Positions 1 to 46,641 of a stretch of DNA of 46,641 bases are shown here, in pieces. The position numbers were made by a program, and so were the translations under genes. This DNA is from Pelagimonas varians (lineage in GTDB: Bacteria; Pseudomonadota; Alphaproteobacteria; Rhodobacterales; Rhodobacteraceae): contig NZ_QKMF01000025.1 in assembly GCF_003208435.1 (NCBI RefSeq), positions 1 through 46,641 on the forward strand. Direction: 5' to 3'. The notes below the pieces were generated by a model. It ran no database searches, was not told the DNA's origin, and saw only the letters and a program-made list of their open reading frames with translations. Positions within the stretch are counted from its first letter, which is position 1. Each line of letters starts with the position of its first letter.

Positions 1-95
1 GCGCATCAGCTCCGGTTTCTGCGCGCAAAGAGTCATTGCCGTCCTCGCCGAAGAGAACATCATCCCCGGCCCCGCCATTGCCCGAGTCGTTGCCA
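1..95. repeat. Terminal direct repeat, left copy (circular overlap)
   Basis: These 95 bases are identical, base for base, to 46547-46641 at the other end. Overlapping ends of this kind are what an assembler leaves when it runs past the closing point of a circle. Collapsing the two copies gives a circle of 46,546 bp and restores an uninterrupted RTX gene across the joint. The alternative is a real duplicated RTX repeat on a linear fragment, but neighbouring RTX repeats in this gene differ clearly in DNA sequence, so an exact 95-base match by duplication is less likely. Confidence 0.88.
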
Positions 96-901
96 ACCCC
101 GCCATAATACGTGTCATTGCCGTCCTGACCGCCAAAGGTGTCATTGCCCGCGCCGCCATAGCCCAGATCGTTGCCCGATCCGCCCCACATACCATCGTCA
201 CCTGTGTTGCCATACAGGCTATCATGACCCGAATAGCCCCCCATCATGTCATTTTCCGCGCCGCCGTTCATAACGTCATTGCCGCCGCCGCCCCAGATCA
301 GGTCTTCTCCGGCCTCGCCGTTCAACGTGTCGGCATCGCCGCCGCCGCCCAAAGTGTCGTCGCCGGTACCGCCCCACAGGACATCCAGACCTGAGGACCC
401 CCAGATCTCGTCATCGCCGTCATCGCCTTGCAACAGGTCATTGCCTGCGCCGCCGCCCATAAGATCATCTCCGGTGCCACCGATATGCGTGTCGTGGCCG
501 TCTCCGCCCCAGATTTCGTCATGTCCCCCCTGACCTTGGAGCAAATCATTGCCGCCGTTGCCAAACAGATGGTCGCCGCCACCGCCGCCATTTAGCGTGT
601 CATTGCCCTGATTGCCTTCGATGGTATCCGGCAAATTGGCCCCCTGAAGCAGGCTGTGACTGTTGCCGCCCACAAGGGTGACCCCCGGCGCAGCTGGCAA
701 AATCTGAACACGAGAGGCCTGATCAGAAAACAGGTCGGGCGGCGCATAGGCGGCTTCGGAATATTGGAGAGGGTCTTCAACGCTTACGGTAACGGGTGCC
801 AAAAGATCCACAAAATGAGGAGTTGGCTCGGCTGGCAAAGTGTCGTCCACAGGGCCGCGCCGCCACAAGCTGCTGAATATGGATGCTATCTGCGAGAACA
901 T
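1..901 (-). CDS. RTX calcium-binding repeat protein, N-terminal part (continues at 46546-45846)
   Basis: The ATG lies at 901-899 and the frame stays open to base 1, then continues across the circular joint to a stop at 45846, giving 533 aa in total. The first 85 or so residues are non-repetitive, begin MFSQIASIFSSLWRRG and carry no Sec signal peptide. After that come near-continuous nonapeptide repeats of the GGxGxDxUx type, for example GNGGNDLLQG and GGTGDDLMGG. Such repeats bind calcium and fold into a beta-roll outside the cell after type I secretion. The protein has no recognisable enzymatic domain, so a structural or matrix role is an inference. An in-frame stop lies just upstream of the ATG. 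The 279-base gap to the divergent glf gene should hold promoters for both; no clear boxes were seen there. Confidence 0.85.
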   Translation of the reverse strand, partial: MFSQIASIFSSLWRRGPVDDTLPAEPTPHFVDLLAPVTVSVEDPLQYSEAAYAPPDLFSDQASRVQILPAAPGVTLVGGNSHSLLQGANLPDTIEGNQGNDTLNGGGGGDHLFGNGGNDLLQGQGGHDEIWGGDGHDTHIGGTGDDLMGGGAGNDLLQGDDGDDEIWGSSGLDVLWGGTGDDTLGGGGDADTLNGEAGEDLIWGGGGNDVMNGGAENDMMGGYSGHDSLYGNTGDDGMWGGSGNDLGYGGAGNDTFGGQDGNDTYYGGVGNDSGNGGAGDDVLFGEDGNDSLRAETGADA

Positions 902-1180
902 GTTTCATCTCCAAAGTGTTCGAAGCTGAAATTGCCCAAACGGCGGGGCTGCAACCGGATCAAAATCGGGCAAAACGTGGTCTCTTCGAGAGAATTTACA
1001 TCAAAGCCGGTGTCATTCCTTGCCTGCTGGGGGGGCCGGATGTCGGTCCGGTTTACGCAGGTCCTTTTCCAGTCTGGCATCCCTAACTGCGAGGACCCGC
1101 TCAAGGTGAAAGGCATAGGTTGTCCCTGCCCGTACCTGCGCCTAGAATAGCGACAAAAATGGGCAGGCGGATCAGTTATA

Positions 1181-2284
1181 ATGAAGATACTTATTGTTGG
1201 TGCCGGTCTGTCTGGTGCTGTCATGGCCCGCCAGTTGGCCCAAGCCGGACATCACATCACCGTGCTCGAAAGCCGGTCGCATATTGCGGGCAATTGCCAT
1301 ACCGAACGCTGCCCTGACACCGGCGTTCTGGTGCATGTTTACGGTCCGCACATCTTTCACACCGGCGACGCGGGTGTTTGGGATTATGTGACAAAGTTTG
1401 CCCGTTTTGTCCCCTATCGCCATCAGGTGCGCGCCACGGCGCAAGGCCAAGTCTATACGCTGCCGATCAATCTGCACACCATCAACCAGTTCTTTGGCAA
1501 AACCTTTGACCCGGCTCAGGCGCGGGCCTTTATCGAAGACACCCAAGCGCGCCGCGAGATCACCGATCCGCAAAGCTTTGAGGAGCAAGCGCTGCGCATG
1601 GTGGGCCCGGCGCTCTATGAGGCGTTTTTGGCCGGATATACCGAAAAGCAATGGGGCTGCTCACCAGCGGATTTGCCCGCGGCGATCCTCAAACGCCTGC
1701 CGATGCGGTTTGATTATAACGACAACTATTTTGCCCATCCGTTCCAAGGTATGCCCGAACAGGGCTATACACCGATGGTGGCGGCGATTCTGGATCATCC
1801 CGGCATCGATGTACATCTGAACACGCCTTATACGGCGCAGGCGGCGGCCAAGGCAGATCATCTGATCTGGACCGGGCCGCTGGATGGATATTTTGACGCC
1901 AAATTGGGGCGTCTGGGTTACCGCACGCTGGATTTTGACCGCTTTACGGTACAAGGCGATTACCAAGGCTGCGCAGTCATGAACTATCCGGACCGCGACC
2001 TACCCTATACCCGTATCACCGAGCACAAACATTTTGCCCCTTGGGAAACCCATGAGGCCAGCGTGCTATACCGCGAAACGCCCCGTGCCTGCGGCGTCGA
2101 GGATACCCCCTATTATCCGATCCGCCTGCTCAACGACAAAGCCTTGCTGTCAGAATATGAAGCCTTGGCAGCGGCAGAAACCGGCGTAACCTTCCTTGGG
2201 CGGCTCGGCACCTATCGCTACCTTGATATGGATGTCACCATTCGCGAAGCCTTGGATGCGGCCGCGGGGTTCACCCCCGCCTAA
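1181..2284 (+). CDS. glf: UDP-galactopyranose mutase
   Basis: This 367-aa flavoenzyme converts UDP-galactopyranose to UDP-galactofuranose, the donor for galactofuranose in surface glycans. The length is normal for the bacterial family. The N-terminus begins MKILIVGAGLSGAVMARQLA, with the Rossmann FAD motif GAGLSG at residues 7-12 followed by an acidic residue at the end of the second strand (VLES). The family signature YTEKQWG is present around residue 159, and a conserved Arg sits in YTRITEHKHF near residue 270, in the region that contacts the UDP-sugar diphosphate. It is divergent from the RTX gene and is followed at 111 bases by the DUF2793 gene. A possible user of its product is the GT2 protein at 27435-28427. 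Confidence 0.95.
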   Translation: MKILIVGAGLSGAVMARQLAQAGHHITVLESRSHIAGNCHTERCPDTGVLVHVYGPHIFHTGDAGVWDYVTKFARFVPYRHQVRATAQGQVYTLPINLHTINQFFGKTFDPAQARAFIEDTQARREITDPQSFEEQALRMVGPALYEAFLAGYTEKQWGCSPADLPAAILKRLPMRFDYNDNYFAHPFQGMPEQGYTPMVAAILDHPGIDVHLNTPYTAQAAAKADHLIWTGPLDGYFDAKLGRLGYRTLDFDRFTVQGDYQGCAVMNYPDRDLPYTRITEHKHFAPWETHEASVLYRETPRACGVEDTPYYPIRLLNDKALLSEYEALAAAETGVTFLGRLGTYRYLDMDVTIREALDAAAGFTPA

Positions 2285-2394
2285 AAGGCCCGAAGTAAAC
2301 CCGCGTCAAGCAGGGCACCGAACGGCGGGTTCGGAGATTGGCAAGAGTTTCGGTCAAAATTGGCGATCACCCAATTTGACCGGAGGCCCCGTCC

Positions 2395-3459
2395 ATGCCC
2401 GATACTTCGGCGCGCTTGTCGCTGCCCTATCTTTTGCCCGCTCAGGCGCAAAAACACGTCACCCACAACGAAGCCCTTGCCCGCTTGGATCTGTTGGTTC
2501 AACTCGCGGTCGAAGGCTTTGGCGTCAATGCGCCGCCGCCCCTGCCCACAGCAGGCCAGATTTGGGCCCTGGGGGCCGCTGCCACAGGCGGCTGGATCAG
2601 CCAGCCCGAAGGCACACTGGCCGCTTGGGACGGCACTGCCTGGGTCTTTGTCCCCCCGCAAGAGGGGTATCTGGCGCTTGATAAAACCAGTGGTGCAGTG
2701 ATGCGTTGGACCGGCAGCAGCTGGGATCGTACCGCGCCGCCCGATCTGGATCATCTGGACGGCCTTGGTGTGAACACGGCACATGACGCCGTGAACCGCT
2801 TGGCCGTCGCCTCTGACGCCAGCTTGCTAAGCCATGATGGTGCCGGCCATCAGGTAAAGATCAACAAAGCCGCCAGCGGCGATACCGCCAGCCTCTTGTT
2901 TCAAACCGATTGGTCTGGTCGGGCGGAAATGGGCACCTCGGGCAGCGACGGGTTTGCGATTAAAACCAGCGCCGATGGCAGTGCCTGGACCACAGCCCTT
3001 GCCTTTGATCCGGCAACTGGGATCGCGACAGGTGCGGCGGTTCAACAAAGCGCCAGCGACACCACCCCGGGGCGCCTCGCACGGGTTGATCACACCTATG
3101 GCCCCGAAAATCTGATCGGCACGGTGTCCCAATCAGGTGGAACGCCCACCGGCGCGGTGATCGAATCCGCCAGCAATGCCAATGGCCATTACACCCGTTT
3201 TGCTGATGGGACGCAGGTGTGTTGGTATTCCGACTTTTCGACCGTTTCCAATGCGGCCGCCGTCTGGACCTTTCCCGCTGTGTTTGCCTCGGACGATGTC
3301 GCGGTGGTGGCCAGTGCAAATATTTCTGGTGCGGCGCGGCTGATTTCGGTTTCCGACCAAACCGCAAGCACAGTTGATGTGCGCTCATGGGTTGCGGCCT
3401 CGGGTTCCGAGGCCGTCTCGCCCAACGCCCATGTTATCGCCTATGGCCGTTGGTTTTGA
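2395..3459 (+). CDS. DUF2793 domain protein, phage tail fibre-like
   Basis: This 354-aa protein opens with the typical DUF2793 sequence, including LPYLLPAQAQKHVTHNEAL near residues 10-28, followed by Gly/Ala/Thr/Ser-rich beta-structure segments and a C-terminal domain ending in AYGRWF. DUF2793 proteins occur in alphaproteobacterial prophages and near gene-transfer-agent tail genes, where they are thought to be tail or adhesion fibres. The domain call is seen in the sequence; a role as a fibre or adhesin here is inference. No other phage structural genes are nearby. The stop overlaps a possible ATG of the next gene (TGATG at 3457-3461), which suggests translational coupling. The window shows no signal peptide. 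Confidence 0.75.
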   Translation: MPDTSARLSLPYLLPAQAQKHVTHNEALARLDLLVQLAVEGFGVNAPPPLPTAGQIWALGAAATGGWISQPEGTLAAWDGTAWVFVPPQEGYLALDKTSGAVMRWTGSSWDRTAPPDLDHLDGLGVNTAHDAVNRLAVASDASLLSHDGAGHQVKINKAASGDTASLLFQTDWSGRAEMGTSGSDGFAIKTSADGSAWTTALAFDPATGIATGAAVQQSASDTTPGRLARVDHTYGPENLIGTVSQSGGTPTGAVIESASNANGHYTRFADGTQVCWYSDFSTVSNAAAVWTFPAVFASDDVAVVASANISGAARLISVSDQTASTVDVRSWVAASGSEAVSPNAHVIAYGRWF

Positions 3460-3476
3460 TGCAAAGGGCTGAGAAT

Positions 3477-3788
3477 ATGATGACGCTGCATTTTTCACCA
3501 ATACGCAGCAACGACACCCTGATTTTGGAACGTCAGGGTGACATTTTGATCGCCAATGGCGAGGCTTTTGATTTCAGCCCTCTGGCTGAGGGTCAAAGCC
3601 TGCCAGCGCAGGCCGTGGCATCGCCGTGGTTTGTCGGGCCGGTGTCGCGGCGCGGCGGTGTGCTTGAGCTGACAGTGCTTTTACCACATGGGGCCAATGC
3701 CCCCCACGCGCAGCGATCTCCGCAACCGATTGGCTTGACATGTGATGGGCTGGTCGCCCTGCCCGCCGCCCCTGCATTGGAGACCTGA
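3477..3788 (+). CDS. Small hypothetical protein downstream of DUF2793 gene
   Basis: This gene encodes 103 aa from the ATG at 3477 (MMTLHFSPIRSNDTL...), with AAAGGG about nine bases upstream as ribosome binding site. An in-frame ATG at 3459, overlapping the preceding stop, is the alternative start and would add six residues. The sequence is predicted mostly beta, with an aromatic or proline patch around SPWFVGPVSRRGG, a pattern seen in small accessory proteins encoded beside tail fibres. I do not recognise a named family. It sits two bases before the next small gene, so the three genes 2395-3976 form a tight unit. A role in fibre assembly is only an inference from the arrangement. Confidence 0.65.
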   Translation: MMTLHFSPIRSNDTLILERQGDILIANGEAFDFSPLAEGQSLPAQAVASPWFVGPVSRRGGVLELTVLLPHGANAPHAQRSPQPIGLTCDGLVALPAAPALET

Positions 3789-3790
3789 AC

Positions 3791-3976
3791 ATGAGCAATA
3801 TTGATTTTTCCCGCGCCATCCCGGTTGGGGCAGATGCCAAAGCCCGTCGCCTCGACGAGGCTCGCATCTGTCTGAAAGCCACCGACTGGTATGTCATTCG
3901 TCAGGTCGAGACCGGCTCCCCCGTGCCCGAAGACATCGCCAAAGCGCGCCGCGAAGCCCGCGCGGCCCTGTCTTAG
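3791..3976 (+). CDS. Small protein, tail-fibre accessory-like
   Basis: This 61-aa protein starts at an ATG three bases after the previous stop. Its C-terminal half (DWYVIRQVETGSPVPEDIAK, then Arg/Ala-rich helix) resembles the C-terminal segment of phage tail-assembly accessory proteins, where the pattern 'DWYVIR..E.G..VP..I...R...R' is common. It lacks signal peptide and membrane segments. The similarity is from memory of the pattern and is not a computed match. It is the last gene before the terminator at 3988-4027. Confidence 0.65.
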   Translation: MSNIDFSRAIPVGADAKARRLDEARICLKATDWYVIRQVETGSPVPEDIAKARREARAALS

Positions 3977-3987
3977 CAGGGACATAG

Positions 3988-4027
3988 AAAAGAGAGAGGC
4001 GGCGCAAATCGACGCTGCCTCTCTTTT
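3988..4027. terminator. Bidirectional Rho-independent terminator
   Basis: A stem-loop lies between two convergent operons: AAAAGAGAGAGGC on the left can pair with GCCTCTCTTTT on the right, around a loop containing a second short GGCG/CGCT pairing. The A-run on the left and the T-run on the right make it usable from both directions. It would end the glf-DUF2793 unit on the plus strand and the manC operon on the minus strand. Confidence 0.75.
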
Positions 4028-4036
4028 GAAAGCTAT

Positions 4037-5476
4037 TTAGCCCTTGGCACCCTGACCGCGCGAATAGACATCCTCATAGCGGATGATGTCGTCTTCGCCC
4101 AAATAGGATCCCGTTTGCACTTCGATCAGCACCATCGGTACTTTGCCGGGGTTTTCCATACGGTGCACTGCACCCAATGGGATATAGACCGATTGATTTT
4201 CCGTCACGAGCTTGACGTCCGTGTCCACAGTGACCTTGGCGGTGCCCTCAACCACAATCCAGTGTTCGGACCGGTGATGATGGCTTTGTAAGGACAGCGC
4301 TGCACCAGGGTGCACATGGATACGCTTCACCTGAAAACGCGATCCAACCACGAGGCTTTCGAACCAACCCCAAGGGCGGTAATCGCGCGGCAGGGTTTCG
4401 GCCTGCACAGCCCCCTTCGCCTTCAGCGCGGCAACGGCTTTTTTCACGTCTTGCGCGCGATCTTTATGCGCAACAAGAACCGCATCCGGCATGGCCACTG
4501 CGATCACATCTTCCAGACCAATGCCAACCAGTTCCTGATGTTCGGCCTCAGCGCGCAACATCGTGTTACGGCATTCAATCGACGTGGCCGGCCCGGAGGT
4601 CACAACACCCTCAGCGTCTGGTCCGGCTTCACGCCAAACCGCATCCCAACCGCCTAAATCGGACCAGCTGCCGCCAAAGGGCACAACGGTCAGATTGTCG
4701 GCTTTCTCCATCACCGCATAATCAATCGAGATGTCATCTGCTTGCCCCCAAGGCGCGGGTGCCAGACGGGTAAAGCCAAGGTCGCTCTCGGCACCCTCGA
4801 CCGCGGCCCGAACGGCTGCCAGCATGTCCGGGGCAAAGGCTTCGAATGCGGCCAAAATCGCCGTGGTCGAGAACAAGAAAATGCCCGCATTCCACAGATG
4901 TTGCCCGCCGTCCAACATGACCTGAGCCGTGGCGCTGTCGGGTTTTTCAACAAAGGCTTGCAGGGGCTGCGGCACCGGTGCGAAATCACCGGTCGCGGCT
5001 TGCGACATCTCAAGCCAGCCATAGCCGGTCTCGGCGCGGTCGGGACGAATGCCGAATGTGACCAACTGGCCGGCCTGCGCGGCTGCGGTTGCCGCCTGCA
5101 CCGTATCGCGGAATTGTGCGGCATCGGGGATGACGTGATCGGACGGGGCCACCAGCATCAACGCGCCAGGGCTTTGCGCCTCAAGCATCAGGGCGCCGGC
5201 CAAAATTGCCGGTGCCGTGTTGCGCCCTTCGGGTTCGATCAGCGTTGCGGCCGCGCCCAGTTCCACAGCGGCCAGTTGTTCGGTCACGATAAAGCGGAAA
5301 TCAGATCCGGTGACCACAATTGGCGCGGCAAATCCGTCGCCAGCCAAACGCTTGGCTGATGCTTGGAACAGGCTGTCGTCGCCAGTTAGCTGGGTGAATT
5401 GTTTGGGATAACTTTTGCGCGACAACGGCCAAAGGCGCGTGCCGGAACCACCGCATAAAAGAAGGGGAGTAATCAT
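4037..5476 (-). CDS. manC: Mannose-1-phosphate guanylyltransferase / mannose-6-phosphate isomerase (bifunctional)
   Basis: This 479-aa type II enzyme makes GDP-mannose from mannose-1-phosphate and GTP, and its isomerase half interconverts fructose-6-P and mannose-6-P. The N-terminal nucleotidyltransferase carries the pyrophosphorylase signature LLLCGGSGTRLWPLSRKSYP (residues 5-24) and the FVEKPD motif. The C-terminal cupin (about 360-470) holds QSHHHRSEHW at 397-406, the metal-binding motif of the isomerase. The length is normal. The ATG overlaps the stop of the 47-aa ORF upstream (ATGA). It is the last gene of the operon starting at 13498, and its product feeds Gmd and Fcl. Confidence 0.95.
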   Translation of the reverse strand: MITPLLLCGGSGTRLWPLSRKSYPKQFTQLTGDDSLFQASAKRLAGDGFAAPIVVTGSDFRFIVTEQLAAVELGAAATLIEPEGRNTAPAILAGALMLEAQSPGALMLVAPSDHVIPDAAQFRDTVQAATAAAQAGQLVTFGIRPDRAETGYGWLEMSQAATGDFAPVPQPLQAFVEKPDSATAQVMLDGGQHLWNAGIFLFSTTAILAAFEAFAPDMLAAVRAAVEGAESDLGFTRLAPAPWGQADDISIDYAVMEKADNLTVVPFGGSWSDLGGWDAVWREAGPDAEGVVTSGPATSIECRNTMLRAEAEHQELVGIGLEDVIAVAMPDAVLVAHKDRAQDVKKAVAALKAKGAVQAETLPRDYRPWGWFESLVVGSRFQVKRIHVHPGAALSLQSHHHRSEHWIVVEGTAKVTVDTDVKLVTENQSVYIPLGAVHRMENPGKVPMVLIEVQTGSYLGEDDIIRYEDVYSRGQGAKG

Positions 5477-5616
5477 CGCGATACCTCTTGAATTAATTTA
5501 CCGGCCTCACCGGGCAGGCTTGGAAGTTCTAAATTGATCGGGTTACTCATCTGCGCGACATAACTGGCAAAACGGGTTTTGTAACTAGAATAGAGTTCTT
5601 CCATCATTCCAACCAT
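5473..5616 (-). CDS. Small ORF (47 aa) between fcl and manC
   Basis: Translation from the ATG at 5616 gives a 47-aa protein beginning MVGMMEELYSSYKTRF and ending in LIQEVSR, with a TGA that overlaps the manC ATG by four bases (ATGA). The frame is open, starts 18 bases after the fcl stop and exactly fills the gap between two metabolic genes. Alternative ATGs at 5607 and 5604 would shorten it by three or four residues. The composition (charged, amphipathic N-terminal helix, then a Leu/Pro-rich stretch) looks protein-like. No family is recognised. It may be a real small protein or simply a device to couple manC translation to the operon. Confidence 0.5.
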   Translation of the reverse strand: MVGMMEELYSSYKTRFASYVAQMSNPINLELPSLPGEAGKLIQEVSR

Positions 5617-5633
5617 CCCGCCGCATACCGCAC

Positions 5634-6608
5634 TCAGGCTGAACGCAAATCGCTGCTATCTTGCTTTAAAAACCACTGATACGTCTCCTCAACGCCGGTC
5701 TCTAGTCCGATCGAGGCCCTCCACCCCATATCGGCCAAACGCCCCACATCCATGAGCTTTTTCATCGTACCATCCGGCTTGCTCGGGTCGGTGCTAATGG
5801 TGCCTTTGAAACCGGTGACCTGCGCCACCAACTGTGCCAATTCCAAGATCGAAATATCCGTGCCTGAACCAACATTGATATGGCTCAGCATTTCTTGGGT
5901 ATTGGCAGCATAGATGTCCTTGGGCAGATCGGCCACAAACAGGCTTGCCTCAGCCATGTCATCGACATGCAGGAATTCGCGGCGCGGATTGCCAGATCCC
6001 CAGATCATCACATCTTCCAGACCATCGCGGGCCGCTTCGTGGAACCGGCGAATCAGCGCAGGCAGAACATGGGAGTTTTCGGGATGGAAATTATCACCCG
6101 GCCCATACAAGTTTGTCGGCATAACCGACCGATAATCAACGCCATACTGGCGGTTATAACTCTCGCACAGTTTGATCCCTGCGATTTTGGCCACGGCATA
6201 GGGTTCATTTGTCGCCTCAAGTGTGCCGGTCAACAATGCGTCTTCGCGCATCGGCTGTGGCACGGCCTTGGGATAAATACACGATGAACCCAGTTGCAAC
6301 AGGCGTTGAACATCCGCCGCATAGGCCTGATGGATGACATTGCATTCAATCATCAGGTTTTCATAGATGAACTGGGCCGGATAGGTGTTATTGGCCATAA
6401 TGCCGCCCACTTTGGCAGCGGCCAGAATGACCTGATCGGGCTTTTCGGCCTGCATGAAGTCAGCCACAGCCACCTGATTGGTCAGGTCCAGCTCTGATGA
6501 GGTGCGGGTGATCATTGTGATCGCCTCGCCCGCAGCTTTGCGGGCTTCAAGCCGGCGCAAAATCGCACCCCCAACCATGCCGCGATGACCTGCTATATAA
6601 ATTTTCAT
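5634..6608 (-). CDS. fcl: GDP-L-fucose synthase
   Basis: This 324-aa short-chain dehydrogenase/reductase does the epimerisation and NADPH-dependent reduction that turn GDP-4-keto-6-deoxymannose into GDP-L-fucose. The NADP motif GHRGMVG sits at residues 7-13, the catalytic Ser lies in LGSSCIYP (about 107-114) and Tyr137/Lys141 form YAVAK. The family's [12 protein letters not shown] block is intact. I chose the ATG at 6608 because AGGTG precedes it at good spacing; a GTG three codons upstream (6617) is weaker. It lies 14 bases after the sulfotransferase gene and follows gmd in the same operon, so the pathway order manC-fcl-gmd is complete apart from manB, which is at 43060-44448. Confidence 0.95.
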
Positions 6609-6622
6609 GCGTTTCACCTATT

Positions 6623-7312
6623 TTAAATGGCTTGGGCCGCTACACGATCATATAAATCTTGGACCTCGGTGTGGTCCGCTAAAAATCCAGCAATGGAAGC
6701 CCGACGTTCCAGTTTGACTTTTTCCCGATCTTTATTGGGCGCGCCAATACGCAGGGCATAGGAATCGCCATGTGTTCCACGCGCGCGCCCTTCCGCAAGG
6801 GCATGGGCCCGCACACCATCCGCCTTGAGATCGGACGACAGGGGAATTGAAGCCCCCGTCGCGGTGTTCACCAACTCAACAACCTTATTGAAATCACCAA
6901 CAACGGTCGAAAAATCCACAATGGTCGGCACCGGATCCATGTGCAGGATTGCATTGTAAAAGTTGAAATAGCGCTGCGCTGAAAACTCAACCGATTTCCC
7001 AGAGAAAATCGTATAAGACAGAATTGCATCTTCCGGACGGCGGATCAGTGCAATAATCGGCCGGTCGAGTTTACGCCCGATCAAGATGTTTTCTATCACA
7101 TGCGTATGGTGCGCGATTTTCAACCGTTTGTCTGACCCTTCTTGCAGAATAGACAACATATCGATTGTGAAAGTGTTCCCGCTGCGCGGGAACCCTTCGA
7201 TAACAATATCAGTATCCGCTGCACAAACGATGTTACGAGGAACCTTGACCAAAGTATCCTGCAGGTCTGCAAGCGATTTGCCCCACAAATTTGATAGACC
7301 TCGTTTTTTCAT
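6623..7312 (-). CDS. Sulfotransferase-like P-loop protein
   Basis: This 229-aa protein has a PAPS-type phosphosulfate-binding loop, IEGFPRSGNTFTIDML, at about residues 38-53, and a likely 3'-phosphate motif, IIALIRRPEDAILSYT, around 85-100. These are the two diagnostic sites of sulfotransferases. The length is typical of small bacterial members. It would transfer sulfate to a sugar or glycan in the cytoplasm. It lies between gmd and fcl, which suggests fucose or a fucose-containing unit as the acceptor; this is inference from position. The start ATG at 7312 has AGGACAC just upstream. Confidence 0.7.
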   Translation of the reverse strand: MKKRGLSNLWGKSLADLQDTLVKVPRNIVCAADTDIVIEGFPRSGNTFTIDMLSILQEGSDKRLKIAHHTHVIENILIGRKLDRPIIALIRRPEDAILSYTIFSGKSVEFSAQRYFNFYNAILHMDPVPTIVDFSTVVGDFNKVVELVNTATGASIPLSSDLKADGVRAHALAEGRARGTHGDSYALRIGAPNKDREKVKLERRASIAGFLADHTEVQDLYDRVAAQAI

Positions 7313-7370
7313 GTGTCCTACTTTTCTCTAATTTCGCGCACCACGGATACGGTTTCACGCCTTTTACGCT

Positions 7371-8492
7371 CTACCCGTTTTCGACGCTGACCGGCAGATC
7401 CATGTCGTGCGCTTTTAGCAAGGCGTGGCGTTTGGCGGCTTTGAGATCGTCGCGGACCATTTCGGCGCACATCTCTTGCGTGGTGATTTCCGGCACCCAG
7501 CCCAAGACCTCTTTGGCCTTTGTAGGGTCGCCAAGCAGGGTTTCCACCTCGGCCGGGCGGAAATAGCGCGGATCGATGCGCAAGACCACATCGCCAACCT
7601 TCAGCGACGGGGCATTGTCACCGGTGACGCTGGCCACGGTTGCGATCTCATCAACACCGGTGCCGGTGAACTCCAGCTCGACGCCCAGTTCACGCGCCGA
7701 CCAAGTGATGAATTCGCGCACGCTATATTGAACGCCGGTGGCGATGACAAAATCCTCGGCCACATCCTGTTGCAGCATCATCCACTGCATGCGCACATAG
7801 TCTTTGGCATGGCCCCAATCGCGCAGCGCATCGATGTTGCCCATGTACAGACACTCTTCGAGACCTTGGGCAATATTGGCCAAACCGCGGGTGATTTTGC
7901 GGGTCACAAAGGTTTCGCCGCGGCGCGGGCTTTCGTGGTTAAACAAAATGCCGTTGCAAGCATACATGCCATAGGCTTCGCGGTAGTTCACCGTGATCCA
8001 ATAGGCGTACATTTTCGCCACCGCATAGGGGCTGCGCGGGTGGAACGGGGTGGTTTCACGCTGCGGGATTTCCTGCACCAAACCATAAAGCTCCGAGGTC
8101 GAGGCCTGATAGAAACGGGTCTTTTTCTCAAGGCCCAGAAACCGGATCGCTTCGAGCAGGCGCAAGGTGCCCATGGCGTCGACATCAGCCGTGTATTCAG
8201 GCGCTTCAAAACTGACCGCAACATGGCTTTGCGCGCCAAGGTTATACACCTCGTCGGGCTGCACTTCGGAGATGATCCGCGTCAGGTTCGAGCTGTCCGT
8301 CAAATCGCCGTAATGCAGCTTGAAGTTGGCATTGTCCGTGTGTGGATCTTCGTAAATGTGATCCACACGCTGGGTATTGAACGAAGAGGCCCGGCGCTTG
8401 ATGCCATGCACTTCATAGCCTTTGGCCAACAAAAACTCAGCCAAATAGGAACCGTCTTGACCTGTTATACCAGTAATGAGTGCTTTTTTCAT
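7371..8492 (-). CDS. gmd: GDP-mannose 4,6-dehydratase
   Basis: This 373-aa enzyme catalyses the first committed step from GDP-mannose towards GDP-L-fucose. The NADP-binding loop [10 protein letters not shown] is at residues 8-17, the characteristic [12 protein letters not shown] block follows at about 35-46, and the catalytic YAVAKMY motif is present together with the [17 protein letters not shown] block that marks the family. The length is standard. It is separated from fcl by a sulfotransferase-like gene, an unusual insertion in an otherwise common gmd-fcl pair. The 75-base gap upstream may hold an internal promoter but no clear one is seen. Confidence 0.96.
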
Positions 8493-8567
8493 ATGTCTTG
8501 TACCCTATGATACTTTTGGAGAAGGGGTTTGGTGAACAGCTTTTCTAAACCCGCGTAGCAAATTAAA

Positions 8568-9740
8568 TTATCGTCCAGCGACACCAAGGATCGAAGGATG
8601 GGCTTCAATCTCATTGGCTTGCAGGTAGTCACACATGACGTTTGCAAGGCCGCGCCGTTTTTTGTCGTAGTCTTGCATCTTCTCGGCGATGATCTCGAGA
8701 ATACCCAAAGGCGACTTTGCATGATTATCTGCGAAATCTTCGGCCGACACCTGCGGAATACCCATGATGTTTGCAAGGCCTGACGTGCGGGAGTCATGGC
8801 TGATAAGAACAGAAGGAACACCGGCCTGAAGCGGCACCATGTTGCCGTGGATGCGCATCCCGTAGGACAGATCGCACGTGCGCGCGAAATCCATCCAGGA
8901 TTCAATCGACGAAAAGTAAATGACCTTGGACCGCAAGACCCTCCGCAACCGTTCGACAGACTCGCCGAAAGGATTGTTCTTCAGATATGAAGCCGGGATC
9001 TCGCGTGTTTCGCGCATCGTAAATGGCAACAAGGTGGGCGATTGAACAATGTAGAACGCAGGTGATGTTTCAAGCAGGCGCAGCTTTGCCTGCAAAACGC
9101 GTCCAGAAGCAGGGTTCCCGCCCGAAAACTCACAAATCGCGGCGCGGACCCCTTGCCAGGATTGAACCCGACCCAACAGCTCTTGTGCTGTTGCAGAGAT
9201 ATTCATCCCGAGATCGGGGTTGCCGTTAATGAAATTGGATGGGCATCCGGTCACAACCGTATTGGTGATGCCAAATTTTTCCAACGTGTTCTGGGTTGTT
9301 TCGTCCCGAACACTCAAAAGATTGCACCGCTCTGCCAGAACTTTGGCCAAGCGCTGGGTGTTGGGGCCCAAATTCGCAAAGCTCACGCCGCTTTGGGCTT
9401 GGACACCCAAACCAAAGCATACAGTCGAGGCATCTGTTGCTTCAAAAGCCGCGGCGCGATTAAAGTTAGCCGCCTCATCCGCATCCGAAGTGCCCAACCA
9501 GTTGGCACAAGAAACAATAACGCTGTCCACTTTGTTTTCACGCGCAGCGTTCAGATAGGCCGGATACCGCGTGACCGTGTATGACAGCAGGTCTTTGATG
9601 ATAAAGCGCAGCGCATGACGGAAAGCAAAGTTGCCAATGTTGACACCAGAGGCCGACATAATATCCGCTGAAGAAAACGTATAAGATGAAACCGCACTTG
9701 TTCGATCTAGCACAGGTAGGTCAAGGTAGTACTTTGTCAT
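8568..9740 (-). CDS. Polysaccharide pyruvyltransferase-family protein
   Basis: With the ATG at 9740 (MTKYYLDLPVLDR) the protein is 390 aa; GGAAAG lies eight bases before that codon. A longer frame to 9857 would overlap the upstream gene and has no good start. The C-terminal half carries SYGMRIHGNMVPLQAGVPSV, the R-HG...A...G-P motif of the PF04230 family, and then SHDSRT. Members add pyruvate ketals to sugars or are related glycan-modifying enzymes. Pyruvylation would make the glycan acidic. The exact reaction cannot be read from the sequence. It lies between a GT4 gene and gmd in the operon. Confidence 0.7.
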   Translation of the reverse strand: MTKYYLDLPVLDRTSAVSSYTFSSADIMSASGVNIGNFAFRHALRFIIKDLLSYTVTRYPAYLNAARENKVDSVIVSCANWLGTSDADEAANFNRAAAFEATDASTVCFGLGVQAQSGVSFANLGPNTQRLAKVLAERCNLLSVRDETTQNTLEKFGITNTVVTGCPSNFINGNPDLGMNISATAQELLGRVQSWQGVRAAICEFSGGNPASGRVLQAKLRLLETSPAFYIVQSPTLLPFTMRETREIPASYLKNNPFGESVERLRRVLRSKVIYFSSIESWMDFARTCDLSYGMRIHGNMVPLQAGVPSVLISHDSRTSGLANIMGIPQVSAEDFADNHAKSPLGILEIIAEKMQDYDKKRRGLANVMCDYLQANEIEAHPSILGVAGR

Positions 9741-9811
9741 CAATTCAGCTTTCCATAGGATATTCGTGGGATAAGTGTCAGCCGTAATCGTGGGGCCAAC
9801 TTTGTGGGACG

Positions 9812-10999
9812 CTACTTTACTGGTATGTCTTCTAGGATAGAAAAGTAACTGGAGCATGCAGCGGAAGGCGCATGTGCGGCGCGGATATCTTCGACGGCTC
9901 TGTTTCGGTGTTCGGGAGACCTATCATTTAAAGCGTCCAAAGTCGCCGTCATAAAGCTGGTTACGGTATAGTCCGTTGCAACTTTTCCATAGTCGAAAGC
10001 CCGTACAAACTCTTCGCATCCATGACCCGGGCCCACAACGGGCATACAGCCGTAGCTGCCAGCCTCGACCAGGATGTTTGGCCAGTTGTCTTCCAAGGAC
10101 GCTGTGATCATGACGTTGGTTTTACTCATGATGGATGCCAATGCGTCATGGTCTGTGATGCGCCCGTGAAAGACATGCCGAACCCCGGTCGCCGCAAGAA
10201 AGGCTTTCATCTCGGGCGCTGCAGTGCCGACGACATCAACCATAAACCGTTCACCCATCTGAGTCAGTTTGGCCAAAACCTCCAGGGCGAAGCGCATGTT
10301 TTTACGGCCTTCATACAGGCTGTCCGCAATCAGCAGAATGCGCTTGTCAAAAGCACGGGTCCCGTCAAAATCATGTGACGGCTGATAGGCATTGCGCAGG
10401 ACATGCGCACGGTCTGCGCTGATGATACCGCTTTGCACTGCTGTGTCGCGGACAAATGCGCTCGGGGCTGCCAAATGCACATTCGGTTGCGCAAAAATCG
10501 ACTTCTTCATCTGATAGTTCTCGGCAATTATATGCTGAGAACACCGTGCAGTGTCGACCTGCGGACAGGCCAGACATCCTGTTCCAAGCTGCGTGCAGGT
10601 GGCCGGATAGTGGCACCCGCCAGTGACATAGTAAAAGTCATGCATCATAAACAGCATCGGCTGCCTGCGCATCGCGAGTTCCAGAAGTTCGCTGTTATTT
10701 ATGAGAAAACTGGCCCAATGGACATTGACCAAGTCGTATTCGGCCAACATGTCCACCAGCCAACCCCGATTGTAGCCAGGGTTTTCGACCGTAAAATGCG
10801 TGTCACTGATTGTGTGGTTCGACACACTGTCCGCAATGCTGATCGAGTTTGAAACCGCCTCTCCGAGAACGGCAATATCAATGAAATCCGCAGTGTTTTC
10901 ACCCGATGCATTGATCGCATCCGCCATCCGCCGCGCCGCGATCCCCGCACCACCGCCACCAGCGCTCGACATAATGGCAATTCTCTTTGCCATGGTCAT
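9812..10999 (-). CDS. GT4-type glycosyltransferase (GT-B fold)
   Basis: This 395-aa protein begins with a Gly-rich donor-domain turn (SSAGGGGAGIAARRMADAI), then has HDFYYVTGGCHYPATC and a following CLACPQ segment. That Cys-rich 'TGGCHY..C....C..CPQ' block is typical of WcaC-like polysaccharide glycosyltransferases. The C-terminal half has ASLEDNWPNILVEAGSYG, with the E-x7-E-like nucleotide-sugar binding region of GT4 enzymes. ATG at 10999 overlaps the preceding GT2 stop by four bases (ATGA), so translation is coupled. The donor sugar is not known; GDP-fucose or GDP-mannose is plausible from context. Confidence 0.85.
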   Translation of the reverse strand: MTMAKRIAIMSSAGGGGAGIAARRMADAINASGENTADFIDIAVLGEAVSNSISIADSVSNHTISDTHFTVENPGYNRGWLVDMLAEYDLVNVHWASFLINNSELLELAMRRQPMLFMMHDFYYVTGGCHYPATCTQLGTGCLACPQVDTARCSQHIIAENYQMKKSIFAQPNVHLAAPSAFVRDTAVQSGIISADRAHVLRNAYQPSHDFDGTRAFDKRILLIADSLYEGRKNMRFALEVLAKLTQMGERFMVDVVGTAAPEMKAFLAATGVRHVFHGRITDHDALASIMSKTNVMITASLEDNWPNILVEAGSYGCMPVVGPGHGCEEFVRAFDYGKVATDYTVTSFMTATLDALNDRSPEHRNRAVEDIRAAHAPSAACSSYFSILEDIPVK

Positions 11000-11946
11000 G
11001 CGGTGGCCTCGATGTCTTGCTCAAGCAAAAGCTCCCGGTTGCGCGCAACCTCGGCCTGCAGCGCAGCCAGTTTCCGTCCGGAGAGTGTCTCCGCCAAGCT
11101 TGACGAAGGGGCCGTATCCTCTTTTTCGGACAGCTCATTAAAGAGCTGGACCAAAATATCCAATGTGGCGCGGGATTCTTTCATCCCGCCATGTGCAGCT
11201 TGTACAAGCGCCAACTCGGTGATCGATTCAGCCCGTTTTTCGCGGGTCTTACAGGCCTCGTGGTATACGCTGTAGGCGATGTCGACAGGGATGTGCAGAA
11301 ATTTGAATTTCGATGCCATCCCAAGGAAAAGATCCGCATCCATGGCATAGTGCATGTGCACCTTACATGGACCCGACGCCGCCCAAGCCTCCCGCCTGAA
11401 AAACACACTGGGCTGGATCAAGTGATGGGCTGCGTAATCAAGAAGATATTCAAACGTCAGTTTTTCATCCGAGAATTGAAAGTGCCGGATCGGTTTGAAG
11501 TCAATCTCGGTCATAAATGCGTCACCCACCACGACGTGTATGTCCGGGTTATCCCGATAGGCACGCCGCACCTGCACCAACACATTTGGCAAAATAATAT
11601 CATCACCATTGAGCCAATACAGGATGGGCTGCGTCGCGTGTTCATACCCCTTGTTGATGGCATCGGACTGACCTTTGTCCTTCTCCATCACCACTGTGCT
11701 GAAAATCTCGCGGTAGTGCTCGACGATGTCAGCCGTGTCATCCGTGCTTCCACCATCCATGAGGATCAATTCGACACCGCTCAGATCGTTGCACATCAAG
11801 CTTCGGAGGGTCTTTTCCAAAAAGGCCCCAGAATTATAGATCGGAATAACAATAGAAACGCCCGGAAGATCGGCTTCTGCTTTGTCCAAAACGAAGTCGG
11901 TTTCCCATGGAAGGATAGCACTTGGGCTCTTAGGACTAAGCAGCAT
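10996..11946 (-). CDS. GT2 glycosyltransferase
   Basis: With the ATG at 11946 (AGGGGAG seven bases upstream) the protein has 316 aa. The GT-A nucleotide-binding start is VSIVIPIYNSGAFLEKTL, followed by LMDGGSTDDTADIV, KGQSDAINKGYEHA and the WLNGDD metal site, all normal for family 2. A C-terminal segment rich in Leu, Glu, Arg and Gln (about the last 50 residues) looks helical or coiled-coil, a feature shared with several neighbours. The gene overlaps its upstream neighbour by 11 bases and its downstream neighbour by four. Confidence 0.88.
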   Translation of the reverse strand: MLLSPKSPSAILPWETDFVLDKAEADLPGVSIVIPIYNSGAFLEKTLRSLMCNDLSGVELILMDGGSTDDTADIVEHYREIFSTVVMEKDKGQSDAINKGYEHATQPILYWLNGDDIILPNVLVQVRRAYRDNPDIHVVVGDAFMTEIDFKPIRHFQFSDEKLTFEYLLDYAAHHLIQPSVFFRREAWAASGPCKVHMHYAMDADLFLGMASKFKFLHIPVDIAYSVYHEACKTREKRAESITELALVQAAHGGMKESRATLDILVQLFNELSEKEDTAPSSSLAETLSGRKLAALQAEVARNRELLLEQDIEATA

Positions 11947-13498
11947 TCTTGAGCTCCCCTGTAACAAATTCTTTGACTAAAGTGACTAATGCCCGCTCGC
12001 TCTCGTTTTCACAAGACAGGGCCAGAAAATCCATCAATTTATGGTTGAACACCTCATAGGTCGACAGTTCAATCGCGAACAGCTTTGCGATTTCGAACCG
12101 GCGCATCGGCCAATCCTCGGTTGTATTTTTGCGAATAATGCGCACGGCCTCGGCATGCATATTTCCAGCTGGATAAGTTGAGGTCAGATTGGAGCTGCCC
12201 TCTGACCGGAGTTGAATAAACATAACCAAAATCAGTAGCACGTGGCCGAACGCCCGGAGCATTTCACTGGGCGGTAACTCTTCGAGAACATTTGATATGT
12301 CCAGATCGGGACGCTCGTGCACAAAGGACAAGAGCCCCAGAACCTTATCCCGACCAAGCACGTGAATTATTGTGGGCGCGCGCGTCTCAAGCTGCCGGAA
12401 AACCGCTTCGCAGATCTCGGGCAAGGGCCGATCGTGGGGCCGCGCCGCCAGATCCGCGGGCAGGCAGTGGGCCATGTTTTCACTACAGGTCGCCACGATA
12501 TTGCTGTGCATTTCAGACGCGGCCAGAATGTGATCTTTGCCGATACCAAACCCCATGGCTTGCATAGCAGTGAGGTAATGCGCGAATTCTTCAACATCAG
12601 AATATGTTTGCTGATGTTTTTCATGCAGTAAAAAACCACTGTCCAAAAATGTTCCTTTGAACGAGGTCTTGAGAAGGGCTCCCATGAAAAAGTCCCAGCC
12701 AACAATGCCAAAGCACATCCGCTCGCTCGCCTTGTAGAGCCGGGCCGCCGCGAGCACATCATGCAGTGCATCATATCCCAGATAAAACGCGTCCAGACCT
12801 TGGCGGTATGGCGCGGAAGACGCCGGAACAAAATAGTCCAGCTTCTGAACATCCTGACGGGTCAGCCCAACAGCAGGGGCCACATTTTGCCAGGTTTCCA
12901 GAAAAACAGTATCGTTTACAGCTGGGTAAAGGTCGGAATTGACCAACAAAAGACCCCGGTCAAAACGTACTGCACACAATTCAATCACAGACAAAATTCG
13001 CGGCATCGGTTTGCCGTGCAAAGCCAGGCCCGTTTGTTCATCATCAATTTCAATTATTTGATGATCAAGGATGCCCAAGGCTTTGAGCGCGCCCACCTCG
13101 GAGTGGTGGTTTACAGTATAGATTTCAAAACCCAATGCACTCCACTTGTCAAAACAAAGCTTTTGCATTTCGGTCCGCTTGAACGGGTTAACCGACGTCA
13201 CCACAATGGGCAATTTTACCTGAGGCTGCGGCGGTTTCAAAACCGCGCCGGCCTTGTACTCCAATCCTGCGGGTGATGATCCATAAGCTAATAAAATCAG
13301 CTCTTTGTATCGCCCCAGCAGTCCTTCCAGCTTTTCCGAACCGACGGCCTGTTGCGTCATCGGAGCGAGACTGCTTTCAATCTCTTCCAGCGTGTCAACC
13401 GCGCCTGAGGATACCCGCAAATATAAGCCTAGAAGTTGCCCTTGGATATCAGCATACAAAACGTTTTCCAATGCCATCACCATTTGTGTATCTGTCAC
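11936..13498 (-). CDS. Unknown 520-aa protein heading the manC operon
   Basis: The protein starts at a GTG (13498) or at the ATG five codons later. No named family is recognised. The N-terminal 90 residues are helical. A central part resembles a GT-A-like alpha/beta fold: LPIVVTSVNPFKRTEMQKLC, IDDEQTG, GKPMPRILSVIE, then RGLLLVNSDLYP, where NSD could stand in place of a DxD metal site. The last 150 residues are helical. It may be a divergent glycosyltransferase or an assembly protein, but this is inference. Being first in a nine-gene operon that ends with manC, it likely belongs to the glycan pathway. It overlaps the next gene by 11 bases. Confidence 0.75.
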   Translation of the reverse strand: MTDTQMVMALENVLYADIQGQLLGLYLRVSSGAVDTLEEIESSLAPMTQQAVGSEKLEGLLGRYKELILLAYGSSPAGLEYKAGAVLKPPQPQVKLPIVVTSVNPFKRTEMQKLCFDKWSALGFEIYTVNHHSEVGALKALGILDHQIIEIDDEQTGLALHGKPMPRILSVIELCAVRFDRGLLLVNSDLYPAVNDTVFLETWQNVAPAVGLTRQDVQKLDYFVPASSAPYRQGLDAFYLGYDALHDVLAAARLYKASERMCFGIVGWDFFMGALLKTSFKGTFLDSGFLLHEKHQQTYSDVEEFAHYLTAMQAMGFGIGKDHILAASEMHSNIVATCSENMAHCLPADLAARPHDRPLPEICEAVFRQLETRAPTIIHVLGRDKVLGLLSFVHERPDLDISNVLEELPPSEMLRAFGHVLLILVMFIQLRSEGSSNLTSTYPAGNMHAEAVRIIRKNTTEDWPMRRFEIAKLFAIELSTYEVFNHKLMDFLALSCENESERALVTLVKEFVTGELKNAA

Positions 13499-13957
13499 TT
13501 AGTTTAATCTGTCGCAGGTAACTTTTGAGAGCGACTGAGCGCCAAAATCCCTCAAGAACCCGATGTTCTTCGCCTATTTTCTTACGAAAAATGATGCCCT
13601 TGGTAGGGGTAACACAAGCATTTCCGGACCTAGTATACCGAAACCAATAGTAGCGCAAGATTGGCAAAAGTACTTGGATGACCACGCCCTTGGGGGTACA
13701 GGTGAATGACAATCAAACAAGGGTCTCTACCTCTAAAAGCGGTGAAACACTCAAAAAAATGGCGCTTGGGTAACTTCAAGACAGTCCGGCCACCACACAC
13801 TCGCGATTGGCCGCCTAGATGGGATAACGATCGGGCGCGATTTCCTCTAAGGGCCTTTGCCCCGTTCTAGGGCGGCTTGTAGGAATTTCGCCAGCTGCGT
13901 AAAAGCACTAGGGCTTGGCGGGAAACGCTGAAGTTGAGAACAAATTAGGAATTATTC
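13499..13957. other. Divergent intergenic region, 459 bp
   Basis: This gap separates the leftward operon (starting at 13498) from the rightward coiled-coil gene (13958), so it must carry promoters for both. No credible gene is seen on either strand. The base before 13958 reads TTAGGAATTATTC, giving a weak ribosome binding site. I found no clear sigma-70 boxes, long inverted repeat or tandem repeat. Its length is enough for regulator sites, but none can be named. Confidence 0.5.
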
Positions 13958-15367
13958 ATGTTTGAACACTCACCGGACGCACAACATGGAACTCTTGTTG
14001 CGATCGGAGCGTCTCTGAAGGACCTTCAATTCATAGCCCAAACCAAGCAATTTCAAAACACGCTGGTTGTCCAGGCCGAACAGCGCCTCTTTATTGAGCT
14101 AGAAGACCACTTTAGAGGCAACCCGGATGTACAGCTTGTCCGGGCAGCGGTGTCAAAACAAAATGGCACTGAACAGCTGCACCTATATAATTTTCCCGGG
14201 TTACACAGCATCCATCCCCCTTCCCCACAACTGCACGCACTGATGCCGGGGCTGCGGGTTCGAAGCACCCAAACTGTGCAGGTGCTGACCCCTGCCGAGG
14301 TTTTGGAACGTTGCAAGGATCTTGCACCGGTGCGCAGCGTTTGGGTGCAGGCTTACGGTTCCGAGTTACCGATACTGGACGCGCTGGAAGCGTCCCCCGC
14401 TTTTGACACGATGGAGCAGCTTTATCTACGCAGCAGCGTAGAGCCCATGTTCGATCTCGGGTCCGACGCTGCGACTTTGACAGCCCGGGCAGAAAATCTG
14501 GATTTCGTTCTGGAGCGCTCCGACACCGGTGATGCCGATTGGATTCTTCAAGATTTCAGAAAGGATCGCAGAGCGCGCGAGCTCAGATCGCTTAGATCTG
14601 TTCTGACCGACGTTCAGGAGACAATTTCCCAAACACGGGAAATGATTGCGACGCGCGACGATCAGATCGAAGCATTGCAAACCCAACTGGTCGATAGCCA
14701 AACCACTTTGGCCGGCTCAGCACAGATGGCTGAGGAACGCAGCGCGCAAATCCAGACATTGCAAACCCAACTTGCCGATAGCCAAACCACTTTGGCCAGC
14801 TCAGCACAGATGGCTGAGGAACGCGGCGAGCAAATCCAGACATTACAAACCCAACTTGCCGAAACCCAAGCCGCGCTGACCAGCACCGCACAGATGGCTG
14901 AGGACCACGGCGAGCAGGTCCAAACGTTACAAACCCAACTTGCCGAAAACCAAACCGCTCTGGCCAGTACGGAACAGATGGCTAAGGAACGCGGTGCGCA
15001 AATCCAGACATTGCAAGCCGAACTTACCGAGACCCAAACCACTGCCCAAGCGGCCGCACAAAAAGCCCAGTCCAATCTGGAGCTAGCCCTGCGCAGTCAA
15101 GTGATGGTGCAGTCGGATCTGCGCGCCTTGCAGGTCAAATTCCATGACGCTGAAAAGATACGGCAAACACAGCAAGAGCTGTTGGGAAAGCTGGCCCCGC
15201 GCCTGCGTCAGGCCATGGAGCAATTGCGAGAGCTGACGCCATCGCAGGACGGCACACAGAATGTTTCCATTGCACTGGAAAGCCTGCTTTCAGAGGATGC
15301 CGAAAAAATCGAAGCAGGCAGCGCGCCTCGGAACACCCCGAAGCAGCCTGCAGGGGAAGGTGCATGA
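13958..15367 (+). CDS. FkbM-like N-terminal domain fused to a 28-residue-repeat coiled coil
   Basis: The protein has 469 aa. Residues 1-200 resemble the FkbM methyltransferase fold: VRAAVSKQNGTEQLHLYNFP, then a Ser-containing turn, GLRVRSTQTVQVLTPAEVL and a later QAYGSELPILDAL that matches the usual 'D.eG.E..iL..l' position. The SAM-binding Gly-rich loop is missing (LVAIGASLKDLQ), so catalysis is doubtful. Residues 236-375 are five tandem 28-residue repeats (QIQTLQTQLA... type), exactly four heptads each, so a long coiled coil is expected. A further helical stretch follows. The stop overlaps the next ATG (ATGA). A scaffold or length-measuring role in glycan synthesis is conceivable but unproven. 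Confidence 0.75.
   Translation: MFEHSPDAQHGTLVAIGASLKDLQFIAQTKQFQNTLVVQAEQRLFIELEDHFRGNPDVQLVRAAVSKQNGTEQLHLYNFPGLHSIHPPSPQLHALMPGLRVRSTQTVQVLTPAEVLERCKDLAPVRSVWVQAYGSELPILDALEASPAFDTMEQLYLRSSVEPMFDLGSDAATLTARAENLDFVLERSDTGDADWILQDFRKDRRARELRSLRSVLTDVQETISQTREMIATRDDQIEALQTQLVDSQTTLAGSAQMAEERSAQIQTLQTQLADSQTTLASSAQMAEERGEQIQTLQTQLAETQAALTSTAQMAEDHGEQVQTLQTQLAENQTALASTEQMAKERGAQIQTLQAELTETQTTAQAAAQKAQSNLELALRSQVMVQSDLRALQVKFHDAEKIRQTQQELLGKLAPRLRQAMEQLRELTPSQDGTQNVSIALESLLSEDAEKIEAGSAPRNTPKQPAGEGA
14663..15082 (+). repeat. Five 84-bp tandem repeats encoding coiled-coil units
   Basis: Five consecutive 84-base units start at CAG codons 14663, 14747, 14831, 14915 and 14999. Units two and three are nearly identical over long stretches; the fifth is the most diverged. 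Each unit encodes 28 residues, four exact heptads. The repeat lies within the coiled-coil gene and could expand or contract by slippage or recombination without breaking the reading frame. Confidence 0.85.
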
Positions 15368-16299
15368 CAGGCTCCTCATCGGTCCAAGACCTGCTCCGCA
15401 CACTCGAAAATACTGAAGATCTAATCAAGGACTATGCCGGAGAAGCCACCGATCTTCTTTCGCTGCCAAGTCTGCTCCAGCAATGTGAGGCCCTCGCAGC
15501 GCAAAAGCCGGAGCCAATACGTTCGATCCATCATTTTGCCTGCTCTGGCGGCACTTTGATCAGCAAACTATTGGCCACAATGCCCAATGTGACACTGCTG
15601 AGCGAAATTGATCCCCTCAGCCCAGACCAAATGGTTCTCGGTGCATTGACCGCGCCACGCTTCCAACCCACGGATGTTCTGTATGCCGCGCGGTTTGCCA
15701 CCCGGCCGATTGATCCGGACGCTATCGCAGTTGTTTTCAAAGCGTCGGTGAAGGCCTTGCACTCGGAAGTTTGCGCACGTGGCGGCTCTCTTGTCCTGCG
15801 CGACCACGCACATTCGCAATTTTGCTCGCACACCCAATCAGACCAACGCCCGACGTTACGCAAGCTTTTGCAAGACATCGGCGACGTCAAATCCGTCACT
15901 ACGGTGCGCCATCCGTTGGATTCCTTCCTATCCCTGAGCGGGAATGGCTGGCATCATTTTCAGCCCTTTACGCTGGAAGAGTATGCAAAGCGCTATGAAA
16001 CGTTTCTGAGCCACTATAGCGACGTGCCAACCTTCCGATACGAAGATTTCATCGCCGCGCCCGAGCAGGTTCTACAGCAAATTTGCGAAACACTGGATCT
16101 TCCCTTTGAGGGGGGGACAGAGATCTTTCTACCGCTCTTGAACATGTCCGGAGACAGTGGCCGGTCTTCGGATAAGATAGAGGTTCGGCCCCGCCGAGAC
16201 GTGCCCGAAAATATCAGACGTCAGGCAGAAAACTGCCCCGCATATGAACGGCTCTGCGCCGCTCTGGGGTATTCCCCGAGCGTTGATAAGACCCCCTAG
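15364..16299 (+). CDS. Sulfotransferase-family P-loop protein
   Basis: This 311-aa protein begins translationally coupled to the coiled-coil gene. It has a sulfotransferase-like phosphate loop, HHFACSGGTLISKLLATMP, at about residues 56-74, and the partner motif TTVRHPLDSFLSLSG around 179-193, followed by FRYEDFIAAPEQVLQQICE, all in the usual order. The first 50 residues are helical and extra. The P-loop lacks the usual Lys or Arg before S-G (CSGGT), as in some distant members, so activity is not certain. The acceptor is unknown. Confidence 0.7.
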   Translation: MTGSSSVQDLLRTLENTEDLIKDYAGEATDLLSLPSLLQQCEALAAQKPEPIRSIHHFACSGGTLISKLLATMPNVTLLSEIDPLSPDQMVLGALTAPRFQPTDVLYAARFATRPIDPDAIAVVFKASVKALHSEVCARGGSLVLRDHAHSQFCSHTQSDQRPTLRKLLQDIGDVKSVTTVRHPLDSFLSLSGNGWHHFQPFTLEEYAKRYETFLSHYSDVPTFRYEDFIAAPEQVLQQICETLDLPFEGGTEIFLPLLNMSGDSGRSSDKIEVRPRRDVPENIRRQAENCPAYERLCAALGYSPSVDKTP

Positions 16300-16337
16300 C
16301 TCCGTTCCCCAGTGATCGCCCCGATTCCGGAGCCGCG

Positions 16338-17237
16338 TCAGAAATCTTTGCCACTTTGTTCAACGGGGCGGCCAGGATAGGCCAATCTTTGAGCGACATC
16401 GGAAAACGAACTCCAATTGCTGGCCAAAAGCCGCTTGGCTTCGGTCAAAAGCAGCAAGTCCGCCAGTGCATATTGCAATTGACGGGCCGATCGATCGTAT
16501 AACTGGCGCGGCAGATAGGCCACCCGGTCGCCATAACGCGCCTGAAACCGGTCATAGGTGCCGGGCAAATCGGCGGCCAGAAACACGGTTTCGATCTCTC
16601 CGGTCGCGATCAGCGCATCAAGCCGGGCCTCAAACACCTCAGGCTGGCTTTTGGCGCGCCAGTGCAGCATCTCTGTATGGCGGTCTTCGGGCCAGTTTTC
16701 GGGGGATTCATAACTAAGGTGATCAAACGCCGGACCCGTGGCCATGCGGATATGCAAGGCAACATCATTGGGATGACGTACCGTATTGACCAGATCTTGT
16801 ACCGGCGCTGCGGCAATCAAACCGCGTAAAAACCGTTGTTCCACATCAAAATTCGCATGAGGACTGACCAGCGTGTAAGCGCTGCGCACATAGACATCTC
16901 CGGCCGGATCCGGTGATTGCGCCAAGACTGGTTCTTCGAAAACCGCTCCCGGCTCGATCTCCATATAATTATAAACCCGGTCAGAAAAGCGGCGACACAG
17001 ATCTGCCGTGTCATCGGTGATGACCGGACCCGGATAGTCCAAAAGGTCACTGATATCGCATTGGCAATGATGATCGGGGCGCCAGATCACCACCAGTTCC
17101 CGGCCTGTGGCCTCGGCGATGGCTGCGCCCGAGGCCATGGCCCGCAACCGGTTGCACAGCCCATGCTGCGCTTCAAGAAACAACCGCGGACGGGGTGCCG
17201 CTTCTAGCTGCGGGATGGCGGCAAAGGCAGGGCTCAT
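16338..17237 (-). CDS. Fucosyltransferase-like protein (NodZ / O-FucT-like fold)
   Basis: This 299-aa protein carries FLEAQHGLCNRLRAMASG (about residues 20-37), the 'G..NRL....' start common to NodZ- and GT23-like fucosyltransferases, then VVIWRPDHHCQCDISDLL and later VALHIRMATGP, which matches the H-x-R region that binds GDP-fucose. A C-terminal SNWSSFSDVAQRLA segment fits the same fold. Because the plasmid makes GDP-L-fucose, this is the most natural user of it. The family assignment is by pattern only. The ATG overlaps the stop of the 219-aa gene (ATGA), so the two are coupled. It converges on the sulfotransferase gene, with about 38 bases between the stops. Confidence 0.6.
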   Translation of the reverse strand: MSPAFAAIPQLEAAPRPRLFLEAQHGLCNRLRAMASGAAIAEATGRELVVIWRPDHHCQCDISDLLDYPGPVITDDTADLCRRFSDRVYNYMEIEPGAVFEEPVLAQSPDPAGDVYVRSAYTLVSPHANFDVEQRFLRGLIAAAPVQDLVNTVRHPNDVALHIRMATGPAFDHLSYESPENWPEDRHTEMLHWRAKSQPEVFEARLDALIATGEIETVFLAADLPGTYDRFQARYGDRVAYLPRQLYDRSARQLQYALADLLLLTEAKRLLASNWSSFSDVAQRLAYPGRPVEQSGKDF

Positions 17238-17893
17238 TGCGCATCCCCGGTGTCATCAAACCCCTGATCGCGCATTCTATCCAAAAGTGCCGCTGCCAAA
17301 ACGGCCTCGCGGGCTTGGGCCATCTGCGCGGCTTGCACTCTGGTGCGATATTCCGCTTGCCTCCCTGCCCGCGCCAACCCCGTTTCCAGATGTGCCTTTG
17401 CTGCAGTCTCGGCCAATTCTGTCAGGTTCGCATGTGCCAACTCAATCATGCTTAAGGATAACCCCTGCGCAGTTTCAATCCCTGATCCGGCCCTATCCGA
17501 TGATGTTTCGAACCTCTCATCCCAAGCGCGGGCCAGACTGTGCCATTCAGGGGCACTGTTCAAAAGCGCGTCGGCAAACAAAAACGACAGCGCTCCAAGG
17601 GTTTTATCCTCCGGCTGTTGCGCCAAGACGGGTAACAAGACCACTGGCTGATCTGGCTCTAGTGCGGCAAGATCCCAAGTGGTCTGACATCCCCAATCGG
17701 CTAAAGCCTGCGCCGGAGCAGCCCCGGCTCGCAGCCTTGCCGCAAGCCCATCTCGCGAACGCCACATCGTCACGCGCATCTTTGACAGGACCGTCTGCCC
17801 CGCCGCCCCGAACAGATCAGGCAGATTATCAACAGGTCGATCCACGCGCAAAACAGACAGGCTATTGCTCTTGGGTGCAGGGTCAACAGTCAC
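17234..17893 (-). CDS. Unknown 219-aa protein, short paralogue of the protein at 18637-19653
   Basis: The start is a GTG at 17893 with AAAGGAG ten bases upstream. No named family is recognised. It aligns by eye with the 338-aa protein at 18637-19653 in four blocks: AARLRAGAAPAQALADW (51-67), a following hydrophobic strand, LSLSMIELA (146-154) and REAVLAAALLDRM (195-207). It lacks the long coiled coil and the SRSWKVTGPMR tail of the paralogue. It is coupled to the fucosyltransferase-like gene. The pair of paralogues looks specific to glycan loci; a role in recognising or holding the glycan or its enzymes is only a guess. Confidence 0.7.
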   Translation of the reverse strand: MTVDPAPKSNSLSVLRVDRPVDNLPDLFGAAGQTVLSKMRVTMWRSRDGLAARLRAGAAPAQALADWGCQTTWDLAALEPDQPVVLLPVLAQQPEDKTLGALSFLFADALLNSAPEWHSLARAWDERFETSSDRAGSGIETAQGLSLSMIELAHANLTELAETAAKAHLETGLARAGRQAEYRTRVQAAQMAQAREAVLAAALLDRMRDQGFDDTGDAQ

Positions 17894-18056
17894 TCGGCCC
17901 AGTCTCCTTTGATTTGGCCCTAAAGATCACACTGCACAAGGACCGTCTAGCCATCCCCCCCGCCCTCTCGACAATTAGACCCGGTTTACGGCATAGAAAT
18001 ATCAAAGCGCCCATCGCGCACATTTTATACGACCAGCCAACAGGAACTTGCCCCAC

Positions 18057-18632
18057 GTGACTCATCCCATCGAACTGAACACAGCGCGGACCGTACAGGA
18101 CATGCGGCTAGACAATGATCCAAAACACACAAATTCCGAGGTCACGTTGGCCTCTGGCGTTTATTTCAGCTGGGATGCGGACGGCGGCGATGTCACTCTG
18201 GATCTGTTGCCCAAGCAAGATGTTCTGTTCGCAGCAAAAGTCACCGTGCAGCGAAAGCCCGGCTGGCTGTCGTTTAACCTGTCATTGCGCGAAGGCAGCC
18301 TTGAGGCTGGCGATATATTGGGCCTGGTGCTGGATTTCGAAGGCTGCGCCGGGGAAACCCTACCTTTGTTCATCCGTAGCGCCCGAAGCAGCGGAATGAA
18401 TGACACCTACCTGCAAGAGCCGCTTCAAGGGCAAAGCAGCCGGGCTGTGCAAACGCTGTTGCACACCGTCCACGGCGATTCCGCGCTATGTGGCCCGTCG
18501 GGGTTCCATACTTTGGTCTTCAACCTGCCCATGCGCGATTTCGACTTTGTCCTACACGATTTGCGGTTATTTGTGCTCCCCGCGGCGCGATGCTTGGATC
18601 TTGGCCCGCCACGTTTGGGCAAGCCCGTATAG
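18057..18632 (+). CDS. Unknown 191-aa beta-rich protein
   Basis: The start is uncertain: GTG at 18057 has AGGA 11 bases upstream; TTG at 18048 and ATG at 18102 are alternatives. The protein is beta-rich with alternating hydrophobic strands (GDVTLDLLP, GWLSFNLSL, HTLVFNLP, FVLHDLRLFVLP). It has no signal peptide, membrane segment or catalytic motif I can name. A carbohydrate-binding beta-sandwich is one possibility. It is divergent from the 219-aa gene across 163 bases and runs convergently into the 338-aa gene, with only four bases between the stops, so no terminator can lie between them. Confidence 0.6.
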   Translation: MTHPIELNTARTVQDMRLDNDPKHTNSEVTLASGVYFSWDADGGDVTLDLLPKQDVLFAAKVTVQRKPGWLSFNLSLREGSLEAGDILGLVLDFEGCAGETLPLFIRSARSSGMNDTYLQEPLQGQSSRAVQTLLHTVHGDSALCGPSGFHTLVFNLPMRDFDFVLHDLRLFVLPAARCLDLGPPRLGKPV

Positions 18633-18636
18633 CCGG

Positions 18637-19653
18637 TTAGGTCTTATCAATGCGGCGACGTGTGGCACGCATAGGCCCGGTGACTTTCCAAGAGCGTGAC
18701 GCATACACCGAGGCTAGCTCTTCAGACTGCCTGTCGCGTTCAGCGCGCAGGCTTCCTGCGGCATCTTCGGCTGCGTTCATACGGTCAAGTAAAACGGCCC
18801 CCAACACAGATTCCCGATAGTTTTGCTGTTCACGATGCAGTTCCGCATCTTGCTGCAATCCCTTTCGTGAGACCGTCAACATCTGCTTTTCCTGGCTCAC
18901 AGTTTCCAACTGATCGAAAAGATCTCGGAGCACGCCGCGCAAAGAATTTCTCTCGGCTTGCACAGCCTGATGTGCACGCTGCGCCTGATCCGACATCTTG
19001 ATTTTATCGCGCAGTTCGTCAATTTCGGTCTGCTGCCGGCCAATTGTTGCCTGATCTGTATTATGCCCTTCAATCGCTTGCTCAATTGCAGACAGCGAGA
19101 AGCGGCGAATTTTTTGGGAGGCCGGCAACATCGTTTCCAGTTCATCCACAAGATCAGCGGCCCCAGCTTCCACCAGCGCCGAAGCGAGAATGCGCCAATG
19201 TGCCGAGGGAGCTGTCCAGGTCAATGACGCTGCTTCCGGTGACTTTATCTTCTGATTTAGACCCAGCCGCTCTGTCAGGAAATTCAAAGCCTCCTGCGGT
19301 GCAGCAACAACCGCTCCAAAGTCCAAAACAGCAATGCGCCGCCGGTCCTTACGAAAGACCTTCAAAATGTCTTCGGCATGGCTGCGCCATTCGTTTAAAG
19401 CAATATCCGGGGCTTGGCCTGCCGCCAGTTTAACTGCCAAACAATCAATTGGCGCGAACATTAGGGCAATGACTGTTGTCGCCGGCTCAACTTTGGCCGC
19501 CAGCAGAAAATCATCGTGGCGTGTCATTTTGCAGTCTGGCAACGCCTCTTCAAGGAATTGGAAAATGTCCCTAGAGGTATTTTCGCCTTCAGGAAGCACA
19601 ACCAAAAGCTGTTGCGCCTCTTGTAAACTACCCATCATGTTTGATTTTTCCAT
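18637..19653 (-). CDS. Unknown 338-aa coiled-coil protein, long paralogue of 17234-17893
   Basis: The blocks AVKLAAGQAPDIALNEW (73-89), FSLSAIEQA (185-193) and RESVLGAVLLDRM (280-292) match the 219-aa paralogue. Between the last two is a helical, Gln/Glu/Arg-rich stretch (about 195-280) that should form a coiled coil, and the C-terminus ends SRSWKVTGPMRATRRR, a tail often found after coiled coils in polysaccharide glycosyltransferases. The start may be ATG 19653 or, with the better ribosome binding site GGAAAA, ATG 19638. The function is not known. Confidence 0.75.
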   Translation of the reverse strand: MEKSNMMGSLQEAQQLLVVLPEGENTSRDIFQFLEEALPDCKMTRHDDFLLAAKVEPATTVIALMFAPIDCLAVKLAAGQAPDIALNEWRSHAEDILKVFRKDRRRIAVLDFGAVVAAPQEALNFLTERLGLNQKIKSPEAASLTWTAPSAHWRILASALVEAGAADLVDELETMLPASQKIRRFSLSAIEQAIEGHNTDQATIGRQQTEIDELRDKIKMSDQAQRAHQAVQAERNSLRGVLRDLFDQLETVSQEKQMLTVSRKGLQQDAELHREQQNYRESVLGAVLLDRMNAAEDAAGSLRAERDRQSEELASVYASRSWKVTGPMRATRRRIDKT

Positions 19654-19949
19654 TGCCCAGTCGATCCATTACTACAAGCCGGCGCGCCTAGCATACCGAA
19701 CAGTTGCGTACTGAAACCATAAACCTCCAAGGGCGTCCAGCACCCAGTGCGAATTTTACCGCGGAACGACAACGCCCAAGAAACATGACGGCCAGCGGCG
19801 CTGGCCATGCATGTCATCCGTGTTGGAAAAAGCACTGTTTCCGGGATAACCTGAGGCACTGCGCGCGCGACCTTTGGCAAAAGTTGCCCGCCCAAAAGGC
19901 CGACAGGCCCCGGCGATCCAGAACCAAATGGACGGCAGTTTGGCCTTGG

Positions 19950-22124
19950 TCAGATGATGTCAACAATGGCACCCAAGCCATCCGTCGTCGTCACGCCAAG
20001 CAAGGTCAGGCTATCGCCGGTGTCAAAGCTGAGAACAACATTTCCATTGCCATCAATCGATGCATAGCGGTCCAACATCTGCGCTTCGGTCAAAGTGAGC
20101 CCGTCGAGTGTCCATATGCGGCTGTGAACCCGCACCAGATCGCCCTCTGCCGCATTGAAGTCGGTAATCGTGTCGTTTTCGGAGAAGCGGAAGAAGCTAA
20201 AGGTATCCGCCCCCTCGCCGCCCGTGGCGGTGTCATTGCCGATGCCAAACCAGATTTTGTCATCGCCGCCTTCGCCGTTCATGATATCATGGCCATGGTT
20301 ACCCAGCAGCCCGTCATTGCCTTCGCCGCCATACAGCGTGTCAGACCAACGGCCGCCATCAAGCCAGTCATTGTGGTCACCGCCATAGATTGTGTCGAAG
20401 CCCGCGTCCCCCAACAAACCGTCACTGCCGGCATCGCCATAAATCAGGTCATTGCCCTGTCCGGCCTCAAGCCGGTCATTGTGTGATCCGCCGTGCAGGG
20501 TATCTTCGCCGTCACCGCCATAAATCGTGTCATTATGGGCATCACCCAAAAGCAGGTCGTTTTCTGTACCACCATAGATTTCATCGCGGTCCTCGCCGCC
20601 CCAAATCGTATCATTGCCGGCATCGCCCATCAAAAGGTCGGCACCGTTCATGCCGCCAATCTTGTCATCGCCATTGCCGCCACGACCGGTATCAGCCCCA
20701 TCACCCAGCCAAATCCGGTCCCAACCGTTTTCGCCCAGAACACTATCATCACCACCTTGGGTCGTGATTGTATTCGCAGCCCAGTTGCCGGTCACAGTGT
20801 CATCACCGCTGCCGGTTATCAGATCCTCGATCGTGGTGTTGCGGGCGATACCGATATTACCAACCAGCCCACCTACGTCAGAAAAACTTTCGGCATTGAG
20901 GTTGAAGTTGATGGCATCGGCTTGCGACCGGAAGTCAATTCTGTCGGTGCCGCTGACATCATAAATCGTAATGGTGATGGGGTCCGAAGGCAAAGCCCCA
21001 TCTGCCAGATACCGGTCCATATAGGTGCCAAGAGTTCCATTTTCGCCCCATGTGGTGTCCCCTGCCGTGGGGCTGGAACTGTCATCGGGCGCGCCGTAAT
21101 GCTCTTGAATGGCAACGACATCGACCATCATCGCGCTCATGGGTTCGGCATAACTGGCGTCGACAGTTGTGTTGTCGTCTTGTTGAAAATAGGACATCAC
21201 CGACAGCTGGTAGCTGTCATTGCTAAAGGTAGCGTCATATGGGTAGCTGGCTTCACCGTCATAGCTGCCTTGATGGCCCAGACCCAGCGCGTGGCCGATT
21301 TCATGGATATAAGTCGACATCGTGTAAGAGGTCACGCCGGACCCATAACGCCCAATCCAGGAGCTCGAGATGTTTACCGTCGAGCTCAGGATGGTCCCGT
21401 CAAGAGTATAGGTCGATCCGGCAAAAGCCCCGCTTTTGTTGTCATCAAACGTGATATCCGCCCCGCCCGAAGACGTTTCCACAAACTCAAGATCGGCCAC
21501 GGTTTCCCAAGCCTCAAGCGCCCAGCGGGCCAATTTCTTGCCCTCAGAGGTCAACCCATTGAGGTTCACTGTCAGCTCATTGCTTCGCGATGTGTCAAAA
21601 CTGCGCTCCGAGCCCCAATAGCCTGACAGCAAATAGGTGGCCATTTCATCAATCGTACCCGCGCCATCGGCGCTGGAGGCCTGGGCGTGGGCCTCGCTGG
21701 TCAACCGGTAGCTGCCCTGATCGTCTTCACCATAGCCGCGCACATACAAATAGTGAGTGCCGCTGGTCTCAGCCGTAAAGGTCAAGGAAGGTTCTTTGGC
21801 AACCGGGCTGACATCGTCACTATAATCCAGATAGCCACCGTTTGCGTCTTGTATCTGAAGGTAAGGGTCCTCCAGCGCATATCCGCTTTGGCTGCCCTCT
21901 ACCGTAAAGATATAGCTTTGACCTGCGGTCAGGCTGATCTCGATCCAGTCAGTGTCGGAGTCAGAGTTGATCGTCCCGGTAAAACTGTCCCCGACAGACA
22001 TCTCGTACCGGGTATTGACGCCCCCTGCTGCATCATTGCCCTCTCTGAGTGCCGCAAAAACCGGTTCTGAGTCCAAATGACGATTGGGATCAAAGTTCTG
22101 ACTGGCGCTACAAAGCGTGCACAT
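19950..22124 (-). CDS. Serralysin-type (M10) RTX metalloprotease with N-terminal PPC-like domain
   Basis: This 724-aa secreted zinc protease has the catalytic motif HEIGHALGLGH at residues 274-284 and the Met-turn SVMSYF at 308-313. Before it, residues 35-145 resemble a bacterial pre-peptidase C-terminal (PPC) beta-sandwich (DSFTGTINSDSDTDWIEI). After the catalytic domain, RTX repeats run from about 460 to 650 and end in the serralysin C-terminal secretion region. The N-terminus begins MCTLCSASQNF, a common non-signal start for roseobacter members. Export is expected to use a type I system located elsewhere. It neighbours the replication block and may turn over matrix proteins, but its substrate is unknown. 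Confidence 0.92.
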   Translation of the reverse strand: MCTLCSASQNFDPNRHLDSEPVFAALREGNDAAGGVNTRYEMSVGDSFTGTINSDSDTDWIEISLTAGQSYIFTVEGSQSGYALEDPYLQIQDANGGYLDYSDDVSPVAKEPSLTFTAETSGTHYLYVRGYGEDDQGSYRLTSEAHAQASSADGAGTIDEMATYLLSGYWGSERSFDTSRSNELTVNLNGLTSEGKKLARWALEAWETVADLEFVETSSGGADITFDDNKSGAFAGSTYTLDGTILSSTVNISSSWIGRYGSGVTSYTMSTYIHEIGHALGLGHQGSYDGEASYPYDATFSNDSYQLSVMSYFQQDDNTTVDASYAEPMSAMMVDVVAIQEHYGAPDDSSSPTAGDTTWGENGTLGTYMDRYLADGALPSDPITITIYDVSGTDRIDFRSQADAINFNLNAESFSDVGGLVGNIGIARNTTIEDLITGSGDDTVTGNWAANTITTQGGDDSVLGENGWDRIWLGDGADTGRGGNGDDKIGGMNGADLLMGDAGNDTIWGGEDRDEIYGGTENDLLLGDAHNDTIYGGDGEDTLHGGSHNDRLEAGQGNDLIYGDAGSDGLLGDAGFDTIYGGDHNDWLDGGRWSDTLYGGEGNDGLLGNHGHDIMNGEGGDDKIWFGIGNDTATGGEGADTFSFFRFSENDTITDFNAAEGDLVRVHSRIWTLDGLTLTEAQMLDRYASIDGNGNVVLSFDTGDSLTLLGVTTTDGLGAIVDII

Positions 22125-22640
22125 ACATGAAAACCTTTTTTATTTCGACGTTACTCTAGGTTCAAAGTTGTCTGCCATCCAGTGCCCAAGAACACCGGTT
22201 TTGAGGGATTCCGGTTTTTATAGCGGGCGAAAACGGCGATTTCGTGACTAGATGACCCGATCCAGCGCCCGATTTTCAACACCCACGGCCACAATAGCCC
22301 CCTTTAACGGACACAAGACCCTATCTCCAAGGACCTTAAGAACTGGTTCAAATCCGGTGGATTTGGCGGAATTGCGCAAAGCAGCTTTTGACCGAGGTGA
22401 GGCCCCAATGGCTTGATCATCCAAATAAGGGGATATGTGGTTTCTATCTTTTACGCTTGAGGTGTTTGGGCTCGGGTATGGCTGCGCCCTCTTGCTGAAA
22501 ATTCCACAATTAAAGTCAAAAATAAGAAATCAACACCCGACATCAGGGGCCGATAGGGTCCCTGTTGTTGTTTAAGTACGTTTAAGAAAACAACGTTTAA
22601 AAGGTTTAGCCGGAGTATTTATGTTTATATTCAATAGGAT
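22125..22640. other. Intergenic region left of the origin
   Basis: No gene is supported here. The part beside 22124 holds the protease promoter, which I cannot place with confidence. From about 22560 the sequence becomes A+T-rich and contains short GTTTAAG/CGTTTAA direct repeats (22570-22605), which could be the duplex-unwinding region of the origin. This assignment is inference from its position just left of the iterons. Confidence 0.45.
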
Positions 22641-22650
22641 AAAGAGGTAA

Positions 22651-22953
22651 AGGTGATAGGATATGGGGCGAAAGGTGATAGGATATGGGGCGATGTCTTT
22701 TTTAAGGTGATAAGACATGGGGCGAAAGGTGATAGAATATGGGGTGAGAGGTGATAAGATGTGGGGCTTTGCGGAGAGGGTAATCAGTGCATTGATAACA
22801 AACAGAAAAATACGCTGAAAACCGGTTTGAGGTGACAAGACATGGGGCGAAAGGTGATAGGATGTGGGGCTGCGCTTTTGATCTTCTGTATTTACAGAGC
22901 AAACCTTGCAAGACGGAGCCTGTCAGCTTTCTAAAGGTGATAAGATATGGGGC
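22651..22953 (+). repeat. Eight iterons, plasmid replication origin
   Basis: A 19-base unit, AGGTGATARGATATGGGGC with one or two changes, occurs eight times in the same orientation, starting at 22651, 22673, 22705, 22727, 22749, 22830, 22852 and 22935. Many copies lie 22 bases apart, about two helical turns, so bound initiators would stack on one face. Such an array directly upstream of a Rep_3 gene is the classic origin and copy-control element of iteron plasmids. A degenerate ninth copy lies around 23003. Confidence 0.88.
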
Positions 22954-23028
22954 GGGGAAAATGGAACCGAACCGGTTGTGGGCGAAAAAACTTGCATTCT
23001 TGAGGTGATGAGTACAATGGTGACAAAA

Positions 23029-23051
23029 TATCACCTTAGCGAAATCACCTT
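23029..23051 (-). promoter_or_regulatory. Inverted half-iterons overlapping the rep start
   Basis: Two reverse-oriented iteron halves, TATCACCTT (23029-23037) and a second TCACCTT ending at 23051, sit immediately before the rep ATG. In iteron plasmids such opposed half-sites are commonly the operator where Rep dimers repress their own gene. This role is inferred from arrangement. Confidence 0.55.
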
Positions 23052-24389
23052 ATGGTCCGTGAGATAAAAGAATACAACAATGACAAGCAGATACTGAAGA
23101 AGCATGTATCTGCCATTCACTCGGTTGCGGATCTGACGGCTCTGCAGCGGAAGCTTGTTAATGCGTTGCTGTACAATGCGTATGACACTCTGGTCACTGA
23201 ACGCGATCACCATATCAACACTCGTATTTTGTGTGACATGATCGGGTTCGACAGCAAAAACACAGCCTACCTGAAAGAAGCGCTGGTTGGCATCGTTGAA
23301 ACGGTGATGCAATTCGACATCATGGAGGATGACGGGGAACGGTCTTGGGAAGCCATGTCACTTTTGACCTATGTGAAGGTGAAGGGGGGGATGTGTACCT
23401 ATCGATATGAGCAATCTCTTGCGGAAAAGCTCTTTCATCCCGACATCTACTCGAAAATCAACTTGAGCGTCTTGCGCAGTTTGCGCAGCTCCCATGCACT
23501 GGTGCTGTATGAGAACTGCAATCGGTATGTTGGCATTGGACAAACACCGGTGTGGGATCTGGGCCTGTTCAGAAAGCTTATGTCCGTCGAGGGGCGCTAC
23601 AAGGAGTTCAAGTTCCTCAAGCGGGATGTGATCATGCCCGCGATGAAAGAAGTGAACGAGCATTCAAATATTCAGGTCGAGGTGCTGACGGTCCGCAAAG
23701 GGCGGTCGGTTGCCGCCTTGCAGTTTACCGTAAAACCCAACCCTCAGATGGCGCTAATAGGGATGGATGATGAGGACGAGATCTCTTCGACGGCGGCCTA
23801 TCAGGCCTTGTTGAAAAAAGGTGTGTCTAAAACTCTGGCGCGGTCTTGGGTGATTGACTACGGCGAGGCCTACGTTCTGGACAAGGTTGATCTAACCACG
23901 TCGCAGGTCGCGAATGGAAAAATCAAATCATCGACAGCGGGATTTTTGAAGGCAGCGATCGAAGAAGACTTTCACAATGAAAATGCCGAAAAGCAAAAGC
24001 GCCTCGATGAGGTTCAAACCGCCAAGATCGAACTGAAAAGCCTTGAGCGCCAGAGGGAGGTTTTGAAAGCCTCCCAAAAGGCGCAAGAGGTTTCATACCG
24101 GATGCACTGCGGCGATCTGATTAAAACGGTATGGACCCCCCTGCCCCAGACGCAGCAAGATGAAATTCGCACCGAATTCAAGCGCGGCCTCGGGGGGCGT
24201 ATCTATGTTGATGCCTTTAACAAGCATGGCTGGACAGATATTCTTTGCGCATCAGACATTCGCAGTTTTTGGGAAAGTCGCGGCATCACATTCCCCTCGC
24301 CTGCCGAGTGGGCAAACGAAAACGGCGCGCAAGACCCGCAGGCATTGAAAGCGCAGATTGATGCGCTGGATGCCCAACTTAAAAAGTAG
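23052..24389 (+). CDS. Plasmid replication initiator, Rep_3 superfamily
   Basis: The protein has 445 aa. The first 220 residues match the double winged-helix layout of Rep_3 initiators: LTALQRKLVNALLYNAYD near residue 28, a second domain containing LVLYENCNRYVGIGQTP and then YKEFKFLKRDVIMPAMKEVNEHS, the usual final recognition-helix region. The C-terminal 200 residues contain a coiled-coil segment (about 310-345) and a helical tail not shared with short Rep_3 proteins. It binds the eight iterons just upstream to start replication. The ATG at 23052 follows the operator half-sites directly and has no good ribosome binding site, which suits low expression. No dnaA-like or repABC genes occur. Confidence 0.85.
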   Translation: MVREIKEYNNDKQILKKHVSAIHSVADLTALQRKLVNALLYNAYDTLVTERDHHINTRILCDMIGFDSKNTAYLKEALVGIVETVMQFDIMEDDGERSWEAMSLLTYVKVKGGMCTYRYEQSLAEKLFHPDIYSKINLSVLRSLRSSHALVLYENCNRYVGIGQTPVWDLGLFRKLMSVEGRYKEFKFLKRDVIMPAMKEVNEHSNIQVEVLTVRKGRSVAALQFTVKPNPQMALIGMDDEDEISSTAAYQALLKKGVSKTLARSWVIDYGEAYVLDKVDLTTSQVANGKIKSSTAGFLKAAIEEDFHNENAEKQKRLDEVQTAKIELKSLERQREVLKASQKAQEVSYRMHCGDLIKTVWTPLPQTQQDEIRTEFKRGLGGRIYVDAFNKHGWTDILCASDIRSFWESRGITFPSPAEWANENGAQDPQALKAQIDALDAQLKK

Positions 24390-24424
24390 CCATGTGCCTG
24401 CATGTGAATGTGCCTGACGGACAA

Positions 24425-24438
24425 TTGTCCGCGGACAA
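24425..24438. promoter_or_regulatory. Palindrome TTGTCCGCGGACAA, candidate partition site (copy 1)
   Basis: This 14-base sequence is a perfect palindrome and is identical to the copy at 24617-24630. It is followed by AA in both cases. Its position downstream of parB suggests a ParB-binding centromere (parS). This is inference; no binding data can be read from the sequence. Confidence 0.55.
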
Positions 24439-24616
24439 AAGATGGCTTCAGGCCGCAACAAACTCAAAAGGCTTTGTCTTCTGCGCCCATGGATTTGGTC
24501 AGGCTTTTGTGATTGAGACCGCCCTCTCGGATCAATGAACCACCCTCTTGAAAAGATGCTGCGCGCTGCTTGATGGTCGCACACCAGTTGCGGCGGTGGG
24601 AGCTTTCGGAAGGCGA

Positions 24617-24630
24617 TTGTCCGCGGACAA
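24617..24630. promoter_or_regulatory. Palindrome TTGTCCGCGGACAA, candidate partition site (copy 2)
   Basis: Second copy of the perfect palindrome, 192 bases right of the first and 193 bases from the parB stop. Two exact 14-base palindromes in a 433-base non-coding gap are not expected by chance. A related but imperfect copy (TTTGTCCGCGATCTTGGACAAA) lies inside parB at about 25020. Confidence 0.55.
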
Positions 24631-24822
24631 AATCTCAGCGGAGTGCCCTTCGGAAGCAGCAATTTATTGTCAAAGTGCCCGGCTGTGAAAGGCACTGAAT
24701 TTTCAAAGGGCAGAAAACTGCGGCATATTTCCGGCAGCGAAAACCGCTGGTGTTGACCGGCGCAAAATGCAAACGGGGCTTTGGTGGGAATACCCTGTGG
24801 TGCGTTTCTGCCCGATCAAAGA

Positions 24823-25800
24823 TCAGTTGGGCTTTGTATCAGACTGCCATGCCTCATACAGGCGCATGAGCTCCGCTTCGGCGTTCTCACGCATCCACCG
24901 GGCGAACTCAGGGGTCTGCGTTTTTGACAATTTGACGGTCACTGCGCGGGCGGTTTCTTTGACTTCAGCCAGCGCGGTCCCATCGCTTAACGTAATGGAT
25001 ATAGCGGGAAGGGCGGGCGGTTTGTCCGCGATCTTGGACAAAACCGATTTGTTGACTGCGTCACTAATCAACCCAAAACGATCTTCTGAGGTTTGGCTTG
25101 TCCTAAGATTGAGATTGGCTGTGATCTGCTCAATGTCGATGTCTTCTTTGCGCAGCAGGTCGGCAAGCTCTTCCCAGCGTCTTCGCCCGATACCATGGGC
25201 AGACCCAATCTGCTCAATCACGGGTTTTGGAACAGATCGGGCGACCTTGGCCATGCGTGACAGCATCGGCTTGTCCAGCGCCAAGGCGTCCAAAATAACA
25301 GTTTGCGCGTACCCAGAAGAGGCGAGCTCCGCCGCGAAAAGCGCTTTTTCAATGAAACTGGGGTCGAGGCGTTGGGTGTTTTCTTGCCCCTGCGCAAGAA
25401 TGGCCGCCTCGTCTGAAAGGGATCGGACAAGGGCCTTTGCCGTCAGACCCAAAGAACGCAGCGCGCGCAATCTGCGGCGACCGTACACAATCCGGTAGTG
25501 CCCGGGTTTGTCCGCCATGGGGCGCACCATAATCGGCACTTGCTGGCCATGTGCCTTGATGCTTTCAGCCAGATTAAAGACGTCGGCATCCGTGAAGCTG
25601 AGACGGTCCTTGGGACCGGCCTCTTCAATGACATCAACGGAAATCTCTCTGACTGCGTTGCTCGCGACATCTTTTAGGGTGGATTTGACGCCGCTCATTG
25701 CACCGGTATTTGGAAAGCGTGGTTTTTGGTCCGCGCCGGGGGCTGGTGCGGCATCTGCATCTGGTGGGGGCGGGGGGTTGAACAGGTTTCTACGGGCCAT
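24823..25800 (-). CDS. parB: Plasmid partition protein ParB
   Basis: The start is ATG 25800 (MARRNLFNPPPPP), which overlaps the parA stop by one base (TGATG); a longer frame to 25821 is less likely. The protein then has 325 aa. A Pro-rich N-terminus is followed by the ParB/Sulfiredoxin-like nuclease-fold core: LAESIKAHGQQVPIMVRP, HYRIVYGRRRLRALRSLG (the GERR/GRRR box) and AQGQENTQRLDPSFIEKALF, the CTPase motif region. The helix-turn-helix follows (about 155-200). It binds the centromere and acts with ParA to move plasmid copies. Convergent with rep. Confidence 0.92.
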   Translation of the reverse strand: MARRNLFNPPPPPDADAAPAPGADQKPRFPNTGAMSGVKSTLKDVASNAVREISVDVIEEAGPKDRLSFTDADVFNLAESIKAHGQQVPIMVRPMADKPGHYRIVYGRRRLRALRSLGLTAKALVRSLSDEAAILAQGQENTQRLDPSFIEKALFAAELASSGYAQTVILDALALDKPMLSRMAKVARSVPKPVIEQIGSAHGIGRRRWEELADLLRKEDIDIEQITANLNLRTSQTSEDRFGLISDAVNKSVLSKIADKPPALPAISITLSDGTALAEVKETARAVTVKLSKTQTPEFARWMRENAEAELMRLYEAWQSDTKPN

Positions 25801-26990
25801 CAGTCGGTTTCCCTTCCCCAAGCGGTCTGGATGGTTTTCTCGAACTCATCGGCGACACCATTCACACTTTCAAGAATGCGAACCAGTGTCTTTTTAACGA
25901 CATGTGACGGGTCCAGCTCGTATATCGTTTGCTGCGTCATACCCGCGTCGGAAATTGCAGTGGATTTGAGCATGGGCGTGGTCAAAACCTGATCCAGAAG
26001 TATGGACCGCAAGAAGCCGGCCATTTGTGACTGGGGAACATCCGTTGGTTCATATCGGGCGATCAGAAACTTGAGAAAGTTCCAATCTATCGGTCCTGCC
26101 GCATCTTCGAGAGCCTCAACCGTTTCCCCGGCCATTTCCAAAAACTGGGCCATCGAGGCGACATCCAACATGCTGGGGACAACCGTTATCAAGAGGCCGG
26201 TTGATGCCAAAAGGGCTGTCATGGTCGTAAAGCCGAGCTGAGGCGGACAGTCGATGATAACGAGATCATAATTGGCTTCGACTTCGTCAAGCGCGATGGC
26301 AAGGCGCTGCGTAAACGGCGGGTCAACTTTGTGTTGCAGGGCGTAGGCCGTCTCGGTTTCGTATTCGGACAACAAGAGCCCGGCGGGAGCAAGGTCCAGA
26401 TTGTGAAAATAGGTCTTTCGAATGACCTGACTCAGAGGCACAGGGTTTTCGTATTTTAAAGCGTCATAGATCGTGCCGCTTTCTGCGAATTCAATTTCGG
26501 GGCGATACCCGAACATCGTGGTCAGGCTGGCCTGCGGGTCCATGTCGACCGCAAGAACCCTGTATCCGCGCAGCGCATAACGTTGCGCCAGGTGGATCGC
26601 ACTGGTTGTTTTGCTGCTGCCGCCTTTGAAGTTGACGATAGAAATGATCTGAAGGGGGTCATTCTCACGGCGTCCGGGTCGGTATGAGTCCCCATTCCGG
26701 CCGGTCCGCGCCATCACCTCGCGAATTTGGTCGATGTCTTCGGCGGAATAGAGCCTGCGGCCTCTGGAATCGGTCTCGACTTCGGGAAAGTCACCGTCTT
26801 GATGACGGGTTCTAAGGTTTGACAGGCTAATGCCGGTCAGCTCGGAAACCTCCGCAGGATGAAACTTGCGCAAGGTTTTCCGGCTGTCAGGCTGGAAGCT
26901 GTTGCGCATATGGCTGTTCAGCGCCTCCGACAGGCGGGTCGCGTTTGATGCAATGGAGGCTGCTATAGACTTGGTTTCTACAGTTTTCAT
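25800..26990 (-). CDS. parA: Plasmid partition ATPase ParA
   Basis: The ATG at 26990 has GGA seven bases upstream; a GTG four codons earlier is less likely. The 396-aa protein has an N-terminal MerR-like winged helix (RKFHPAEVSELTGISLSNLR then RRLYSAEDIDQIREVM), typical of ParA proteins that repress their own promoter. The deviant Walker A is VNFKGGSSKTTSAIH (about 119-133), Walker A' is AVDMDPQASLT and Walker B is YDLVIIDCPPQLG. It drives plasmid movement on the nucleoid together with ParB. The inverted repeat at 27040-27074 is the likely site for its own repression. Confidence 0.93.
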   Translation of the reverse strand: MKTVETKSIAASIASNATRLSEALNSHMRNSFQPDSRKTLRKFHPAEVSELTGISLSNLRTRHQDGDFPEVETDSRGRRLYSAEDIDQIREVMARTGRNGDSYRPGRRENDPLQIISIVNFKGGSSKTTSAIHLAQRYALRGYRVLAVDMDPQASLTTMFGYRPEIEFAESGTIYDALKYENPVPLSQVIRKTYFHNLDLAPAGLLLSEYETETAYALQHKVDPPFTQRLAIALDEVEANYDLVIIDCPPQLGFTTMTALLASTGLLITVVPSMLDVASMAQFLEMAGETVEALEDAAGPIDWNFLKFLIARYEPTDVPQSQMAGFLRSILLDQVLTTPMLKSTAISDAGMTQQTIYELDPSHVVKKTLVRILESVNGVADEFEKTIQTAWGRETD

Positions 26991-27039
26991 GTTCGATTCC
27001 ACTCTGCCAGACGACCTCTTATTGGGTCGTTCGCGTTTC

Positions 27040-27074
27040 GTCGCTAAACGGCGTTAATTTTGCCATTTAGCGAC
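27040..27074. promoter_or_regulatory. Inverted repeat upstream of parA, candidate ParA operator
   Basis: The arms GTCGCTAAACGGC and GCCATTTAGCGAC pair with one mismatch out of 13 around a nine-base A+T-rich spacer. It is centred about 65 bases upstream of the parA ATG, where autorepressing ParA proteins bind. It could instead be part of the centromere. The site is visible in the sequence; the function is inferred. Confidence 0.6.
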
Positions 27075-27434
27075 AAGTTAACACATGGCACGCAACTTAT
27101 TCCCACACAACGCTTTTTTGACTTTTGTACCGTCTATGGGGCGGGCGTTCAGTGAAGGGGCGTTCCGTATGCCATTAATATAAAAGTGAAATAAGGAAAG
27201 GAACCTGATCAGGTACAAGATGCAGTATGGCCAATGTGGCACGCTTTTTCACATCCAGAAGCGGTTTGATGTCTCCGGCTGGGGGGGGCGCAACAAACAG
27301 CCTGGAACCAGCGCAGCTGTCATAGGAGCGCTTAAACGCCCCTGAGACCCCGGTATAGGCGCGGCTGGCCACGTCCAGAGATTTGACAGCCCCGCGAATT
27401 TATGTGCCTAAGCGCCACAACTTAAGGAAGCGAT
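27075..27434. other. Intergenic region between parA and the GT2 gene
   Basis: These 360 bases show no supported gene. They include a perfect 12-base palindrome ACCTGATCAGGT (27203-27214) in an A-rich stretch, and TTGACA at 27383-27388, which could be a -35 box for the GT2 gene although the -10 position is poor. Confidence 0.4.
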
Positions 27435-28427
27435 ATGAACGCAGGGCGCGCCCCCCAAGACATGCGGCTGGTGGCCGTGATGGTCAGCTATAACCGGCTT
27501 GAGCAGCTCAAGGTCAGTTTGGCCCGGTTGCTGCAAAGCGCGCCGGCGCATCTTGAAGCTGTTGTGGTGATCGACAACGCCTCAACCGATGGCACCGAGG
27601 CCTGGCTTGCTACGCAATCGGATCCCCGCCTTTGGGTGTTTCGCAGCGCAACAAATGGTGGCGGTGCTGGCGGGTTTGAACAAGGCATGCGCCATGCGGT
27701 TGATCGTTATGATCCCGATTGGCTGGTGGTGATGGATGATGATGCGCGCCCCGAACCCGGTGCCCTGGGGGTTTTTCAATCCCGTGTGCAGTCCGGGGAT
27801 TTGGACGGGGTCGATGCGGTGTCCGCTGCGGTCTACCATCCCGATGGCCGGATCTGCGATATGAACCGGCCTTGGGTGAACCCGTTTTGGCACAAAGATG
27901 CGTTTAAGCGCACGGTGAAAAAGGGCCGTGAAGGCTTTCACATGGGCCAAAAAGATTACGATTGTGAGACACCGCAACGGATCGACGGCGGGTCTTTTGT
28001 TGGATTGTTTGTGTCGCGGCGCGGGCTGCAGATTGGCGGCTTTCCGGACCCGAGTCTGTTTATATACGGTGATGATGTTCTATATACGCTGCGTCTGTCG
28101 CGGGCAGGCGGGCACATCCGCTTTGATCCCGGCGTGCGGTTCGAGCACGATTTTACCACGCTGACCGAAGGGGCACAGCGGTTTCGTCCGATGTGGAAAT
28201 GCTATTATCATCACCGTAATTTGCTGATGATCTACCGCGAGGCGGCTGGGTTATGGTTTTGGTTGGTGCTGCCCTTGGTTGTGGTCAAATGGCTGTCTAA
28301 AGTCCGGTTCTATAAGGGCGCGCGCGGGCGGTTTCTGGCATTGGTGGCGCGGGCGCTGCGCGACGGGCTTCTGGGCCGCACAGCTGTGGATTTTGCGCAG
28401 GTCAAACGCTGGACCGCCGAGGATTGA
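27435..28427 (+). CDS. GT2 glycosyltransferase, galactofuranosyltransferase-like
   Basis: This 330-aa GT-A enzyme starts MNAGRAPQDMRLVAVMVSYN. Its motifs are SYNRLEQLKVSLARLL, VVIDNASTDGT, NGGGAGGFEQGM and the metal site VMDDDARPEP (residues 99-108), then FIYGDDVLYTLRLSRAG. The N-x-G-G-A-G-G-F turn and the D-D-D triad are found in the group that includes galactofuranosyltransferases and rhamnosyltransferases. A hydrophobic C-terminal segment (LWFWLVLPLVVVKWL) suggests membrane attachment. Because glf is on the same plasmid, UDP-galactofuranose is a plausible donor; this is inference. It converges with kpsM, seven bases apart. Confidence 0.85.
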   Translation: MNAGRAPQDMRLVAVMVSYNRLEQLKVSLARLLQSAPAHLEAVVVIDNASTDGTEAWLATQSDPRLWVFRSATNGGGAGGFEQGMRHAVDRYDPDWLVVMDDDARPEPGALGVFQSRVQSGDLDGVDAVSAAVYHPDGRICDMNRPWVNPFWHKDAFKRTVKKGREGFHMGQKDYDCETPQRIDGGSFVGLFVSRRGLQIGGFPDPSLFIYGDDVLYTLRLSRAGGHIRFDPGVRFEHDFTTLTEGAQRFRPMWKCYYHHRNLLMIYREAAGLWFWLVLPLVVVKWLSKVRFYKGARGRFLALVARALRDGLLGRTAVDFAQVKRWTAED

Positions 28428-28434
28428 TTTTGGC

Positions 28435-29310
28435 TTAGTTGTTCAGGATATCCCGGTGAAACCGCGCCATGAGAATAATGCCGAAAAACAAAAAGATCAG
28501 ACTGAACAACACGCAATAGGTTACCGAGATGTAATCGGGGTTATACGTCGGATAAAACCCGTCGCGCATCGTGGCGGTTATATGCACCAAGGGATTGTAC
28601 CACAAAATTTCCCGAACCTTGGCCGGCAAATCTTCGTACATGAAGATCACGCCGGACAACAAAACCAGTGGCCGCGAAATGATTGACCAGAACTGCTTCC
28701 AAACAGGAAACAGCCCATCGACGGCGCAATTGAACACGCCAATCGACAGACCCAAGAGACAGGTCATACCAAAGCTGGTCAGAATCGGGCCGCCGTCTAG
28801 CGCAACGCGGGTATCGGTGACCGCGAGAAGGCTGGCGCAGATGACCAAAGTGACCAGGATTCCGGTCAGCGAATTTAACACAAAGCGCGCCAGCATGGCA
28901 TCTACCCAGGTTACCGCCGGATACATCAGAAGGGCGCGCGAAAAGCTGATACTGCGCGCAATGGCTTTCGAGAGGCTTTGAAACAGGGTAAAGGGCAGAA
29001 ACCCGGTCGCATAGAACAAGATGAAACTATTGCCGATCGGCGGCGATCTCAGCATCACTGAAAAGCCTATCGCCATGATCAAAATAACGCCCATCGGCTC
29101 AAGCAAGGCCCAAACATATCCCCCCGGAGAGCGTCCGTAGCGCGTTGCCATTTCCCGGATCATCAAGGCTGTCACGGCTTTACCTGTGGCAAAGCTGCGG
29201 TTGGTTCCATAGCCCGGCTGCTGGCCGGGCCTTTGGGCCTGACGTATGGGCGTGGGCGCCCGGGGGATGCCCGCATGCGGTGCAGAAGGCGGGTTCACAG
29301 GTCGGGTCAT
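28435..29310 (-). CDS. kpsM: Capsular polysaccharide ABC transporter permease (KpsM-like)
   Basis: This 291-aa protein has a Pro-rich N-terminal 30 residues, a TNRSFATGKAVTALMIREMATRYGRSPGGYVWALLEP cytoplasmic entry region, and six predicted membrane segments. It ends in LFFGIILMARFHRDILNN. The layout is that of ABC-2 polysaccharide permeases (group 2 capsule). It would form the inner-membrane channel with KpsT. It is divergent from kpsE by about 100 bases and on the strand opposite to kpsT, which is unusual, since kpsM and kpsT are normally adjacent in one operon. Confidence 0.88.
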   Translation of the reverse strand: MTRPVNPPSAPHAGIPRAPTPIRQAQRPGQQPGYGTNRSFATGKAVTALMIREMATRYGRSPGGYVWALLEPMGVILIMAIGFSVMLRSPPIGNSFILFYATGFLPFTLFQSLSKAIARSISFSRALLMYPAVTWVDAMLARFVLNSLTGILVTLVICASLLAVTDTRVALDGGPILTSFGMTCLLGLSIGVFNCAVDGLFPVWKQFWSIISRPLVLLSGVIFMYEDLPAKVREILWYNPLVHITATMRDGFYPTYNPDYISVTYCVLFSLIFLFFGIILMARFHRDILNN

Positions 29311-29413
29311 CAGGGTGCTGTCTCATACTGGTCAAGGGCCTGCCCATTATGGTAAACGGCGAAGGAATATCCAACAGGCTTTCTACAAGGCCATAAAGAC
29401 CGAAGGCATATCG

Positions 29414-30880
29414 ATGACCGAAGGCACAGGGGCCCCCGCAAAGCCGGTTCATCCGGCAGGCGGGGCGACAGCGCAAAAGCCGGGCCAGCAAGGTGCTCCG
29501 GCAGCACCATCCACGCCAAAAGGGCAGGGGAGGGCTGTGGCTGCAAAACCGCCAGCCCCCAAAATTGTGCCTGCGGCCCCGAATCCGGGAGCGGCCAACA
29601 GAGCAGGACCCAAAAAGCAACCGCCTGCAGCCCCCAAGGTGGCACCGCAGCCCGCCCAGAAACAGCCCGCCCAGAAACAGGCCCCCAAACCGGCCGCAAA
29701 ATCGGCGTCCCAACCGGGAGAAAAGCCGGTCAAGCCTGTCGCGACCCGCACCCGTATGCGGCGGCGACACTGGGGCCTTGTCATGTCCTTTGTCGCGGTG
29801 GTCTTGGTGCCATTTTCCGTGGTGTGCTTTTACCTTTGGGCGATTGCCGCTGACCAATATGGGTCGGTCACCGGATTTACCGTGCGCAAAGAAGAGGGCG
29901 GAAATGCCTCTGAACTGCTGGGGGGCTTGTCGCAGCTCACAGGCTCCAACAGCGCGTCGGATGGTGATATCCTATATGAATTTGTCCTGAGCCAAAGTCT
30001 GGTGCAGGCGGTCGAAGCCGAAACCGGGCTGGTGGCGCATTACACCCAGCTTTGGCCCAAAGACCCGGTCTTTGCCCTATGGCCCGACCCCACCATCGAA
30101 GACCTTGAGTGGTATTGGCAGCGGATCGTCAAAGTGGCCTTTGATTCGGGATCGGGATTGATCGAGGTAAAGGTTTTGGCTTTCGAGCCGGAAAAAGCCC
30201 GACAAATCGCGCGGGTTATCGTGGACAAAAGCCAGGAGATGATCAACGCCCTGAACGTGCAGGCGCGCGAAGATTCCATGCGCTATGCGCGCAGCGATCT
30301 GGCCGAGGCGGTTGAGCGGCTGAAAATTGCACGAGAGGCTCTGACCGCGTTTCGCACCCGAACCCAGATTGTTGATCCCGAGGCGGATATTCAGGGCCGC
30401 ATGGGGGTGATGAACAATCTTCAGCAACAACTGGCCGAGTCGCTGATTGAATATGATTTGCTCAGCGGGACGACCAATGCCGATGATCCGCGACTTGTCC
30501 AAGAAAGCCGCCGCATTCAGGTGATCCGGGACCGCATTGCCAGTGAACGCCAAAGTTTTGCTTCGGAAGGCCCCTCCGCCGGGACGGGGGCAGATGCCAC
30601 CGGAGATGACTATCCCAGCCTGATTGCCGAATATGAAGGGTTGATTGTGGACCGGGAGTTTAGCGAAGAAACCTACCGCGCCGCATTGACGGCCTTGGGG
30701 CTTGCCCGCGCCAATGCCCAACGCCAAAGCCGCTATTTGGCCACCTATGTCCGGCCCACCTTGGCCGAAAGCAGCGAATACCCGCGCCGCAGCACCATCG
30801 CAGCACTGTTTGGTCTGTTTGTACTGCTGACCTGGTCGGTGCTGGCTTTGGTCTATTATTCGATCCGCGACAGGGCGTAA
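29414..30880 (+). CDS. kpsE: Capsule polysaccharide export inner-membrane protein (KpsE-like, PCP family)
   Basis: The start ATG is at 29414, with GAAGG seven bases before it; the frame reads back to 29246 but would overlap kpsM. The protein has 488 aa. Residues 1-115 are Pro/Ala/Lys-rich and likely cytoplasmic and disordered. Membrane segment 1 is at about 120-144 and segment 2 at 462-482, with a large periplasmic part between them that includes SLVQAVEAETGL, FEPEKARQIARVIVDKSQEM and coiled-coil helices, the pattern of KpsE/CtrB/BexC proteins. It links the ABC transporter to an outer-membrane channel. No KpsD or Wza homologue is on this plasmid. Confidence 0.9.
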   Translation: MTEGTGAPAKPVHPAGGATAQKPGQQGAPAAPSTPKGQGRAVAAKPPAPKIVPAAPNPGAANRAGPKKQPPAAPKVAPQPAQKQPAQKQAPKPAAKSASQPGEKPVKPVATRTRMRRRHWGLVMSFVAVVLVPFSVVCFYLWAIAADQYGSVTGFTVRKEEGGNASELLGGLSQLTGSNSASDGDILYEFVLSQSLVQAVEAETGLVAHYTQLWPKDPVFALWPDPTIEDLEWYWQRIVKVAFDSGSGLIEVKVLAFEPEKARQIARVIVDKSQEMINALNVQAREDSMRYARSDLAEAVERLKIAREALTAFRTRTQIVDPEADIQGRMGVMNNLQQQLAESLIEYDLLSGTTNADDPRLVQESRRIQVIRDRIASERQSFASEGPSAGTGADATGDDYPSLIAEYEGLIVDREFSEETYRAALTALGLARANAQRQSRYLATYVRPTLAESSEYPRRSTIAALFGLFVLLTWSVLALVYYSIRDRA

Positions 30881-30884
30881 CGAT

Positions 30885-30932
30885 ATGTTTCGTACTCTTA
30901 GGGGGCTGAACCGGGAAGGGGGGGTGCAATGA
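30885..30932 (+). other. Possible 15-codon leader minicistron before kpsT
   Basis: ATG at 30885 opens a 15-codon frame (MFRTLRGLNREGGVQ) whose TGA overlaps the kpsT ATG by four bases (ATGA). AGGG lies about nine bases before its start. This is the same overlap arrangement used between genuine gene pairs here. It may be a translational-coupling device or chance. Confidence 0.3.
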
Positions 30933-31597
30933 TCCGTTTTGACCATCTCACCAAAAGCTTCCGGCTGCGCGGCGAACGCAAGCTGGTGATCGACGATCTG
31001 GATATAACCTTGCCCTCGGGCCAGTCGCTGGCTCTGTTGGGGCGCAACGGGGCAGGAAAATCCACCTTGTTACGGATCATCGCTGGCACCATGCGCCCCG
31101 ATAGCGGGCGGGTGATCAGCGATGGCTCTATCTCTTGGCCGGTGGGGTTTGCGGGATCGTTTCACGGCGAATTGACCGGCGCGCAAAATGTGCGCTTTAT
31201 TGCGCGGATCTATGGTGTGGATACCGATGAGCTTGTGGATTTTGTTAAGGATTTTTCGGACATCGGCAAGCATTTCGACATGCCGGTGCGCAGCTATTCA
31301 TCCGGGATGAAATCACGTCTGACTTTTGGGGCGTCAATGGGCATCCATTTTGACACCTATCTGGTGGATGAGGTGACGGCGGTGGGGGACGCGGCCTTTC
31401 GCGCCAAAAGCCGGCGGGTGTTTAACGAACGGATGAAAACATCCTCTGCAATTATGGTCAGTCATGAAATGGGGCAGATGCGCGAGTTTTGTGATGCCGG
31501 AGTGGTTTTGACCGGCGGCGAGCTTCTTTATTTCGACAATATCCACGAAGCCATTGAGGCCCATCTTGAAATCATCAGGATTGCGCAGGATGGTTGA
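30929..31597 (+). CDS. kpsT: Capsular polysaccharide ABC transporter ATP-binding protein (KpsT-like)
   Basis: This 222-aa ATPase has the Walker A motif LLGRNGAGKSTLLRII (about residues 36-51), the ABC signature YSSGMKSRLTFG, Walker B TYLVDEVTAVGD and the switch His in MVSHEM. The Glu-x-Thr-Ala-Val-Gly-Asp sequence after Walker B is characteristic of the polysaccharide/KpsT subfamily. A strong purine-rich ribosome binding site precedes the ATG. It powers export through KpsM. It follows kpsE and starts the run kpsT, sulfotransferase, GT4. Confidence 0.93.
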   Translation: MIRFDHLTKSFRLRGERKLVIDDLDITLPSGQSLALLGRNGAGKSTLLRIIAGTMRPDSGRVISDGSISWPVGFAGSFHGELTGAQNVRFIARIYGVDTDELVDFVKDFSDIGKHFDMPVRSYSSGMKSRLTFGASMGIHFDTYLVDEVTAVGDAAFRAKSRRVFNERMKTSSAIMVSHEMGQMREFCDAGVVLTGGELLYFDNIHEAIEAHLEIIRIAQDG

Positions 31598-31651
31598 AAC
31601 TTGCCCTGCTTTGCTAAATAAGCCGCCTCATGTAGAAGAGGCCTAATATTT

Positions 31652-32419
31652 GTGCGTGCAATCCTGTCAAAACTTGGATCTCCGCGGCCCGCTCCGCACC
31701 GCTTTGTTATTTTAGGCCTCCCGCGCAGCGGCACGACCTATCTGACCACCTTGCTCAATGCACATCCGAAAATGTCCTGCACGGGAGAACAGTTTAATCC
31801 GCGGGCAGTGGTGGGTTTGGACGAACAGGACGACAGCTATGAAGCCGTTGTGGCAAACCGTGACGCCGATCCTGTGGGCTTTATGCAGCGCATCTTTGAA
31901 GAGCCGCATCCGCGGACGGTGAAATGGGCTGGCTTCAAGTTTATGCTGGGGCACAACATTTCGGTTTTTAAGGCGTTAGAGGCCGATCCCGATATCACGC
32001 TGGTCTATGTCTGGCGCGAAAACCGTCTTGCGCAGGTGACGTCTTTGATCAAAGCGGCCCAAAGCCAAAGATGGGCGCAGGGCAAAGAAGATAGCGCATA
32101 CGTACAGGCAAAAATTAACGCCTCGCCGCGCCAGATCAGCCATCGCTGGCATGAACTGGCAATGACAGATTACTTGTTTTCCTCTTGGTTGGCGGCGCAG
32201 CCGCATCGCCAGATCAGCATCGAATATCGCGATATGTTTGCCCCCGGTTTCAACGGGAGGATTTGCGAGTTCTTCGGATTAAAGGAAGACCGCGACATGA
32301 AAAGCCCGCTGGTCAAACAGGGCAGCAATACGATTTTGGACCGGATCGAGGATCAAAAAGCGGTTCGGCACTATTTCAATACAATCGGGTACGGGCGCTG
32401 GCTTGAGGATGAATTGTGA
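31652..32419 (+). CDS. Sulfotransferase-family protein (NodH/Stf0-like)
   Basis: Start is GTG 31652 with GAGG ten bases upstream; the protein has 255 aa. The phosphosulfate loop is RFVILGLPRSGTTYLTTLLN at about residues 17-36, and the second site is VWRENRLAQVTSLIKAAQSQ around 121-140, matching the Stf0/NodH-like sulfotransferases that act on carbohydrates. GEQFNPRAV and FEYR-type blocks are also in place. Substrate is unknown. The stop overlaps the next GTG start (GTGA), so the two genes are coupled. Confidence 0.8.
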   Translation: MRAILSKLGSPRPAPHRFVILGLPRSGTTYLTTLLNAHPKMSCTGEQFNPRAVVGLDEQDDSYEAVVANRDADPVGFMQRIFEEPHPRTVKWAGFKFMLGHNISVFKALEADPDITLVYVWRENRLAQVTSLIKAAQSQRWAQGKEDSAYVQAKINASPRQISHRWHELAMTDYLFSSWLAAQPHRQISIEYRDMFAPGFNGRICEFFGLKEDRDMKSPLVKQGSNTILDRIEDQKAVRHYFNTIGYGRWLEDEL

Positions 32420-33906
32420 AAATCCTCTATTACAACTGGGTTGACTACCTGGATGATGAAAACCGCGGTGGCGGTGTGTCTGTCTATCAACGCAATCTGG
32501 TGCGGGCTCTGGCTGGCCACTCCGATGTCAGCGTCGCCTTCTTTTCATCCGGAGTGGCTTATGACCTGCTGTCGCGCGTGCCGCGCTGGGACGTGGTCGA
32601 TCAAGGCGATGCCTGCCCGCGCTATGTAATCGTCAATTCAGGGGTGATCGCCCCGGCGCATCACAGTTATGGTGATGGCGCTCAGTTGGATCATCCAGAG
32701 ACAGCAGAAACGGTCTATGATTTGATTGATCAGACTGGCCCATACGATGTCTTGCATTTGAACAACCTCGAAGGCCTGCCGGTTTCGGTGCTTGAGGGGT
32801 TCAAGACGCGCTGGCCGCAGATGCGGATTGTTGTGTCTTTGCACAATTACTATCCGTTTTGCCCGCAGGTGAATTTTTGGCACCAAGAGCGGATCAGCTG
32901 CACCGGATTTGATGAGGGGCGCAATTGCGTGCACTGTTTGCCGGCCCGTCATAACCAGCGCAATCTGCAACTGGCGGCGGGGCTGAGCTGCCAGCTCAAA
33001 TCAATGGGGTTAAAGCCGGGCAGTTGGGCGTTTGATGTGGCGTTGTTCTGGTCGTTGCGCTTTGGGGCCAAGACGGCGCTTTTGGCGCGTAGGCTGCGCG
33101 GTGTCCCGCGGCGGATGCGCAGGCAGAGCCTTGGCAGCACCCCCGGTACGCTTGAGGTGGTGGCCCGCCCTGATGGTACGCCTTTTGCTAGCCGGCGGGC
33201 GCAGATGGTGGCGGCGCTGAACGGATTTTGCGACAGTGTGCTGTGCGTTTCGGATGCGGTGCGCACACTGGCCGTGGCGCATGGAATAGACCCGAAGCTT
33301 GCCCATACCAGCTATATCGGCTCGCCCGAGTCCGCACGTTTTGCCCAAACGGTCCCCCGCGCGGTGCCGCAATCGGGTGACAGTGTTCTGACCTTGGGCT
33401 ATCTGGGCTATATGCGCCGCGACAAAGGCTTTTATTTTTTGCTGCAAGCGCTGGAAACCCTGCCGCCGGATTTGGCCGGACGGGTGCGGGTGGTGATTGC
33501 CGCGCGGCGCGGTGACAAGGCGACCATGGGCCGTGTCGCAGCCTTGGGCAGCCATCTGAGCGAAGTCGATTACGCCAACGGGTATGGCCATGACGATCTG
33601 GACCGGTTGTTGGCGCAGGTCGATGTCGGGCTGGTTCCGGTATTGTGGCACGACAACCTGCCACAGGTGGCGTTAGAAATGCATGCCCGCCACATTCCAT
33701 TGCTCTGCGCCGATATGGGCGGGGCTCAGGAGCTGGGCAACTGTCCGGAAATGGTGTTTCCCGCCGGCAACATAGAGGCCTTTCATGCCCGGATTGCGGC
33801 GCTGCTGGACGGGAGCGTCGATTTTGACGGCTACTGGCAAGGGGCCCGTCCACCCACGGGTATGCCAGCCCATATCGACGGGTTGTTGCCACACTATCGC
33901 GGCTAG
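32416..33906 (+). CDS. GT4-type glycosyltransferase, long form
   Basis: This 496-aa GT-B protein begins MKILYYNWVDYLDDENRGGG, with the acceptor-side GGGVSVYQRNLVRAL turn. It has SLHNYYPFCPQVNFWHQERI followed by CTGF..C.HC, a Cys-rich insertion in the N-terminal domain, and a C-terminal donor domain with LGYLGYMRRDKGFYFLLQAL and PVLWHDNLPQVALEMHARHIP, where the GT4 donor-binding Glu is found. A Cys block in the same place occurs in the GT4 at 9812-10999. Donor and acceptor cannot be read. It ends 13 bases from the convergent giant gene. Confidence 0.85.
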   Translation: MKILYYNWVDYLDDENRGGGVSVYQRNLVRALAGHSDVSVAFFSSGVAYDLLSRVPRWDVVDQGDACPRYVIVNSGVIAPAHHSYGDGAQLDHPETAETVYDLIDQTGPYDVLHLNNLEGLPVSVLEGFKTRWPQMRIVVSLHNYYPFCPQVNFWHQERISCTGFDEGRNCVHCLPARHNQRNLQLAAGLSCQLKSMGLKPGSWAFDVALFWSLRFGAKTALLARRLRGVPRRMRRQSLGSTPGTLEVVARPDGTPFASRRAQMVAALNGFCDSVLCVSDAVRTLAVAHGIDPKLAHTSYIGSPESARFAQTVPRAVPQSGDSVLTLGYLGYMRRDKGFYFLLQALETLPPDLAGRVRVVIAARRGDKATMGRVAALGSHLSEVDYANGYGHDDLDRLLAQVDVGLVPVLWHDNLPQVALEMHARHIPLLCADMGGAQELGNCPEMVFPAGNIEAFHARIAALLDGSVDFDGYWQGARPPTGMPAHIDGLLPHYRG

Positions 33907-33919
33907 GCCGCCCTTTTGG

Positions 33920-36900
33920 TCAGGTCTGTAGCCGCTGTTTGACAAACGGGCTTTGGTGCCACGGCACAGAGAGTTCCGGGTCATGGATCTGGCTGCGCGC
34001 CTCCGACGTCAGTGTCAGATACTTCTTGTATTCCGCCGCATCCCCCCAGTGCTGGCCGCGGGCGACTTCGGCCTTGGCTTTGGCGCGGAAGGCGGCATTG
34101 TACTTGAAATGGCCAAAGATCAGCTCGCGTTTGGCCACCTGTGCATCTGCGATGAAATGCAGACCCGCCGACAAATGCATAAACGGATGATAGCGCAGCA
34201 GCGCCAGCTTTTGGGCCACAAACAGATTGGGCGTTGAGCCGGGGATCAAACGGTGGCGTAGCGCGGATGTCCAAGCCGGTGCATCGCAATAGGGGCCGCG
34301 CATCAGGCAATGATCTAGAAACGGATCGCGATCGGCAAAGCCCGCTTCGGCAAAGGGGTCGCCGCTGGCAAAATCTGCGGCCTCAAGCGGCCCTTCGGGA
34401 TACATATCAAGCATAAAGATCCGCACGGCTTCGGCGCTGTCAAGATCCGGGGATTTTAGCAAATCAGGCAAGGTTTGGGTCTGGTTTTCCTGCCAGACCA
34501 GCAATTCATCCGCATCGGCAACCAGCGACCATTTGTGCATGCGAAAGGCGGCCATCATCGCCTGTTGCCAGCCGACGCCATAAGCCGATTTGTTGTAGTC
34601 GGTATCAACAGAAAACAGCGCGACATCGGGTTGCTGCGCCAGATATTCCAAGGTGCCGTCATCAGAACAATTGTCTGCAATCAAAAACGCAGTCACGCCA
34701 AGGCGGCGATAATGGGCCAGAAAATGCGGCAGCATGAACATCTCATTGCGCATGCAGGCAACCACCGCAACGTCGGCGTCGCGGGCGGCCTGGACTGTCG
34801 CCTCGGAGCTGATGAGTTCCAGCGCGTTGCTTTGAAACCCCAGACGGGCCGCTTGAAAGCTGGGCCAAATTTTGGGGGGACGCAAATCATTGGTTTTGAG
34901 CTGCGCCATCGCCCCGGCCAGATCGTGGTGGTTATCAAGGTGTGCCAATTGCAGTGGCGCGGCCTGAGACGGCAAAAAGCTGTTGAGCCATGTCGCGACC
35001 GGGATCGCATCCTTGTGCGAGCGGCGGCGCACCGAGGTCAGGTAATCTTCGTCAGAGACATGGATACTGCGCAGGGCCAGCAGATCGCCCAGCATTTTGT
35101 CTTCCATAAAGGAGGCGGCAATAATCTGTTGTCCCGATGCGCTTTGGGCAGCATCCAGCGCGGCCTTCATCGCAGTCCGGCTGAGGGCATAGCCCGAACC
35201 GCCATCCGCATAAGACGAGGGCTCTGGTGACTTATCCAGCTCGAAGCGCCCGCGGTCCGACGTGGATTTCACTTGGTGCCAAGCACGGTCCAACTGACCC
35301 GGAGCGCGTTCTAGGCGGCGGCCGTAATAGTGGCTTTTGCGGTAGCTGAGAGATTGGAAAAACAACGGGGCATTGAGAAAACAATCATCGTCGATTTTCA
35401 GCATATGCGCGTAGGGGGTGTTGTCATGCACCCATTTGATTGCGGCCAATGTCTTTTGCGGCAGGCCTTCGTAATCGTCGGGGGCCTCAAGATGCACCAC
35501 ATCGCCGCGCAATTGCCCGTCTCCATCGCCGACAACCACCACATAGGGAATGCCCAGATCCTTGAGCATCGTCAGCCAGCTGGCACGCAGGGCAGGGATG
35601 CGGTCATCAAGATAGGCGCGGCAGGAAAAAACCGTGACAACCGTATCATACAGGGGCGAAGCCGGAGCGCAGGGCAGCAGATCTTGGGCGAAAGGCGGGG
35701 CTTCCAGTTCCAGACACAGGCGCTTTGCATCTTGATCGGGGTGCCCCGCAAGCCGCGCCAAAGGCGAGACAAGCGCCGACGCATGGGGCAGTTCGCGCCG
35801 GGCGAGGGCGGGGACATTTGCGATCTGCGCATCGATCCATTGGGCAATCGGGCCGCTGGGTTGGCCCTGATCTAGACGGATCGCCAGCAAGCTGAGCCCA
35901 AGGCCGATCCCGAGGAAGCCTTGATCGATCCCGCTGAGCGGTTCAAACGTTTGCAACAGCGCGCTGTCTGATCCGGTTTCGGGGGATTTCTGCGCGGCTT
36001 CGATGCGCCGCGCGGCGCTGTGTTGGCAATCCAAGTGAGGCGCGCGCGTCACCAATGGATAGAGATCGGCGATCCCGTCGCGGGCCAGATCCATCAAGGC
36101 AGGATCGATCGGGGGGCTGGATGGGAAGGCCAGATGCCGGATCGCGGCGCCTGCGGGGTCTTTGGGGCCAGCCAACAGCGGGGCCGTCGGGCCGGTGCTG
36201 CTGGTCGGGCCAAGCAATTCAACACGCAAGCGGGCCGCTTCAAGACTGCCTTCCGCCTCGAAAAAGCATAGGGCGCGGTCGATTTCCGCCAGATTGGATG
36301 TGCCTGCCTTGGCTTCAAGAATGGTGTTGAAATAGTGATGCGCCTGAGCCAGGTGCGCAGGAACAGAGCCTGTTTCATCGATCATCTGCCAGAATGTCCG
36401 CGACAGACCATAGATGCCAAGACAGAATTTATGCACATCGCGGTGCATCTTGTCGGTACGTTTCAAATCGGTGACCAGCCAGACTGCGCTGCGCGTCATC
36501 TCGCGGCAATGGGTGCGGCCCCAATAGGTTTCGGCTTGGCCGCGGACCAGCGCCATCCATGAAAACAGCATACCATCGCGCAGGCTATCGGGCACCCCCG
36601 ATAGCGTTTGTGCGCGCCGCATGGCCCAAGACACCGGCGGTGTCAAAATCCAGCCCTCATCGCTGCGTTTTGCCAGATCCTGCGCGGCCTCTTCGAGGGC
36701 GTCATAATCGCCGTTCAACAGCATAAACGGCAACATCGCCGATAGGCTCCAGACATCGCCGCCCGGCGCAGGGGTGTAGTTGTTTACACCAGCGGCGCGG
36801 GCCTGATCATAGAGAACTTCAAAGGTCTGGCCCTGGCTGCAAAACACTTCGGACAGGTTGAGATACAAAAGTTTCAGACTGTCTTTTGGCAGCGCTATAT

Positions 36901-39850
36901 CGGCCAGGGTCTGGGCTGGATCCACAGGCGGGTGCGCGCTTTGACTTTGTGAAAAACGGGTCAGGGCCACATTGATCTGCGCCGTGACAGGATCGGGCTT
37001 TGCCAAAGCCTCTTCGACAATTGGTATATGGTCTTGGGTCGGGGCCGCTGCGGGCCGTTGGAGATAATCCGAAAGGCCAAGCCCGTGTGACAAGGTGTCG
37101 ACAGCGTATTGTGTGGCTTTGGGCAAAAGCGGCAAGAGATTGCCCAGTTGCACATGTTCCAACACCAGTGCAGCCAATGCAGCATCCTGTTTTGCCAATC
37201 CCTGATCGCAGACCGTCACAATCCGGTCGGCCATGTCTTGGCGGCTAAGCGATAGGGCGCTGCCACCTGAGAGCGAGAATGTGACTTTGTCTTTACCGGT
37301 TGCCCATATCTTTCCCGATGGCTGTGCCACCAGTCCGGCTTGATGGCCGCTGAAAGTGGCTTCGGTTACCAGCATCGGCACACCGTCATGATCAAGCGTT
37401 TGACCCTGCGCAGATTGCGCCGCGCGCAGCATCAAACGCGGGTCCAGCGCCAGTTCCTTTGTGGGCTTTTGCGGAATGATGTCGGTGGGGTTGATCCCGA
37501 CTTCGGGCGAAAAATGGGTGATCTTGTCCAAAGAGGCAAAACCGCTGCGCCGCCAAAGGCGCCGCTGGGTGAGATGAAACACCTCTTGTCCGTCAACAAG
37601 AACGCGGACTGTCGGCCGTGCAATATCGATTTGAACAACATGGCCCTGCCGGCTGAGGGCAAAGGGTTTGATACGCTCTGCCCGCCAACGCCCGTCTGTG
37701 TGGCTGTCATTGCAAATAATTCTCTGTTCTTTCAGGCGAAACGACAGATGCAACGGAATGTGCGGTCCCTTTTTGATGTTAAAATCGAGATTGGCAAAAT
37801 CGGCTTGCTGAAAATCGACGCGAAACTTCAAACAGGCATGGGTGTGGACAGGAAAGAGATACTTGGGCGGTGATTTGGTCTTGGCGGGTTTCGCAGGGTG
37901 GGGCACCAGCGCAGGCAGCCCAAGCAGGCTTTGCGGGTTCAGGATCTTGGCCAGACGCGGGCCGATATTGGGGTCAAATCCGGCGGGATCCACATGGGGA
38001 CCGGAAAAGCCGCGCAACAGGCTGTTGGCGCTCATGGTGGCCAGTGACAGGGTTTTTCGTGGGCCAGAGGCGGGTAGGGCAGTGTCGATATGGTGGCGCA
38101 GGACACGGGCATAAAGCCGCTTTTGCCAACCCAGCGGCAGGATGCCTGTGGCGCTGGCGGGCAGGGCGCGCAGCATGGACTTATAGGTTAGGCTTGCTGA
38201 CACTGCACGCGGGGGCGGCGCGTCAAATGCGGCGATTGCGGTGGTCGGCCAGGCCACATAGGCCCCACGCTTGGCCACCAGCATCGCGGCAAGGCCAAAG
38301 CCCCAATCCGGACCAACGCCGGTTTTCGCGCGGGGGCGTGAGGCAAATTTCAGACCCTGTTCCGCCAAAAAAGACCGTTTGAACAGCTTGGTTTGTAGAT
38401 GGGGACCGGCGCGTAAAGCTTGCGCAGCGGTGATCTGTTCGGGGGCGGCAATGTCAGGATCACCCGGTTGCCATGGCGCATCCAACAACCCGGATTCCAC
38501 CGGTGCATCCGGCCCTGTTCCCATTCGAAATGCGGATTGGGTGACGTCGGCGTCATGGCGCAGTGCGGTCTCAACCCAGTCGGATAAGGCGGCCGGGTGC
38601 AGCACATCTCCGGCGGTTAGGAAATGCACATAGAGCCCCTGCGCCAGATCAAGGCCAGCTTGTAATAGGTTGTTTTTGAAAGGAGGTTGAGCCAAATGGA
38701 TCTGGGCCAAAGGCGTGTCCCTGGCGGCGTTTCTGGCGGTTTGCGCGGCTTTTTCACCCTCACAGATCACCAGGATTTCGCGGCCGGGACCAAATTGCGT
38801 GGTCAGGCTGTGCAGCGTGTCTTGCAAAGCCTTTGGACCGGTCGCGTTTGCGGTGCAGGGAACAACCACACTCAGCGGCAGTTGGCCAGAGATCTCAAGG
38901 CCCCATGCGCGGGCAATGTCAGGGTCCCAATCGGCACTATAGGTCAGGCCCTGATCGTTGAGAAAATCGACCGTAGCCGCCACAAAGCGGGATCGGCGGA
39001 CGGGATCTTTGAGGGCGGTGCTGCGCTCGAAACTCAGGCGCGATACCATGCGGGCCATGGCTTGGGCACCGCCGGGTCTGGAGCTGGCGTGCATCAGCTG
39101 TGACATGTCGCGCAGCACATCGAATTGCTCGAACACCCGGTCACTGTCTTGGGTGGTGATTTGGCCGATGCGGCCTTGGGTTTGCAAATAGAGCGGCTGT
39201 GGCAGGTGCAAGATATGATCGGTCCGATCAGCAGCCCTTAGAAAAAACCCGTGGTCTTCGAACCAAAGTCCTTCGTCAAAGCGCAAATCTTCGATCAAGG
39301 CGCGGCGATAGAGCTTGTTCCACGCCGAGGGGAAATGGCGCACCACATCGGACCAGTCATGAAAGGCGAAACGCTGCGGTGTGTGGTGCAAAGACAGGTC
39401 TGCGCTGCCGTGAATGGCGGAATGGGTGGTGCCATTGCCATCTGGAAAACACGACTGGATCCCGCAGGCCACCCAATCCGCACCGCTGTCCTGCAAGGCC
39501 TGCCAAAGCTGGGCCAGATAGTCCGGCATCACCCGGTCATCCCCGTCCACAAAAGCAATGCAGCCCCCGCGGGCATGGTCCAATCCGGTATTGCGCGCGC
39601 CGGACAATCCGCGATTTTCTTGAACGATCACCTCAAAGCGCGGATCACCGGCGATGGCGCTTCGGGCGATTGCGGCGCTGTCATCGGTGGACCCGTCATC
39701 AATCACAATGACTTCGAAATTTTCAAAGGTCTGACTGCGCAGACTGTGTAGGCAGGCAGCGATGTGACCCGTGACGTTATAGACCGGAACAATCACCGAT
39801 ATGGAAACAGATGGTGTCAGGGCGGTTTGGCCGGAACGCGTCAGTGTCAT
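33920..39850 (-). CDS. Giant multi-glycosyltransferase protein with galectin-like domain (1976 aa)
   Basis: With ATG 39850 (MTLTRSGQTALTPSVSISVI) the protein has 1976 aa; a longer frame to 39961 is possible but overlaps the divergent promoter region. Modules in order: GT2 at about 14-250 (VIVPVYNVTGHIAACL, DGDD at 102-105); a second GT-A-like unit at 325-550 (LSVVVPCTANA, weak metal site); a galectin-like domain at about 664-785; a helical, TPR-like region to about 1395; a GT31/Fringe-like unit at about 1400-1605 (FSCRAYLDDRIPALRASW, KIDDDCFLN); and a C-terminal GT92-like unit from about 1690 (VACMRNEMFMLPHFLAHYRR, VADADELL). The last two have clear acidic metal motifs. Several modules in one chain suggest a processive or repeat-unit synthase. 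Confidence 0.85.
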   Translation of the reverse strand: MTLTRSGQTALTPSVSISVIVPVYNVTGHIAACLHSLRSQTFENFEVIVIDDGSTDDSAAIARSAIAGDPRFEVIVQENRGLSGARNTGLDHARGGCIAFVDGDDRVMPDYLAQLWQALQDSGADWVACGIQSCFPDGNGTTHSAIHGSADLSLHHTPQRFAFHDWSDVVRHFPSAWNKLYRRALIEDLRFDEGLWFEDHGFFLRAADRTDHILHLPQPLYLQTQGRIGQITTQDSDRVFEQFDVLRDMSQLMHASSRPGGAQAMARMVSRLSFERSTALKDPVRRSRFVAATVDFLNDQGLTYSADWDPDIARAWGLEISGQLPLSVVVPCTANATGPKALQDTLHSLTTQFGPGREILVICEGEKAAQTARNAARDTPLAQIHLAQPPFKNNLLQAGLDLAQGLYVHFLTAGDVLHPAALSDWVETALRHDADVTQSAFRMGTGPDAPVESGLLDAPWQPGDPDIAAPEQITAAQALRAGPHLQTKLFKRSFLAEQGLKFASRPRAKTGVGPDWGFGLAAMLVAKRGAYVAWPTTAIAAFDAPPPRAVSASLTYKSMLRALPASATGILPLGWQKRLYARVLRHHIDTALPASGPRKTLSLATMSANSLLRGFSGPHVDPAGFDPNIGPRLAKILNPQSLLGLPALVPHPAKPAKTKSPPKYLFPVHTHACLKFRVDFQQADFANLDFNIKKGPHIPLHLSFRLKEQRIICNDSHTDGRWRAERIKPFALSRQGHVVQIDIARPTVRVLVDGQEVFHLTQRRLWRRSGFASLDKITHFSPEVGINPTDIIPQKPTKELALDPRLMLRAAQSAQGQTLDHDGVPMLVTEATFSGHQAGLVAQPSGKIWATGKDKVTFSLSGGSALSLSRQDMADRIVTVCDQGLAKQDAALAALVLEHVQLGNLLPLLPKATQYAVDTLSHGLGLSDYLQRPAAAPTQDHIPIVEEALAKPDPVTAQINVALTRFSQSQSAHPPVDPAQTLADIALPKDSLKLLYLNLSEVFCSQGQTFEVLYDQARAAGVNNYTPAPGGDVWSLSAMLPFMLLNGDYDALEEAAQDLAKRSDEGWILTPPVSWAMRRAQTLSGVPDSLRDGMLFSWMALVRGQAETYWGRTHCREMTRSAVWLVTDLKRTDKMHRDVHKFCLGIYGLSRTFWQMIDETGSVPAHLAQAHHYFNTILEAKAGTSNLAEIDRALCFFEAEGSLEAARLRVELLGPTSSTGPTAPLLAGPKDPAGAAIRHLAFPSSPPIDPALMDLARDGIADLYPLVTRAPHLDCQHSAARRIEAAQKSPETGSDSALLQTFEPLSGIDQGFLGIGLGLSLLAIRLDQGQPSGPIAQWIDAQIANVPALARRELPHASALVSPLARLAGHPDQDAKRLCLELEAPPFAQDLLPCAPASPLYDTVVTVFSCRAYLDDRIPALRASWLTMLKDLGIPYVVVVGDGDGQLRGDVVHLEAPDDYEGLPQKTLAAIKWVHDNTPYAHMLKIDDDCFLNAPLFFQSLSYRKSHYYGRRLERAPGQLDRAWHQVKSTSDRGRFELDKSPEPSSYADGGSGYALSRTAMKAALDAAQSASGQQIIAASFMEDKMLGDLLALRSIHVSDEDYLTSVRRRSHKDAIPVATWLNSFLPSQAAPLQLAHLDNHHDLAGAMAQLKTNDLRPPKIWPSFQAARLGFQSNALELISSEATVQAARDADVAVVACMRNEMFMLPHFLAHYRRLGVTAFLIADNCSDDGTLEYLAQQPDVALFSVDTDYNKSAYGVGWQQAMMAAFRMHKWSLVADADELLVWQENQTQTLPDLLKSPDLDSAEAVRIFMLDMYPEGPLEAADFASGDPFAEAGFADRDPFLDHCLMRGPYCDAPAWTSALRHRLIPGSTPNLFVAQKLALLRYHPFMHLSAGLHFIADAQVAKRELIFGHFKYNAAFRAKAKAEVARGQHWGDAAEYKKYLTLTSEARSQIHDPELSVPWHQSPFVKQRLQT

Positions 39851-39980
39851 GAGATCTCTGCAGTAAGTTAACGCGGTTGTACCGCGAGTTGTGGGGCTTT
39901 GCACGAGGGGAAAGCGCGGCTTGTCGGCAGAGGGGCTAGATGCTACCAGATTTGCCAACAATGCAGGTAGGATAGGTCAC

Positions 39981-40742
39981 GTGAGTTCCCCGTATATCAT
40001 CTGGACGTTGCGCCGCACCGGCGGCACCACACTCGCAGGGCTTTTGGCAGTCTTGTCAGAACATTCTGGCGTTCAACACGAACCTTTTAACCCCGAGCGG
40101 GTATTTGGCGCGGTCACGAAAGGCTGGTTTGAACACAAGGATGAGGATCTCTTGCGGGCAGATCTAAAGCGGGTTCTGGCGAAACGTCCTTTGATCAAGC
40201 ATTGTTTTGAATTGCTGCCTGATCCGTTCAACCGGCTGTTGCTCGAGGTCTCGACCGAGCTTGGCTATGTGCAGATCGTGCTGGACCGCGAAGCCGAGGT
40301 CGACCGGATTTTGTCATTGGAATTGGCCCGGCTGACCGGAGCGTGGGGTAAACAAGAGGCCTGGAAAGTGTTTCAGGATTTGCAGAACGGCACAGCGCAG
40401 GCTGCGCCGTTTGACGCGCCGGGTGCGGTGGCGCACCTAAAAGTCTGTCAGACCTACCGGCACAAGATAAAGACGTTGATGGATGATCACGGTATCACAC
40501 CGTTTGTGGTCTATTTTGAACAGGTCTATGCGGACCCTCAAAAGGGGCGCCAAAAGGTGGCAGACCTGTTGGATTTCTTGGGTATAAATCCGGCGGATCA
40601 CGGCAACTACAACGCCTTGCTCACCGTTGCCTTGACGCAAAAGGGCCAAAAATCGGGTCGGATTTTGGATTTTGTGCCCAATCTCGATACCACGCGTATC
40701 CAGCTTGAAGAGGCGCTCGGGGATGCACCGTTCCGGTTCTGA
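39981..40742 (+). CDS. Sulfotransferase-like P-loop protein
   Basis: The start is GTG 39981 with AGGA eight bases upstream; the frame reads back to 39891 without support. The 253-aa protein opens VSSPYIIWTLRRTGGTTLAG, a sulfotransferase-type phosphosulfate loop (RRTGGTT), then EHSGVQHEPFNPERV and VLDREAEVDRILSLELARLT, the usual second region. It is close in layout to the proteins at 6623 and 31652. It is divergent from the giant gene across about 130 bases, so the two may share a promoter region. Confidence 0.7.
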   Translation: MSSPYIIWTLRRTGGTTLAGLLAVLSEHSGVQHEPFNPERVFGAVTKGWFEHKDEDLLRADLKRVLAKRPLIKHCFELLPDPFNRLLLEVSTELGYVQIVLDREAEVDRILSLELARLTGAWGKQEAWKVFQDLQNGTAQAAPFDAPGAVAHLKVCQTYRHKIKTLMDDHGITPFVVYFEQVYADPQKGRQKVADLLDFLGINPADHGNYNALLTVALTQKGQKSGRILDFVPNLDTTRIQLEEALGDAPFRF

Positions 40743-40963
40743 ACCAAGATCTGCGCGTATGGCCGCTTTTGCGAACGGGATCTTTGGAAAACAGCCATTG
40801 TTTTTGGTGGAAGCGGCCGTTTTCGCCGGTGATAGATAACCATGAGTTTCGGCTGGCGCGGTGTCTCAGATAGAAGTTCGATCTTGCTTTTTTCGCCGCA
40901 CAGGGGCGCTGTGTGCGTGCGTCAGCGGTCAATGGGTTAGTCCAAAATTGTCGGGAGTTTGCA

Positions 40964-42172
40964 ATGCAGCGGCATGTAAATCTATTTGAGCCACTCGAAC
41001 TGCCCTGCGGTGCCGTCCTTAAGAACCGTATCGCAAAATCGGCCATGTCGGATTCGTTGGGGGATGGAACGGGGCATCCGACAGCAGAGCAGATAAACCT
41101 TTACCTGCGATGGGCAGAAGGTGGGGTGGCGGTATCCATTGTCGGCGAGGTTCAGGGCAATCCCGGCTACGCGGAGAAACCCGGCAATCTCGTGCTCAAC
41201 GAGATGTCCGACCTCAAGAGCTTTCGGAAATTGGCCGAAAATGGCGGCAGCAACGGTGCCCTTCTTTGGGTGCAACTCGGTCATGCCGGAGCGCTCTCCT
41301 ACGCTCCGACGAGCAATCCAAAGGGACCAAGTGCGCTTGATGTGCCGGGTTTGCGCTGCGCTGAAATGAGCGACGACGAAATCCACCAAGTCCCCAAGGA
41401 ATTCGCGCGGACAGCACGCCTCGCTCAACAGGCCGGTTTTGGCGGAGTAGAGGTTCACGCGGCGCACGGGTTCTTGCTTAGCCAGTTCTTGTCACCGTTG
41501 TTCAACAAACGCTGTGACAATTACGGTGGCCCAATCCAGAACCGCATGCGGCTTCTATTGGCCTCCATAGACGCGATCCGTGCCGCAGTCGGGCCGTATT
41601 TTCCGATTGCTGTAAAACTGAACTCCTCCGATCTTCTCGAAGGAGGGTTCGCCGAGGATGAGGCGCTTCAGGTTGTTGCCGCGCTCGATCAGTCTTCGGT
41701 CGATTTGATCGACATCAGCGGCGGAACCTACTTTCCCGGAGCAAAATCCGCTTCTGACGGGTCGGGGCACGGCCCCTATTTCATTCAGTTCGCCAAGCGC
41801 GCACGTAAGTTGACCTCCAAGCCTCTTATGCTGACCGGCGGTTTCAAGACACGTGAACAGGCCGATGAGGCGGTCACAAGTGGGGCTGTTGATATTGTCG
41901 GTCTCGCCCGTGCGCTGGTGCTTGAGCCTTCATTGCCAAATTACTGGATGAAGAACCGGTTGCGCGAACCTGCGTTTCCAAGGTTCGCAGAGGCTCCGGA
42001 GGGCGGCGTGACCGCGTGGTACACAATGCGGTTGACCGAGATCGGGGCGGACGAAGAAGTGCCAGAGTTTGGAGATTTGATGCTGGCCGTGCGGGATTAC
42101 GATGCAAGGGATGGCGCACGGGCGGAAATCTGGCGAAGCCACTTCGGCAACGATACTGTGGCCCTAAAGTGA
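40964..42172 (+). CDS. Old-yellow-enzyme family NADH:flavin oxidoreductase
   Basis: ATG 40964 has GGGAG six bases upstream; the protein is 402 aa. The TIM-barrel FMN reductase pattern is complete: NRIAKSAMSDSLGDG, LWVQLGHAGA, VEVHAAHGFLLSQFLSP, with the substrate-binding His pair, then MLTGGFKTREQADEAV and VDIVGLARALVLEP. It reduces C=C bonds of unsaturated carbonyl compounds; the substrate is unknown. It has no obvious link to the glycan pathway and is next to a serine resolvase, so it may be a passenger gene. The 221 bases before it contain no supported gene. Confidence 0.9.
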   Translation: MQRHVNLFEPLELPCGAVLKNRIAKSAMSDSLGDGTGHPTAEQINLYLRWAEGGVAVSIVGEVQGNPGYAEKPGNLVLNEMSDLKSFRKLAENGGSNGALLWVQLGHAGALSYAPTSNPKGPSALDVPGLRCAEMSDDEIHQVPKEFARTARLAQQAGFGGVEVHAAHGFLLSQFLSPLFNKRCDNYGGPIQNRMRLLLASIDAIRAAVGPYFPIAVKLNSSDLLEGGFAEDEALQVVAALDQSSVDLIDISGGTYFPGAKSASDGSGHGPYFIQFAKRARKLTSKPLMLTGGFKTREQADEAVTSGAVDIVGLARALVLEPSLPNYWMKNRLREPAFPRFAEAPEGGVTAWYTMRLTEIGADEEVPEFGDLMLAVRDYDARDGARAEIWRSHFGNDTVALK

Positions 42173-42235
42173 TGTCTATTGGAGCCAGAAATCGTTTCTT
42201 TTCTCGTCGGCCAGCCCCCCTTGTCAGACCCTATC

Positions 42236-42348
42236 GGTCAAAAACGGTCGTTTTTGACCCTTGCGCCCTGCCGGCCTGTTTTCAGGACACTTCTGAGGCT
42301 CAAAAACCCGGGTCAAAACAGATTGTGTTTTGAACCGTTTTTGATACC
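42236..42348. promoter_or_regulatory. Res-like recombination site (inverted GGTCAAAAAC motifs)
   Basis: The first site, 42236-42259, has arms GGTCAAAAAC and GTTTTTGACC around a four-base centre. A second, nested inverted repeat spans 42297-42348 with outer arms GGCTCAAAAACC / GTTTTTGATACC and inner arms GGTCAAAACA / TGTTTTGAACC. Six half-sites of the same motif just upstream of a serine resolvase form the arrangement of a res site, where the enzyme both recombines and represses its own gene. Motifs are seen; role is inferred. Confidence 0.7.
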
Positions 42349-42356
42349 GTCCAAAC

Positions 42357-42893
42357 ATGATTATTGGATATGCACGTGTCTCGACAGCGGACCAAAACCT
42401 TGATGCCCAAATCACGGCTTTGACAGAAGCCGGTGCGGAGCGCATTTTCGCGGACAAGATCAGCGGAGCAAAAAGATCACGCCCTGAGCTTGATCGACTT
42501 TTGGACCAACTCAGACCGGATGATGTGGTTCTGGTGACCAAGTATGACCGCCTTGCGCGTTCTCTGGTCGATCTTTTGGACATCGTGGCCCAGATCGAAA
42601 CCGTGCAGGCGGGGTTCAGATCCCTTGCCGAAGATATTGACACAACCACACCAGCGGGGCGTCTGATTTTCCACGTATTTGCATCCATCGCCCAGTTCGA
42701 GCGTGAACGCATCCGGGAACGGACGATGGAGGGGCTCAAGGCGGCTAGAGCAAAGGGCCGCGTCGGGGGGCGCCCCCCCGCCCTATCAGCGGATCAGAAA
42801 GCTGAAGTGCTGCGGTTAAAAAGCGAGGGGCGGGCGATGAAGGACATCGCAAATTTGTTCAAGGTGAGCTTGGCGACGGTAAAACGGGTGTAG
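42357..42893 (+). CDS. Serine recombinase / resolvase (Tn3-type family)
   Basis: This 178-aa enzyme opens MIIGYARVSTADQNLDAQIT, with the catalytic Ser in R-V-S. The family blocks DKISGAKRSRPELDRLL, LVTKYDRLARSLVDLL and FASIAQFERERIRERTMEGL are all present, and a C-terminal helix-turn-helix (KDIANLFKVSLATVKRV) binds the site. The length is typical of small resolvases. It probably resolves plasmid dimers or is the remnant of a Tn3-like element; no transposase is seen, so the first is more likely. The site at 42236-42348 lies immediately upstream. Confidence 0.93.
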   Translation: MIIGYARVSTADQNLDAQITALTEAGAERIFADKISGAKRSRPELDRLLDQLRPDDVVLVTKYDRLARSLVDLLDIVAQIETVQAGFRSLAEDIDTTTPAGRLIFHVFASIAQFERERIRERTMEGLKAARAKGRVGGRPPALSADQKAEVLRLKSEGRAMKDIANLFKVSLATVKRV

Positions 42894-43010
42894 CAAAATA
42901 CCCTTCAATCCGGATCACATAAGTCCTGACCTACGCCAAAGCTTGCTCATTCATAACGGGAGTTTGAGGGGCCGGTTTTAGACCAGCCCGCCCTGCGCGG
43001 AGTCCTCAAA

Positions 43011-43039
43011 TTGCTCAAGCGCCTAATGCGCTTGAGCAA
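43011..43039. terminator. Perfect 12-bp hairpin between resolvase and manB
   Basis: TTGCTCAAGCGC and GCGCTTGAGCAA form a perfect 12-base-pair stem with loop CTAAT, in the gap between convergent genes. It lacks a T-run, so it is either an imperfect bidirectional terminator or a protein-binding site. Confidence 0.5.
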
Positions 43040-43059
43040 AGTTGAAGCATCGCGCGTCC

Positions 43060-44448
43060 CTATCCGAGGCTGTCTTGCAGCTTTTTCAGGTGCGTCTGAA
43101 CGAGAGACTGGGCAATTCCGGCGCTGGGGCCTTCGGCATAGCAGCGGCATTCGGGGGCATTTCCCGATGGGCGCAGATGCACCACAGCGCCGCTGGTGAA
43201 TGTGACCCGCAGCCCGTCTGTGGTATCAATCCCCTGTTCGGCTCCCGCCTCAAAGAACGCGGCGCGCGCGGCGGCGTCTTGGGTCAATTGCGCGATAAAG
43301 CTGTTTGAGACCTCGGTCGGGATGCCAGCGATACGGTCTGCAGCGGTGAAACAGGCCGGGAGCGTTGCAACCAGATCAGCGAGACTTTGTCCGGCGGCCT
43401 TTGCGGCAGCCAAAGGCGCAATGATCGGCAGAAGGCAATCGCGGGTCATCAGGGGTGCCAGCGTGCCAGCTACTCCTTCGGCGTCAAAGCCTAAAAGGAA
43501 TCCGCCATTGGCTTCATATCCCACCACCTTGGCTGCCGGATCGGCGGTCAGCGTGCTTTCCATTGCAGCGATCACATAGGGGGATCCGATGCGGGTCAGA
43601 TGTACGGTTGCAAAATCATCCATCCCCAAGACCATCGAGTTCGACGAAACCGGCGTACAAAGGACCGTGGCGCCAAGACTGCGGGCCGTCAGCGCGCCCA
43701 GAACATCCCCCAAAACCACGGTGCCGGATTTATCGGCCACCATCGGCCGGTCCGCATCGCCATCGGTCGAGATCAGCGCATCAAGGTTATGCTCTGTGCA
43801 CCAGCCAGCCAGCATGCCACGGGTTTGCGGGTCCAGCGCTTCGGTGTCGACAGGGATAAAGACATCAGAGCGGGCAAGCGCGACTGGCTCGGCGCCAAGG
43901 GCCTTGATCACGTCAACCATCAGGTCACGCGCAACGGAGCTGTGTTGATAGATGCCGATGCGCAACCCGGCCAGAGCCGCTGGGCCAAAGCCCGTCACAT
44001 AGCGCGCCAGATAGGCGGTGACTGCAGCTGATCCATCCGCCTCGGCGGCATCCAATCCGGCGCTGTCACGGCCCAAATGCGCCCCAATGGCGATTTCGTC
44101 CTCTTTGGAAATCTCGCCGTTGGGGACGTAGAATTTAAGACCGTTGCGGTCTGCGGGGATATGGCTTCCGGTGACCATCAAAGCCGCCTGCCCTGCATGC
44201 AAAGACGAGAGCGCAAGAGCAGGGGTTGCCAGCGCGCCGCAATCGATCACATCAACGCCTTCAGCGAGGGCTGTGCGGGCCACAACGGCGGCAATGTCGG
44301 GGGACGAGGGGCGTAGATCCCGCCCCAGATGCAAAGCGCCGCCATGCGGACAGGCGGCCAAAAATGCGCGGGTGTAATCGGCGACAAGGTCGTCAGTCAG
44401 TTCAGTCACAAGGCCGCGTAATCCGCTGGTGCCAAATTTGGGGGGCAT
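43060..44448 (-). CDS. manB: Phosphomannomutase
   Basis: The ATG at 44448 (MPPKFGTSGLRG) has GGAGA at the right distance; a longer frame to 44526 is unsupported. The 462-aa enzyme converts mannose-6-P to mannose-1-P. The four sites are intact: catalytic phosphoserine loop VTGSHIPADRNGLKFY, magnesium loop DGDADRP, sugar loop GYEANGGF and phosphate loop RPSGNAPECR. It completes the path to GDP-fucose (manB, manC, gmd, fcl) but sits about 38 kb from manC on the map (about 7 kb across the circular joint). It is downstream of the methyltransferase and RTX genes on the same strand. Confidence 0.93.
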   Translation of the reverse strand: MPPKFGTSGLRGLVTELTDDLVADYTRAFLAACPHGGALHLGRDLRPSSPDIAAVVARTALAEGVDVIDCGALATPALALSSLHAGQAALMVTGSHIPADRNGLKFYVPNGEISKEDEIAIGAHLGRDSAGLDAAEADGSAAVTAYLARYVTGFGPAALAGLRIGIYQHSSVARDLMVDVIKALGAEPVALARSDVFIPVDTEALDPQTRGMLAGWCTEHNLDALISTDGDADRPMVADKSGTVVLGDVLGALTARSLGATVLCTPVSSNSMVLGMDDFATVHLTRIGSPYVIAAMESTLTADPAAKVVGYEANGGFLLGFDAEGVAGTLAPLMTRDCLLPIIAPLAAAKAAGQSLADLVATLPACFTAADRIAGIPTEVSNSFIAQLTQDAAARAAFFEAGAEQGIDTTDGLRVTFTSGAVVHLRPSGNAPECRCYAEGPSAGIAQSLVQTHLKKLQDSLG

Positions 44449-44570
44449 GGAGCGTCTCCGATAAAGAATGGGGCGCGCTGAGGCACCGTAAATACGTGGG
44501 TCTTGTGCCGCACAGCGACGCGGCACTCAAGGGGCGCGCAGAACTTAAGGGGCCAAGATCGGAAGTGCGT

Positions 44571-45764
44571 CTAGCGTATGAAGGGCGGGCACAAGCCGAT
44601 CCAGGCATTTTTTGCGGCGGATATCGTGAGGGTTTGACCGGCACGGTTGGCAGGCAGCGCAATGCGCCGCCAAGATTGCGGGGCCCACGATCCGGCATTT
44701 GCGGACTGGATGTCTTCTACCTCAAGGATGCAGATATCTTTTCCCTCCTGCGCGACGCTGATCTGGCCATAGCTTTTCTGCGTCACGCCCAGCATCAGCT
44801 CAGTGGCGGGGGCATCAAGGGTGAAGGACGCGGTTTCGGTTTGTCGCAGCCCGTAAAAGGCTGTCCCAACCGGATCGCGAAAGGCGCGGGTTTCTTGAGG
44901 GCCTGACAGTTTGGGAAAGCGTACAGGCGGCGGCGGAGTGCCGGAGTTCTTGACCAAGATCCCTTCAAGCCAATAGCGCGCAAACAGTGGCGGCAACGGC
45001 GCTTGGTGCACTCCGGTGGCGGTCAGTTGGGCAAAATCATCAAGGTTTCGCGGTTCGAACCAGCGCAAAGGATAGAGATTCATCATCGGTTCGGACCAAT
45101 TGTCCAATAGCAGATGCTGGGCCAGTTGATCGGGCGGCGCGATGGCAAGGTCAAATTCCTCAAACCCCACATGCTGCCCGTTGCGATATAATCCCAGCTC
45201 TACGGTCTCTTCTGATCGCACACGGGTGCGCCAGCTTTCATGAGCTGACCTGTCGATAAATTCCTGAGCCAATTCAGGTGGCATCATGTGAAAATAGGGC
45301 AGTTTGGTCGAATGGTAGTCGATTGGTGCAATGCGGTTCGGGGCTTCGCCAAAGTACAACAAGCCATTTTCCGGCAGCATGTCCCAACACAGGCGCAGCG
45401 TTGCCAAACGTTCGGCGACGGTCAGATGTTCCAGCACCGCATATAAAAAGATAACATCAAACTGCTCTGCCGCCAGAACTTCGGGCAGATCATCGGCCGC
45501 TTGCAGGCGTATATCGGCATTGTTGATGTTCAAGGCGCGGGCATTTTCACGGCCCAGCTCAAGCGCATGGGCATCCAGATCAATTCCGACGTAGCGGTCA
45601 AACAACGGGGCCAGCGCGCAGAGTTTAGGGCCCTCGCCGCAGCCAATTTCCAGCGCGCGTAACTGGTTCAGCGGCCGGCCGGATTGGCGCAGTTGTGGCA
45701 CAATAAAGCGTGTGGCCTGTTGATAGCGCTGCTGGAACTTTTTTCCCCCATGTGACCCACCCAT
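44571..45764 (-). CDS. SAM-dependent methyltransferase with C-terminal beta domain
   Basis: This 397-aa protein has the class I SAM site ALEIGCGEGPKLCALAPLF (about residues 37-55), YVGIDLDAHALELGREN (motif II) and FDVIFLYAVLEHL (motif IV). The class I Rossmann part ends near residue 210. The last 190 residues are beta-rich (for example RIALPANRAGQTLTIS) and may bind carbohydrate. It may methylate a sugar or a chain end, which could stop chain growth; this is inference. It follows the RTX stop by 81 bases and precedes manB by about 120, so the three may be co-transcribed. Confidence 0.85.
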   Translation of the reverse strand: MGGSHGGKKFQQRYQQATRFIVPQLRQSGRPLNQLRALEIGCGEGPKLCALAPLFDRYVGIDLDAHALELGRENARALNINNADIRLQAADDLPEVLAAEQFDVIFLYAVLEHLTVAERLATLRLCWDMLPENGLLYFGEAPNRIAPIDYHSTKLPYFHMMPPELAQEFIDRSAHESWRTRVRSEETVELGLYRNGQHVGFEEFDLAIAPPDQLAQHLLLDNWSEPMMNLYPLRWFEPRNLDDFAQLTATGVHQAPLPPLFARYWLEGILVKNSGTPPPPVRFPKLSGPQETRAFRDPVGTAFYGLRQTETASFTLDAPATELMLGVTQKSYGQISVAQEGKDICILEVEDIQSANAGSWAPQSWRRIALPANRAGQTLTISAAKNAWIGLCPPFIR

Positions 45765-45819
45765 ATCCGCACCCGTTCCCCGTGTCCTGCACGCAGGTTC
45801 TTAACAACGCAAAGAGGGG

Positions 45820-45840
45820 GAGGACAAGGAGTCGGTCCTC
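45820..45840 (-). terminator. Weak hairpin after the RTX gene
   Basis: GAGGAC and GTCCTC form a six-base stem with a nine-base loop, just past the RTX stop. On the minus strand it is followed by CCCCTCTTTG rather than a T-run, so it may only weaken transcription into the methyltransferase gene. Confidence 0.35.
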
Positions 45841-45845
45841 GCAGA

Positions 45846-46641
<796 letters not shown>

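Follow-up and report, generated by a model that had tools for sequence, protein, structure and literature searches.

The lectins known as galectins are described from animals and fungi (PMC13084444), and the domain pairing reported here is known from plants, where the hydroxyproline-O-galactosyltransferases GALT1-6 of CAZy family GT31 are described as carrying pfam00337 and pfam01762 in one polypeptide (PMC4687291, PMC8667403). According to the 2021 account, the function of the galectin domain in the plant GT31 enzymes was not known at that time, and the guess offered there is that it holds a galactose (PMC8667403). A galectin-like domain has also been described in a bacterial GH20 glycosidase, Am2136 of Akkermansia muciniphila, for which its authors are reported to have found no sugar binding (PMC9673926); a survey of cyanobacterial lectins names PF00337 as one of its families, and phage tail proteins are described as having galectin-like folds. 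The initial annotation of the locus studied here proposed a galectin-like lectin domain inside a bacterial multi-glycosyltransferase and held that no standard case of one in a bacterial polysaccharide synthase was known. The latter statement stands for this particular pairing, since we found no report of a bacterial galectin-glycosyltransferase in the titles and abstract openings among the literature matches listed, and has to be narrowed in view of the plant GT31 precedent and of the galectin-like domains of other bacterial proteins already in print.

The window, that is, the whole 46,641-nucleotide stretch that was analyzed, belongs to a plasmid-like contig of the 4.9-Mb genome of Pelagimonas varians. 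It encodes a giant protein that combines GT2-type, galectin and GT31-like domains (Table 1). An ATG at codon 38 is a possible later start, and the contact residues were initially numbered 37 lower than from the TTG, as if counted from this ATG: the residues given as H701/S703/R705, N714 and W722/E725/R726 are H738/S740/R742, N751 and W759/E762/R763. The second GT2-like region contains an FLTAGD motif at residue 447. By hydropathy, we found no clear membrane segment in the giant protein (best 19-residue value, 1.5), and 3 of the 10 proteins in this test slightly exceeded 1.6 somewhere (L020, 1.67; L038, 1.65; L049, 1.74).

Table 1. Features of the giant glycosyltransferase gene and of its surroundings in the window (aa, residues counted from the TTG start)
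Feature	Coordinates	Strand	Evidence or remark
Giant multi-glycosyltransferase ORF, 2013 aa	33920..39961	-	TTG start at 39961
GT2 domain, aa 55-226, with VDGDD	39284..39799	-	Pfam PF00535, E 8.5e-50
Second GT2-like region, ~aa 358-600, boundaries estimated	38162..38890	-	PF00535 reported as two stretches, position of the second estimated
Galectin domain, aa 700-825	37487..37864	-	Pfam PF00337, PDB profile search, AlphaFold, Foldseek
H738-L-S740-F-R742, H-x-N-x-R strand of galectins, Ser in place of Asn	37736..37750	-	H and S in 29/29, R in 28/29 homologues
N751, galectin Asn contact	37709..37711	-	29/29 homologues
W759-R-A-E762, stacking Trp and Glu contact	37676..37687	-	W in 29/29, E in 28/29 homologues
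Middle region, aa 826-1430	35672..37486	-	AlphaFold model of aa 697-1687
GT31-like galactosyltransferase domain, aa 1431-1660	34982..35671	-	Pfam PF01762, E 1.5e-9
C-terminal GT2-type domain (DADE motif), aa 1736-2000	33962..34756	-	Pfam PF13704, E 3e-25, aa 1738-1835
GT4-type glycosyltransferase adjoining the giant gene	32416..33906	+	
Sulfotransferase	31652..32419	+	PF13469, E 1.3e-13
Exporter ATPase, 222 aa	30929..31597	+	PF00005
BexC/CtrB/KpsE-type polysaccharide export protein	29246..30880	+	TIGR01010, E 2.9e-58, below curated cut-off
KpsM-type exporter permease	28435..29310	-	NF050053, E 6.3e-28, below cut-off; PF01061
UDP-galactopyranose mutase (glf), same contig, not adjacent	1181..2284	+	TIGR00031, 304.8 bits, cut-off 303.75

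Residues ~700-825 are a galectin domain by profile, fold and solved relatives, which supports the initial interpretation of positions 37490-37865 (residues 699-824). PF00337 matched both the isolated domain (E 1.8e-8, 34.3 bits) and the whole protein (E 1.6e-6, 28.0 bits) above its cut-off of 22.1, and did so once in the host genome and in none of 14 control genomes. A PDB profile search with the domain gave E 1.9e-15, with the Toxascaris leonina galectin (4hl0) as best match. The AlphaFold model of the domain (pLDDT 91.3, pTM 0.85) shows a galectin jelly-roll fold; its top Foldseek matches were galectins (E 1.2e-7, TM up to 0.78), and all of the best 50 PDB matches listed were galectins or galectin-related. 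When scanned individually, 15 of the 16 aligned members matched PF00337 at E <= 1. In whole-protein Pfam scans the family scored above the cut-off in 8 of the 16 proteins, including the one of the window, and below it in the other 8 (16.7-21.4 bits), and in six-frame genome searches it was above the cut-off at every place listed.

We then considered the sugar-contact residues. The His, Arg, Asn, Trp and Glu contacts of galectins read O4, O6 and the hydrophobic face of galactopyranose. In the model (whose residue numbers are those of the protein minus 696), strand 41-46 carries H42, S44 and R46, N55 lies at the end of the next strand and E66 just before the strand after that, so that the fold check suggested for the domain returned a galectin in which these residues lie on the strands where galectins have them. 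While majority identity averages 0.43-0.62 by domain block, 9 of 126 columns are conserved at >=90% in 29 homologues, and 6 of these 9 are galectin contacts (hypergeometric P 1.2e-7 for 6 of the 7 contacts falling among them); all six are retained in 28 of the 29 homologues. Departures from these contacts concern the copy in Palleronia (L057), where Gln replaces Arg and Pro replaces Glu, and the fragment L051, where Pro replaces Glu. The replacement of Asn by Ser in H-x-N-x-R, already noticed in the initial annotation, holds at S740 and in 29 of 29 homologues; it is not disqualifying, because the first domain of the solved galectin 4hl0 reads H-I-S-V-R. The match to W-x-x-E-x-R that had been claimed was borne out for W759 and E762, which are conserved. 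It does not extend to the full galectin motif, because the seventh contact, the Arg at W+5, is replaced by I764: Arg763 sits at W+4, and neither position is conserved, Arg being found in 8 of 29 homologues at W+4 and in 3 of 29 at W+5, where residue 764 is variable. Given that the Asn is Ser and the W+5 Arg is lost, affinity or specificity may differ from those of animal galectins.

Downstream of the galectin, an AlphaFold model of residues 697-1687 (991 residues, mean pLDDT 69.6) depicts the middle region as a small beta domain followed by a long, mostly helical stretch; with its pTM of 0.43, it does not position the galectin with respect to the GT31 site. With this model, Foldseek returned nothing useful for the helical part: among the matches listed, 49 of 50 were galectin-type lectins and the remaining one was a ryanodine receptor (probability 0.51). 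The GT31-like domain scored 38.3 bits with PF01762 (cut-off 23), and its only PDB matches at E <= 0.01 were beta-1,3-galactosyltransferases 6 and 5. It harbors KIDDDCF at 1522 and MED at 1619, both conserved, which we take to be the DxD-type metal site and the catalytic ED motif of GT31. The domain is a candidate beta-1,3-galactosyltransferase that may use UDP-galactose.

To describe the family, genome contigs were searched. No relative was recovered there with just the window domain as query, and 18 loci were recovered with a five-member alignment (A3); the same alignment gave no match in viral contigs. Galectin-bearing relatives are present in 19 sampled genomes, 17 of which belong to the family of P. 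varians, and in their main form the galectin precedes, in this order, a long middle stretch, a beta-1,3-galactosyltransferase domain of GT31-like type and a GT2-type domain. A split-gene form also occurs, in which the galectin stands at the start of the GT31 protein; this separate galectin-first product is often about 1350-1400 residues long. PF01762 was present in 13 of the 388 family genomes sampled, 11 of which also matched PF00337, and the other two have a galectin core of the form H-L-S-L-R, N, W, E: a galectin core accompanies the GT31 domain in 13 of 13. One genome (G302) shows an additional PF01762 match, which is weaker and lies in a different frame. The KxDDD motif was found by pattern in 28 of 29 homologues; L055 is without it, its GT31-like domain still being matched by tblastn. 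Galectin and GT31 lie in one chain in 13 of the 16 proteins scanned with Pfam, L036 and L037 have GT2 and GT25 instead of GT31, and a second alphaproteobacterial family combines galectin, GT2 and GT25. In L018 no GT31 was found in the galectin frame, and its contig harbors a GT31-like stretch. Eukaryotic contamination was rejected, because the frame is open in 19 of 19 sampled genomes and is surrounded by bacterial polysaccharide genes, both in the window and in five plasmid records that we examined.

The KpsM-, KpsT- and KpsE-type genes of the window are adjacent, in the layout of ABC-transporter-dependent (KpsMT) systems, with NCBIfam scores below curated cut-offs. The relatives of the ATPase in NCBIfam are teichoic-acid, galactan and Vi polysaccharide exporters, all below cut-off, and the KpsE-type protein probably starts later than 29246. 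This exporter gene order is shared with a Tropicibacter and two Sulfitobacter plasmids, which also have a glycosyltransferase at the place of the GT4-type gene. GDP-fucose synthase and further sulfotransferases are encoded on the contig as well. One kind of roseobacter biofilm plasmid carries a rhamnose operon, rfbABCD. Pfam scans of 33 ORFs of the window recognized none of these genes; Tropicibacter and Sulfitobacter W027 have them, and in Thalassococcus S3 rfbC/B/D were seen. A 2016 paper by Michael et al. is said to concern rhamnose-operon plasmids of roseobacters.

Based on these results, we propose that the giant protein is a cytoplasmic multi-module polysaccharide synthase, in which the galectin would be a galactoside-binding module that holds the acceptor or nascent chain for the glycosyltransferases of the same chain, with export of the KpsM/T/E type (probability about 0.58). 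In this model, which extends the initial suggestion of a domain holding a growing galactose-containing chain, the galectin module would bind sugar, most likely by gripping a galactose in the acceptor or product of the enzyme itself. The gripped chain could then be acted upon repeatedly by the GT31-like and flanking GT2-type domains, binding thus helping processivity, and the finished chain would leave through the adjacent KpsM/T/E-type exporter, which may carry the product of this enzyme.

Several other explanations were weighed. That the resemblance to galectins arose by chance is hardly credible: although the scores of the window domain by itself against individual solved galectins are modest (E 0.0017), the profile match, the confident model with its galectin matches and the individual PF00337 matches of the aligned members all argue against it. 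We also regard it as very improbable that the protein is secreted or exposed on the surface and acts as a lectin for glycans of algae or animals, an idea suggested by the association of roseobacters with algae and animals, as abstracts describe it, and by the fact that galectins are best known outside bacteria. It is opposed by the hydropathy result and by the location of the galectin within a glycosyltransferase chain in 15 of the 16 proteins scanned, the contig of the exception, L018, having its GT31-like stretch.

As for the ligand, galactoside binding does not follow from a galectin fold: among the PDB matches listed are galectin-10 with ribose, a galectin-related protein and the fungal lectin CGL3 with chitotriose. 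The module might bind a cluster-made sugar other than a beta-galactopyranoside, such as a galactofuranoside, fucose or a sulfated residue, as the UDP-galactopyranose mutase, GDP-fucose synthase and sulfotransferases on the contig and the altered site could indicate; this seems unlikely to us, though worth keeping in view, since the His, Arg, Asn, Trp and Glu contacts are kept and the Toxascaris galectin likewise has H-x-S-x-R. Nor do we favor the galectin fold as a structural spacer or protein-contact module that binds no sugar, which we hold to be rather unlikely as well. Altered or lost binding has precedents among galectin folds, in that GRIFIN and galectin-related protein, which have lost sugar binding, appear in the Foldseek lists. 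Moreover, the galectin-like domain of Am2136 is reported to make most of the interdomain contacts of that enzyme (PMC9673926), two of the seven contacts differ in the window domain and the Palleronia copy lacks two more. However, the contacts are among the most conserved residues of an otherwise variable domain, which disfavors a mere spacer, because a spacer would not be expected to retain them.

Compared with known galectins, the bacterial domain shares with those of animals and fungi the fold and the H, R, N, W and E of the sugar site, and differs in its Ser, in the absence of a conserved W+5 Arg and in being part of an enzyme chain. The Toxascaris protein, whose first domain has the same H-x-S-x-R, is a tandem animal lectin that retains the W+5 Arg (W-G-K-E-E-R). 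Am2136, compared by description, is likewise a bacterial enzyme of carbohydrate metabolism with a galectin-like domain, but it is a glycosidase and its likeness to galectins is described as structural. Plant GALT1-6 have the same galectin and GT31 pair in one chain; they are described as predicted type II Golgi membrane proteins, whereas the window protein is without a clear hydrophobic anchor, is large, carries extra GT2-type domains, giving several GT domains where the plant type has a single one, and has ~600 residues between galectin and GT31. We tentatively raise the possibility, doubtful at present, that galectin plus GT31 is a unit older or wider than plants, serving as an acceptor clamp for a beta-1,3-galactosyltransferase in roseobacter synthases and plant arabinogalactan enzymes, either through inter-kingdom transfer or through repeated fusion of galectins to domains of galactosyltransferase type, which would be GT31 in the present case and GT25 in the second clade of alphaproteobacteria. 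The bacterial galectin-GT31 protein, often a separate product, offers a genetically simple place to test the galactose-holding guess made for plants.

For the chain-holding synthase that we favor, the Hib capsule polymerase Bcs3 shows the principle, since its SH3b domain is reported to bind the polymer facing the active centres (PMC10299916). Bcs3, as proposed for the window protein, is a multi-enzyme chain with a built-in polymer-binding domain, and differs in having an SH3b as this domain and enzymes from other families. Sugar-binding modules are likewise described in polysaccharide assembly and export, with a cytosolic carbohydrate-binding module on the exporter ATPase Wzt of an O-antigen system (PMC9445017), whereas the window exporter ATPase has merely 222 residues, and a cytosolic module, modeled with an Ig-like fold, on the chain terminator ORF6-O7 of K. 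pneumoniae (PMC11231755). If our proposal is true, a galectin would join the polymer-holding modules known in capsule-type polymerases.

The initial annotation had placed a galectin-like domain inside the giant multi-glycosyltransferase, a claim that profile, solved-structure and fold evidence bear out, all three agreeing on its prediction as a galectin. The isolated domain scores 34.3 bits against PF00337 (cut-off 22.1), and 15 of 16 aligned members, this one included, match the family individually (E <= 1). In scans of the whole proteins, eight of the 16 lie above the cut-off and eight below it (16.7-21.4 bits), and all PF00337 places listed from six-frame genome searches lie above it. Using a 16-sequence profile against the PDB, we found 219 distinct sequences at E <= 1, the top one among the 60 listed being a Toxascaris leonina galectin (E 1.9e-15), which the window domain also matches on its own (E 0.0017). 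The annotation had suggested an AlphaFold model as a check; the model (mean pLDDT 91.3, pTM 0.85) shows a galectin fold, and in Foldseek, which gave 325 matches at E <= 0.001, all 50 matches listed are galectins or galectin-related proteins. The residues it named are correct apart from their numbering, 37 lower than ours, as would follow from counting from the ATG of aa 38.

To examine the sugar site we aligned 29 proteins, 11 of 40 rows having been removed as duplicates of other rows (L015, L016, L019, L021, L034 and L042), as fragments or split (L018, L051 and L053) or as another architecture (L036 and L037). Nine of the 126 domain columns are conserved in at least 90% of the proteins (N724, F727, H738, S740, R742, N751, W759, E762 and G821). 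Six of these coincide with galectin contact positions, which we take to be seven in total (His, Asn/Ser, Arg, Asn, Trp, Glu and Arg); the hypergeometric P of 1.2e-7 is only a guide, because the test disregards relatedness among the sequences. Of the contact set first proposed, H, S, R, N, W and E hold among the homologues, and the last Arg of W-x-x-E-x-R, at W+5, does not: it varies, with only three of the 29 having Arg there and the window protein having Ile764. The other six contacts are kept except in Palleronia, where Arg is replaced by Gln and Glu by Pro, making the galectin of Palleronia sp. LCG004, by its residues, a candidate for a natural non-binding copy. Among the removed rows, L018 keeps all six; in L051 Pro takes the place of Glu, and in L036 and L037 Ala takes that of Ser. 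Ser replaces the Asn contact in all 29 homologues; the first domain of the T. leonina galectin 4hl0 reads H-I-S-V-R, so Ser does occur in a genuine galectin. In the domain model (numbered as aa minus 696), residues 42, 44 and 46 (H, S, R) share a strand, residue 55 (N) closes the next, and residue 66 (E) lies just before the following one.

Features of the window and of homologous loci
Feature	Location	Strand	Remarks
Giant open frame, 2013 residues	33920-39961	-	holds galectin domain
GT2	aa 55-226 of giant protein, plus second GT2 stretch		Pfam
Gal-bind_lectin	aa 712-796 of giant protein		Pfam
Galactosyl_T	aa 1484-1634 of giant protein		Pfam
Glyco_tranf_2_4	aa 1738-1835 of giant protein		Pfam
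Second GT2-like region	38162-38890	-	FLTAGD in place of first GT2's VDGDD
Small beta domain and ~500 mainly helical residues	35672-37486	-	between galectin and GT31; no Pfam match
Weakly Stf0-sulfotransferase-like frame	39891-40742	+	PF09037, 18.3 bits (cut-off 22)
RTX-repeat protein	19950-22124	-	M10 metallopeptidase-type region
RTX-repeat protein	45846-46574	-	
Resolvase-type recombinase	42357-42893	+	near polysaccharide cluster
Palleronia sp. LCG004 giant protein	L057:7953-13346		galectin domain retained despite substitutions
Galectin frame (493 aa), genome G216	L018:230-1711	+	apart from GT31 frame, one small contig
Second, weaker Galactosyl_T match	G302:C3:40441-40593	-	E 1.1e-4; 1205-residue frame; contig of galectin protein
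Second galectin-glycosyltransferase fusion kind	L036:8475-12146; L037:4701-8534	+	N-terminal galectin (H-L-A-F-R, N, W-G-E-E), then GT2, GT25

An AlphaFold model of aa 697-1687, with the window protein as sole modelled member, runs from the galectin through a small beta domain and then some 500 residues, mainly helical, to the GT31 part; module placement in it is unreliable because mean pLDDT is 69.6 and pTM 0.43. The second GT2-like region may, judging by its motif, be catalytically degenerate. The highest 19-residue hydropathy of the giant protein is 1.5, and three of the ten proteins tested (L020, L038 and L049) peak at 1.65-1.74 somewhere. The Stf0-like frame and the longest frame of the giant gene have 71 bases in common at the latter's 5′ end, which hints at a later start for one of them.

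The giant protein is one of two forms. In a tree of 28 proteins (L055, in which the trimming motif was not found, was omitted), 11 are fused, their front part containing two GT2 stretches, and the other 17 are split, the label requiring four changes. Each of the 17 split loci also encodes a counterpart of the N-terminal GT2 part, which lies upstream in the same orientation in 16 and downstream on the opposite strand in L050. The galectin His is frame residue 39-86 in 15 of the 17, the longest frame beginning further upstream in L043 and L050, and in Thalassococcus the GT2 part and the galectin-GT31 protein are annotated as separate genes. From these frames, the break is placed immediately before the galectin, which thus opens the GT31 protein in the split form.

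The galectin is consistently paired with GT31. PF01762 occurs in 13 of 388 family genomes, 11 of which are the PF00337 genomes; in the remaining two (G099 and G316) a galectin core (H-L-S-L-R, N, W-R-A-E) can be read in the giant frames, so that all 13 carry both domains, 12 of them in a single frame. In G216 they lie in two frames on one contig, reflecting either a split gene or a frameshift. In a class sample PF01762 was found in 1 of 123 genomes, that of the window. PF00337, PF01762 and PF13704 are all present in 13 of 16 proteins scanned whole, and the GT31-like part matches solved structures of beta-1,3-galactosyltransferases 6 and 5. Another alphaproteobacterial family joins a galectin to GT2 and GT25 without GT31; hhalign relates the galectin sets of the two families with probability 90.5 (E 1.4e-6).

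PF00337 was matched in 11 of 394 genomes of the window's family, in 12 of 292 of an overlapping order sample, in 3 of 385 of the class (two outside the family), in 2 of 398 of the phylum (both among earlier finds) and in 2 of 4 of the other alphaproteobacterial family (the two from the class sample), and in none of the 14 control genomes of each search. This amounts to 19 different genomes, 17 from the window's family; the other same-genus genome of the sample has no match. Scanning one genome per species (84,980 species) with A3, a five-member galectin-domain alignment, gave 18 loci, in Actibacterium, Thalassobius, Ruegeria, Tranquillimonas, Roseobacter, Pseudophaeobacter, Shimia, Mesobacterium, Tropicimonas, Aliiruegeria and unnamed Rhodobacteraceae, presumably all Rhodobacterales; the patterns are narrow and miss divergent members, and some genomes are shared with the PF00337 samples.

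The galectin domain was also matched in four plasmid records, and the window, a whole contig of 46,641 bases, one of 56 that make up a 4.93-Mb genome, is itself probably a plasmid, since it encodes a Rep3-type replication initiator and a ParA-like ATPase. Adjoining the giant gene are a GT4 enzyme, a sulfotransferase, an exporter ATPase, KpsE- and KpsM-type export proteins and a GlfT1-like enzyme whose score falls short of the cut-off. Other parts of the contig carry UDP-galactopyranose mutase, GDP-fucose synthase, GDP-mannose dehydratase, pyruvyl transferase and further sulfotransferase-like genes. Tropicibacter oceani and two Sulfitobacter plasmids have the annotated order giant gene, glycosyltransferase, sulfotransferase, ATPase, sugar transporter and permease. 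Rhamnose genes, also described as a feature of so-called biofilm plasmids, are carried by Tropicibacter, Sulfitobacter W027 and Thalassococcus and were not recognized among the 33 window ORFs scanned. The contig that bears the RTX-repeat proteins is rich in surface-polysaccharide genes.

The component domain families are known, as is the galectin-GT31 pair in plants. PF00337 is one family in a published cyanobacterial lectin survey, and galectin-like domains are published for phage tail proteins. Among the papers listed in literature searches, none had this pair in bacteria within a multi-domain synthase, and none combined galectin, alphaproteobacteria and glycosyltransferase. NCBI annotates the examined homologues plainly as "glycosyltransferase," and automatic domain databases may already hold the galectin matches.

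KpsMT exporters are described as moving chains built on lipid in the cytosol (PMC11041684). The galectin of a cytosolic polymerase could meet only the cell's own chain, a primer or a soluble sugar. Because it is paired with a galactosyltransferase-type domain, its likeliest ligand would be a galactose carried by either the acceptor or the growing chain. A counter-example is the galectin-like domain published in an Akkermansia glycosidase, reported to lack sugar binding (PMC9673926). The principle has precedents in the carbohydrate-binding domain of Wzt (PMC9445017) and in the Hib polymerase Bcs3, in which an SH3b domain is described as gripping the polymer with its nonreducing, growing end facing the active centres (PMC10299916).
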